From: Hericium rajendrae
Lineage: Eukaryota > Basidiomycota > Agaricomycetes > Russulales > Hericiaceae
Length of the DNA stretch: 64,000 nt
Direction: 5' to 3'
NCBI GenBank assembly: GCA_033439255.1
Contig: CM065882.1
Span: 2,170,001 to 2,234,000 of the forward strand
A model generated the notes under the pieces. It saw only the letters and a program-made list of their open reading frames with translations. It made no database searches and was not told the origin of the DNA. Below are positions 1-64,000 of the stretch, in pieces. The position numbers were made by a program, and so were the translations under genes. Position 1 is the first letter of the stretch. Each line of letters opens with the position of its first letter.

Positions 1-480
1 AATTTGAACTCGGATATAGCAAGCTCCCCATTACCAGCCGGGGTACCCGACTGGAAACCTAAGTCTACAACCGGTTCAGCAGATTACTGCGGGCTGCGAC
101 AGCCGTAAAGTCCTCCACAGATACTTACTCCCTCCCTGCTGACGGCCCAGAACATCAATCGAACGTTCCTGAGCCTTCCTTCAATGCAATCGCTCTCTAT
201 CCCCGCAGCGCGTCATCACAGTGTATCCCGCTCAGCACCCGGTTCCTGACCCGGTTCCTGAGTCTCGCCGCTGTCGCTCCGGACGATCTGCTCCTGATTG
301 GCCATGGCCGGGTGCTTCTCCCCAGTTTCTCCCCTCGCCGGACGAGACAAGTACGATTGAGATACCCCGGGCCAAAGATGACCTCGCTGGGACCAGACTC
401 CATCTTCCCATTTTTGTGGGCACAAGACCCGATGAGCACAGACGCAATGTAATGCTTGTGGAATTGAAAACAACACTAGT
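1..480. other. Gene-poor left edge
   Basis: I see no supported gene. Short overlapping ORFs on both strands have no recognisable domain and no plausible splice structure. Confidence 0.5.
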
Positions 481-662
481 GGATGACTTTCCACGGCCTT
501 ATTTTTATTCTATGATATGTTTTGAAGCTCATTTAGATTCAGAGTCCGCTGATTTGCGCGACCTGATTGGATGAGGAGGTCGTTTTGGACGTTAGCGAGG
601 CATTTGAGATGGCCTCCGGAATATCATACCATATATTTAAATAAGGCCGCAGAAAGTCATCC
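481..662. mobile_element. MITE-like non-autonomous DNA transposon, copy 1 (182 bp)
   Basis: The two ends are imperfect inverted repeats. Both arms begin GGATGACTTTC, differ at two bases, then share CGGCCTTATTT; TATGATAT recurs slightly further in on both arms. The element is flanked by AGT on each side (478-480 and 663-665), a 3-bp target-site duplication. There is no coding capacity. The termini resemble those of the 412-bp element at 28611-29022, which has GGGTGACTTTCC ends and also a 3-bp duplication, so the two are probably one family. A 3-bp duplication with GG-starting ends fits a PIF/Harbinger-like MITE, but that assignment is inference. Confidence 0.75.
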
Positions 663-1717
663 AGTACCGCCCTTAGCGCATACTCTGGACTTTCGCCCAT
701 GGCAGGAGACCTGCGGCGCTCAGATCCTCGTGCGCGCGCGTGCAGTACACGCCAACGCGCTATTCGCCATTCATTTTTTGATTTCCGGTGGATCAAGACG
801 GCGACCCGCCTCCTCGTACAGCGAGACGGAACCGTGCATCGTGAGTTGCGTATTGCGCGTGGTATCGTGTGCGCGAAAGCTCGCACAGCAGCGATGGATC
901 CGTTCACCCGCTACTCCGCGGGGATGGGGGCTATTCTAGTCGAGTCGATATCGTGTCGTGTATGCCCCCGTTCGCGGCGAGGCCCGATGATGCCGCTTCC
1001 TCGTATATTTACAGCAATCAAGTTCTACGAGCTCATATCAACATGATGGATGCGACCTCGACCCAGCGTGGTGGTGTCAAGTTGATGGCGATGGTTGCAA
1101 ACATTTCTATAGCAAGCTCATTTTACGATCGTTGATGGGAGCTTTAGATGGGACGAACGTGCACTCGAAGGCGCCACCGCCGCGGCCAACTAAGATCGAA
1201 GAAAAAAAATGCGACTTCAGATCTTCAGACTCCACAAGCCAAGCCAATTACAGGTCCCACGGCAGCGGTACGGTATGACGAGCGAGGCATCGGCACGCGA
1301 CAAGTGAATACATGACGAGCGCGAGGGGGCCATACATAAGTAGTCTGCCCGCGCAGGACGCAGGCGCACGCGCACCTTCAAACATCATCCGGAAACTGTC
1401 CCTCCGCCTCCCTCACCACTCCCAGACCAGATCGCCGATATCCTGCTGCGGCGAATCGCGACACCCGCGGGAAGATCCTCTCCCGTATCCTCGTCCGTCC
1501 ACCCGGACTCCACATATCAAACCAGCGTCAAGACGGAGACAGAGCTGCGCAACGGAGAGAAATGTGCGCGCGGGGCCGTGGCATCTGGCATATCGGGGTC
1601 GATCGTCACCGTTGATCGATCTAGCCTGCGACGACGCTTGGATACCGGCAGCGAGGTACAAGCGTGACTGCGGCCGTTATTGTTACACGTTACAGACGAC
1701 GCCGGCCGGCGGCTGAA
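663..1717. other. Intergenic, nothing recognised
   Basis: About 1 kb with several short ORFs on both strands that lack splice signals or recognisable motifs. It lies downstream of the LYR-motif gene, which ends at 1718 on the minus strand. Confidence 0.5.
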
Positions 1718-2238
1718 TCAGGTGTTTTTGCCATCCGGTGAAGAGGAGGCGTTCGGGGAGGGGGTCGGGGAGGGCGAAGGGTACATATTCTTCAGGTGGC
1801 GGTATTTGCGCAGGGAATATAGTGCGAGGGTTTCTGCGGAAGTAAAATGATGCAAGTCGGTGCGTCGAACATGGCGGGGGCCGAGCCTGCGTGTCAAAAT
1901 TGCGTGCGGTCTGCGGATGAACGGATGGCGCACCGTTTTTAATGTATTCACCGAGCTTGAGCGCATTCTCGATCTCTTCTGGGTCCGTCAAGTTTTTGTT
2001 CTCTATCCGAAAGATTTGTGGGTCTGTTCGAAAGGAGGTCTAGAAAATCAAGGCTTACTTTCGAACATCCGTCGCATGCGCCCGTTAAAGTCATAGCTGG
2101 GGAAGGGTTAAAGGACGGATAAACATTGGGTCAGCGAGTTTCAGCTGAAACTTACGATGGGTCTGGATAGTCCCTGCCAAGTCTGTGCAGCTCCTTGTAG
2201 AGAGTGAGAACACGACGGCGGAGTGGGTTGGTGGACAT
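1718..2238 (-). CDS. LYR-motif mitochondrial protein, ETFRF1/LYRM5-like
   Basis: Four exons give a protein of about 101 aa. The N-terminus carries the LYR-type motif in the form LYKEL followed by LGRDYP. The middle exon reads KNKNLTDPEEIE, and the last exon has ALYSLRKYRHLKNMY. These segments match LYRM5/ETFRF1, a mitochondrial-matrix LYR protein that binds electron-transfer flavoprotein and controls its flavin occupancy. The family is normally 80-100 aa, so the model is full length. The start at 2238 is the only ATG just before the LYR helix. The C-terminus adds a Ser/Pro-rich tail (SPSPTPSPN) not needed for the fold. All junctions are GT-AG. Membership in the LYR superfamily is secure; the precise subfamily is inferred from the motif pattern. 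Confidence 0.85.
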
Positions 2239-3244
2239 CGGGCGGTGCTGGGGGTAAGGTGGCCGTGCCAATGGCAAGCGGACAGGGACCAACTCGAGTC
2301 GGTGGAGTCGGTGGAGCTCACTGACAGTGACAGACCGCGGGAACTCACTGCCAGGATAGGCAATTCTCACCCCTGGGATTGGCGGAGAGGCGGAGACGTT
2401 CTCAACGTCGCCTCATCGTTTGCGTCGACGATTTTGCGCCTTGACGACTTTGTACTGGTATCATACAGCGCCTTCGCTCAACGTTTTGATCCTAGGACAA
2501 GGATACTATATACGGCGCATGGCTGCCGTCAGTTCTCTGGCTAGTGGCCGGGAAGCAGGCGAGGTGTGTCAGCGTTCTACATTGTGCGGCGTTCGAGCGG
2601 GAGCTCGAATCGATGTTCCGAATACATATCCAGCATCCAAAGGCCCAGTTCGGGCTTGATAGGCCTTCGGAACATTGCATCACAGAAGTTCGAGCCTTGG
2701 AAGGGCCAAGGCACAGCATGGACAGGTGTGTATCTGCTATTACCGGGACGGGAGAAGCGCTGAGCGCTGATGGCAGTGCGGTTCTTAAAGTTATGTCGAA
2801 GATGCAAGCCACAAGAGGAGAAGCATGTGGTGACCCTGGGAAAGACGACGGCCGGGGGTTGGCGGAGGGATATACGGATAAAGGTAAGTGCTGGAGAGGG
2901 ACCTACGCACGCAGGACTGGCCTTCGGAGGGCAGTGTGGAATGAACGGATCTGGACGAATGGGATGCAATGGCGGGCCGGGATTGATTTTGAAAGAGGGA
3001 ATAGAACGTGGATAGAATGATTACCGGATTGGGCAGTGAATACGAACGTGCGAGGTACGTGGTTGGCGCTGCAGCGTGCTCGGTCTCCGATGCGAATCGA
3101 CATCAGGTCCACAGGCCCTTTCCATATCCATCTCCATTACGCCTTATAAGATGCCTTCGCCGCCGTCGTTTCGAGAAGACCGCTCGAGTTCTTTTACCCT
3201 CGCTCTTCCGCGCCATTCCCTGCGACTTTTCATTTGAGCTCGCC
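2239..3244. other. Divergent intergenic region between the LYR gene and PHO84
   Basis: This roughly 1-kb spacer must hold promoters for both flanking genes. Open frames exist (for example a 158-codon frame at 2544-3020 on the plus strand), but they show no domain, codon signature or splice sites I can support. A TATA-like site lies near the right end. Confidence 0.5.
3144..3150 (+). promoter_or_regulatory. TATA-like box of the phosphate transporter
   Basis: TTATAAG lies 95 bp upstream of the PHO84-like start codon. The stretch in between contains pyrimidine-rich segments, a common arrangement in basidiomycete promoters. Confidence 0.4.
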
Positions 3245-5283
3245 ATGGCCGCTAAAGTCGACAGCAGCGTTGTGTTAGAGAAGAAGACCTCTTCCGAGGT
3301 TCCATCCCTGCCCTCCCTCGCGGAGCAACAGCTCTGTCGCCCACGAGCTTGATGAGCGCCGAAGAGCTGCTCTCGCTGAGGTTGACAATGCCAAATTCTC
3401 GTATGTTTCTTTCTGTCTATCCACTCTCCGTATCTAATCGTCTTCTCCAGCTGGTTCCATGTCAAGGTTTGCATGGTCGCCGGCGCTGGTTTCTTCACCG
3501 ATGCGTGAGTATTGATCCCCCACACGATCGCTGTCATTCGTCTGATATCTCGCCCCTAGCTATGATATTTTTGCCATCAACATTGCTTCCACGATGTTGG
3601 GCTATGTGTATACCAGAACCACTCCCCGCGGGCTCAATGTCAACCAAGATCTCGGTGTCAAGGTTGCGACCCCCATCGGTAATTTGTTCGGCCAGCTTCT
3701 TTTCGGTTGGTTAGCCGATGTTGTCGGTCGTAAGCGCATGTGTATGTAATCACTTCCTTCCAATCCTGCAGCTGCTGAAAGCATCTCAGATGGTGTCGAA
3801 TTGATGATCATTATCATCGCGACTTTCGGTCAGGCTTTTCCGGCGACGCACCCGCGGTCAGCATCATTGGTGTCCTTGTTGTATGGCGATTCATTATGGG
3901 TATCGGTATTGGCGGCGACTATCCACTGAGCGCCGTCATCTCCTCTGAATTCGCCAGCACACGTACTCGTGGCCGACTTATGACTGCCGTTTTCGCCTTT
4001 CAGGGTTGGGGCAACTTCTGTAACTCGATTTTCTTTTTCAGTTGGTGGCACGTTTTAATTCAGATATTGCCCAGGCGCCGCCTTGATTGCGTTGATTGTC
4101 GTCTCCGCATACAAGCCGCTCATCCTCTCGGATTCGACAGAGACCTACCCCACATTGACTACTGCTGGCGTATACTCATCGGTCTTGGTTGTGTGCCCGG
4201 TTGCATCGCCCTCTATTTCCGTCTCACCATCCCGGAGACTCCACGTTTCACCATGGACATTGAGCGGAATGTCAAGCAGGCGTCCCAGGATATCGAGAAT
4301 GCCTGACCACTGGCAGCTACTACGTCGATCCCGATGCCGTTGTCCAGCGTGTTGAGGCTCCCAAGGCCAGCCGTCGTGACTTCATGGCTCATTTCGGCAA
4401 GTGGGAGAACTTCAAGGTGCTCTTCGGCTGTTCTTATTCCTGGTTTGCCCTCGATGTGAGTCTTCGTCTATACCGTCTTCCCTCTGTCGCTCATTCTCTT
4501 CCAGATTGCTTTCTACGGTCTTGGTCTTAACTCCTCGATTATCCTGACTGCCATCGGGTGGGGTTCGTCACACGCCGCCGGCGGTCTTGGTGCATATGAG
4601 ACTATCCGGAACGTCAGCGTCGGTAATCTCATTTTGTCCGTCGCCGGTCTCATTCCCGGCTACTGGGTCAGCTTCCTTTTCATCGACTCCTGGGGCCGCA
4701 AGCCCATTCAGCTCATGGGCTTCGCCGTCCTCACGGTCCTGTTCGTTATCATGGGTTAGTGTTACGTTCATATTCAACGTCCTTATGGCTCATTTCATGT
4801 CGATATCATAGGTTTCGCCTATGACAAACTGACGGCAACCTCCGGAGCGCAGAAGGCGTTTGTGTTCCTTTATTGCCTTGCCGATTTCTTCCAGAACTTC
4901 GGCCCCAACACCACTACATTCATTATTCCCGGAGAGGCCTTCCCACACGGTATCGCTCCACCGCGCACGGTATCTCTGCAGCCAGTGGGAAGTTGGGCGC
5001 CGTCGTCGCTCAGGTCGGCTTCGCGCGCATGAAGAACATCGGCGGCCCCAACCGCTTCGTGCAGCATATGTAGGTCTTCCTGCCATGTATTTTCTTACCA
5101 TGCGCTGATGAGTTCGCATTTAGTCTTGAGATCTTCGCATTCTTCATGTTGACGGGCTTTTTCTCCACATTGCTGCTGCCCGAGACGAAGAACAAGTCGC
5201 TCGAGGAGCTGTCCAACGAGACCCAGGACGGGTTCATCCAAGGCGTTCGCCCCGTTGAGGTGCAAGACGGCCTGGTCGCCTGA
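3245..5283 (+). CDS. PHO84: PHO84-type inorganic phosphate:H+ symporter (MFS), frame-broken in this sequence
   Basis: This is a 12-TM major-facilitator protein of the phosphate:H+ symporter family, expected at the plasma membrane. Recognisable segments in order are [27 protein letters not shown] (TM1), [19 protein letters not shown], the PHS signature [11 protein letters not shown], the IPETPRFT loop, [38 protein letters not shown], and a C-terminal [14 protein letters not shown]. The start has a good context (GCCATGG). The reading frame breaks at four places. Near 4150, 4302 and 4943 a single missing C restores the conserved protein. One near 3330 needs the opposite shift. No conserved block is missing, so the gene may be intact in the organism and mis-sequenced here; a real pseudogene cannot be excluded. 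Confidence 0.88.
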
Positions 5284-5955
5284 GGTGCAGGACGGGCCTG
5301 GTCGTCCAGGAGTAAATGTACTTCGTGTGCCAAAAGTTATTTATCCTTGCTCTCCTCTCACGTCTCGGTCGTGGATTCGCGCACTGATTAACAACGCCCC
5401 CTCATGACAGCGAGGTTTAGAGTACGCCCGTCGATGTTGTAGTCCTTTCTTGCATGCCATAGCATTAGGTTTAATTGCTCAGCCCATTCCTCATGTATTC
5501 CATACCTTGTGTGATGCAGTCTCAATCTACATTCTCTGCTCGAGATCGTTCGATGCCATCTGATTCTAAAATTGACCGGTGTTGGGTGAGCACAGAATAT
5601 CGATCAATACCTTGGGTTCGTTGCTGCGCCGAGACGTCGAAGCACGCCGCGATGGGCGGCGCGGATGCAGTCCCATTTCGAACTGAGCGGGGCAGACAGT
5701 GACATGCATGACGTCGACTCCTGGGCGGATCAGTCCTTCAGCTTGAGGCGAAATCGTGGCCATTTAAAAATGTTTATTCCTCAGTTGAAAGAGAAAGCAG
5801 CTATCGAATATCGAGCACATTTCCGCAGACCCGTCCATACACCACACCCATACAGCCATTTGGCTTTCACTCCGCACTCTCCTACACGAAGGCGACGACC
5901 AACTTCCTAAATACGAAAAATCAGTCTACGCCCGCTCCACTTCCTCACCACCAAC
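5284..5955. other. Intergenic, nothing recognised
   Basis: Terminator side of the phosphate transporter and promoter side of the small ORF at 5956. The last 60 bases are C-rich and end CACCAACATG, a typical fungal leader. Confidence 0.5.
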
Positions 5956-6174
5956 ATGCCGCGCAAACCCGAGATCCTACCGCCCTCCATGTTCGCTGAG
6001 CCGTCCGAGCCCGGAGATCACAAGCCGTCGGACAACCCCCGCGCGCAGGAAACGGGTCAACAGGAGGAGAACCCACAGGCGGTTTTGAAGGTGGCGGGCG
6101 AGGATCAGCCGCAGATGCAGGGTGAGGAGAAGGGGACGGAGCGTGCGCCGACGAAGGGAAAGGCGAAGTTGTGA
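5956..6174 (+). CDS. Small hydrophilic protein, unknown
   Basis: An uninterrupted 72-codon frame opens in a strong start context (CACCAACATGCC) after a C-rich leader. The product is strongly hydrophilic, rich in Glu, Gln, Pro and Lys, with no cysteine, no membrane segment and no obvious fold; it ends KGKAKL. It is probably disordered. I recognise no family. Small single-exon proteins of this type are common in Agaricomycetes, but without homologues it could be a chance ORF. Confidence 0.45.
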   Translation: MPRKPEILPPSMFAEPSEPGDHKPSDNPRAQETGQQEENPQAVLKVAGEDQPQMQGEEKGTERAPTKGKAKL

Positions 6175-7376
6175 GGTGCGGGTGAGGTGGGTTTCCTGGC
6201 CTAGTTGGCGGGTGTGGTCTAATTTACTTATGAGTGAATAGCGGATGTTCTGAAAAATGTTCGGTTTATAATGTGCTTCTATGTGCCATGGGGTTATAGT
6301 TCTGCTTTGTTGGATTGAGTATTGATCGATCGCCAGCGGACGCAGCATGTTCAGGCGTAGAACTTTCACCGGTGAAAACACTCACGTTGTTCGAGGCGGG
6401 GCGTAATCCTGCTCAGCGGCTTTTGTTGCGGCGACGTCCAACTACCCACGCCGAAAGCATTGTCAATGAATTTTGGGAGCGGTCAGATGCAGATGCGAGC
6501 TCTCCTAGAGCACGACCCAGCCACCCCGAGTGTAGATACAGTTCGTGAAGCAGGGGCGTGGGGGAGTGGGGGGGGGGGCGAGGGAGGGAGTGCCCATGGC
6601 GATGACGGACTCCATGGAAACGTCCCCGATCCACCTCATCCGACGACAAGTCAGGTATCGGTCAGCCGACCATCCTTACGCTATCTCAGTGATATGAACA
6701 CTGTACGCAAGATGATCATATGGATGGGGGCATGTGGTCGAAGTCGAGAATGGTCTTGTCCATCCCATATGAATGAATTGCGAAAGGATCTCCGAGTCAG
6801 ATTGTGATCTTTGCCCTCTACGAGAAGGCCACAGGGGCTTGATAGCGAATGATCCATGTCGATTTGTCAAGGGCGAGGTACCATCGCCGTATTCTAAGGC
6901 TTCCGGCGGAGAACGTTATGCGCGGGACGATAATGCGGCCCTCATCGGTCATCACAGGACAGCCAACAGAGACACAGCATTGGCCGTAAACCGGTCACAG
7001 TGTTTGAAGATTCCGGGAAAGGGTCACTCAAGCGGAGGAACAGATACCTTGCTGAACGTGTGTCATTGATCTCCATGAGGTCGATAGCACCAGCATTAGC
7101 GAGATCACAGGGCAGAGCGCGCGGATTACACAGCTGTTAATTGAACGTGAGACACGTTCGATACGTATGAATCTGCAGTGTTTCTGCTTTGGGGGCACCA
7201 TATTAGTGTCACAGGGGCCTAGCCCTTGAACGTCTCATTCTGCATTGCGAGGGACTGCGAGACAGGTATATCGGGATGGATACATCAAGATGATCAGTCT
7301 ATTGCTGGCTATCGCTGCACAAGGGCACTAGTTCCTCGACGGTGTGGGAGACGCAACTATGACAGCCCTTGCTTGG
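6175..7376. other. Intergenic, nothing recognised
   Basis: A 1.2 kb stretch between the small ORF and the 3' end of the nucleolar protein gene. It contains a G-rich tract near 6560-6585. No gene, RNA or repeat pair was seen. Confidence 0.5.
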
Positions 7377-9292
7377 CTATAACGCCACGGTCTTGGGCTT
7401 CTTTTTCTAGACAACACAACAAGATCGTGAGTGTGCGCCCAAGCGGCGAAAGGTGATACACACGCACATATGCAACGGCATCAAAGTCATAATTGATGCC
7501 GGCGTCCGTAAGCTTGCGCTTGCGCGCTGCCTGCCGCTGCATGAGCCGCTTCTCCGCGGCCACCTGCTCTTCTTCCGTCCGAGGCTGTGGACAGGCTCAT
7601 TTTGAGACAATGACACGGAGGACAAGAAGGGGGGGGGGGGGGCGTACCTTGTTGTGTTTCACGCGTGCAATGCGCCCTTGAGGAATAGAGCGCCATTTAC
7701 GGTTCGCACCCAGCCAGAGCTCAGGGTGGACCTCGTCTTTGGGAATGACCTTGCACTTGAGGATATGGCCGGTCAACAAGTAGTTGTCCATCGTCTCGGC
7801 AACAATCTGCGCGACGGACGAGGAATCGAACTCGAGGAAGCCGTAGTGCTTCGAGCGACCGGTCTGCGTGAACATATTAGTACCGGCTTCGGCCAACAAA
7901 AGTCGAATATTTACCTTCTTGTTGCGCGACAACCGCAAACGCGCTAAGTTTCCAAATTGCGAGAAGTAGGCCTTCATCTGGTCCTCGTAGAAACCGTGCG
8001 GTATCCGACCAAGGTAAACGACACCTCTGTCCTCTGTCTGACGGACGGAGGAAGACTAAGTACAAGCATGAAAATGAGAGAAGAGGACGTACCGCTTGCC
8101 GTTTTGCCTTCTCCAGCTTCCGCTTGACGGTCGCATCGTCTTTGGCTATCGTCGGGAGCGTGCTCACGTCGATGCCCGGTGCCTCACCGCCGTCCATCTC
8201 CTCGTCAGAAGAATCTTCGTCTGTAGAAAATCCATGCAGATGCACATCCTCATCGTCAGAGTCCTCGGCGGCCGCAACGTCCTCGGGATCCTCTTCAGAT
8301 TGAGACGCCTCTGGTTCCGGTTCAGGTGACGGGGACTTTGCAGCCTTTTTGGAGGTCTTGACGGCCTTTTTACTCGGCGCAGCGTCCTTGGCAGGGCTGT
8401 CCTTTGCCGCGTCGACAGCTTTGGCTGGTGGAAGAGCGGCGGGAGCGGCCTTCTTCAGTTCTGTGGTCGCAGCTTTCTGCGGCGGCTCGTCGCTTTTGGG
8501 TGGAATAGCGGTTTTCTTGTCGTCTTTAGTAGTCGACTTTCGTTCGGCCTTCTTCTTCGACTTCTTCGATGGCGCATCCACCTGCTCAGAATCCGCGGCA
8601 GGGGGCTGGGCCGTGGCGGAGGGCTGCTTTGTGGTCGGGAGCTGCGTTGCTGCAGGAGGCTGAGTTGGGATGGAAGGCTCCTTCGCAGCTTCTTCACCCT
8701 TCGTAGACTTCCTCCTCTTCCTCTTTCCCTTTTCTCCTACTGTTGGCTGTCCATGCTCGTGCTCGGCCGCGCCTTCGGATGCGATGGTCACTGCGGGTAG
8801 AGAAACCGAGTGCTCACCGATGGCAGCATCGCTCTTCTTCGAACGCTTCCGTTTTTTCACAGCGCCCTCCGCAACCGCGCCCTCACCGTCTTTTGCGACT
8901 GCCTCTGGTTCCATCGCCGCAGGTTCCTGAGCCGGCTCCGAGACAGCAGCATTGGCACCCACGTTCTTCTCCCTTTTCCGCTTCCGCTTCTTCTTCTCGC
9001 CGTCTGCAACCTCTACTTCCTCTACCACCTTCGGCGCACTTTCCTTCACCGTCTCCTTCTCCACTGTCCGGCTCTTGTCAGCAGGCTCCGCAGCATCGCT
9101 CTGCTTTCTCTTCCTCTGCCTTTTCTTGCGTTCACCGTCATCCTTTGCAGTCTGCTTCTCGGTAGGGACATCATTCGTCGATTTGCTCGGAGCGGGGGCA
9201 CTAGAGATCGACGCGTCGCCAGACGCTTCCTTCGCGCCTCTTGATCTGCGTGACCTCTTGGGCTTTGTAGAGACTTCTTGTGCTGTCGACAT
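7377..9292 (-). CDS. NOP15: Nucleolar RRM protein, NOP15/NIFK type (ribosome biogenesis)
   Basis: Five exons. The N-terminal ~400 residues are a Lys/Glu/Ala-rich low-complexity nucleolar region with many KKRKR-type basic clusters and acidic patches (SEEDPEDVAAAEDSDDEDV). One RRM follows: RNP2 appears as GVVYLGRIPHGF and RNP1 as KHYGFLEF. After it come the conserved segments LLTGHILKCKVIPKDEVHPELW and RKWRSIPQGRI, then a basic tail ending KKKPKTVAL. This order is that of the Nop15/NIFK family, which acts in 60S pre-rRNA processing. Yeast Nop15 is much shorter because it lacks the long basic extension. The start at 9292 was preferred to an upstream in-frame ATG at 9442, which falls in the neighbouring gene's 5' end. 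One intron begins with a long C run directly after its GTACG donor. Confidence 0.88.
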
Positions 9293-9440
9293 GGCGGTGA
9301 AGAAAGGGAAGAGAGACGGAGACCACCACCGGCAGACGAGAGGTGCAGGCTGCAGAAGATTTCGGGCCGCCGGCAAACCCCGAGCAACGATGCTCACAAC
9401 TTCGCCCCAATTAGGAAACCCCTCTTGCCTGCAAACTAGC
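9293..9440. promoter_or_regulatory. Short bidirectional promoter
   Basis: Only 148 bp separate the divergent start codons of the NOP15-like gene (minus strand) and the unknown basic protein (plus strand), so the two must share promoter sequence. No clear TATA box is visible. Confidence 0.5.
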
Positions 9441-10292
9441 ATGATCCCCCGCTTTGCGAATCCGCATCTCTTGCTTCAGCAGACGGAAATCACTACACGT
9501 GCGTCACTGTCTAACGACGGGGAAATGCAGCCTCAACATGAAGACACCCTGCTCTCAGAGCTAGATGGATTAATCAAATCGACGCTTGACGATCGTCCTG
9601 CTGCCGTACTGGATCGACGAAGCAAGAAGCGCAAGCTCAATGACACCTCCGACGTTCAAGCGTCGGATATTGTTGGTGAGTATCGCTTTGTGGGCATTAC
9701 TTATTCGGCTGTTTATGATAGATGGTGCATATTGCGTAGATTTTAGACTTGTGTCTACATCTGTAGCCCCACGTCCTATATCGCTCGTCCCGAAGCCTCG
9801 ACCGGAGATAAAGTGAGCTGATAATCTACGGCATGGATCTGCGCTTACTTTGATAGGGTCCGGGAACCTGCTTGCGAAGACGATGAGGTCGAGGTCGAGG
9901 CAAGGCGCAGACGCGCCTCGGAAACTGCGGTCGATTTCTCCTGGCTAGTATCACAGTCGAGGCAACCCTGCATAGTGAGTCATTTGCTCTGACGATATAT
10001 CGTTTGCTTATCATGCGGAAAGCCTCGACCGAACGAAGCGAGAAAGCTCTTGCATATGGTTGCGTCCGATGGAACATCCCTTTCGCGACCATTGATTGTC
10101 ATTGAACGAGCACGGAAGCATAATTCCAAGACTTCACACTCTGCTGCGGGTGCAGTTAAACCGTCGCCCCATGAAGTCACCTTGAAGGGTGATTACTGCC
10201 CTGTCATCTCAGTCCTGAGCAGTGACTCTCGGCGCCATTCGAACAAGCGCAAAGGTAGACGGCGGACGACGCGTGCCCGGACAAACGACTAG
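9441..10292 (+). CDS. Uncharacterised basic protein, divergent from NOP15
   Basis: A four-exon model keeps one frame through three GT-AG introns and ends at 10292. The product is about 230 aa and hydrophilic. It has an early acidic/hydrophobic helix (TLLSELDGLIKSTL), a basic cluster DRRSKKRKLN that looks like a nuclear localisation signal, the segment DFRLVSTSVAPRPISLVPKPRP, an acidic-basic stretch DDEVEVEARRRR, and a very basic end (NKRKGRRRTTRARTND). I recognise no domain. Basic composition and head-to-head pairing with a ribosome-biogenesis gene make a nuclear or nucleolar role plausible, but that is inference. An alternative start lies 28 codons downstream at 9525. Confidence 0.65.
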
Positions 10293-11117
10293 AGATATGC
10301 ATATGATGACTTCATGGCAGGTTTCTTTGACTTTAGCCGCTTCATTTCTACGATATTTACCTCAACCGAACAGATGCATAGTCCTAATAGGATCGCACAT
10401 CCCATGCGTCTCGCCCAAGATGCCCGATACTGTTGCACATATGGTTGATTTGCACAACCCTTAAGATTGTGATATGCCTCACGATACGCGTGGAGGGGCT
10501 ACTCATAGCTTGGCTCGTGCAACGATAAATCACCAGGCACACCGGACACTCGTGTGGCTCTGGTCGAGGTTTTGAGGGATTGGGGGACTTCTTGATTAGA
10601 TGGTTTAGAGCTTGGTGGGATGTTTATCCTCAGTTGTTTCCCCATAGATCGATGTATCCTCAGTAACTTTAGTAACGGATGTCAAGCTGACAATATGCTT
10701 TGTCGATATCAGGTAGGTAGGAGGAAAAGCGTACATATAAGTGCACATGCCAAGCAGATGATGCATCCTTTCGTGTGCGCTTCTATTAGAGTCTCTGTCA
10801 GATATAGCGCGCGCTCATCTGTGAATTACAAATATTACTGTGGCCCGTAGCTCGCCGGGGCGACCCTTGCAACGACGAGAGTTGCGATATCCGGAAGGTC
10901 AATACAGGCCTCGACGTCCTGCATACAGCTCTTGGTTCGATCCCGTTCAAACAATTCAGCTGCAGAGTTCATCAGTTTTGCGGCGGCCAGCTTCACTGGT
11001 TCAAGGTGTGCTGTGTTCTCAACGTTGCTTGACCTCATTGACAGCTTTGCGGATTTCCCTTACTGCAAGGATCTAGGCAACAACAGTGGTGTTTGCACTA
11101 ATTCATTGTTCCATACG
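10293..11117. other. Intergenic with one minus-strand ORF candidate
   Basis: Mostly featureless. On the minus strand 10835-11038 encodes a 67-aa frame with protein-like composition (AAAKLMNSAAELFERD, DLPDIATLVVARV), preceded in another frame by ILAVREIRKAVNEVK. It might be the end of a small or decayed gene, but I could not build a convincing splice model. The right part is the promoter of the hydrolase gene. Confidence 0.4.
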
Positions 11118-13519
11118 ATGTCGACGAAGAATACTCGTTACGATTCTCGCCAGATCCTTCCTGCGGACGTTGAACACGACTACTCCCCCAAGACACGCAG
11201 ACGACCGTATAGGCTCGTCTATGGAGTTTCACTCCTTGCGATCTGTGCACTCTTCACCTTCAAGTGTTGTCTTCCCGGATGGCAATCAGTCGGCAAAGTT
11301 TGGACTGTGGTGAAACACGACTCAGATTCCGCTGTTGGGACCGTGAAATGGTACAAATGCACGGAGCCTGATAGTGTCCCCGGGTCAGAATGCGGTCATA
11401 TTATGTAGGTCGTGTCTTCCCGAGAATGCAGAGGCAGAAGTCTGATCGTCATTTGAAGCGTTCCCTTGGACTATTTCAATTCCAGTGCGGGGACAGCCAA
11501 GATCGCATTGGCTCGCTACAAAGCGACGAAAGGTCCCAGCAAGGGCTCCGTTCTCCTGAACCCCGGTACGTCTCATGTCGTTTCTTTCCTCAATGCTTTC
11601 ACACTTACACTGATCAATGAATTGAAGGCGGACCTGGAGGTGCAGGAACCGCTTTGGCCTATCGCATGGGGCCGTTCTTCCATACCATCGCGACGGGCGA
11701 AGACTGGGACCTCATCGGCTTTGATCCTCGAGGCATAGGAAAGACGGAGTAAGCTCTATACAACCATTGCGTGAGGAAATCTTACACCGGGATTTAGACC
11801 TAAAGTGAACTGTTTTGGCACGCCGGCGCGGCAGGCGATGTTCCAACGCAATACGGTATTGGATCGTGGCTTTCAAGTAGCACCGAAGAGTTCCGGCCTT
11901 GACCGACGGGAGCATCTTATTCACCAATATCAGGAGGCGGATGCGTTATACCAGACTCAGTTTGCTCTATGCGAACAGGAAATGGGAGATAGCCTGAAGT
12001 ACATGGGAACAAGTACCGTGGTTCGTGATGTCGACTTTATTATCCGTGCCCTCGATGGTGAGGATGCCCTCATGTAAGTTGCCTGATCCCAGTCCTCAAA
12101 AGTGCTGCTTTACTGATGAAAGGTAAGCAATTTCTGGGGTGGATCTTATGGTTCGATATTAGGTCAATATCTCGTCAACATGTGAGTACACCAATCATGT
12201 CCGAGTCCGGTCCGCGAAACATTTCACTCATGTTGTCGCAAGGCTACCAGATCGAGTGGGTCGGATTGTCATCGACGGTATCGCCGATGCGCCAATGTGG
12301 GCATGTGAGTCCTTGCTAGTCTTGATGACGCGACGTTCTTTTTGCTGACATCGACGGTAGCGGAACCTCCTTACAAGTGGTACAAGCAATGGCTCTCTAA
12401 CACCGAGGATGCGTATCAAATCTTCCTGGATGGTTGTGCGAAGGTAATGCCGGATGCTGCAGCGCTTGATCGTCTTTCTGAAGGGATTATCACAGGCGGG
12501 CCCAAGGAAGTGTAAACTCGCAAAGAATGCCGGCGAGGACCCTGAGGACATAAAACAGCGCCTTGAAACATGGATGCAAGGGCTGTTCTCTCGACCTTTG
12601 CCCGTACCCTCAACGCCTTTCGCCACTATCCTCACAGAGGGTCAAGCACGAAGTAGGCATCCTTTGCTATCAGTGTATTTTTGAACGTGGGACTGACGAC
12701 GAATCGCTCATGTAGCCTTTGTCTTCTCGACTCTACAGCGACCCATGTTATGGGAGGCTCATGCCGAGATTCTTTTTGACGCGATGAATGACAATGCAAC
12801 GGCCTTGCTCGGTTCACCTCAACTCTCGTTGTTCCCTGACCTCGTTCGCTCCGGCGTATCGTGCAACGACCAGTCGAGGTTCGGAAAACTCGATGCTGAA
12901 GACATTATTGACGAAGCACTCTATGTGATGGAGAATGTCACCCATTTCGTTATGAGTGTCTTCACCACAGAGCCTGATTCGGGCTGCGAATATTGGCCGG
13001 TCGATCCTCCGGAAAGATTTGCGGGCCCGTGGAACCAAACACTAAGGAATCCTATCCTGATCCACAGCAATACCGTTAGTCATCTAGGCGGACGACCGTC
13101 TCCTTGCGTTGAGCTGATGTCTACCGCAGGCTGATCCAGTGACCCCCATCGCCAGTGGCCGTCATGTCCGAGAGCTTCTCGGTCTGAACTCATCCAGATT
13201 GGCAATCCAGGACAGCCCAGGAGTACGTGTATCACACCAATTGCATGTTTAGCGTTCGTCTTAATACAAAGATACCCCCTAGCATTGCTCGGTTTCCGCC
13301 CAGTCGATCTGCACGGTGAACATTACACGGGCCTATTTCAAGGATGGAAGTCTGCCACCGGACGGCCATATTTGCCCCGTGGATATCAAGCCCTTTGAAG
13401 GAGAGGATGAGTTACGCTCGTATTCAGCCGAGGAGTCGAAGATCTTGGCGCACCTAAAGATGGTCGACACGTATCTCGGTCGGATGAGTGATTTGCGAGG
13501 GTCCGGAGAGCCATTTTGA
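11118..13519 (+). CDS. Membrane-anchored alpha/beta hydrolase with TAP-like C-terminus
   Basis: About ten introns are spliced in frame to give roughly 610 aa. A short basic cytoplasmic head is followed by one membrane segment (LVYGVSLLAICALFTF, about residues 33-48), suggesting a type II membrane protein. The catalytic domain shows the oxyanion element NPGGPGGAG, the DWDLIGFDPRGIG strand, and the nucleophile elbow GGSYGS. The C-terminal TAP-like half supplies the acid in HSNTADPVTP and the histidine in DSPGHCS, completing a Ser-Asp-His triad. This is the architecture of tripeptidyl-aminopeptidase-like serine hydrolases (AB hydrolase 1 plus TAP C-terminal domain), common in Agaricomycetes and often secreted. 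Substrate is unknown; peptidase activity is family inference. No frame breaks were seen. Confidence 0.9.
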
Positions 13520-13804
13520 ATGTACTATAAGAATTCTATAGCACAGTAGGATGCATACAAGGGCAAGCACTTGCCTGCACTTGCTCGCATCTAAAGTGAT
13601 TTGATTAGTCAGCTGAGCGAGAAGAGATCGTCCGCACAAGGCTGCCTTTGTTCGATCCCCTACCACCATCCTCAAGTTAAAGCCAGAGCCTCGCATTTGC
13701 TTTCAACTATCGTCTTGGTCTGATTCTGTATTTAGAGGTGTCCAAGAGGCGCCGGGATTTTATTTGTGCCCTTGAAACGAACAACGACAACCAACGACAC
13801 GACC

Positions 13805-14634
13805 ATGGACGTCTTTCACAAATCTCTCGATACCTTACCGGTCGAGGTTGGTCTGTTCGTACTTTCATTGTCAACATCATACCGTTGACCGTGTCTTCGC
13901 AGTTATTATACGAAATTCAGTTCTTCGCATTATCAGAGACCCTTCCACATGCATGCAAACGTCTCTTCCACATCTTCAAATCTGCACCACCAACCGTCCA
14001 GGCAGAGTACATCATTGGCCGACATTCCCTGCTCCCATCCAGTGCAAGCAAAGCATCCATAACCACACGAGCACTTCGATATCCCCTCTGCACCCGAGAC
14101 GTCTTGGACGCGCTATGCAGGCACCCCCAATGTCCTGCAATTCCAGATTATCCGCCCGTACTACCACGCCGCTTATTCCAGGCCATGAAGCCCCCCAGCG
14201 GCATATGGAAAGACCGCCACGAGCCGCTTCCATTCCTTCGATACCTCTATGACCACCCCCGCATACCCGCTCCCGACCCAAATTCCCATGATGGCTACCC
14301 CCTCTCGCACGCCGTCCGCGCAGGCTTCTCACCACTGGTGCAGTTCTTACTTGATCATGGCGCTTCTCCTCGGCGCAAGGACGATATGGCAGTTATGCTT
14401 GCCATTCAACGGAGGGACCTGGAAATGGTCAAGCTCCTCATTGAACCTAGTACGACGGTGACTGGAGAGGACACAGGCAGGAAGGGGAAACGGCGGAGGG
14501 TGGCAGACAGAGTGGAGGTCAGTCCAAGAATGCTTAGGGTGGCGGTGAGGCACAAGGCAAACGACATTGTGGATTACCTAATGAACGAGAAGGGCTGCAT
14601 TCCGGACCTGCAGACCCTACGCTTGTTGTGCTAA
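13805..14634 (+). CDS. F-box-like / ankyrin-repeat protein
   Basis: Starts in an ideal context (GACCATGG). The first exon ends LDTLPVE, and a short intron joins it to LLYEIQFFALSETLPHACK, an F-box-like LPxELLxxI pattern. The rest is one long exon. Its middle has ankyrin-type helices: GYPLSHAVRAGFSPLVQFLLDHGASP, then MAVMLAIQRRDLEMVKLLIE, and later MLRVAVRHKANDIVDYLM. Total length is about 255 aa. Such proteins are frequent, lineage-expanded families in mushrooms and probably act as substrate adaptors or scaffolds. Family assignment rests on patterns only; the donor GTTGGT is weak, so the exact first intron is less certain. Confidence 0.7.
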
Positions 14635-14997
14635 TGGTTCTTATGTGTATCTAGTACTGCATATAATGCGCTCACTGCAGTGGTGACTTTGTTTCGCCAG
14701 CTGAATCCAGTCGCTGTTAAGTGGGTTCGGACTCGACATGCCGTGTTGCATCATGCCGAAAACCAGCACACTCCGTCGAATATTGGCAGTCATGGTGAAT
14801 TGCGAAGTATATGCATCACGATTATCAATGCATTGTGGTGATAGCGGATAATAGCACAATATGCAGTACTCTAATCAACAATGATAAAATAGATGACATG
14901 ATGAATACAAGACTGTAACTGATGATAGGTAACACGATGACACACGATCAACCCAGAACGCACCTCCAGACGTACATGTGGGATGCGAAGTAGACGC
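14635..14997. other. Convergent intergenic spacer
   Basis: 3' flanks of the ankyrin gene (plus) and eIF1A (minus). Nothing recognised beyond A/T-rich 3' sequence. Confidence 0.5.
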
Positions 14998-15544
14998 CTA
15001 GATTTCGTCGATATCAACCTCCTCGTCTCCAAACTCGAAGGTGCATTCGCCCTCCTCTTCGCCAAAGGTATCGGTCTCGTTGATTTTGGCATTCTCCGGC
15101 AACTCTCCATATGCCTTCAAATTTCGCGCTTCATCCGCGGTGTATTTCACGATGACATCCGCTTTGTCATCCTGGAACTCTCGGAGTGAAAGCAAGACGA
15201 TATCGCCTTGGTTGATCCAGACCTATCAAAATAATGAGTCAGCTAGGTGAACAGATAGGATCCATGTTTATGGAGACGTACCTTTTTCCTCATCTTCCCT
15301 CGTATGTGCGCTAGCCTCTTCTCGCCATCAAAGCACATCGCCTCAAGACGCCCGTTACCCAGCATCTTCGTCACTTGCGCGTATTGCTGCCCATCTTCTC
15401 TGAAAACGAGCTCACGCTTGTCATCATCGTTCTCGTTCTTCCCACGTCTCCGATTCTTTCCTCCCTGTAAAAATAGCGGCGGTCAGTCAATGAGATCTCA
15501 TGAAAGGAGAAATGATGACGAACCTTTCCCTTATTCTTCGGCAT
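14998..15544 (-). CDS. TIF11: Translation initiation factor eIF1A
   Basis: Three exons encode about 140 aa, the expected length. The basic N-terminal tail [19 protein letters not shown] is followed by the OB-fold segments [43 protein letters not shown] and [19 protein letters not shown], then an acidic tail ending EEVDIDEI. All are hallmarks of eukaryotic eIF1A, which binds the 40S A site, promotes scanning and helps recruit eIF5B through the C-terminal acidic motif. The first intron falls seven codons after the start. The frame is intact. Confidence 0.97.
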
Positions 15545-16044
15545 TCTGTATCAAATCAATAAACGAGAGACCAGTAAGGTTTCGTAGAGTCTTTTTAGGT
15601 AGAGGGTTGCGGATATGAATACTCTGAGTGAGCTGGTGATGGATGCGGGGAGATGGAGACACTGAGCACTGCAAGAGCGCTGCATCCTCCATTAAGGTCG
15701 AATCTGAGCGGAGCTCGTACTTTCGGCAAGTTCCGGAATCCCTAAACGGGCCTATCGAAATTCACGCGCACCTCGTCAGCGCCGAAATACTACTGGGCCT
15801 TGACTGGGCCTGGTTTGTTTCGAGGCCAAGGGCTGCCGCACTCGCAAATGCTTTATATCTTCTGTTACTCTTTACTATCAAAGTCCTTTTACGCCAAGCC
15901 GATGTTTCGTCTCCTAGAATCTGCCCGTGCATCACTTGTTGTCACTCCAGACGATGTAAGACATTGCTCTCCCTACAGAAAAAACAGTACTGGATCATCC
16001 TCCGTAGCTGAAATCCAAGCCAATGAGCTTTAGGATCTCGTGAG
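15545..16044. other. Intergenic, nothing recognised
   Basis: Promoter side of eIF1A and 3' side of the macro-domain gene, both on the minus strand. No further signal seen. Confidence 0.5.
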
Positions 16045-17156
16045 TCACTCCTCTGGCGGGAAGTACAAAGGAAGGAGAGTCCTGATCGTCGTGGTTCAAC
16101 ATTCAAGGAGAACCCCAAGGCATAGTGATTAGAGACGCTCACTGATAGACATCCTTGTCTTCGTCGCTGAAGACGACGAATATGGCCCGTTCGAACTAAG
16201 GGATGGAAACTCGAATCATCAGAGGATCGAAAGAAAGCTTGTTACACCCACATCTTGGCCAAGCTCAGAATCTAGGAACGTTCGCATCTCGTTGAGAGCA
16301 ATGTGTGTCGCGCTCTCTACGGGGTACCCATAGACTCCTGTGGAGATCGACGGGAATGCCTACAGGTTGATTCCATGAAGTGAGACTCCATGTTGATTTC
16401 GTGACTGAGACGCATAACGCACGACTTGTTTCAGGCCGTTCTCCGCGGCTACTTCAAGGCTGCGGCGATAGCAGCTGCCTAACTGCTCGGCTGATAACGT
16501 GTCCTTGCTGGCGGAATACACGGGTCCAACTGTATGGATCACATGTTTGCTAGAAGGGAGGAGACGAGGTTTCTGAAGCGTCTTCGAACACGTCGACCAA
16601 ACTTACGCTGGAAGGTTATAGCCTTTCGTGATCTTGGCATCTCCGGTCTGGCAGCCGTTCAGTGTGCGACCTGACCCATGCGACATATTCAGGAGTTTGA
16701 AAGGAAGATGATAGTATTATGCGTACACTCTTTGACGAGATCCGGACCTGCTGCCCTATGTATTGCTCCGTCGACTGCACCATTCCATCGACACTGATAT
16801 CAGTGCACAAGACCATGAGGTGCTCACCTCCACCGCCACCTACACGCCCGGAAATCGTGTAAGTTGATGATTAGCTCCGACTAAGCGAGAACATGCCGAC
16901 CTAGAAGGCTTTTGTTGGCAGCGTTCACGATTGCGTGCACCTCAAGCTCCGTAATGTCACCCTGACTATTCATACGGGTCCAGTTACTCGGATTGAATTC
17001 TTAAACAGCCGATACTCACAAAAGAGACAACTGATCCAATAATTTTGCCCGAGGCGGATAACGCGGACGACCTGAAATATGTTTCAAGGCCACGTTACTT
17101 TGGTACAATTGACGGAGCGTTGGGATCTGATTCAGTCCAAGGAAAGGTCTTGACAT
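16045..17156 (-). CDS. Macro-domain ADP-ribose hydrolase (MacroD-type)
   Basis: Multi-exon gene for a protein of about 210-225 aa. The N-terminus reads QIPTLRQLYQS, then the macro domain: LFQGDITELEVHAIVNAANKSLL, the glycine loop GGGGVDGAIHRAAGP, CRTLNGCQTGDAKITKGYNLP, KHVIHTVGPVY, the second loop AFPSISTGVYGYP, and AIFVVFSDEDKDVY. The NAAN, GGGGVD and STGVYG motifs are those of MacroD-class enzymes that bind ADP-ribose and remove mono-ADP-ribose or deacetylate O-acetyl-ADP-ribose. The 3' end is ambiguous. A stop follows DVYQ at 16139-16141, but a further exon reading DSPLYFPPEE up to 16045 matches the usual family ending. To use it the last donor would need a non-canonical site or one missing base. 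Confidence 0.9.
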
Positions 17157-17587
17157 GTTATAAGATTATTACAGATGGATCCCAGGAATATCACTTGATT
17201 GCGATTGAAGGTAATGAGAAGAACTACTGTACTCATGAAGGGGAGAACGAAGGAGCTTCAAGTTCTTTCGACTGGTTGCCAATGACGTCAACGTCCAAGC
17301 GCCCAGGACTTCCAACAAGTCCGTCGGTGGGCCTCTCACACACAAGAACTTTTAGTATTAATCGTCGGCATATGCTGGCACTACAGTAATGCACAACTTA
17401 TGTTACTTCGCCTTGACAGGCCCGTCGTCCGCAGAAAAGTTTGGTGCAGATTATATAGATTCATTCTGCACTAATATACACTTACACTTTCTGTCTTCGT
17501 GTCCGGAGGTTGGATATGTCCGCCAGTAAGGGATTAGCTTGCTTCATGTTCGCCAGATTGTGCCGCAGCGACGTTTCATAAAAAACT
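17157..17587. other. Intergenic, nothing recognised
   Basis: Spacer between two minus-strand genes: 3' flank of the SDR and promoter of the macro-domain gene. Confidence 0.5.
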
Positions 17588-18863
17588 TTACCAGGCACGG
17601 TGTCCGCCGTCGACGATGATGCTGAACATGGAGGGACGACATTAGCGCGGAATGAAGATATCTAGGAATAAATCCACTGACTCGCTTCCCGTGCAGAACG
17701 TCGACGCGTCAGACGCTAACCATGTGATCACTCCACGCAGCTCGTCTGGGCGGCCGATGCGACCCATTGGGTTCTGGGAGGACCATGCGTCCAGAAAATG
17801 CGGCTGAGACTGAAGAAACGCGCCGGTCATCCTAGAAACCATGGAATTGAGCGATGCTCATGGAGAACAAGGGCAGAAGAGGTAGGATTGTACTTTGTGT
17901 AAATATAACCCGGGGACAGCGTGTTCACACGGATATTCCTCTGTCCGAGTTCACAGGCCATGTTTCTAGCCATTGCCAGGACAGCGGACTTGCTAGTATT
18001 GTATGAGACCCAGGAATGACCCTGTAGAGAAATGACAAATTTATCCGGATTAGACAATAATAATTCAGAATACGTCGACGTCGTACGTACCTGGTTCGAT
18101 ACGCTGCCACTTATGGACCCAATGAGGATGATGCTTCCGCGGTTACCGAAGCGTTCCATCTGCCTGCCAGCAGCCTGGGCAGTAAATAGAACACCATCGA
18201 CATTGACGCTGTGCACCTGAAAGGCTTTATCCATCAGTGACAATATCTCAATTCAGCTCATACACGCACCTTGCGCAAGCTTTCGGCAGGATACTCTAAG
18301 CAATCTTTATCTGGGAGTAAGATCCCAGCGCAGGCGATACAGACGTCCATCCTGCCCTCTCTATCTCCAATCTTCTCAGCCAGTTCCCACATCTTCTTCT
18401 GATTAGTCACGTCCGCGCTGATGTACTCCAACATCCCGCCCGTACCCATCTTCTCCACGAACTTCTGCGCCGCCCGGAAGTCTTCACCTGGCGTCTTGGG
18501 TAGATCAAGGCAGTACACGGCCCGCGCACCGGCCTCGGCGAGCGCGAGTGCCATCTCGAGACCCAGACCACGGTTCCCACCTGTCACAATCGCAACGCGG
18601 TCCGCGAGCGAGAACTCGTCCCAGATCTTGGGGCGCGTGGGGATGGAAGGATCAGATTCGGCTTCGACGGCTCCTGAGACGCCAATAGGTGCATGGGGGG
18701 AGACCGACTGAGGTTTGATTGATGGGGCAGGGCGGTTGCCTGTCGAGCTTGCGTAGAAGCGAGCAGAGCTGCGATATGCCGCGGCGCCGAGAGCGGGCTT
18801 CAGCACCGACATGGGCTTCGTAGTTCTCAATACGAGCTTGAGCGGGACCTGTATGGAAATCAT
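17588..18863 (-). CDS. Short-chain dehydrogenase/reductase, probably mitochondrial
   Basis: Spliced product carrying a classical SDR fold: the NAD(P) motif TGGNRGLG, an acidic residue pair after strand 2 (CLDLPKTPGED), the DVT motif (SADVT), CAGIL, SVNVDGVL, IGSISG with the catalytic Ser, YNTSK with Tyr and Lys, RVNTLSPGYI, and the last exon IIVDGGHRAW. The N-terminal ~60 residues are Ala/Ser/Arg-rich (ALGAAAYRSSARFYASS), consistent with a mitochondrial presequence. Two in-frame ATGs compete, 18863 and 18812; the second starts directly at the presequence-like stretch. The substrate cannot be told from sequence; fungal relatives include sorbose/mannitol-type reductases. The frame is intact. 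Confidence 0.88.
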
Positions 18864-19012
18864 CTGGAAGGGGGCGAAGTCGAAGCAAGTAATGCGAATG
18901 ATCCAGATGCGGAAAGGAGGACGGCATTATAGTCTGGCGCATGGGGCTTTAAAGCCTCTCAGGAGCCAAGGCGCTTGCATAAGGCAAGACGAAGGTGATG
19001 TATGGCCGGTCG

Positions 19013-19081
19013 GAATAATGGGATGATCAAGGATGGTCAGGATGTATGGCGCGGCTCTGTGTCCAGAATAATGGGATGATC
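19013..19081. repeat. 16-bp direct repeat pair upstream of the SDR gene
   Basis: GAATAATGGGATGATC occurs at 19013-19028 and again at 19066-19081; AAGGATGG follows the first directly and the second after a 15-bp interruption. This is a local duplication about 150-220 bp upstream of the SDR start. It may be a regulatory repeat or simple duplication. Confidence 0.6.
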
Positions 19082-19290
19082 GTTCCCAGTGAATATCAAG
19101 GATGGTACAGAACGTCCCGGTCGTCAATAGGGGGCATGCAGTGCGGGCAACGCTCAGCAATTCAAACTCCGAAGCGTCCACGCGTCCAGCAAAAAAGTGG
19201 CCGCGGAAAGAGATAGACTTACTGAGTGTTTGTCCCTTTCAAATATCTCTGCAAAATCGGTAGCACAATGCTTGTATCGTGCTTCAGAAA

Positions 19291-19373
19291 GTCTCTTGGA
19301 TGAAATTTTGAGATATGCATCCATAAGAACACAATTTAGTTCGAAACAAACGTAAAAATTTCATCCAAGAGAC
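19291..19373. repeat. Perfect 19-bp inverted repeat (hairpin or mini-MITE)
   Basis: GTCTCTTGGATGAAATTTT (19291-19309) is exactly complementary to 19355-19373, with a 45-nt loop. No clear target duplication flanks it and no gene lies adjacent, so it is neither an obvious terminator nor a proven transposon. Confidence 0.7.
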
Positions 19374-20983
19374 ATTACTCAGAGGCTTCGTGGATGAGCA
19401 ACTATGCACTTCCGGCTGTGCCCCGAGCATTGTGGAAGTCGGAAAGTGCATCTTTTCGGTGCGCCAGGGAGGTGTGTTACGTAAGCAGGGCGCGTCGCGT
19501 CGCGCACGTCCCGACTCCCAAAATCACTGACAGTTCCGATAAACACTTCTACAAGTGTTCCAGAAGTATGATGCATCTGACAGATGCCTTTGACCATTAA
19601 ATCTGCATACTCTAGATGCGGTACATACCATATTTCATGATATGTATGCTTTATATACACCTTTGGCTCACTTCACTTCAATTGCTCATGCTTTACCATT
19701 CGATTGCTACAGTCATGTTACATGCATACTATTATTGACTGTGGAACCTTTTCGGGGCGCGCTGAGGGACGTAGTAAAGAGGAAGATACGGCGACACATT
19801 TTCGTGTCCACTTTTCGACGGGCGTCTAGGTCACGTTCACGGGACGCTTTTGGAACCGAGGTTGCCCCTAGTCAATGACAGTGAACAACTGCGTCCTGAC
19901 GCAAGATGTGTGTGTCAACGCAGCGCCCAGGCCATAATGGAAGCCAAGGATAACGGAGGGGTGCAACACTGAACACTGGAATGGACATATCGCAGTTGCG
20001 TGCGCTCGACGTCAGGAGGTCCCCAGGTGCGTCATAGTGCCAATCATTCAGCCGTATCCATCTTGTGAAAGGTCCTCATGATCTCGAGTAAATGGGTGAC
20101 GAAGCTGGCGATGGCAACCTGCTGTCAGATAACCTCTCAGGTTCGGGCATGCCTGGGGAGGGAAACTACAGCGTGCATAGTAAGAAAAGGTCAGTCTTGT
20201 TTTCGCGTTCAGGGTACCACTGGCCATATATATAGGACTGGCGACCATTGAACAAGACCTTCTCGAAAGAAGATATGCTGGTATCCATGCAACTTGAAAT
20301 CCCGAATTGTCCACAGAGGACGACGAAGAGCATTCGTGTCGCTAGGTTGAGTACATTGTGCAAGTCAAGAGGAGGTTGCAACCTCTGCTAAGTGTCGAGC
20401 GCGTGGATGATGAGGAGGTGGAGCACTGATGGTGCGTGCAGAGTCCGACGCGACAGTCCGCGGGTCCTGGGTAACTTACATGCTGAGTATCGATCAATCT
20501 GTCTCCTCGATAAAAGGACTTTCACACCAGGCGCTAACCACGGCCCAGCGCGAGTCGCAAGTTCAACAATCGCAGCGGATCGGAATTGACTTCGACGGGG
20601 ATGCATACCGAGTGGTCTGACATGTTAAGCGAACTAATGTAGCGGATGAAATAACAATACAGTCGTGTCGCGTCCAAAGTCACGAACTAGCTAAATAAAC
20701 AACAATGCAGAGAGCCGGCCCGGCGAGTGAACATAGAAGGGGCGAAGAGAGTCGAGAAACATGAAAAAAATGGGGTAATGGAGATGCTGGTATACATATT
20801 AGACTGTCGGGTATAGATAGGCGATGAAAGCGTCGCTCCGACGGCGGGGGTACAGTACTTGTAGAGCGTAGATGCTAGGGATACTGCAAGAGAACAAAGA
20901 GAGCAATGGCGATGACGAACGGGGATGAGCATGACCAGAAAAAAGGGAAAGCAGGGTAAAAAAAATGCAGGATACATATCGCA

Positions 20984-22686
<1,703 letters not shown>

Positions 22687-23166
22687 GGTACATGAGACGA
22701 CGAGGGAGATGCAGAATATAGCGCAGATGTGAGAAGGTTAAAAGCGAAACGAAAGTAGGTGAAAGACAGGCGAAGACGCGCAACCTGTCATACATTGTGC
22801 TCGACAAGGCAAGCTGTCCTTGATCGGTACATGCCGCGTGGTCGTGCGTGAACAATAAGAAGGCGCCCACGATGTGCAAGATAATTGTCTTGCCCACATT
22901 AACTTATGGTTCGGACTGCAACAAGACAATAAGAGAGAAGTCAGTATGAGATCGAAGCAAGATGCAGCGGACTGTCTATTTGTTCTGCTCCAAGGGAAGT
23001 TCTTCCTCCGCTTAGCCTCGCTAAACTCAAAGCGTAGCCGATCTACACGCGGTCACCGCGGACTTGGCGCGTCCACCGGTCCGCGCCACGGTCCACCGCC
23101 CCGCGTCGTTACCACCGTCCAGACGTCCAGCGCCAGCTCAACAACTGCATCACTGCCATCAAGGTG
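22687..23166. promoter_or_regulatory. Divergent promoter region, kinase / YVC1
   Basis: 480 bp separate the start codons of the minus-strand kinase and the plus-strand channel. No TATA box stands out; the right half is G/C-rich. Confidence 0.4.
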
Positions 23167-26100
23167 ATGGACGCCGAAGACCAGACAACCCCCCTTCTGT
23201 CCCCTACCGAGGAAGACGTTTCTCATGTCAAGGTATTCCCGCTGATATTGCATTTGCGAAGGGATGTTACGGTGAGTTCTTGCGATGTAACAGTCGTATA
23301 TTGCTTCTGCATACTCTGATACGGCGATTCAGAGAAACATAGGTTCGTTTCCTGTCATGTTCTGACTATCTCAAAATTCAGATCCTTCGAATTCAGATAG
23401 TGCGTTGAGCTGGGAGTATGTCTGTCATAATGGGTCTAGTCATTCTCCTCACCAGCCTGTAGCCAGCTGACAGCGTCCGATATCAACTTTGCCATCGTTC
23501 GCCCGCTCGTGTTCAAGTATGCTCGTCTGAAAAACCCAGCGGTGATCTATGCCACTCTCGTCGTCCGTTCCCATTTTCTATCAGCTGCAGAGGATGATCT
23601 GGCCTACGCAAGCGTCAGCCTGTCACGGGCCAATCTATGCGAGATCTTGGCCATGAAGCTCGTGAACCACTTCGGGAACAACCAAATACAGCTGGTATCG
23701 GTCTTGACCACGAGCTGGAGTCCTTTGGCTGGCGCTCCTGATTCCGTTGTAGACGAAGTGCGGAGCCTGCTGGGCGGTCGGGATGAGGAGGATGTGAGCG
23801 ATCCCCAGTCCGCACTTGAGGTAAGTACGAGCACAGTTGTTTGGTCGGACAGTTGATCAATGGCTGTCAGATGGCCATTGCGACGCGCGCCAAGGCTTTC
23901 GTTGCTTCGCCTATGGTTCAAACAGTTGTTAATGACATCTATACTGGACGCGTCGTTTACTCGGCTGTCGCAAATAACTCCATAGTAGCAGACAACTACA
24001 AGCAGCGCGCCATTGAAATCTATGACAGCCGCAACGGACCATGGTTGAACCATTACAGGTAAGCGATGTTCCATGCATTCGTCGGCTCACAGCCTCACTT
24101 ATCGCACTTGTCAGACTCCGTGTGCCGAAGTACGGCGCGATCCTCGAGTTTTTGAACTTCGCGATCCTTCTGATCCTGTTCGTGCTCTGTTTATCCTGTA
24201 CGCATCTCCTTTGGTTCAGTTGAACAAAAGAGTTCATTGAGTCCGTCTCCAGATCAGGACACAAAGGCAATCCATCCGTTTGAGATTACGTTCATCATAT
24301 TCGCCACGGCGTTTGCTCTGGGAGAATATACGGCTTCTAAAGAACATGGCTGGGGCAGTAAGTGCGATCTTCGCACTTCCTGTCATTGACCTGCTGATCT
24401 CTCACGGCGTCACTAGTCTATATCGCCAACGTAAGGATGACTCCATGACCTGCATAACGACGCTAAATCCGAAGCATAGATGTGGAACGTCTTTGATACG
24501 ACGTTCGTCGGAATTTTCTTGCTATATCTGATCCTCCGTATACGAGGTCTCGTGACGCACGACCGTGAGCCTCGGACACTTTCAAGTTGGATTTTATCAT
24601 GCTCACAACTGTCGGTCTCAGTTTCTTCGTCGGAATGGGCCTTCGATATTCTTGCCTGTGGAGCATGTATCCTTTTTCCGCGGTATGCTTCTTGCATTGA
24701 CAAAAAGCTCGGTTCTTGTACTGACCTCCGCCAAGACTTGCCTTCTTCTTGGTCTCTAATAATGTCGTGGTCCTGTGAGCGCGTTGCTATCGTATGCTAT
24801 CATCTTAGTTGATATGTTTTGCCCGCAGAGCTCTTCGCGGCATGATAGCGGACTTCTCGTTCTTCATGGGCATTGCCATTATATGCTTCTCTGGCCTGCT
24901 CTTCACGCTCTGGAAACTGGCCTCAGGACGATGGGGGCTCCGATCCATTGCATGGCTTATGGTGCAGATTTGGTTCGGAAATACGTATCTGTCTTTCAAC
25001 CAAGCAGCCTCGTTCCACCCAATCTTCGGGCCTATATTGATGACGGGCTTTGCGGCAATGAGCAATACGTTATTGCTAACAAGTAAAGATTCTACAACTC
25101 CTTTATGTACTTTCAATACTGACACTGATTCATGTAGTTCTGATCTCTATTCTATCCAACACCTTCGCCAGAATAGCTGAGGTATGATTCAATTCAGCCG
25201 AACCTTGATTCATGCGCTGATTGCACCCTATTCAGAATGCAAATCAAGAGGTATGCTCAGGGCACTCTCCCTTTGGTCCAGACCTCTGACGCTCAAATAG
25301 TATCTTTTCCAATTTACGATCAGTACGCTTGAAGGGTTCGTACGTCCGCTTGGTCTTTTCAATCTTGTTTTGAACATTCTCGCAGCATGAAGTCAGACGC
25401 TCTCTTCAGCTACCAGCCTCCATTCAATCTCCTGGCCTTGTTCATTCTATGGCCAGCGAAATACGTCCTATCGCCTCGGGCTCTACATTCCGCCAATGTC
25501 TTTATGATCCGCCTGACCGTGAGTTCTTTTGTCCAATAGAGTCATGAAGTGCATGAATAATCATTATAACCAGTCTTTCCCTGTCCTCATTGCAATCACC
25601 TTATACGAGCGTTATCTCAGAGAGAACTCCTCCCTGCGCCATTCCACACACACAGCCGCTCAAAACATCTACAACTCGCTCCCCAGACCATTGAAGGCGA
25701 TCCCGATCCTTGAGGATATTATGGGCACGGATGCGAGCGACATCTACCAGGCCATGTTTGACGTCGAAATGGACTTGGCCGATGACGACGTGGATCTGTG
25801 CAGCGATGTTGAGGATGAAGACGTCGGCTTGCGCAGCTGGGCGAGCAGAGAACGCGGGAATGGCACGCGCACCCCGCCCAACGAAGAGACCAGCCACCCA
25901 GGCGTATTGCGCACGCCTGAGCGCAATGGACGCCCGAGGCCTACCAGTGTTCCTCGTGACCTTCGAGTAACGTCTCCGCATGGCTCGCCGCGGATGCGCA
26001 AGATTAGCCTTCGACCTTCCCTCACGGAAACGATGCGCGCGAGCAGCGCAGAGGTGCCGACAGTCGGCCCACGGAGCCCGCTCTCGCGCTTGTTTGTGGG

Positions 26101-26347
26101 GCGCATGGAGGCCGAGCCTGCCATACCAGCTGTCGCCACGGAGAAAATGGAGCGAGTGGAGGAGGGTGTCAAACGGATGCAGGAATTGCTCGAGGATGTG
26201 CGCCAGCTGCCCGTCACAAAGCTGAAGGACGAGATGCGAGAGTTGCAGGAACGGCAGTCGCGGATTGAAGGGTTGCTGTTGGTGCTGACGCGTGGAATGC
26301 GGAATGAGGTTGGCAGCCCGCAGTCTGGGCGCCATGATACCCTGTAG
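23167..26347 (+). CDS. YVC1: YVC1/TRPY-type vacuolar cation channel
   Basis: A gene with more than ten introns and a product of roughly 800 aa. The N-terminus MDAEDQTTPLLSP contains a vacuole-sorting-like acidic dileucine. The cytoplasmic domain includes SDINFAIVRPLVFKYARL and the transmembrane part starts near YGAILEFLNFAILLILFVLCL. Further segments are IYIANMWNVFDTTFVGIFLLYL, MIADFSFFMGIAIICFSGLLF and the pore/S6 region WLMVQIWFGNTYLSFNQAASFHPIFGP then LMTGFAAMSNTLLLTILISILSNTFARI, the typical YVC1 layout. The C-terminus is Arg/Ser-rich with a predicted coiled coil (VKRMQELLEDVRQLP to RQSRIEGLLLVL). YVC1 releases Ca2+ from the vacuole and is mechano- and Ca-gated in yeast. The frame is intact. 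Confidence 0.9.
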
Positions 26348-26936
26348 ATTATTGTTACCCGTGCTGCCGGTGAGTCAATTTTGCTTTCATTGACGCTTAT
26401 GCAAACTTAAGTGACGCAGAGCAGTTCGATTTTAATTCGTCGTTATGCATTTCCTTCCATCTGGACACGTACACATTGAATGGACATCTGAGAATCACAT
26501 GCGTGTGGTTCGCATGTCGTCGTGTTTCTATTCGCCGTTGAACCATGCAAATCACTGAGGAAAGGCACGTCTGATTCTTCCTGTGTCTATAGTTCGCCTC
26601 CGTGGTTTGTCGCTTTTCCGTGCTAGTTTGGAATGCTCAATTCACGTGAAAGACCAGTCATTTCATATCCGTGCTAGCTGATGTAAATTTCTGTAGCTTC
26701 CATCTCACGTCCGGTGCATTTTTCCCTCCGCGCACTTGACATGTATATGTAGAATCCAGCCGCTGTCATTGATTGATGCACAATGACTTCATCAAGCGAG
26801 ATGTCCATCTCTTCCATAGGCCTTGCATGTTCTTTGTTCAATTCAGAGGGATTTCACATGGTATGTGCGAGTTAGCTTGTATGTTGCGTATAAATACCAA
26901 CGAAAAGCAGTTCGGCCCATAGGTCGTCCGCTTCAT
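26348..26936. other. Promoter region of the repeat protein
   Basis: Noncoding as far as I can see. A TATA box lies at its right end; no other repeats or genes. Confidence 0.5.
26889..26896 (+). promoter_or_regulatory. TATA box of the repeat protein gene
   Basis: TATAAATA, 48 bp upstream of the chosen start at 26937. The short distance argues for a short leader and supports that start over the upstream in-frame ATG at 26823. Confidence 0.6.
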
Positions 26937-28130
26937 ATGAACGCCCTCAAGCAACTCAACTCCGCAGCTCAGAACGCCGCACAGAACGTCCAACAGGTCG
27001 CTCAGAACGAGCTCAAGAATTTTCCCAATCCCGCTCAGCTTCCCGATCCCCTCCAGCTTTCCGCTGCAGCCCAGGACGCTGTAAAGAACGTCCAGCAGAT
27101 CGCTGAGAATAGCATTCAGAATCTTCCAGTACCCGACCAGCTCTCTACTGCGACCCAGAACGCCGTGCAGAACATCCAGAAGGTCGCCGAGGAACAACTC
27201 AAGAATCTTCCAGCAGATCCCAATCAGCTTTCCTCTGCAGTTCAGAACGCTGTACAGAACGTCCAGCAGGTCGCCGAGAACGGACTCAAGAATCTCCCAG
27301 ATCCCAGTCAGCTGCCCACCAACGTTTTCTCCAGTATTCCCAACGGAATTCCGAGTATCAAGATGACGACTCCTGCTCCAGGCAGCCTCTTCCCAGGGGT
27401 AGGCCAAACACTACGTCTTTGTCTATAGCGACTGATACTCGCGCTTGTTATGGCCAGATTCAGAATCCTTTCATGTCGGGTACGCCGCCCTTCGGTGTCC
27501 CTCCCATTCCACGCCTTCCTCCTGGTACTCAGCTTCCCCGCCTGAGCACGCTGATGGCTTCGGGCGTACCCATCTTCGACCGCCTCCGCAATTTTTGGAA
27601 CGAAGTCAGCGAATTCGCCATGCGCATATTCTACTTTTTCTTCCTCCCGATCAGCTGGTTCTTTACGTTCCTTGACACTTTCTTCGCCATCGGACGGCTC
27701 ATCTTCGTACGTGGCTGGTATATTTCTTGAATCCGCGATTAACCCTCCCGTCTTCGCACTTTAGTTCTCGCCTCTGTCTCTGTTTATCAACATCTGGGAG
27801 ACGCGCCTCCGGGCGTACATACCTTGGCTCCCCAGCCCCGTGGGCATGCTTAACGCTCTCTTCCCCCAGGGTCTCCCAAACTTCCCTTCTTTCGGTGATT
27901 TCGCCAACAACATATACGCCAAAATGCAACCGCCGATTCCCAATTTGCCACTTCCGGACGATTTCTTCAAGGTTCCTCAGTTCGGTCAGCCGGGCGGTCT
28001 TGGTGCCATGCCTAGTCTCCCTAATCTCAATCTCAATGCCAGCGCTGCCAACGCAGCTGGGAGTGGGGAGACTTCTGCCGCTGATCAGCACGCGCAGGAG
28101 GCCTCGTCTGCTGCCGCACCAGCGACGTAA
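26937..28130 (+). CDS. Tandem amphipathic-repeat protein with membrane-like segment, unknown
   Basis: Three exons give about 355 aa. Residues 12-130 hold four tandem copies of a 28-34-residue unit with the pattern QNAVQNVQQVAENxLKNLPxPxQL (starting about 12, 46, 74 and 103). Each is an amphipathic helix closed by a Pro-rich turn. A Pro/Gly linker (GTPPFGVPPIPRLPPGTQLP) follows. Next is an aromatic hydrophobic stretch MRIFYFFFLPISWFFTFLDTFF, likely membrane-inserted or a hairpin, continuing into FSPLSLFINIWETRLRAYIPWL. The C-terminus is Pro/Asn/Ala-rich. There is no signal peptide. Helical repeats plus a hydrophobic hairpin recall lipid-droplet or organelle-surface proteins, but I recognise no family. 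Splice junctions keep the frame and the TATA box is well placed, so I consider the gene real. Confidence 0.75.
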
Positions 28131-28610
28131 GAGGTATCGATAGGTATGGTATAATTCCTCTTCCGCTCCGCTGTTCAGTAGAGCTCATGTGTTATTTTCC
28201 AGGCAGATACTGCATGCGGAATGACATGGGATGGTGTGCGGCCAGCCTTGAGCCCATTCAAGGCTGGCTTTGTGTTGTCAAGGAACCGTCCTTTTTTCTG
28301 CTTCATACATTCGATCTTCAACAAGTTTGATCTTCCTCTTTTGTCTCCGATACTTCTTGAGTCCGGACAGTATCATGATGTGCGATTCTTAGAATGACGA
28401 TGGCTTTCATATATAGCAGCATCCATAGCTCTGATAAATGTCATAGTTAAATTTTGCTTAACAGCGATCCTGGGTTTCTTCATTGCTACGAAGCAACATG
28501 ACTCGAATCTTGCATCATCTTCAGGATGTAAAGCTGCTTTAACGATTGGAGCGGGTACGTAACGAAGATGCTGTAACGATTGCTTCAAGGAGTCTTCAAG
28601 CTTCAATAAT
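28131..28610. other. Intergenic, nothing recognised
   Basis: 3' flank of the repeat protein gene up to the MITE; no gene or RNA recognised. Confidence 0.5.
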
Positions 28611-29022
28611 GGGTGACTTTCCGTGGGCTTTTATTCGCTGCATAGAATAGAATAATTGAGTTCGCCGAGATGCCGACTCTACGCGAGATGAGGAACAGGC
28701 AGATCAGGTTTTGACCCCCTCGAATAAACCTTGCGTAAACGAAAGTCTGTAAGGGGGGTCCGACCCCCCCGAATAGATTCGACAGACCAGAATAAACCGC
28801 ATATGGGAAGGTTTGTTGATACGCGAAGCTACGCGAAGCTACGCGAGCTCGTTTCGTCCTTATATGGCATTCCCTCATCACAATTTGTCCTCTCAATAAA
28901 AGTTTTGTGGTCTATTTCTTTGACGCGACGGAAGAGAGTCAACTGGAATAGGACGGAGTTCTGAATGATTCAACGTCCGTTCTATTGACGACGAATAACA
29001 TTTCGCCCACGGAAAGTCACCC
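28611..29022. mobile_element. MITE-like non-autonomous DNA transposon, copy 2 (412 bp)
   Basis: Perfect 18-bp terminal inverted repeats, GGGTGACTTTCCGTGGGC at 28611-28628 and its complement at 29005-29022; similarity between arms continues inward (TTATTCG, AATAGAA). AAT flanks both ends (28608-28610 and 29023-29025), a 3-bp target duplication. Inside are an 8-bp-arm palindrome, GGGGGGTC-C-GACCCCCC, and three tandem copies of TACGCGAAGC-like units near 28821. There is no ORF of note. The termini match those of the 182-bp element at 481-662, defining a small family; the PIF/Harbinger label is inferred from end sequence and duplication length. Confidence 0.85.
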
Positions 29023-29601
29023 AATGCTTGGAATCGGATGGACTCCGACAAGTGCTCCGGTTCCAGATTCAGCCTCCCACTTCCTTCCAACCTCGTCTCC
29101 GCTCATCGTGACAGTATCGTGACGGACTCACTGCTTTGCATAGACATATTGCAGGGGAGGTATGTGTCATGTTATGTCTACGGTGCAATGCTTGCCTTTC
29201 AGATATCGTGGAGATAGACAGATCACCGGCCCACGTCGAATGTACTTTCATGAATCACCAATCTACGCCGACAGAACTAGACCCAATGGTTTGGCTGCCC
29301 CATACCTTTTACTCGGCAGTCGGTTCTCCTCCAAGCACGGTGGACTACATAAAGGCTCGCTGGTAGTGCCATTTCATTAGATTTCTCCCACCAATCACAA
29401 TCGGTTGTCATGAGAGGCGCAGATTTCGTGTTCTTTCCAAGGCTTCGAGCCATCGTGTTCTGCTGATTTCGAAGTTGTGTAGTAATTGGTACGTCGGCGC
29501 TGTTTGCAAATTTGACTGTTTTCAGTGCTGAGACAAGGCAGGGCGAAATTCTTCCACAGGGCGCGCAAAACTTCGAATAATCCTGCTCCACCCACCGGAA
29601 A
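29023..29601. other. Promoter region of the wax-synthase-like gene
   Basis: No gene recognised between the MITE and the start codon at 29602. Confidence 0.5.
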
Positions 29602-32283
29602 ATGGAGTATCTTTCCCAGTTGCTGTATCCGCTCCTCCCCGATCCACACCAGCGAGTACCTGTCACCGCCAGCGCAACAGTGCCCGTATTCCTCTGCTAT
29701 TACACCCATGCCATACTTGTGCTTTTGGATGTCAAGAAAACGTACTATCTGAAGCGGGGACTATTGCCTTTAACGCTTTGGCTAGCGTGGCGAACAGCAG
29801 TTGATTACGACTTCGCGCGAGGCGTAGCGCCAGCCTTTGGTGTTTCAGATCACCGACGGATGGTTGGTTTCAACTATGGATACATCGTGCGTATCTATCG
29901 ATCGAGACGAATTACGCTCGTTTATCTAACTCGTCAGTACAGATGTTCATGATATTAATTACGCTCCGGTCTATTGAATGGACTTTCACGAACGAGCAAT
30001 TCAGACGATACAGGCTACAGAGGCATGGCACGGCCGGAGAAGCAGTGCCCAAATCACCATCCCCTAGTCCTACGGCTGGACAGCTCCTTCTCGATGCCGT
30101 AGACCTCATATCAAGTCAACGAGGATATGGGTGGTCCTGGGCTAGAGTCCCATTCCACTGCGCGTCGACCCAGATTTTTGGGGAGGGAAAATCGCCAGAA
30201 AGTTTGGTTTTCAACGAATTAATCCTTCCGGACATTTCCGGGACAAAGCGCTTGAAAGTCGCTTGTGGTTCCGAATTTCACCCGCATTATCAAGGCATTG
30301 TGTCCATGGAGGACCACCTGCCTGCACCCCTGCTGCTTCGTTTCATATATATAAAATTGCTTTAAATGCTCAATAAATCGAGAATGCATTGTATTCGACA
30401 TTTGCATAATCGCAGCAGGCAGCGCGCCGCGCGCTAGATACACACGAGGCTTGTAACTATGCTTCTCAGCAAGAAAGGCAAAACAGATGCCCTTTGGGAG
30501 CTGAAATCACAGAGCGCGGTAGAATAAACTCATCAATAGTGATACGATAATAGTACGTCATCGAGGTGGACAACTGGGGAGGGGATCGAGCGAAAGCGAA
30601 GCTGAGATACTGGTTATATGGGTCAGATGCTGGGTATTTCTCGCCCGTTCCTCATCTACAGAGCTATCTGTGAGCACGAAAAACAGCAGTCTCAACAGCC
30701 CACGTACCATGCAGCATGTCCTCCAAATTGCACTCGACAGCACTGGATGATCATCTTGCCCCATCTCCGAAAAACTCTCTGCCGAAACGAGCGCCTGTAT
30801 AACAGGGCGCGCAGATGAGCAGGACGAGCGGCGCGGGACTGCTGAAGGATGGACTTACCAGCCTCGTCCGTATCGTCACCATTTGGCGAGGAGTATTGTT
30901 CTCCCTTGTCTTCCACATGCTGCTTCAATGATAGAGAAGTCAGAAACGTACACGGTATCATAGACACTAGTTATCATACATATGCAGCGACGTTTTGCTG
31001 GATACCCGGCTTCGAGCTGTCCTTCTGCTTCAGCACGCGTACCCTTGATGCCCTTGATCGTGCTAGTTCGGCATTGCTGCAATCTCGAGCGTAATGATTG
31101 TAGATTGTGCGCAGTATTTGGGCCGAGGGGGCTCGTATATCGAGCAAGCCGTACAAGGGCAGTATTGCAGTTTGCTCGAGCTCATGGGTACTGTAGAAAA
31201 GCGGGATCTTTAGTAAAGTATGTGAGTATATAAGTAATCTTTACGAGAGCGAGAAAGATAGCATATAGTCACCTCACATGCGCAGGAGGGGAGGAGGAAG
31301 GGAGGAGGAAAGGATCTAAGTGGCGCAGGCAGGCAGTCGCGACTTAGAGAAATTCGACGCGTCGAAGTCATGTCCCTCATAGTCAGCGATATGACGTGAT
31401 CAAATTCAATTATTGGTCTGAGGACAATCGCCCGATCTCGACCTGACCCGACATTCGCCCGAAAGTCCCTAAAAATTCAAATTTCCCTCCATTATCCTGT
31501 CCTGAAATTTAGGCTCGACGCGCAGTGTTCCCGGAGAGGGCTGATCAGCCCCAGACAATCCTGGACTTAGTCATTGCATGCGCAACAAATGTCTTCATGT
31601 TCGACACCGCACAGTACGTCGTACAGCACTTCTACCCAAATTTGGACATAGCAGAAGGCGACACAATCTTTCATCCCTCCCGGCCTGCATCCGTCCGACT
31701 TGTAGACGTCTTGCTCCCGTGCACTTCGTCTGCCTTCGTCATCTGTGGTGCTATTGATGCCGTCTACTACTTCACGGCCATAATAGCCTGCATCATCCTT
31801 GGCCACACGCCTCGTCAATGGCCACCCATCTCCAATAGACCGTGGCGTTCTACCTCCATCTCTGATTTCTGGGGCTGCGGGTGGCACCAATTTTTCCGAC
31901 ATATCTTCGTGACAATTGGGTGGAAGCCGCTCTACCCCTACTTTGGACGCGTAGGGGGAACTTTCGGCGCTTTCTTTGTATCAGCCGCTCTCCACGATTT
32001 TGGGATGTGGGGCCTTGGTCGCGGTACGGAGTTCTGGTCGGTCGGTGGGTTTTTCTTGATGATGGGCATTGGCGTCATCTTGGAGGGCTTGTGGGAGCAA
32101 CTCATTGGAAGGAAAGTCAAAGGATGGATTGGATGGCTGTGGACTATGATGTGGACTATGTGGTGGGCACAGTTTATGATTGATGCATGGACGAGGAGAG
32201 GGTTCGTTGGGACGGATTTGTTTGCCGAGAGATATAGGCCAGCTAAATTTGTCTTCGACCGCTTGCTCAAGCAATTGCTCTGA
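29602..32283 (+). pseudogene. Wax-synthase-like MBOAT acyltransferase, split by a transposon
   Basis: The 5' part (29602-30155, one intron) encodes MEYLSQLLYPLLP, a membrane segment, GFNYGYI and RSIEWTFTNEQFRRY, ending at RGYGWSWARVPF. The 3' part (31531-32283) resumes with PERADQPQTILDLVIACATN and carries WHQFFRHIFVTIGWKPL and FGAFFVSAALHDFGMWGLGRG. That last block holds the conserved MBOAT His, and further membrane helices follow. These are the features of the wax-synthase/MBOAT_2 family of ER membrane acyltransferases common in Agaricomycetes. Between the halves sits a 1372-bp element plus a 3-bp duplication; removing element and one duplication rejoins the frame exactly. The allele is therefore probably non-functional, unless the element is spliced out imprecisely. 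Substrate is unknown. Confidence 0.88.
30156..31527. mobile_element. CACTA-like non-autonomous DNA transposon (1372 bp) inside the wax-synthase gene
   Basis: Both ends start CACTGCGCGTCGA when read inward (30156-30168 and complement of 31515-31527), with weaker similarity for about 24 further bases. The element is flanked by TTC at 30153-30155 and 31528-31530, a 3-bp target duplication. CACTR termini with 3-bp duplications are the signature of CACTA/CMC (EnSpm) elements. No transposase ORF is present, so it is non-autonomous. A near-end palindrome TTCGACGCGTCGAA lies around 31356. Loss of element plus one TTC restores the host reading frame, which independently fixes the borders to the base. 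Confidence 0.9.
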
Positions 32284-32693
32284 TCCAGTTTCAGTCATGA
32301 TATTTCTTGCTTGATATGCCTATACATACCTGTGTTGCTAGAGATACAAAATGCATCAAATAATGCAGGTTCCGTCCACTGTCCATAGCGTCTGCTCTCA
32401 GTGATGCATCTTGACTCCCTCCGGGTGAGAGCAGCATGCCGTCGGCCCGACGCCTTTTGTCGTACTGAGCTGGCTCGCAAGCCGCTTCTTCGCGGTACTT
32501 TTGCATGTCCTCGGCACCAGAGCGACTGCATTACATAGCTTCTGTGTTCAGAACGTTCAGCAACGGAGACTACTCGGTATCATGAGCTAATCATATCCCC
32601 AGTAGGAACCGGACCAACGGTGACAAAACGGTGATGTCATGATCAAAGCAGGGTACGGAGTTCATATCTATTGCCACTATATCTTCAAACGTT
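32284..32693. other. Intergenic, nothing recognised
   Basis: 3' flank of the wax-synthase-like gene; no further signal. Confidence 0.5.
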
Positions 32694-33171
32694 ATGTATG
32701 GCCTCTTTTCTGCACATGCACTCGCTCAGACTTCGCCGTGACTAGACGATACCCCTCCCCTTCCGGACCGCGAGGCGGAAGTGCGAACCGCCCTCGATCA
32801 ACTCCAAAGCGTAATGGCTGTGTTTGCGCCTGTCTATGCTTTCACCAGTGCGTGTCTCTTATACGATTGCTTCAGGATGCTGAAGTAATTGTTGTGTTGT
32901 GCTTCGGCAGAGGTCCAGCTCGAGAAAGTGCAGCAGGAGCTTCTGGGTCTGAAGTCTGTATGATGTAGCCATGCAGATGCCATCGGCTGCGTGTCAGACA
33001 TTACCCTAACGAACGGTGAGCTTCGCGTCTTTGTGGTCGTCTTGCAATGCTCAATTGTTTTTTTACCCTGAAGGAGGCGCCGACACCGTCTCTGCACGCG
33101 TACGCCGCCTGACGAGCACTATACGGCACAATGGTCCCATATGCAGCGAGAACAATGAGGAATGCGGATAA
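32694..33171 (+). pseudogene. Small helical gene with two in-frame TGA codons, unknown family
   Basis: One frame runs from ATG at 32694 through two GT-AG introns (32848-32910 and one starting near 33016) to a TAA at 33169. Protein-like segments are LDDTPPLPDREAEVRTALDQLQSVMAVFAPVYAFT, KVQLEKVQQELLGLKSV, then CSHADAIGCVSDITLTNGG and VSARVRRLTSTIRHNG, mostly helical. Two TGA codons interrupt it, at 32739-32741 and directly after LGLKSV. Both could arise from CGA by a single C-to-T change, as expected from CpG decay. The intron match argues for a former gene; alternatively a shorter gene starts at the Met of SVMAVF. I recognise no family. Confidence 0.35.
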
Positions 33172-33816
33172 ATTTTCTAGAATCTAGAGGATACACAAGG
33201 AATTGTCGAGACTTCTTTCACAACTTCCAAAATAACTATATAGGTTGCCCTTCTTGTGGCATCTGAATTAAGTATGCCAACGTAGTCAAGATGTAGTTGG
33301 AATAATTTAGACATTTATAACCTCTGAAGACTGGAGATCGCGTGCGTTGTCTAGACACGATACTTTCCGGAAGTAAGACACATTGGTACGAAGATGATCC
33401 CGACATCGAAATTCTCACCAGAGATCTATACTGTATGTCTGAAGCTGAAGCGCTGATCTTCTGGTTATTTAAATAGTGATACTTCGCCTACGATGATCCT
33501 GAGGCTTCCTGCGGCATGAAGGTCGAGACCAGTATCTAATCTGCCCTGGGAGACAGTTTAAAGGGATAGCATGTGTCCGCCGCCCAGCAACTTGACCCAG
33601 CAGGCTCGACCCTCGGAATCTCACACAAATTTCACACCCGAGGAACGCGTCGCGACTTCACGATCGCTCTTTAGTCGCGCCTTTTCCTCACGTCCCCGTA
33701 TCATCCGTATCCTGCTGTGCAAGTTGGAGCAACAGGGAGACTACTTCCCACCGCTGTGTCCCTCTGACGACGAACTTACAACTACAACTTTTCGTGCAAC
33801 GCGCGAGAAACTCTTG
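33172..33816. other. Promoter region of the RAD51D-like gene
   Basis: The frame stays open upstream of 33817 to an ATG at 33571, but that stretch (MCPPPSNLTQQARPSES) does not resemble a RAD51D N-terminus and is treated as leader. Confidence 0.45.
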
Positions 33817-35271
33817 ATGTCTTCCCGCCTGACTGCTTTTGCCGAGCTGTTGCCTCCGGATCTCTTGTCGCAACTCCTCGAAAAGAACATCAAAACAGTC
33901 GCCGATTTCATATCTACTCCAGCTGCAGATATCCTGCGCCTTCTTCCGCGTGGGACTGCGTCTCTAGGTGAGGTAAATGATTGTATAACGCGTATCACGG
34001 CAGCATTTTCGGTGTCCGAAATGAACGGAGAAGAGGCATACGAGGCGGAGATGGAGAGGGAAAGGCAAACAGGTGGAGAAGAGGTTCGAAGTGGCGTGAA
34101 GGAGCTCGACGATCTCCTGGGCGGTAGCTTCGGTGGTGCATGTGGTGGTAGGGTCGTTGAACTATCAGGAGAAAGTGGGCATGGCACGGGCAAAACGGTA
34201 AGATACAATCAAGTATCCTTTTTGACTGACTTGCAATGGTTTGCTACTAGGCTCTGGCATTGCATATCGTCCTCTCACATCTATCTGCCTACAAACGGGC
34301 ATCTTCGGTGTGGCTTGACACCACTGGCGATCTTTCTGCAGAGCGAATAACTCGAACCTACTCGTCGCAGAAAGGGCCGGTCAGCATGTCATCAGTAACC
34401 TTGCAAATGGCTCCACCTTACACTTCTCATAGGCTGTCCACTCTGCGCTGGAACGTTTTCACATCTCTCTCGCGTTCGACATCGATGTAGCCTACCAAGT
34501 GCTGGATGGAATACGTGCTGCTCTTTCGGTACGCACGCTATGATCTCTTCAGCTTTTAATGCACTTGTTCACGTTTGCGCGCAGCATCACCAGACTGTTA
34601 CGGCCGACGATCAACCTCGGCTTCGTATCGTCGTCATAGATACTATCACCCCATTTCTCGGTCCACAATTGAGTCCGGTCACGTCTCAAGGTTTGTCTGT
34701 TCTTCTCCACTGCAGTACTTCGTATGAACCCTCGGACACGGAACCAGGTCATGCGACCATGGTCACATTCATGCGCTCACTACGCAGCCTCGCCCAGGCG
34801 CATAGTCTCAGTATCATAGTGACTACTCTTTCTATATCTTACAAGCCATCGTTTATCTCCTCGTTCCATTTCAGGTCATCAATACAAGTAGCTCCGCAAA
34901 CCCGTACAACCCTGCCTCCGTTTTCTCCACGACCGCAAGGAAACCTGCCCTTGGCCCATCCTTAACATTCCTCACTGATGCCACCCTCTGGATGGCCCAC
35001 CCTCCAGCTCTGACGCCGGCTTCGACAGCCTCCGATGCAGCCTCCACGGCTCCTGAGGCCGCAACGGGGCCGTCGGACCCTGGGTCTTTGATACCTTCGG
35101 AAAGTCCGGCGTGGGACAACGAACTACGCGTAGTTGAAGTCTTTCGGTCGAGGGTATCAGTGAGCGCTCTACCTGTGATTTCTGCTTTGAATTCCGTTGG
35201 ACGGTCTCTTCTAGCAATCCAACATGTGGTGTACAATTCGATTGCGCAACGGAATGGTCATTCCTTCATGA
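33817..35271 (+). CDS. RAD51D: RAD51D-like RecA-family recombinase paralogue
   Basis: The N-terminal segment LLPPDLLSQLLEKNIKTVADFIS matches the small helical domain of RAD51D. The ATPase core follows: VRSGVKELDDLLGG, Walker A GESGHGTGKT, ASSVWLDTTGDLSAERI, ISLAFDIDVAYQVLDGIR, Walker B LRIVVIDTIT, FMRSLRSLAQAHSLSIIVI, and ARKPALGPSLTFLTDATLWM. The last exon ends with a WCTI-containing strand. Introns are GT-AG; one of 53-56 bp removes what otherwise looks like an in-frame TAG before AVHSALERFH. RAD51 paralogues assist RAD51 filament formation in homologous recombination. An Ala/Ser/Pro-rich insert (TPASTASDAASTAPEAATG) precedes the final strands. The start at 33817 fits the family better than 33571. 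Confidence 0.85.
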
Positions 35272-35882
35272 TACGTTTGGATCAGCATAGCTATTTCAAT
35301 CTTCATGCTCGATGTCGCGAAGCAAGGGCATACGATACAGTCCGCTGGTGCGGTGCTTATTCAGAGCGCAATTGCATGATCCTCGTCCAAGCCCTGGACC
35401 GCTGCAGCCAGAAATTGGATGCATTCCAATAGTTCAAGGGCGGTAGATCGGCGCTCGTGCCTGCCCGCCACCACGTCAACGGAGCTCTCTCCTGGTACTA
35501 TCAATGCCTCGTTAATCTCTCCAACCTCGCGATTGCACATATGACACTCCAGCTTTATGCTAGTTCTCTTGCAGAATAGGGCATTCATTTTTAATTCCTC
35601 GGAAAATTGATAACTTGATCGTTTCTTCTGTGAGCAGAACAAATGTTGTATTCCAAACTCTACACATGTCGATCTACCGCCTAATTTCTGCAGCGGAATT
35701 CCACCATGCGCTTCTTCTCAGCTTCTGTCTCAGCTTAAGGGGGCGCCATTGGCAGCCCCGCGCTCGATTGTTTATCGCTGTCAACGATGTCAGCGTCCGA
35801 TCGTTGACTGACCTCGCCGCGAGCCTCTTTGCTTGCCAGCCCGGCGTGCAAGTGTGTACGTGTTTGTATCCCTCCTGGTGTC

Positions 35883-35890
35883 TATAAAAT
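35883..35890 (+). promoter_or_regulatory. TATA box without an assigned gene
   Basis: TATAAAAT followed from about 35900 to 36060 by a pyrimidine-rich leader, as at strong fungal promoters. A splice-like GTATGT...CAG segment lies downstream. No ORF can be attached. Confidence 0.45.
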
Positions 35891-36420
35891 ACACTGCAAT
35901 CCTCGTCTATCCCCCCATCTCCTCATCTTTTCCCCCACTTTCCCTCCTCCATCATCACACTCGTCGTCCATCCTCACCGCACCCTCCTTCATCCATTACC
36001 ATACTCCACCTTCCACCATCACCACTGTCTCACCGTCGCTCCAGGTCAACCTCACCGCATCGCCTTGAGCCGTCATCTCAAGGTATGTCGACATCCACTT
36101 ATCGACCAAGGCGTTGCTGATCCGCCGCTATTATGCAGTGTACCTTCAGTGGATGTGCGGGGGCGTGGGTGGAGGCTTTTGTCCATCTTAGGCGTCGTCT
36201 GTTGCAGCCCTGAAAGAGGCACGGCGGGTCGAGGGGGCGGCGTGATGCGTGAGCTTCAAGGTCGACAACACTGGTAAGAAGTGTGAGCCTCGTCAAGACT
36301 GAGAACCTTAAGTTTTCGTCTGCATCAAGTCGCCCAGCTGTCGTATATTCAGAGACCGACGTCGAGGTGCGAGGTCTGAGCTGTTGACGTGGTTCGCTTC
36401 TCCAGGTCGTCGTCCTCGCT

Positions 36421-36443
36421 GCCCGCCCGCCCGCCCGCCCGCC
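36421..36443. repeat. (CCCG)n microsatellite
   Basis: Five and a half tandem copies of CCCG in an otherwise CT-rich stretch. Confidence 0.9.
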
Positions 36444-36856
36444 ATCGCTCGCTCGTCGCTATCGAATCCCCACTCCCAGTTTAATTCTCCACACGATTAT
36501 CTACGATACCTTATTTCCCCCCTACTCCCCCACCTTTTCATTTCTTTTGTCCCCTTTTTTTCTTCCCTGCCTTTTTCCCCTTCCCCTCGGACATCGTCCC
36601 GTCGCCTGCGGCTCTCACGATCGCACGTCTCCTACGATTCGGCACCCAAGGTTCCTGTGGTGGCCACATCCCGCTCAAGTTCAAGCCCCCGATGATGCGT
36701 CGCGACCTGGGCTCCCGGGCGCTTCGCGGAGGGAGTGAGGTTTTTAGTCGTGTATGGCCGCATGCCCTCTGGGCTGTGGACCGAGTCCGACAGTACCCCC
36801 GATGAACATGCTGTGGTCCGGGCGGTCTCCGTAACAGGATCTTCCTCACTTTAAAC

Positions 36857-36904
36857 AAAAAAAAAAAAAAAAATCTCGGGGGGGGGGGGGGGGGGGGGGG
36901 GGGG
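36857..36904. repeat. A17-TCTC-G27 homopolymer pair
   Basis: Seventeen A residues, TCTC, then twenty-seven G residues. Such a long G run is rare in genomic DNA and prone to length error; the A run could be a fossil poly(A) tail. Confidence 0.9.
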
Positions 36905-37042
36905 AGGAGTCCTTTGTATTCATTACATACAAGCATATGTACAATCAAACTGGTTCTTCGTGGTTTTCAGCTTCTCCTCTATGCGTGCTTCAGATGGTTT
37001 CGTAGAACATCGTCCGAAATAGTGTCTGACCAAGTAACGACT

Positions 37043-39089
37043 CTACTGCGGCGTCTTTCCTATATGAACCGGCGCGCGACCCGATGCCTGCTCTTGCCCG
37101 AAGATGACCTTCGTCGCCGCGATCATCGCCTCGGCTGTAAACTCGAAGCTTGTAACAACTGGGAGCCCAGACAGCTCATCGCCGCTCTGCACAGCGAGGA
37201 AATCGTATGGCGCGCAGCTTGTCAGGACCGCCAGGCCGCCGTCCTTGTGTGCGTTCCGCCTCGCCGCCAAGACTTGACGGAGATAATCGAGCTGCCATGT
37301 CGACCGATCCGCGTTCTTCGTCGCGAAGATAACAGACGTCGCGCTGTCCAGGACGCTCCGTTCGTCGTCTCCAAGTGTCTCCTCGGGGCGTATACCACAT
37401 GCGAGACATCGCCCGCCTGTCTCTCGACAGCTTTAACCCATGCCACGTACGATGCTCCAGCGGTATTCCTGACTTTTCCATCCGCGGTCCGCAGGACGCC
37501 CTCCGCATCGTCGACAGCCAGGTTCAGAGACTCCGCCTTTGGACTGAACACCACGACTTTTCCAGCTGAGGAAAGTGGGATGGCATTCGGGTTCTGGAGG
37601 ATGGCAATCGACGAGGTATATGTTTGATGGCTGAGCTTCGCGCTCTCGGCTTTGACACTGGCCCATTCCTCCTTATCGAAGGGAGTATCCAATACTTGCT
37701 CCCAAGTCCCGGCGAACTGGTCCTTGAGCTTTGCAACGCGCTCGCCGCTGCGACGCAGCTCGTCCAAGTCCAGACGCCCTTCAGCAGCAGCCTTCCAGGC
37801 AGCTTTGATGGAGCCGACATGCCTCTCGAAGCGATGGCATATCATGACGACGTCTGCGCCGGCGCGCAGCGCGTCCACAGCGGCCTGCGGCACCCCGCCC
37901 TCACGTGCCGCCACGGCCTCCATCTCGAGACAGTCGGTGACTATGACGCCCTCGTACTTCAAGTCCTCGCGCAGCAGTCCATACGTTGTAGCGCGGGCGA
38001 GAGATGCAGGCGAGTCGTCGCCGGTGAGCTTGGGAGGGCCATGTGGCCGGTCATGATCGAGGCGATAGAGCCTGCGACGGCGCGGAAGGGCACAAGCTCC
38101 GTCGCGTCGAGCTCGGCTTTCGTCTTCTGGATCACGGGCAGCGCCAGATGCGAGTCGACGTGCGTGTCGCCGTGGCCGGGGAAGTGCTTTGCGGACGGCG
38201 CGACGCCGGCCGATGTGAGGCCGCGGGAGACAGCCGCGACGTATTCGCCGACTTGGTGCGGGTCTGTATTCAGCTGGTGTGAGTGTGCGTCAACTCCTGA
38301 TAGCATGGATGCACACCGTCGCCGAATGATCTGACACCTATGACGGGATTGCGCGGATCGCTATTTACGTCTGCGTCAGGGCTGTATGACCAGTTGATAC
38401 CGGCAAACTTGAGCTCGCGTCCGGTCGCAGCGGAAACGCGCTCCGTGAGCTCTGTCGAGCCTGTTGCAGCCAAAGCCATCGCGCCAGGACTGTTCAATAA
38501 CGCTTATCAGAGGCAGCATTCGAGTATAATAGCGAGGAGATGAGTTTACAACTGCGTCCCAGCTGCCCCGAGCGTGGTCGTAGGATGGCTGAAGGCCGAA
38601 ACAAGACCTGCGTTGTCGGTTCATTCACGCAGTTTTGAAAGCATTGTCCAAAGGCGAGAAACTGCGCACCATTTTCTTGATCTATACCGATCATGAGCGG
38701 CTGCTTGTGCCCCGCAACCTCTGCTATCTGCTGCAGCTTCTGCACCAGCCGTGGGTCTGCTCCGCGGCTACAGTCGCATTGATCCATCAAGGCGCGGACG
38801 TTCTCAAAGATCATAGACCACGCACTCTGCACATTCCGTCGCATGAGGATGACATGGCTATTCGCGCTCGTATTCAGGGAGGATCAAGGCCTCGTGAAAT
38901 CGAGAAACGAACCCAAGGTGATAGTCCTTGATGAGCGTCTCGATGTCTGAGCTCACTTCATGGCCGTGGAAGCCAAAAACGAAATGCTGATATCCAAGGA
39001 ATTTTGGTCAGAATCGATGTATGATAGATGACAGGATGGTTTCTTACTTGCCCAATCTCCCGCTTTAGAGCTTCGTTCAACTCTACCAT
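37043..39089 (-). CDS. GH3 glycosidase, NagZ-like beta-N-acetylhexosaminidase, frame-broken in this sequence
   Basis: Multi-exon protein of about 560 aa. Conserved blocks in order are HFVFGFHGHEVSSDIETLI, VILMRRNVQSA, LMIGIDQENGLVSAF, QFPGAMALAATGS, GINWSYSPDADVNSDPRNPVIGVRSFGDG, KHFPGHGDTHVDSH, LVPFRAVAGSIASIMTGHMALP, and GVIVTDCLEMEAVA with the nucleophile Asp. A C-terminal domain ending VHIGKTPQ follows. The KHFPGHGDT loop with its His-Asp pair is diagnostic of the GlcNAc-type GH3 branch; no signal peptide is seen, so it is probably intracellular. Two -1 shifts occur, after HMALP (about 38032) and before EETLGDD (about 37386), each repaired by one G/C in a short run. They are probably sequence errors, otherwise a recent pseudogene. 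Confidence 0.88.
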
Positions 39090-39506
39090 GGTGTAAAGTC
39101 GTCTGTGAGATCTGCGATACGCTCCAAGTCGCGAGATGAGATGCAGCTCACATGTTTCGATCCGACATTCTTTAAGATTATATCTTCTTCGTCAGGAACA
39201 CCCTATAAATCGGCGATTCCAGTCATGCACGCATGGGTGCTGAAACAGTTGACCTCGTTATCTCGGCCGTTAAAAATCAACGTTATGGACACCGGACAAG
39301 GTCCTGCACAGGCACATATCGGCATCCGGCCCACCACGGCCTTTGCGGGCCGCAAGCTGCGCCCAGACTACGGTATTTTGCTGAGATATTCGTTGGCGTA
39401 GACAAAATTCTCGTTCGTTGCAAGACAAAACAAATATGATCCAGATACTATAGTAGATATTGACAATACGAAAGTCATAGATCCGCTACATTACAAGTCC
39501 GAAAAC
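39090..39506. other. Intergenic spacer
   Basis: Promoter side of the GH3 gene and 3' side of SERINC; nothing else recognised. Confidence 0.5.
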
Positions 39507-41397
39507 CTACACTCTGCAATTAGTCTTCCATTTTACAGTGAACAGAAAGAAAGCAGACGCACCGATCGGGCATAATCACAGGAGCAAGCAGACTCCACAT
39601 ATACAATGCCATGCAGACCCACGAGCTGACGATGCGCATCCACATCGCTATCTCGGACCGGCCGATATAGACGTCTTCGCCATCGTCGCGGGGTGCACCG
39701 GTCATCTTGACCACGTTCCTGAGGAAAACGTGAGCGCGCCGCTTGAGGCAGAGTTATGAAGACGTACCAGTCCGTTAGAAGCATGGCGACATACATCGCG
39801 GCCATGACGAAGATGATGTGAAACCACGTATACTGAGAAAAGAGTGAGTTGTATGTTCCAGCTAAGTCGCGGAGAACATACATTGTAGCGTGTTCCGGTG
39901 CGTTCGTCGTCACGCGCCTCGCCTTCAACGACGAGGTCCTCATCTTCCTCATCTTCCTCTTCATCCAACGCAGAGGCAGGAATGGCGCTATGCAAAGATG
40001 TAAGACGCAATTTCAGCTGAGGTATAGAACACTTACCCTGCCTCCACAGCCGCCTTCAAGGCCTGATACCTAGGCGTCTCCGTCCTCCCAGGTTGTGTGT
40101 TCACATAGCTGACCTCATGTCCCTCCTCTGGATCAATGGGAAGGCTTACAGGTCCGTTCTTCCTCTTGCCCACAAGCGCGCGGCTCTGTGTCGCAGCACG
40201 CGTCGTCGAATACGCAATCGCGAGGAACGTAAAGGCAGCACCGAGAACGACGGTCGTCGTGCGCGTGCCGGAGGCCGTACCGGAGCGGAGCGGATTGCAC
40301 GTCTGGTGGCTGTGGTTGCCGACGGCGGACATAACCAGATACGAGCAGTATGCAGCGACCATGCCGCTCTGCGCGAGTCCGGAGCGGGGATTGTGCTCTT
40401 GGACGACCGGATGGATACACATGATGGTGATGAGGATGCACAGTGCGAGGTTGAACGAGATGAAGAAGCGGTTGAGTGTGCAGCCCGAGCCAGCGAAGAA
40501 GCCGTAGAGCACGCCGGTTAGGGCGATCGTGGCCATGTACATGCCGGCTGTGGATCCGATGAGAACCCATTGCCATAGATTCGAGTTGGGCGAATTCTCC
40601 CAGTTCTCGAGGCACATCTCGGACCACGAATGCGCGAAGTCGACGAGGAGGACAAGACCGAGGAGGATGAAGAGGGTGGCGCCAATCATTGAGATGTAGT
40701 TTCCCCAAACCATAAAGAAGCCGTTTGGAATGAAGAATGTGACGCCGACAAGAACTATCCAGAGGAGCACCTTTGGACCCCAGAAGCTGCACGAATGTGA
40801 GGATTTGGATTTGGGTTTGGACAAGGCGAAGCCACTTACCCATTCTGAATCGCCGCTCGCTTGTCCCTGGTATCCTTAACACCAATCAAAGCAAGACTCA
40901 ATAGCGCATGGAAGAGAGAAAGCGCAAAGCAGATACGGTGAACCTTGAAGAAAGTACATAAGGCCAGAAGGTCTCGAATATGGAGACAGAATACACACCG
41001 CCAGTACACCGTAACATTTATCGCCCTCACAGTCCATCTTGATATAGTCATAACTCCACTTCTCAATTTGATGTATCATAAATGGTGTCTTCATGAGCCA
41101 TGCTAACATGGAATTGAGAAGGAATATCATCTGGATTGCGAAGCATAAGGCCAAAGCAAGAATACAAGCTGCTGGATACATACCGCAAACCCGACACGGG
41201 TCGCAATAGACGAATTGCAGTTACATGACTTGCAAAACATGGACGCTGGCGATGCAGACATGAGACGGAGAAGATAAAGACTTTACGCCAGACTACTCAC
41301 CAGCAGTCGAAGTAAAGCAGAATGCCAGTCCAGCCAAACATGATGAGGCTACAGTACCAAATACGCCCACCAATGGCAAGGAGAATAACAAGCCCAT
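39507..41397 (-). CDS. TMS1: Serine incorporator, SERINC/TMS1 family
   Basis: A multi-spanning membrane protein of about 490 aa. The start MGLLFSLPLVGVFG is followed by a Cys-rich loop (SMFCKSCNCNSSIATR). Family blocks are WSYDYIKMDCEGDKCYGVLAV, HRICFALSLFHALLSLALIGVKDTRDKRAAIQNG, FWGPKVLLWIVLVGVTFFIPNGFF, FAHSWSEMCLENWE, and SFNLALCILITIMCIHPVVQEHNPRSGLAQSGMVAAYCSYLVMSAV. After an acidic cytoplasmic loop (DEEEDEEDEDL) come WFHIIFVMAAMYVAMLLTDW and the terminal SSWVCMALYMWSLLAPVIMPDR. SERINC proteins sit in endomembranes and are linked to phosphatidylserine and sphingolipid membrane order. The last intron places the stop at 39507 after PDRV; without it the frame ends at 39520. Confidence 0.95.
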
Positions 41398-41911
41398 GAT
41401 GGCCTACTTGTCACTCGGAGAAAATGCAGTGGTTTGTGTGAGCCCTGCTCAACGAGGATGGTGGTCAGAGTCCAAGCTGTTCTGGCAGGGCTGACGCCAT
41501 AGTCGGTTCGTCGACAAGCAAGCTGACCGCCAGTTGTGTGGTTCGGTTTGATCGAATATAGGCGCCCGTCCGCTGCCTCTTCTTTCCACGACTCTACAAA
41601 CTTACACCCTCACCTCAATTCCCATGAACCATTCCCAATGTTACTGATCATACGAGGGAGAATTCTACCAGAACGAATTGTGTGGGTGCTCTCCGCACCC
41701 TTTGTGTCGGTTCTCTGAGACCCCACGAGGCACGACATACTCGCGGGCTCGGAGCTCCTGCTCTATCTGATTTGGACTGCGTGAACATTTTCTGCGATGG
41801 TCGCCCTGTCCATTTGATGCAATGATTGTGAGTCCTATCTTCTTGACAACATATATAGCCTGGACCAGGTCCGATAAGTGGAAGTACGCTATCGCATCGC
41901 TTCCTTGAACC
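41398..41911. promoter_or_regulatory. Divergent promoter region, SERINC / aldolase
   Basis: 514 bp shared by the two head-to-head genes. TATATAG at 41852-41858 lies 60 bp before the aldolase start and is its likely TATA box. Confidence 0.5.
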
Positions 41912-42953
41912 ATGGTCAAGTCAGCTCCTCCGCCGCCCGGCATCTACGTCCCTGCTATCCTATTCTTCAAAGAGAACGAGGACTTCGACGTTCCAGCTAT
42001 CAAGGCCCATGTACTCCGGTTGGCGCAGGTACGATAATATATTCGATCCTCTGTGGGTGTTCTAATCAGTCGATCATCAGGGAGGTGTAACCGGCATACT
42101 CGTCCAAGGGTCCAATGGTGAAGCCCAGCACCTATCGCGTGAAGAACGAAAGGAAGCTCTCCGCATCACCCGCCAGACATTGGACGAGAACAGTTTCAAG
42201 GACGTCGTGATGATCGCAGGCACGGGTGCCCAGTCAACTCGGGAGACGAAGCAGCTGAACGAGGACGCCAAGGAGGCGGGCGCAAGCCACGCACTTGTGT
42301 TGACTCCCTCTACTTGGAAACCCATCATGAACAAGGATCTGATCTTGCGCTTCCACCGTGAGGTAAGTTCCCACCGTACGCTGTGAAGTCACTTTGCATC
42401 ATCTAGAATCATGCAGGTCGCCGATGCATCCCCGATCCCCACTCTGGTCTATAACTTCGCCACCGTTACCGCAGGCCTCGACCTTGACGCCGACACCATC
42501 GCCACGCTCGGCGAACACCCCAACATCGTCGGCACCAAGCTGTCTTGTGGGCAGCTCGGTAAGCTGACACGGCTCGTCACAACGCACCCCGCGCAAGAAT
42601 TCATCACCTTCATCGGCCGGTCCGACACGTTCCTCCCAGCGCTCGTCATGAACGGCGGAGGCGGCATCATGGCACTTGTCAACATCGCGCCCAAGGCCCA
42701 TCGCCATCTGTGGGACTTATGGAACAAAGGTGACATCGATGGGGCGCGCGACGTGCAGCGGCTGTTAAGCCACGGCGACGCGATCTCTAGTAAGTTGGGT
42801 GGGATCGGGTTTTTGAAGGCACTTGTATCGAGGGAGTTTGGGTATGGAGGCCCCACAGTAAGAGCGCCGCTGGCCCCTGCTTCCCTGGATAAATTGTCGG
42901 GACGCGATGCCGAGCTCATTAAAGAGCTCATTGACCTGGAGAAGTCCCTGTAA
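41912..42953 (+). CDS. DapA/NAL-family class I aldolase
   Basis: About 310 aa in three exons, the usual length for dihydrodipicolinate-synthase-type TIM barrels. Motifs are GIYVPAILFF, GGVTGILVQGSNGEAQHLSREER (the GSxGE loop), VMIAGTGAQST, the proton-shuttle Tyr in TLVYNF, the Schiff-base Lys in IVGTKLSCG, and GGGGIMALVNIAP. In fungi, members of this family act as 4-hydroxy-2-oxoglutarate or L-threo-3-deoxy-hexulosonate aldolases rather than in lysine synthesis; sequence alone does not choose. The start at 41912 (ACCATGG) follows a TATA box by 60 bp. The frame is intact. Confidence 0.92.
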
Positions 42954-43894
42954 GGAGGAAACAGTATGTTATCGTTGATGTAGGAAAAGATGACTGGGAG
43001 GCAAGGTCCGTTATTCATTTTTCCTGGATATACCAGCATCAATGATCTTACGCTGCTTCCTAGAATTATATGATCGCAAGGCCTGGGCTGTACATACAAA
43101 CTCACTGTCATCGCAGGACTTTAACAAATGTTTGATTCCTTTCTATGTCAAGGCGTCTCCCGTGCTAGCGTGCAGTCCAACTGTCCAATCTCCAATTGTC
43201 AACAAATGGATACCAAACGCGGTTTGTCACAATGGACAGTGCGGAAAGACGACTGTCGGTCAGTAGATCAAGTAATCCTAAGGCGCTGGGACAACCCTAC
43301 CTTATGCATCGTCCCGGTTCTTCGCCATGACCCGGCAACTTAACCCGCTGGTGACACATTGTTGAAAGGTCCCAGCCGACGCTTCAGTCCTACCTCACCG
43401 GCTTGCTGCGACTTCTGCGCCAACGTTGATTTCATGAGGCCGAGAATCATCAGGTCATATGGTCAATGCATGCGTCATCTGAAGCCGCTTCATAATTCTA
43501 TGCATTTGGAAACGTCACGAACTTTTCCTTGTCATTTCTGCTTATCGAGGCACGTCGGACGGCATGTAATTTTTCTCACCTATAACATGCATGCAAACAA
43601 CTCATGCGTAGCATTTAACAGGCCTCATTACAACCATATTCAAGATGTGTCAAGCTCATGCATGAACGGTGCATCACCGATATCATACGATGCTTCTCCG
43701 TTGCTCACGCCTCACGTCGCATCGTATGATCTTTCAGGAATAATCTGACATATCTTGCACATCATCTATGGATTCTTTTCACCTGCTGGGTATAAAGACA
43801 AAAACGCATCATCCACTCAAGCCGTCAAACTCTACGTCTCTCTTTTAGAGTTTATTTCCACCCTATTGACCAGTCGAGAATCAAGCTCTCAAAA
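42954..43894. other. Intergenic and lectin promoter region
   Basis: 940 bp, A/T-richer than average, with a TATA box at its right end. No gene recognised. Confidence 0.5.
43791..43797 (+). promoter_or_regulatory. TATA box of the lectin gene
   Basis: TATAAAG 98 bp upstream of the ATG at 43895, followed by a CT-rich leader. Confidence 0.6.
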
Positions 43895-44956
43895 ATGATC
43901 CTTCTAAAGTTGGCATTGAAGCCCATCAAGCTCGCCTTGAAGCTGTTTTTCTTCGTCTTCTTCAAGTTACCTCTCAAGGTCTTTTACAACTTTCTATTTT
44001 ACATCGCCTTCAACTCTCTTTTCCACGTCCTCTTCAAGTTTATCTCTCTCACGGCCTTTATTTTGGCTAGATCCATTTGGCCAAGGTAGATTTCGACATT
44101 TCTTCGTTGGTTTCTCGACGCGCAGTTTAACTTTCGTTCCATTTTATGTCAAGTGTAACCTCGCACTCCATTTTCGCAGACCCAGATAAATTGCCTACAT
44201 CAATTAGACCCACCACACCCGCCTCCAATCCAATCATAATTCCTCCGTCGAACCCAAACCCTACACCTCCGTCCGGTGCAGACCCAACTCCGCCTTTGAA
44301 TTCAGACTCTGCGTCTCTCTCGGATCCAACCCCCTCCCTCCCTCCGACAATAAACCCACTCCTCCCGTTAATCAGGACCCTGTTCCTCCCTCCGATGCAA
44401 ACCCCACTTTCCCTTCGGACACAGACGTGTCCCCCATCTCAAGTCCAACCACACCGCCCACGTAAGTCTTAATCTCGTGGGTTCCCTCGTCCCGATTTGC
44501 GCGTACTCATCCTTTAACAGAGCGCCGTACACGATGAACGTACGCATTCATCAGACGGGCATGCCCTATTTCATGCTTGTCGAGGAAGGCGTCTGGCACT
44601 TCGCCAATGGGGGAACCTGGACCGCGTGCGAGGGACAGCTCGTCCTCAAGATGGGTGGCAGCGGCACGTCCGGGCTGCTGCGTTTCTCTGACGGCGCGGA
44701 TAGGTTCTTCATCGTTGCGCTGGGCATCCACAACTACAAGTCCTGGCTGGACATCTCGTCCGATCTCGCAAGCGACGATACCGTGGTCGCTGCTCATCCT
44801 GATTGGTACAAGGATGGGGGTGAGAGGGCGAAGAATCGCAAGGCCCAGAGGGAGAAGGTAGAGACGAAGGATAAGAAGGGCAATACCCTCAGTGCTAGTA
44901 TAAGCAAGAGCGACGATCAAGAATTCTGGGTCACTGTAATCATTGGTCAAGAGTAG
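43895..44956 (+). CDS. Fungal fruit-body lectin with hydrophobic head and Pro-rich linker
   Basis: Exon 1 (64 codons) encodes a cationic, very hydrophobic segment: MILLKLALKPIKLALKLFFF, then FFKLPLKVFYNFLFYIAF and FKFISLTAFILARSIWP. An intron leads to about 100 residues of Pro/Ser/Asn/Asp repeats (NPNPTPPSGADPTPP, NKPTPPVNQDPVPPSD). The last exon (about 140 aa) is a fruit-body lectin domain of the Agaricus/XCL type: NVRIHQTG, WHFANGGTW, LKMGGSGTSGLLRFSDG, FIVALGIHNYKSWLDI, WVTVIIGQ. Classical members are cytosolic, lack any signal and bind TF antigen and GlcNAc glycans, so a membrane-anchored, linker-borne form is unusual. One -1 shift near 44331 in a C-rich run separates the two halves of the linker. 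The lectin call is secure; the joined architecture depends on the splice and frame reading. Confidence 0.8.
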
Positions 44957-45315
44957 AGCTAGGAAGAGAACCAGTTAGTCAGACATAGATTTAATAGTAT
45001 GGTGTAGACCCTTGTTCAGTCAATGTCGTGATGTCACGTCCTTTACCCTAAGTTGTGCATCGATTAGCAAAAGTATGATGCGCGTCTCCCATTCCTCGAA
45101 CCTTAGGATTTGACCTTCGAAAATGCCATCTGTCGACAAATGCACGAGCATAACAGTGACTATAATTATTTCAACGCTGTAAACACACTTTGTCTACAAG
45201 TGTTTGCCGATTTTTAAACACCAAATCCAGGGGAAAAAAATGTGGTTCACAAAAGACCCAATTGAATCCCAAAAATAAGTATAAGCGAAGAGGAAGAGTT
45301 TTGACCTTTCAAGAT
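44957..45315. other. Convergent spacer, lectin / GH81
   Basis: 3' flanks of two tail-to-tail genes; A/T-rich, nothing else seen. Confidence 0.5.
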
Positions 45316-48300
45316 CTAAACGATCCTGAATCCAGGAGCCGAGGACTCGCTCGCTCCGTTGTTGATAAGAGACCCGTCGCCACGAAGAGTCACGTACTTG
45401 TGGTTCGAGGCTGCGAGGATGGTGTATACCCCAGCCGCGGCGCCCTGCTTCTGGCGAATGATGAAGATCTCCCATGCCGAAGCAGTTGCGCGGACGGCCT
45501 GGAGAGTAAAGTTGCCCGACTGGTCTGCGGTGACGTACTGGTTGTTGCTCAGAAGCTTGATGGTGCCGGCGTTGGGAGCAAAGCCGAAGTTCAGCTGCGC
45601 GGCATCGGACTGGGATGTGCTCGAGGCGACGAGGTTGCTACTGGCGTCGGCTACAACGTAGTGGCCGGCATCAGCGGATTGAATGGTGAAGTTGCCGAGG
45701 GGATTCGCTGGGCTGGAAGAACACGCTCCGCCAGCGTTTGGGCGCGTTGAGATGAAGTAGAGCTGGTTGGAGAAGGTGTTGCCCGTGCCCCAGTCCGTGA
45801 GGCCTGAAGACAACGACGCCGCTGTCTTGGGATCTGTGTTGGAAAGCGCGCAGTAAGATGACACTCTTCCAGGAATCGCTGCACAGAAATCATTTTGAGA
45901 CAAGGCGACAATAGAAAAAAGCTGCACACGAACGCATAGGTGCCAGTGTTGTCGTTGAGCTCATCGGAAGCCCAGTTCACCATCGCGTTAACCCAGTCCG
46001 CGTCGTACAGAATTTCCTTGTCGGGCGTTACTGGAAGGATCTGGATGGCAGCGATCTCAACTTTCTGGTCTCCCCAGAACCTGCGATGGCCAGCGATTAG
46101 TATTGTAAATATGTAAAACACTCGGCGAGAAGACTCACAGCCAAGCACCAGACTGCCAATCTTCGACATTGCCCATCGTGGTCAAAGCGCGAGTCTCGGC
46201 CTCGGGGTAAGGGTTGTCGCGGTCGTTCGGGCTTGCGTTGGGGTACAAGTGCCAGTAGGTCTGGACGGCCTGCACCTCAGTCGCGAGCAACAAGCGAGCG
46301 TAGTTTCTGAAGTCGGCGCTGGCCTGAGACACGGTTGCCCACAACAAAGCGCCTGACGATAGTAGAAACGATAAGTTAGGTGGAGAAAAAGAAACCCAAC
46401 AGGGATCAGGCGCAGGGACGGACCGTAGTATCCATTGATAGCTTCACCGGATGATTCTTGGTCCCTGCTTCCAGCACCATTGGCGATACCGGATGCTGCA
46501 AGGGAGTTAGCTTGATTATGATTCAGTGCATATAGGATCAAACTCACCCCAAGAGTGGCCTGCGAACCAATCACGATGGCGCGTCACCGGGAAATACGTG
46601 TCCTGGGTCGAAGGATTGACGATGTCACGAAGGAGATATGTGACTTCGTTCTGGTGCTGGTTGAGCCAATTACCGTCGTATCTAGCATCATTGTTAGGAT
46701 ATAAGAATGTCGAGAGGCATTTCACTCACTTCGCAATGACAGCAGCTCCAGTGAGGAAGTACCCATAGTGGAAGTGATGGTCGTTGTAGTAGCCATTGCC
46801 ATAATCCACCCAGGTGTTGTCGTAACCTTGCTATAATTCCGATGCATAGGTTGAAAAAGAGAGAAGCCCAATGAAACTGACGGCTTACGTTGTTGATGAT
46901 ACCACCCCAGACTGTCTCATAGGCAGCCAAAACAGGTGACCCTGCTGTGAACTAAAAGGAAATTAACGTCTGGGAAGTGACCGCCTTTTCAAAAACATAC
47001 CCAATAATTGTAGGTAGTCTCAAGCCACGTAATAACAGGCTGGATGAGATCCTGGCGGCCGACATGGTCTGCAATCAGGCTAGACTACAGGTCAGCAAGT
47101 CCGCGTCTACAGGCAATAGCCACTTACGCAAGTCTGGCCTTAGCGGCAATCTTGTTACCCCAGCCATAGAAGTCTCCCGGCACATCAGGCGTAGTGGCCA
47201 CCAGCTGATTGATCTCATACTCGAGACCCTGGATCAGCGCCGACGTGCATGACGCGTCAGGTGCACGAGGGGCGTTGAAGTCGATGTTCGGTAGAGTATA
47301 CTTCTGGGTCCAAACGTTCCCGAGGACAGGGTACATCCAGCCCTTCGTGGTCAGGTAGTTCAAGGAGTTGGTAACCGGGAAGTTCGGGTTCTGAAGAGCC
47401 TTGCTGTAGACCGACCGCCTATTGTCAGTACAAGTCCAGGAAACTGGACAGGTATGAAAGCCTACCGATGATGGGGCCAGGTGAGCATCAGCAGATTGCT
47501 GGCGGACCCGGTGACTTGCCACGTAAAGGTCAAGGTACCAGTGTTGACATCCGGGAATGCATAGTCCACATCGACGGCAGTCGGGTAGTTCGCAGAATAC
47601 TGGTCCAATATCGCAGCGTGCGACGGATCGTTCAGCTTGACAACCCTCAAGACACCTGCATGACTCTCAGCTAATGTCCGCTATTTGGTGTGATATTGGC
47701 ATACCGTTGAATTGGCCGGACGCGGTGATCGTTCCGCTGTTGGCTGCAGCTGTCGCCGTGAGAGAGATAGATCCCGAGAGTGAATAGATGATGTAGGTTC
47801 CAGCGCTGTTGATGACCTGGAAGCGAGTACCGGAGGTCGTCACTACGTTGCGACTTCAGTCAAATGGAATTTAGAAACCGTAGTATACAGACAAACGAAC
47901 CACTGTCGCCCTCATTGACAGTCTGGCCACCAAAAGAAGTAATAAGACCTTGTCCACTCGTGAACTTGGGCGTCGCGTTGGCGTAAGTGAACGTCAGATA
48001 AGGCGAGCCAGGAATGAGCGGGGTCGTTAGCGTGCTCAAACCCGTGAAATACTGCACGGTGACAGTTTGCCTGTCCTATTCGCGAGCAAAATAATTAGCG
48101 CAAAAGTTACATATATAACATGTATGGGACGTTCCCATGACAGTGCTTTGTGGTCGCCTCTGTTCCCAGAGTGTTCCGAGAAACCCGCAGTCCAGTCGGT
48201 CTGCGTGGGTTGCTTGATGGACGTACCGTCCCACTGGCGGCTGGTCGAAATTCCGAAGTTTATGCCGGCGGGCTGCAGGCTAGACTCGTACGGAAACGGG

Positions 48301-48605
48301 CCAGCAGAGACACTGAAAAACGGGGAAATGGGCAAATGTGAATTTCTGTGGTACTTGGACGATGAAGACGAAAATCGGACTTACGCATCGCCAGTACCAG
48401 CAGCAAAGCCAGACCACCAGTCGTTCGTCGGGTAAGGCGGGTTGTGGCCGACGAAGAAAGAGGTCAAGGGCGGCTGGTCGACGGCGACGGAGCCACCAGT
48501 GGGATTGGGTTGATCGGTTCCAATGGGCCCAAAAACCGCAGAGGTAAATCCAACGGTGCCTAGGACAGCGAGCAGACGTCGGACGGACGGTAGAATGGAC
48601 CTCAT
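45316..48605 (-). CDS. Secreted GH81 endo-beta-1,3-glucanase with C-terminal beta-trefoil-like domain
   Basis: Many introns; product about 900 aa. Signal peptide [25 protein letters not shown]81 landmarks in order are [86 protein letters not shown] with the catalytic-acid region, [13 protein letters not shown] and [21 protein letters not shown] with the ESxxE catalytic glutamates. The C-terminal ~150 residues ([49 protein letters not shown]) are three fascin-like beta-trefoil repeats, plausibly glucan-binding. The enzyme cleaves beta-1,3-glucan in wall remodelling or mycoparasitism. No frame break was seen. Confidence 0.93.
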
Positions 48606-48964
48606 GGTAAGAAAGGCCTTGAATCGCTGAAGAAAGACATTAGACAGAGTCTCCCTTTATAAGACCGTCCACCAGGGACTCCTCAACGATCATTTACATC
48701 GAGCTTATTGGCAGAAAGATGATCCCAATCTGATACGTCGATATGCGGTATTGTCGCCGGGGGTTCAGACCGTTTCGGTGAGGGGGTCCAGAAAACTGTG
48801 AGGGATCTCACGAAAAATTCGAATGGGATGACTTGAGAAAAGATTTCTCTTTGAGTTCGTCTCCTGTGATTCAGCGAGCATGAGCCGTGCAGCACCTGAC
48901 AGCCTTAGCATTCGAACAACCGTTGTTTCGGAACAGGCCATGAAATGAAGACGACCAACTTGTA
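48606..48964. other. Promoter region of GH81
   Basis: Holds the GH81 TATA box; no additional gene. Confidence 0.5.
48655..48661 (-). promoter_or_regulatory. TATA box of the GH81 gene
   Basis: On the minus strand TATAAAG lies 50 bp upstream of the GH81 start codon. Confidence 0.6.
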
Positions 48965-49425
48965 TTACGACCGCTGACGTTGAAGATGCCGCATGGTCGA
49001 GTTGACGAACGCTGCGTGAACTGCTGGGTTTTCATGTTCGACGCGCCGAAGCAGCATGATTTTGTCAAAGCACGTCTCCTGGACATGATATATGGAGGTA
49101 AGAGCCGGAGACCCACCGGAAGTAGAGCAGTCGGCGGTCTCTGCGACCAAGACTGCCGCTTGCAAGACAGAGAGATAAGTCCGAGAAACACGTTGAGAGA
49201 TGGCACGTGAGTCGGGGGCATCTGCGAGAAGGACAGAACTCTGAGCGAAGCCCTTGACGACAGCACCGACGCCAAGACTGACCTTGTGGAACGGCTTCTT
49301 TCAACAAGCGTGCCCTGGCAGCTGTACCATGAGCAAAGATGTCGCCTTCTAGAATGCATTCTGCAGAGAAGCCCTGAGATCACGAAGCTGCTCACATACC
49401 CGGTCGCTCCTGATGATCTTAAATG
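48965..49425 (-). pseudogene. Unidentified helical protein gene, frame-disrupted
   Basis: Reading down the minus strand, three frames in succession give protein-like sequence: RSFKIIRSDRVCEQLRDLRASLQNAF, then EGDIFAHGTAARARLLKEAVPQ, then VSLGVGAVVKGFAQSSVLLADAPDSRAISQRVSRTYLSVLQAAVLVAETADCSTSGGSPALTS and IYHVQETCFDKIMLLRRVEHENPAVHAAFVNSTMRHL to a stop at 48965. The first switch is a -1 change and the second +1 (or a missed intron). The sequence looks like an alpha-helical domain, but I cannot name the family. A further minus-strand frame up to 50027 could be its 5' part. It is either a decayed gene or a real gene with sequence errors. Confidence 0.4.
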
Positions 49426-50052
49426 AACGACTGGATTAGGAAAACGCACACGAAAAGTGATGTGTGCGCATCGTTTAGCGCAGTCAGTTTGCGAAGGAAC
49501 CTTGGCTTGGTCGGTCGTGTGGGATCTTGGTATGAGCCTACTACATAGGAGCCAGCGTTATTTCACTGAGGAGTGAGTTCTGGGAAGCTCTCAGGCGGTA
49601 CGTGTCGAAATCTAGAATGGCAGGGAAGACTGGTTTCACTTCCTATCATATGGCTACCGGCGGTATCGACGTCACCAGATTCTCCAGTCCGGGGCAAGGT
49701 GTGGCGGCGAGTACCTCTTTCAAAATCAGGAAAGACTGGAGATGATGCCTGATGAGTTTGCATGCCACATCGGGACTGGTATCCGATTAGCATGGTTTCC
49801 GCGATCAGCAAACCTATAACATTTCCAAATACATTGTCCCTGGAGATGGAGGTTCGACAAGGATGGTCTTTGAACATTTCCGAAAAGTGCCCGTGTGTGT
49901 GATCACAGAAGAGGCGCGTTACAGAAGGGGACAGAACAACGCGATGCATGCGTCGACTACCAGATGACCTAGTAAAATGACTGATATTGACGTGGACGAT
50001 GCTGAAAGATTCGGTTGACACGTACACAGACGGAGATAATACTATATTGCCG
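49426..50052. other. Uncertain region upstream of the disrupted gene
   Basis: A minus-strand frame (49563-50027) contains DNVFGNVIGLLIAETMLIGYQ and might be an upstream exon of the disrupted gene. No splice link can be demonstrated. Confidence 0.3.
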
Positions 50053-50653
50053 TCAGGTCGATGAGGGTTGACGCAGCAGCTCCGTCAGCAAATCCACTAC
50101 TTTCCTCTTTGCATCCTCTTTCTCTTGGCTTGCGATTTTGAACTCTGCGTCTCGCCGATTGACGATTTGAGCCTCGTCAGATAGCAAGAGCAGCAGCTTC
50201 ATAGAATGTATGATGGACAAAAGAGAATTGGCAGCCCTGACCTAATAAAATTAGAAATACCTAAGATTAGCCCGAGAGCAACGATCAACGAATGGGTTGT
50301 AGGACTCGCCATCGATTCTGCACGAAATTGGGCCTGAAATGCTTCTTGAGCAATTTTGAACTTATCTTTGTCGTTGATCTGATAATGCATCGGACGTTGA
50401 GTTCCATTCCAGGCGTATAATGAGTTCCGATTATGCTTACAGACGCGAGGTTCACCAAGTCCACCATGCCTTCAGCCAACGTTTCGATGTCAACGTCTAT
50501 CTTCTTGTTCCATTCCTCTTCAATATTGTCGAGGTACTCAGTTGAATCCTGTTCGACAATATTTTGCGATACCCCGTGTCGATGCAGTTGCAAGAGGTTT
50601 GCGGTCGGGAGCGCAGATGGTCTAGAGACGTCCGTTTGGGGTGGTTCGGCCAT
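50053..50653 (-). CDS. MED22: Mediator complex subunit 22 (Srb6)
   Basis: Three exons, about 165 aa, the family length. Key blocks are EYLDNIEEEWNKKIDVDIETLAEGMVDLVNLAS, INDKDKFKIAQEAFQAQFRAESM and VRAANSLLSIIHSMKLLLLLSDEAQIVNRRDAE, ending with a charged helix (EKEDAKRKVVDLLTELLRQ). This is the MED22/Srb6 signature of a short four-helix protein in the Mediator head that pairs with MED11 and MED17 to contact RNA polymerase II. The frame is intact. Confidence 0.93.
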
Positions 50654-51064
50654 GGCTCATAGGATGCACAGGTGGTTCGATCTCATTCAGCCCAGGCCAC
50701 CATTCATGGACTTCGGATCCTTCGCTATCTGAAGCTGAAAAGAAAGCTGCAGGAGGAAGACTTCGGTACGAATAACTTCACGGAACTTGAAGGCAATGTG
50801 TAACGGAGATGGGACCCAGAAAGTTCGGCGGGCCGGGTAAAGATCGTTCCCACGCTCCACGTAAGGAGGAGGAGAGTCTGCCGTTGCAAATCGTAACCAG
50901 TTCTGTACGGCCACCGCTGCTGTGTTTCCCTCTTTTCACCGCCCCGCTCATGTCCTTTCCAACGTAGGGAGGACTTTCAAGTTTAACTAACCAGAGGACA
51001 ACGCCGTATCGCTCTCAACAACCGAAATTAGCATCAGCAGATAACTTGCGTTCACGACAGGACC
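50654..51064. promoter_or_regulatory. Divergent promoter region, MED22 / MGM1
   Basis: About 410 bp shared between the two head-to-head genes; no clear TATA box. Confidence 0.4.
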
Positions 51065-54059
51065 ATGTCTTCGGTTCTTCGCTCTCTCTCTGCGCAGAAG
51101 ACGGTGACATATGGACTCAATGCGTCACGAAGAACTCTGGAATCAGCGCGGCCAACCCACCGTCAATTCACAACGGTGTTGATGCAAAGCCCTGCGCGTC
51201 TTCGGATGCGCCATGCATCATCTGCCGCAGCGATCCGCCAGCTCGGCAGACGGAGTATTTCCTACGGGTTCGTTCCAAGAATGGTACTGCGTGCATTCCG
51301 GGTCCCTATAGCAGGAGCGACCATTGGTGCAGGAGGATTCACATATGCGAACTACAAGTTCGAAGGTGCGCCTGGTATCTTCTCCGTGAATACCGTGTAT
51401 CTCTGACATGTACGTGTTCTCAGAGTTCAAGAAAACCACGGAAGGTTGGATCTCGACCGTCAAGGGCACAGCGACGGATATCTTTGACACCGCGTCGGGC
51501 GGCTTGAAGAACGTGACCGATCGCGTTTCGGAGGTCAAGCTGCCCAATTTCGAGGCGCCTCAATTCCTAAAGGACCTGTTCTCCGAAAAGGAAGGTCGCT
51601 CGAATGGCGATCAGGAAGCGCACGACAGACATGGCGAGTCTTCAGGGAAAGGTCGACCGGACGGCGAGGATGCCGCGCTCGCGGCATTAATGGCAGCTAC
51701 CATGGCATCGCCGTCCGATTCCAAGGTGACAATCGAGGATATAGACGATTTTCAGGCTCGAATCAGAATGGGCTCATGCATCTGACGAAGAAACTCATTG
51801 AGATCAGAACCATGCTGCTCAGTATCGATCAGAGCGATGCGCTCAAGCTGCCAAGTATTGTGGTCATTGGAAGCCAGAGCTCAGGGAAAAGCTCTGTTCT
51901 AGAGGCCATCGTTGGGCATGAGTTCCTTCCAAAGTGAGTATTCATCGTTCTGCCAAACTCAACGATATTGACTTCATGTCCCAGGGGAAACAATATGGTG
52001 ACCCGCCGCCCTATTGAGCTCACACTGATCCACACTCCCGCCAATGGAACGGATGCGGTCGAATATGGCGAATTTCCCGGCCTTGGGTTGGGCAAAATCA
52101 CCGATTACGCATACATCCAGAAGACGCTCACCGACCTGAACCTGGCGGTCCCGTCCACAGACGCAATCTCCAACGAACCCATCGACCTCCGCATCTACAG
52201 TCCTCACGTCCCCGACCTCACCCTGATCGATCTGCCTGGTTACGTCCAGATCGCCTCTTTGGACCAGCCCGAGACCCTCAAGGAAAAAATCACGGCGCTG
52301 TGCGAGAAGTACATCCGCGAGCCGAACATCATCCTTGCCGTCTGCGCCGCTGACGTCGATCTCGCGAACTCACCGGCGCTCCGGGCTAGCCGCAAAGTGG
52401 ACCCGCTCGGTTTACGCACGATTGGTGTGATCACCAAGATGGACCTCGTGCCGCCGGATCAGGGCGCCACCATTCTGTCTGGAAACAGATATCCTCTGCA
52501 CTTGGGCTATGTGGGCGTCGTCTGCAAGCCGTCTGGCAAGAAGGGTAGGAAGGAGTCAATGGAACTTGTCGCCCGCCGCGGGACGATTTCTTCCGTTCCA
52601 ACAGGGAACAGTTCTACGGCACAGGACATCTCATGGTCGGAACCGACACTCTTCGTCGTCGGCTCATGGAAGTTCTCGAGTCATCCATGGCTTCGTCCCT
52701 GCATGGGATCACGAACGCCGTGCAGCTCGAGCTGGAAGAAGCGCAGTACCAGTTCAAAGTGCAGTACAACGACCGGCGGATCTCGCCCGAGTCCTACGTC
52801 GCGGAGACCGTGGACGCGCTGAAGGCGCGCTTCAAGGAGTTCACGGCGCAGTTCCGCAAGCCCGCGGTGCGCGAGAAGCTGAAGGGCATGCTCGACGAGC
52901 GCGTGATGGACGTGCTCGAGCAGCTGTACTGGAGCGACAAGCGGCTGCCCGAGTTCACCGCGCTCGGCGAGTCGCGCGTGCGCCCTGAGGACGTCGAGCC
53001 ATATTGGCGCTACAAGCTCGAGGCGGCGTCGTCGCTGCTGACCAAGTCGGGCGTCGGGCGCGACGCGACGCTGCTCGTCGCGGACGGGCTGCGCGCGCTG
53101 ATCGATGGGATCGCGGCGGGCGAGCCGTTCACGTTCCACCCGCGCGCGTCGGAGCGCCTCGTCGAGTTTGCGCATATGATTCTGCGGGATCGCATCCCGC
53201 TCACGGCGGACCAGGTCGAGAACTGCATCAAGCCGTATAAGTACGAGGTCGAGGTCGACGAGCGCGAGTGGGAGAGCGGGCGGAAGGAAGCGGTGGGGCT
53301 GTTCGAGCGGGAGATGGTGATGTGTGAGGAGAAGCTGAAGGAGATCCGGAGGAAGGTTGGCGGGAGCAGGCGGCTGAATAATCTTGTGTCGTATGTGCGG
53401 GGGGTTGAGGAGCGGGAGATGGAGAGGAAGATGAAGCGGCTCGCTATGGTTGCGTCGGGCGAGGACGACCCTCCCGTGCCCTCGGAGGAGGAATCGTACA
53501 AGTATCCACCAGGGCAGATTCTGGATGGTATGCTTTTGTTTTCTCTGCTCCTGCATCGTGGGCTGACGATAGCGCCTAAATCAGCCCGACACGCTGCACT
53601 CTACAGTGATCGTCTCGCTACGCTTAAGCTTCGGCTAGCAGCGCTCAAGGCGAAACGGTGCAAGTCGGGACCGGAGAACGATCTTCTCTGTCCTGAGGCG
53701 TTCCTCAACGTCGTGGCCGACAAGCTGCATACACGTCGGCGATGTTCATCAACATCGAGCTGCTCGACCAGTTCTTCTATCAGTTCCCCAGAGAGATTGA
53801 TTCGCGGCTGTTGTACGACCTCGATCGCAAAGAGATCGTCGAGTTTGCGCGCGAGAATCCTGTGGTCAGACGACACCTGGACTTGCAAGAGCGCAAGGAT
53901 AAGTTAGAGGAGGTAAGAATTTTGTTGCTCTTTCCGTAGTCCAGATGCTTACGGGTCAAATTGCAGGTCATGAAGCAGCTCAACAGTTTATCGACACTTC
54001 GTGCAGACGTGAAGACGACACCACACCGACCGCGTGGACTGTTCGGCGGCATGTTCTGA
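51065..54059 (+). CDS. MGM1: Mitochondrial dynamin-like GTPase MGM1/OPA1, frame-broken in this sequence
   Basis: Starts in context ACCATGTC with an Arg/Ser-rich presequence, then an inner-membrane segment ([22 protein letters not shown]). The GTPase domain has G1 GSQSSGKSS, switch block [18 protein letters not shown]3 LTLIDLPGY and G4 TKMD. The middle/stalk has [43 protein letters not shown] and the GED part [20 protein letters not shown] to [12 protein letters not shown]. This is Mgm1, which fuses inner membranes and shapes cristae. Two -1 shifts occur, in ARRG/DDFF (about 52580) and in VADKL/YTSAM (about 53726), each cured by one G or C. An intron of about 41 bp joins SDSK to [10 protein letters not shown]. 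Everything else is conserved, so the shifts are probably assembly errors in an essential-type gene. Confidence 0.93.
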
Positions 54060-54245
54060 TTCTTGTTTGACTACGATTTCCTGTTTGATTCTCTATCTTA
54101 CCATTTTGGATTGGATTGTACATGGATCTTTATTCCCCACTCAGATACGCTCCCTCGTAATAGCGTTTGGCACGAAATTAATTAAGCTTAAAAAGATGAT
54201 ACACATAGAAACACAAAGTATAGGCTGGTCTAAGGACCAGGATAT

Positions 54246-54804
54246 CTAGAGTTTTGCCTTGGTCTTTGCCGCCTGCGAGAGCACATCAGATACGGTGCCA
54301 GCGACATAAAAAAAGCGGATGCACAGACCTTGAGCAGTCCGTCGAGCTTGGTGGCAAGCATCATGTTGCCCTTGGTCTTGAGCTTGCCGGTCAAGAACGC
54401 CTTCTGTCCATCGAGCTTGCCGTCCGCAAGGCTAGTGAAGGTCTCATCGGAGAGGATGATGGTGACGTTCGGCTTGGGCTTCGTCGATGCGCCCTTGGTG
54501 ATCTTGCCGGTGTTCTTCATGTCGATCGTCCAGACGCCCTCCGCGCCGGCCGCGTTCTTGACGCGTATCTCGAAGATGCCATTCGTCTGAGGCGCAGCGC
54601 GCGGTGAGTGGATCTGGAATGATACGGGAGGAAGGCGGCACACCTTCTTGATCTGCGCCTTCTTCTCCTCCTCGCTGTACGAGTCGAACACCTCCGAGAG
54701 CGCCACGAGGATCTCTGAAGTCTAGTTGCGGCATGAGCGACGCGTTCACGTACAGGAAATCGTGGATAAAATACCTTGAAGCCTTCTACTTTAAGATCGG
54801 ACAT
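54246..54804 (-). CDS. SCP2 sterol-transfer-domain protein with peroxisomal signal
   Basis: Four exons give about 130 aa consisting almost only of an SCP2 domain: SEILVALSEVFDSYSEEEKKAQIKK, NGIFEIRVKNAAGAEGVWTIDMKNTG, PNVTIILSDETFTSLADGKLDGQKAFLTGKLKTKGNMMLATKLDGLLKA. The protein ends TKAKL; AKL is an accepted PTS1 tripeptide, so peroxisomal import is expected. SCP2 proteins bind acyl-CoA, sterols or other lipids in a hydrophobic tunnel and support peroxisomal beta-oxidation. The frame is intact. Confidence 0.93.
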
Positions 54805-56197
54805 GTTTACAATGGTATGGACGTCTAGGGTAAGAGATCGATGAGGTATGTCGCAGACGAGCGTTGGTGAGACTCAGACGAGGGCAATAAGTAGGTGGTT
54901 GTTGACTCGCATGTGATTAGCCACTTCCCCATGATGATGATGGTCGCGCGACTGCACCCGACGCTGACCCCAGTACTGTGTACTGAAGTACTGATGGTCG
55001 ACTCCCACTGCAGATCACTCGTCTTTGCCTGCTCATCGCAAGCGGAATTATGGACCCACGAGTTTACACATATTCGTGAATCGTGTGCTTCACTGCTGTT
55101 ATTTTCATTGCACCACTTCTATCGGGCTTGCTGCAACGCTGCGGTCCTGCCTAATTTCTGCTCGAACATCTCGGAATTGTAACGGAAGAGCACTTCTTAT
55201 TATAAGGAGGCTTCTTATGACTGTTTCAGGATGAACTAGTGTGCACTGTGCACAGAGGTCTTATCGACTTCACCGAGCGACAGCGAGGTATATTCCGACC
55301 CTTCAATTCTGACATTCTTTGCGAGGACGTCCACCTGGTCATGGACCACGTCTCTTGTAAACAATGAGTCAAATTGTATTACTCATATTCTTCGTGGTAA
55401 GGTCTGCCGCGGCGCGTATTCTTCATCTTCTCATTCTCAGACTCGCCACTCCTGTCTCTATCATATTTACGACTTGAAATATCATTGTTGATGCTTGCCT
55501 GATTCCTGGCTCAGCTCCTAATTACCCGTAATTTCCTTGCACCCGCCTCTTTTTCCCTTGCAGATATGATCTTTCCTTATCCATTTTCTTTTTGCTTTTG
55601 CCCGCACTTCATCTTCAATTCTTGTCCATACTTAGGAAATGTGTTCTATCACTCTGAGTATGTATAACTTAAAAATGTACTCAGGAGCGGAAAACTACTT
55701 CAGACGAAACTCGAGCGAGGTGATGCGCCGGGATGCCGCCAGGCCCGGCGCTATTCGAGTCTATATTACACGTGGTTATTACGCCCGCATCGCTTAGGAC
55801 ATGCCACTGGATAAGACCACAGTAAAACAGCCCGGAATAGGCCGGGAACACGGTGGTCAACGAACAAAAAAGGAGGGTGAGACCAGGTCCATGCCATGCC
55901 AAAAGCTCACTCTCGAGTACGCCGTCGTCGTTTATGGTCTTACGCAGTCCGAAGACGACTGCCCCGCAGCTGTAGAAGAGATTCTGAGCAAACCGACTCA
56001 GGAACGTGTGAGTGGAGCGAACCGAACACGTGCGCAAACTGCGACTGGAAAAGGCAGTGAAGGGCGGCTGGGCCTTGAATGGGTCGCACTATCCTCCTCC
56101 CGCCACCGTTATAGGGTCTTCCCTTACACCCAACCCTGCTATCACTCGCCTTTGTCCAATCTGTCTCCGTACACCAGCATACACCTCACCGTCACCC
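54805..56197. other. 1.4 kb intergenic, nothing recognised
   Basis: Divergent spacer between SCP2 and MAF1. Short ORFs on both strands lack support. Pyrimidine-rich stretches near 55400-55640 could belong to MAF1's distal promoter. Confidence 0.45.
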
Positions 56198-57291
56198 ATG
56201 AAGTTCATAGACGTCCCGGAGCTGTCGCGCCTCGCCCAAGCCCTCACCCACGAGGGCCCCGAGTGTTCCGTACACACGCGAATAGAGGCCTACAGTTGCA
56301 AGAGCGTCAAACGCGACAAGAAGCTCTTCAAGTCCCTCGAACACGCATACAACGATGAGGTCTCCAACTCGCCACCGCTTCCGTCCTTCATTACCGTCGA
56401 CCACGAACCCGAGATGACGCCTTTCGGCCCCATCGACAAGCATGCATCCCGCAAGACTCTCTATCTCCTCATCGCCACCCTCAACATCGCATTCCCAGAC
56501 CATGAGTTCTCCGACGTGAAGCCCGCCCACTTCAGCAAGGAGCCGAGCGGCGCAAGCGTGCTCAACTCGCTCAGTACCACCCTCGTGTCACCACGCGCAG
56601 GCATGCGCGCGCCCCGCACGTACTCGTCCTACCCGCCCACCTCCAACGACTTCTTCCCATCCTCCCTCCCCACCTCGTCCTCGCCCCCAAGCTCGCTCGT
56701 CAGCCCGTACGCCCCGCCGCAGATCATGTCCGGCACGCACCCCACGCTCTACCGCATCCTCGACGACGTCATCGGTCTCCCCGAGTGCGAGGTCTTCTCC
56801 TACTCGCCCGACGTCGAGTCCGATCCGCATGCGAACGATTACTCCGACGAGGAGGAGGACGTCGCCTCCATCGGCGACTCCGCTTCGTCCGAAGATGATG
56901 AAGAAGACACTTTCGCGTTCGACGACTACGACATAGACAACGACATCGACAAGACGCTCTCGCACGCGCGCCCTATGCCCAGCCGGCCCTCGCGCATAGC
57001 GGGTGACCGCGGCGACGAGGACGAGGACGCCATGCTCCCGCCGTCGCCGCTGTACATGCGCCGGCACGGCGCACTGCTGTGGAGCTCGCACTGGTTCTTC
57101 CTGAACCGCAAGCTCAAGCGCATACTGTTTGTGTCCGTGTGGGCGCGCTCTCGCGGGATGGCGCGCTACGAGTTCGACGAGGGTACGGCAGCGCCGAGCG
57201 CGTGCCGACGATATCGGGCGAGCGCTTCCTCGGGTGGGAGGGTGCGGTGGGCGCCGGCGCGCGCGCGATGGGCCTGAGCGCTTCGGTCTAG
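56198..57291 (+). CDS. MAF1: MAF1, repressor of RNA polymerase III
   Basis: An essentially intron-free frame of about 360 aa. The N-terminal A box reads MKFIDVPELSRLAQALTHEGPECSVHTRIEAYSCK; box B follows as LYLLIATLNIAFPDHEFSDVKPAHF; box C has the WFFLNRKLKRILFVSVWARSR strand. A long Ser/Pro-rich, then acidic (DEEEDVASIGDSASSEDDEED) insertion separates the blocks, as in other basidiomycetes, and is the likely TORC1/PKA phospho-region. A -1 shift at about 57181 (EFDEG) moves the conserved ending ERFLGWEGAVGAGARAMGL into another frame; one extra G restores it. Confidence 0.93.
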
Positions 57292-59046
57292 TGCGATGAT
57301 GGTCAGTCGCTTGTGCACACTTGGAAGCGGTGCACTTACCTCCTGCAGGTCCAGGATCCCTCAAATATCTTGCTTCATTGTCCCATACCCTATGGACATT
57401 GTCTCGGTCTGCCTTCTCTTCTATGCCGGGTCTTGCTGGTCCCATGTAACATATTCTTTCTTGTCCGTTTACCTTAATCCCGTGATAGCAATGTACGATA
57501 TCGATTTCTTGTGTCCTCTCGGTGTCCACATATTATTATCGGTCATTTGTACATACCTAGCGACGTTGTCTCGAAGTTCACGTTTTCCTGACGGGCTGGT
57601 CTCAAGGAACCCAGGGCAATAGACGCACATTACGCATAGCTGTCTGAGGATCGAAAGCGTGTTAGGGCTGCGTAGTACTGCAGGGATAGGACGTACCTCA
57701 GTGCTTAAGATCTATCTCGGCAAATGTGTGCGTCATAACTGCAAACTCTCGATTCGAAAGAGCGCCAGCAGCAGAAGACGGACATGCCGTTGTTTACCTA
57801 TAGATATCGCCCATGCAAGTTCTACAATGAAGAACTGATGGCAGCAACTCGAGAAATTCTGACATGATAGGCGCGAAGGTAAATCCATTCACTAGGGCAG
57901 TGGGCTGCAAGCGACCTACTGGATAGAAAAGAGTCAACGACCATGATAAGGGATGGCAAGAACGGGACATACCTCATTGGTTCCTCACATCGTGGAGACT
58001 AAGAGAGGTTCATTATACGACATGACTCGACATCCCGATCCGAGATCAAGCCGCAGTAGCCAAAGACGGGGATGCAATTTCCTCCCCCCAGCTGTCGTCC
58101 GCGGAATATCCACAGCCAGAGATAGCATTTGATAGAGCCATGCAGAGCAACTGACATGGCAAGTGTAGGGCAATTTTATTGACTGAAGACAGTAGGCTGC
58201 AATGGAAGACATGTCGACCGAGACAGGGTCGCACAGAAAATCTCTGAAGGTCAGCAGAAAATCAGCTTCAATGAAACGGGAGCAGATAAAAGCAGCAGAT
58301 CGGCATACCTCTCAGTATAAGTACGTGGCCCCATCGCAGCAAGTGGGTTCCATCATAGAAATGAAAGGTTTGGTTCCCCCACACAGCCCTCGCGAGTCAC
58401 CTCGACTCAGGACTCGACGCCCCACGGTCCAAAAAATTCCAGAACAATCTGAAAGCAAAGTAAATATCAAGGGGTCTCGAATGACGATGGAAGTGGACGA
58501 CGAGCAAGGTTCTCCATCGAGGAGAACGCGAAGTTTTCTGGCTCCCCATCGATGCACCCAAATCTTGACGAGGCGATCTCAGCGGCCCGGGAAGCGTGAT
58601 GTTCTTTGGAGGTCATGTGACCGCGTCGGCTATTGGCGAAATTGGTCATAGCAAGGGGCCCCGCCGCAGGCGGGTAGAAAAAATTGGCAAGGGGCAAAGT
58701 CAAGAGCGGGCGAAAAGGTGGCCAGGGACGTCCACTCGTCTTGGGGGAGACGCCGAGCTGCCGAAGGGTCCATAGCCCTCCTCGCCTGCGCCGGTGAAAC
58801 TCCATCAACCGCGCCCATGTCGGGGCTTCTGGCGCCAAAGCCAATCTGCGGGTCGTCGCTAGTCGCTGCGCCCAGAGATACGGTACTCGTCTGCTAGAAT
58901 GTTCAGACTTCAAGTTCACTTGTACTTAGTGATTAGAGCCGCGCCTTCGCGAGGAAAGAACTGCAGTGTGGCACACACAGCGCGGAAGCACTTTGTACGC
59001 TCCGCCCAGTCTGAAAGGGGCGCGCCGTACCCTCTCTTCTGCAGCC
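57292..59046. other. 1.75 kb without a supportable gene
   Basis: Two antiparallel frames of about 150 codons overlap here (58202-58651 plus, 58467-58919 minus). Neither has a recognisable domain. A short G/C hairpin (CCCGCC-GCA-GGCGGG) lies near 58660. Confidence 0.4.
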
Positions 59047-59865
59047 ATGTCGATTCTGAAGCCCGCTACTACAGTAATCCTTCCTGAGCAGCCACAGTCC
59101 GCAATTCGGAGCCGCTTCGAGCGGCTCTCGATGTACTTTCCCATCTACAACCCGGGCACACATTCCGGTCCCGTCGACTGGTCGTTCTGCCATGTCGCGC
59201 CGTCGCGCGAGGACGATCGCGACCACTATCGCATTTACTGCGACACGACCCCAACCTGCATCCAGAACGGAATTCACGCCAGAGCGACGGCCGTCGTATT
59301 TGAGGTAACGGCCCGCATCCACGCGCAAATGTGCTTCCTCACAACCGATGGAGATCGCGCACACCCATATGTTGATGAAGATGAAGATGCCGATGCGCCG
59401 CTCATGGCCTCATGCTGGCTCGAAGCGGCTGGCGACTCGCCTCAAGACCGCACGATCTGGCAGCGGGCGCTGAAGCGCCTGCAGCAGATCGTTCAGCGGG
59501 GCGTCGCTAACGCCTGCATGGACGAGTTTATCACACCCGTCATCTCGCCAGGAACGGCCAACCCGGACACACTGCCTGCGCTACTTCAAGTCTCTTGGAA
59601 GCCTCCGGTAATATCTTTCTTCTCGTTTTTTGTGCCCTAACAGTTGCTGACCAATATTTCTATACATCAGATTCCATTTGATTTGAAGGCATTCCCGTTC
59701 TTGACGAATTGTCAAGAGCACATTCCATTGCCGTCGCGCGACCAGATCCCATTCGGCAGGCGCGTTCGCGTCCACTTCGTTCTGCACTCCGGCATCTCCC
59801 CTGCAACCAAGAAGAAGGGTCCCCTCGTTGCCGCTAGGGTCGTCTACATGCACCTTATCGACTGA
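59047..59865 (+). CDS. Uncharacterised protein upstream of the transposase-like gene
   Basis: Two exons (intron of about 63 bp after SWKPP) give about 250 aa starting in context GCCATGTC. Segments include RFERLSMYFPIYNPGTHSGPVDWSFCHVAPS, TPTCIQNGIHARATAVVFEVTARIH, DRTIWQRALKRLQQIVQRGV, and the ending IPFDLKAFPFLTNCQEHIPLPSRDQIPFGRRVRVHFVLHS to VYMHLID. There are no membrane segments. The last ~60 residues have alternating beta-like character. I recognise no family. Its position just upstream of, and co-oriented with, a transposase-like gene suggests it may be a second protein of the same mobile element, but no terminal repeats were found. Confidence 0.6.
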
Positions 59866-60302
59866 TATGAAAATTCTTATTCTTCGCTATGTAACAGTCT
59901 GTAATTCTCCGTTTTCAGTTATCTCATCTCGTGTTTTAGGTGAAGGGAAAAACATGTAGCATTTATGTATTCTAGTAGCCTTTCTCCGAAGTTGACATCC
60001 ATAACCTGTACAGTAGTAATAGCTGTCTCCGTCTCTGTAGTCTGTTGCTATGGTCTGAATCAAATCATCCTGAATATTAGCTCACGGCATACCGGCTCTT
60101 GTTGTGAAACAGTGTGATTGTGATTTGCAAATGAGGCATGCAGCAGCAAGCGAGAATATGACAGCGCGAAGGGCGCGCAGACTTGGACATGCCGAGCCAA
60201 CGAGTTGCTCCCGCTGGTCATATAGGGACTCGGAGGTTGCCTGGGCACACCCGTTGCTCCCGACTTCGCTCTCACCTCTCGCTGCTATCGCGTCTCGCAA
60301 CA
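59866..60302. other. Promoter region of the transposase-like gene
   Basis: No gene; mixed A/T and G/C sequence. Confidence 0.45.
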
Positions 60303-62530
60303 ATGTCCACCTTCGAGCCGGACATCGTCCGTTCGATCATTAGGAACGCATTACCGTCCAAGGAGCACGACAAGTTCGACAAGCGATGGACAAAGTCGGT
60401 GAGTCTGAATTTCTTTCTCGAATGCGCAGGATTGGGCTCACCTTCATTCGCTTCGGCCGTATGACAGGTTGACGACCACGTCGAGACCTGGAGTGCGAGC
60501 AATCCGCATGCGGGCGAGGCAACGGCGCACGCCCAGTTCACTTGGGTCGCGCACGTCGTCGCATACGTCGAGTTCTTGCATGAGCGGACCAAGCCTGCTC
60601 CGAGATCTCCGACGGGGACAAAGCCCGTGCCGCTCGCGCTGAAGATCCCCATCTATGGACCGCATTTCAGCCCCCCACAGCACCTCCACATCATCAAGCG
60701 GACTCCGTCAGGAAGGGTCCCAAAGGTTAGGATAGAGACAACGTACCTCAAGCCCATCAACATCATCCACCCATTCTACCATGCCCCGAGGCTCTCGGTA
60801 TGTCCGTGCTGCCGTGGCAACAACCTATCTTGGGACAGCTGGACTGCGACCGGGCCGCGCAGCGTTTATGGCGTAAGACGGCCGGAGCTGGCGCTGGGGT
60901 ACCAGGTAAGGTGCAACGACTGCAAGACTGAGCGGAGCAAGTTACCGCCGGATGAGTGGGATACCATCCAGTATTCCTATGCGACAACAAGTGATAAGTT
61001 CTGGGAAGGCTGGGAATATTGGCAGATTCCACGTACGTTGTCTCGTCCACCTACTTAGCGCCGAGATTGCCCATCTGACGCTCTGATGCAGGTGGCCTTC
61101 CCGTCTTCTTTCACAGGTGTGCGGTCACTCGTGACCTGCTCGACCTTATCATCGAGCTTCGCCTGTCGAGTACATCAGCAGGCCTTGCTGAGAACATCAA
61201 ACGTGAGTCAGCGATCGTCCTATCTCGGATTCATTAGCAATTTTTTACTGACCACTGCGCGCAGAGCTCCACCTTCTCGAGTACCACCAAGCCGTGGTCG
61301 ATTTTCTCGAGGACTACAAGCGGCACTCGATCTGCGGCTTCACGGACATTCCACTCGACTCCTTCTCAACATATAATGACCCCAATGGCTGGAACGGGCG
61401 TACGATATCTGGAGACTCCATCACCGCAATCCTGCTGGAGAACAGTGCGCGCACGCGCCGCAACGAGTCGACTGATTATTTGAAGACACTCACTGGTGCG
61501 TCCGAGGGTTTGCACCCTGTGAATCTTCTTAATGGAGTCATTCATATTTTTCTTTAGCTGTTTCCGTTTCCGTTGATGCCACGTTCGAGTCGACGAAAAA
61601 AGCCGTCACCACGAACAGCAGCTTGGTCCGAACCAATCCCTCGGGTGGTGGGCTGTTCAGCGGGATCAACGAGTTTGAGGAAATCTTGTTCTGGGTACGT
61701 CACTCAGTCTTGTTCACTGCATCTGTACTGACACTGCGCGGGATCAGAAACTGTCACAGACCATGTCAAACGCGGAGATCATCGAAGCTCTCGATGGGCT
61801 CAAGGATCGCCACGTCGCACTGGACAAGCCACTGCCAGAGGTCGCGACGGCAGACAATTGCTGCCACGTTCGGAGCGCGATCGTGAGCGTATTCTCCCAG
61901 ATTCACGTGGTGCTAGACGTCTACCATTTTTTGATGAGGTACGTCTCGCACGGTGTCAGTGCCTTGAACGAACTTACTGATGCTCGCACGCTCACTTCAC
62001 AGGTATGCCGTCGCGATTGTGAATGGCAAGCGAAATGTATGGTATTGGGTCGTCATCGAGGACATCCGAGAGGCCATCTTGATCAAGAAAGCCGATGCAG
62101 AGTCGAAGGCCATCTATCGGACGAAGGAAGATCAAGAACTCAGGCTCGAGGCAGCATACAGGGCCTGGGATCAGCATGGAGGCGTGTGGGCTGCAGCTGC
62201 ACCCAGGGTAATTGTCCGATCCCTTACACTGACTATGTGCTCCCGTACTCACAAGCTCCATAGGTCCATGAAGCTCAGATGAACCATGTTCGGAAAGGCT
62301 GCCTCGCGCGTCACCGCCAAGACATCGCGACCGACGGCAGCCGCATCGAGGGCACCCACAAAGGATGGAACTCGATCATGAGGTCGCACGCCTGCGGCCT
62401 CGAAGTCTTCCTCGCGCTGATGTGTGGACCCTGGGAATGGAGGCGGCAGCCAAAACCAAAACCAACAGAGTACCGGGGGGTGCGAGGGGACCAAGTATCT
62501 CAAGAGGGGAGCGCCGAGACGTGTAGCTGA
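60303..62530 (+). CDS. Transposase-like protein with zinc ribbon
   Basis: Eight or so exons give about 570 aa. After a helical head comes a zinc ribbon: CPCCRGNN ... CNDCKTERSKLP, within GPHFSPPQ to WDTIQYSY. The central region has VSVDATFESTKKAV (candidate first Asp), TADNCCHVRSAIVSVF (second Asp in a DNCC motif), VVLDVYHFLMRYA (DxxHF motif typical of transposases), and DGSRIEGTHKGWNSIMRSHACGLE with a candidate catalytic Glu. This order of D, D, DxxHF and E is like fungal DDE transposases and their domesticated relatives with N-terminal Cys clusters. The sequence ends soon after the E motif with CGPWEWRRQPKPKPTEYRG, so the C-terminus may be truncated or frame-shifted. Exact superfamily is not decided. 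Confidence 0.7.
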
Positions 62531-63633
62531 CGGGTGATCGTACTACGGGTAGGGGAGCAAGGCCGCGGAGGGCGAGCTTGCTGCGCGCGGGCGACTTCCG
62601 ACACGGCTCTGCTAGGGACGATGACGGTACGACAAGACTCACGGGTCTTAGGTGATACGGCTTGTAGATAACGGCGCGGCGACGAGTACGACGAATATGA
62701 TGAGCGACACGAGAAAGTGAGAAGAGCTACGTCTGAGACGTGCTTAGAGACTGGGGTGAGAACGTCAAACGGCGGGCTTTGTGAGATCTGAGCTCTGAGG
62801 GGAAAAAGGCAGATTCCGTTCCCATTCTCTAAGTCAGTAGCTACGGTACAAATGGGCAAGGCCGCCTCTGGCGGCCCGGCGCGACTCCCTACGACAACCT
62901 CCCGCTGACCGACCCAATCTCCAATTCCTTCCTGATCCTGCCTGCTCCGGGTCCCTTGGCGAGTGGAGTCGTTGCGACTCGGCCCGTGCAGGGCAGAGGG
63001 CGTGCGCGTGGTACGAACGAATCAAAGGTGCCGCCTTACAACGTCGCCCGGGCGTGCGTCGGGAACGGCGGGCACGTCGAGCTTGAATGGCTGGGATGAC
63101 ATCAGTAGCGCACTGTCGCGGGCGCCGCTCGTGATCCGGGGGCGTGTGGGCGTTCGAGGGCGCGTTGATTGAGCCGGCTGGTTCTCTGGGCGCGCTTCTG
63201 TTCCTGTGCCGCTGACTCGTCCGGCCGGTTGATCTCCTGCCCGTTCGGTGCATCGGACCACGGGACGCCGGCTTTAGTCCAACCCGGTCGGTCCCGAACC
63301 CGTGGGGGCGCTTGTCCTGTGCGGGGAGCAACGTCGCGGTGGGCGGACTTGGTGCGGCTGAGGTGAAGTGAAGCGGGACGGGCAAGGAGGCGGGGAGTGG
63401 GCAATGCCGTTGCAAGGCGCGCTAAAGGGCGCATCATTCTCCCCCTAACTGAAAATTTAGACTCTCCGTAGTCTAATCTGGAGCCCCACGAGGGATTCGG
63501 GCGCGGACATGCGTGAAGCCGATTGTGCGACGGCGCCCTGGGCGGGTGTGCTGCAGCAAGCCTATAAAAGGCATCTACGCCCCGGGAGGGCACTCAACTC
63601 CGAGCCATCTTCGCGCCCGGCAGTCTTGTCCCG
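62531..63633. other. GC-rich intergenic region
   Basis: Notably G/C-rich from about 62840, with a GGCCGCC-TCT-GGCGGCC hairpin near 62862 and a TTAGACT-CTCCGT-AGTCTAA hairpin at 63457-63476. It ends in a TATA promoter. Antisense ORFs here are low-complexity Arg/Pro-rich and unconvincing. Confidence 0.45.
63563..63570 (+). promoter_or_regulatory. TATA box of the 3'-edge gene
   Basis: TATAAAAG 71 bp before the ATG at 63634, the clearest TATA box in the right end of the window. Confidence 0.6.
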
Positions 63634-64000
63634 ATGAACACCTTCCTTGATCAAGTCTTCCGCCAGAAAGTGACCTGGCTCCTTTCGGAGCGCTCGTGGA
63701 CCCCGCTTGATGCGTCCACGCTGTCCAGCGCGACGCGGTCATCCGGGAACGCGAGATCTGGGGTCGAGACCTCATGGTCGCCGTAGTACGTCCAAGCTCG
63801 TTTGCGGCGTTGTTGCGTACCTGCTAATTCTCGGGACTCCAGAAGGACTACCAGCGCTACGCTGGCGCCATCGACGTGGGTCTGCAGGATGACATCACGC
63901 AGATGTCGGACCACTTCCTGTCCGAGGCCGCCCGCGCGTCCGGGAAAGTCCGCCGTTGGCTCGACTGGGGTTGGTACCTCATGCCGTCGCTGAAGCGCGA
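63634..64000 (+). CDS. 5' part of an unidentified gene, cut by the window edge
   Basis: ATG at 63634 opens MNTFLDQVFRQKVTWLLSERSWTPLDA. After one -1 shift (near 63715) the frame reads VQRDAVIREREIWGRDLMVAV; an intron of about 54 bp follows, then KDYQRYAGAIDVGLQDDITQMSDHFLSEAARASGKVRRWLDWGWYLMPSLKR to the edge. The sequence is helical and charged with aromatic positions. I recognise no family. The TATA promoter and splice sites argue for a real gene. The gene is incomplete. Confidence 0.55.

Follow-up and report, generated by a model that had tools for sequence, protein, structure and literature searches.

A 1372-bp mobile element, very probably a non-autonomous CACTA element of the CACTG type, in an exon of an MBOAT_2 gene of Hericium rajendrae

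A 1372-bp block interrupts an exon of an MBOAT_2 gene in the window studied here, by which we mean the whole 64,000-nucleotide stretch C5:2170001-2234000 of the 46.77-Mb Hericium rajendrae genome (19 contigs). Its short introns and numerous Plavaka and tnp2 genes would fit a basidiomycete. The block belongs to a mobile family and, taking the explanation as a whole, we consider it very probable that a CACTG-type CACTA (EnSpm) element, itself non-autonomous, was inserted in the exon. An initial annotation of this DNA had proposed a CACTA-superfamily insertion, a view upheld by terminal inverted repeats (TIRs) that start with CACTG, and a 3-bp target-site duplication (TSD); tnp2-type relatives with the same TIR are also present in the genome.

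The element occupies positions 30156..31527, opening with CACTGCGCGTCGA at 30156-30168 (plus strand) and closing with the reverse complement at 31515-31527 (minus strand), as read directly from the sequence and recovered in a 13-mer search. The TIRs are perfect over 13 bp with a mismatch at base 14, and comparison of the flanks places the two copies of the TTC duplication at 30153-30155 and 31528-31530; the 13-bp CACTG termini and the TTC duplication given in the initial annotation are exact to the base. An automated repeat search left this TIR pair unlisted, while it is plain by direct reading and from scripts. Exact matches to the 13-mer number 14 in the genome, as against 4 for a reversed-pattern control, and 11 of these 14 mark ends whose subterminal sequence is related. 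The other three (C4:180984, C7:2178741, and C9:1223724) have no subterminal similarity and were set aside as chance. When one mismatch was permitted, the genome held 139 occurrences versus 88 for the control pattern; those without related subterminal sequence, including, among the matches listed, the one at window position 44127, were left unused.

Reiterated subterminal repeats at both ends, as in plant-type En/Spm elements, are absent from the 1372-bp element. The automated repeat search, which also missed the TIRs, returned 0 direct-repeat families in 30100-31580, and the left 300 bp of the element contain 2 repeated 8-mers compared to 1.5 in shuffled sequence (i.e. no excess). The right 300 bp contain 11, compared to a mean of 1.5 and a maximum of 11 in shuffles, and these stem from one palindrome with the TIR core and a GGA-rich stretch.

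A DNA search of the genome returned at least 12 matches including the query, which comprise at least eight family loci and one brief stretch of similarity within a tnp2-type element. Both ends are present at three loci, namely the window element itself (C5, TTC), C2:3112186-3113565 (TAC), which is 98% identical to it, and C6:740448-741940 (AAG), and all three of these full copies are flanked by 3-bp TSDs of differing sequence. The five other family loci (C7:893472, C15:864461, and three on C10) retain one end or none, and the copy at C10:2052638 has lost even its terminal bases. Six elements have paired ends; four of these have matching 3-bp flanks, and both exceptions are tnp2-type. A further CACTG-type relative at C6:2698605-2703924, with TSD AAT, carries, on its other strand, a Copia-type gag ORF, the scanned part of which matches Retrotran_gag_2 (E 1.3e-18).

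Pfam searches of the element's three wholly internal ORFs of 80 aa or more, and of the 69 residues translated when the host frame reads into it, returned no family and no transposase. Capture of a host gene by the element was considered and rejected, since the matches listed comprise family copies and the short tnp2-type block alone, and no Pfam family was found. A coding connection is suggested by a related copy at C10:1898995, which matches the element at positions 854-1372 (80%) and 681-794 (74%) and whose right-end sequence then runs into coding sequence similar to the N-terminal region of the tnp2-type gene at C10:2019293 (tblastx, 54% over 145 aa). This gene sits in a tnp2-type element of about 7.1 kb, C10:2018572-2025717. 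A second large relative, C7:1009802-1019685 (9884 bp), has both TIRs perfect and identical to that of the window element, and the ORFs of these two elements are 57-71% identical to each other. Their Transposase_21 scores, 19.4 and 23.1 bits, lie under the Pfam cut-off of 28.6, and the C7 relative is not among the 31 Transposase_21 matches of the genome profile search. When ORFs of the two relatives were compared to 10 Transposase_21 loci, five loci matched the first and two the second of the two C7 ORFs used, and the longer C10 ORF had one match, the N-terminal C10 ORF none; the best C7 match was 42% over 69 aa (locus L070, E 6e-13). The same comparison with 30 Plavaka loci gave no match. Both large relatives also have a second, convergent, coiled-coil-like ORF, possibly for an accessory protein, and these two ORFs share 27% identity over 94 aa (E 2e-8, in a single comparison).

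The initial annotation had called for a search for an autonomous partner by its termini, and the outcome was mixed: tnp2-type relatives with the same TIR exist, but neither of the two whose ends were examined (C7:1009802-1019685 and C10:2018572) is clearly intact. The flanks of the C7 element lack a matching TSD, and the C10 element has a damaged far terminus, no TSD, and a Transposase_21 match interrupted by a stop, such that a clearly intact transposase source with CACTGCGCGTCGA ends was not found among these two large relatives. Nor does the window element appear to be an internal deletion derivative of C7:1009802-1019685, as blastn gave only short matches beyond the ends (E 0.04 or more). 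A subterminal block on the minus strand at 31335..31372, some 155-195 bp from the right end, contains AATTTCTCTAAGTCGCG and the palindrome TCGACGCGTCGA (31354-31365). The block recurs in tnp2-type elements, most clearly, with small changes, in C10:2018572 and, less exactly, in C7:1009802 and C10:1898995, and would fit a tnp2-type transposase recognising the short element. The link from the element to tnp2-type coding sequence runs through one truncated related copy (C10:1898995) and this subterminal similarity.

On the plus strand, the interrupted gene is predicted to begin with an exon at 29602..29886 (an ORF from ATG, with a donor at 29887), followed by a putative 56-nt GT-AG intron at 29887..29942 (GTGCGT...TACAG) that was recognised from sequence alone and keeps the frame on joining. 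The second exon is split by the insertion into an upstream part at 29943..30155, supported by alignment with the paralogue C5:2129615, and a downstream part at 31531..32283, supported by the PF13813 search and the paralogue alignment. The downstream part holds the whole match to MBOAT_2 (PF13813; E 7e-14, 52.3 bits versus a cut-off of 25, profile positions 1-84 of 85), which bears out the earlier description of the host gene as wax-synthase-like. A Pfam search of the two gene parts upstream of the element returned no family. The frame is restorable, as had been claimed: coding sequence runs to ...RGYGWSWARVPF at 30155 and resumes, frame unchanged, at 31528 as F-PERADQPQ, and the empty-site gene (flanks joined over a single TTC, 56-nt intron removed) encodes 416 residues free of internal stops.

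A genome search with the downstream part recovered the gene itself and two other loci (32% and 33% identity), and the empty-site protein gives one alignment to each paralogue that spans the insertion point (31% and 29% identity). The alignment to C3:1929461 is ungapped at that point, and that to C5:2129615 has a 3-residue gap three residues ahead of it. Since both alignments cross the site in one frame, the paralogues have no intron there and the insert lies in an exon. Unspliced translation yields a 235-residue product, 69 residues of which come from the element, that stops inside the element and lacks MBOAT_2, so that the allele is most likely null, a loss of function that we infer from the sequence. 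Any effect on the fungus would hinge on a single wax-synthase-like gene; the two closest relatives found in the genome are only about 30% identical to it.

The history of the window copy was assessed in a three-way alignment with the C2 and C6 copies, in which 1347 ungapped sites were compared. Copy-specific changes number 6 in the window copy, 11 in C2, and 54 in C6. Every one of the six in the window copy is a C-to-T or G-to-A change in CpG, compared to 2 of 11 in C2 (Fisher p 0.002) and to an expectation from the 28% share of CpG (p 0.0005); in C6, which serves as outgroup and for which the direction of change is assumed, 8 of 20 such transitions fall in CpG. The CpG ratio of the element is 1.06, otherwise equal to that of the window. 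Because all six changes are CpG transitions, this small sample suggests that the window copy was CpG-methylated once it and the C2 copy had diverged, at whatever site it then occupied. The insertion may differ between nuclei or strains and may still be able to excise, as the initial annotation suggested. As CACTA excision in maize often leaves footprints, an exactly restorable frame does not imply that excision would restore the gene exactly.

The element retains the terminal and subterminal sequence of tnp2-type elements, with no transposase gene found in it, and we hypothesize that a tnp2-type transposase supplied in trans brought about its insertion into exon 2 of the MBOAT_2 gene. The insertion duplicated TTC and, without splicing, translation would run into the element and end at residue 235, short of MBOAT_2; the insertion is young, and the copy may have been CpG-methylated and silenced. 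That the insert is instead mobilised by Plavaka, abundant in this genome with 132 PF18759 matches, and is not a tnp2-type CACTA element is scarcely credible. One PF18759 match does lie about 1.5 kb from an exact 13-mer (C7:2178741), but that 13-mer lacks the subterminal sequence, and the coding sequence linked to the element is tnp2-type. Plavaka termini are given in one survey as TGT..ACA or CATCA..TGATG (PMC12730594), and Plavaka was rejected on that basis for the element, with its termini CACTGCGCGTCGA. Several Plavaka stretches in the genome score identically in pairs, which would fit recent duplication. Age bears on another reading, in which the insertion is ancient and has become fixed in the species, the frame being intact by luck or the downstream half being expressed from its own start, for instance from the in-frame ATG at 31597 ahead of the MBOAT_2 match. 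We regard this as unlikely: the window copy has only 6 specific changes in 1347 sites, which marks the insertion as young, its TSD and TIRs are perfect, and neither half contains a stop, in agreement with the recent insertion first proposed.

Removal of the element from the transcript as a cryptic intron, by which the gene would still yield a near-normal protein, is a further rival reading, though a very improbable one. The dSpm insertion in maize A2 is a precedent, reportedly being removed from the transcript as an intron in work ascribed to Menssen et al. 1990, which is also reported to concern splice sites within En/Spm termini. The element end GCGCAG|TG holds an acceptor-like CAG, and both a GC-AG intron at 30160-31525, inside the two TIRs, and a GT-AG intron at 30147-31512 would keep the frame and give 419 residues with no internal stops. 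However, 26 GT...YAG pairs (donors in 30050-30260, acceptors in 31400-31640) are likewise frame-keeping and stop-free, so that frame-keeping alone is weak evidence for splicing. No strong splice donor was found at the element, the sole fit to GTRNGY/GCRNGY in 30000-30400 being a GC site with T at -1, and the 1366-nt length stands against the 56-nt intron predicted in the same gene. A more general form of this idea, to which we give very little credence, is that the CACTG termini themselves would constitute a built-in intron, with its donor at CACT|GC in the left TIR and its acceptor at CAG|TG in the right TIR. As the TSD, CACT, and TG amount to 9 nt, removal between the TIRs would keep the frame at any exonic site; if true, such elements could occupy exons cheaply, and CpG methylation would hold them there.

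Returning to the non-autonomous CACTA element that we favour, the dSpm element of maize is likewise a defective element. Compared to the plant CACTA elements Tgmt and dSpm, the window element starts with CACTG rather than CACTA and lacks the reiterated subterminal repeats at both ends. Soybean Tgmt has, as here, 13-bp TIRs and a 3-bp duplication within a host gene, although it is 20.5 kb long and intronic (PMC2613891). Among fungi, EnSpm families share CAC..GTG termini and 3-bp TSDs with the window element, while those of rust fungi, unlike it, carry a transposase and a TET/JBP gene, according to the same survey that describes Plavaka (PMC12730594). The closest comparison is to CNIRT6 of Cryptococcus neoformans, described in a recent study as an active autonomous CACTA element of about 7.5 kb with its own transposase gene and 24-bp TIRs starting from CACTG (PMC12810828). 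Both are basidiomycete members of the CACTA superfamily with TIRs that start with CACTG, variable 3-bp TSDs, and exon insertion, whereas the window element is 1.4 kb long, has 13-bp perfect TIRs, and yielded no transposase. That study reports no evidence that clearly non-autonomous copies are mobilised (PMC12810828). The window element is of a known kind, most likely a short, non-autonomous member of the CNIRT6 type; among the best-matching titles of a literature search, largely of openly available papers, none dealt with this element or insertion.

The locus is a clean example, from a fungus, of a conserved gene interrupted by a short CACTA derivative, in a genome that also holds tnp2-type elements with the same termini. 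It is a site suited to asking whether non-autonomous fungal CACTA elements move, and it would allow a test of CpG methylation following exonic insertion.
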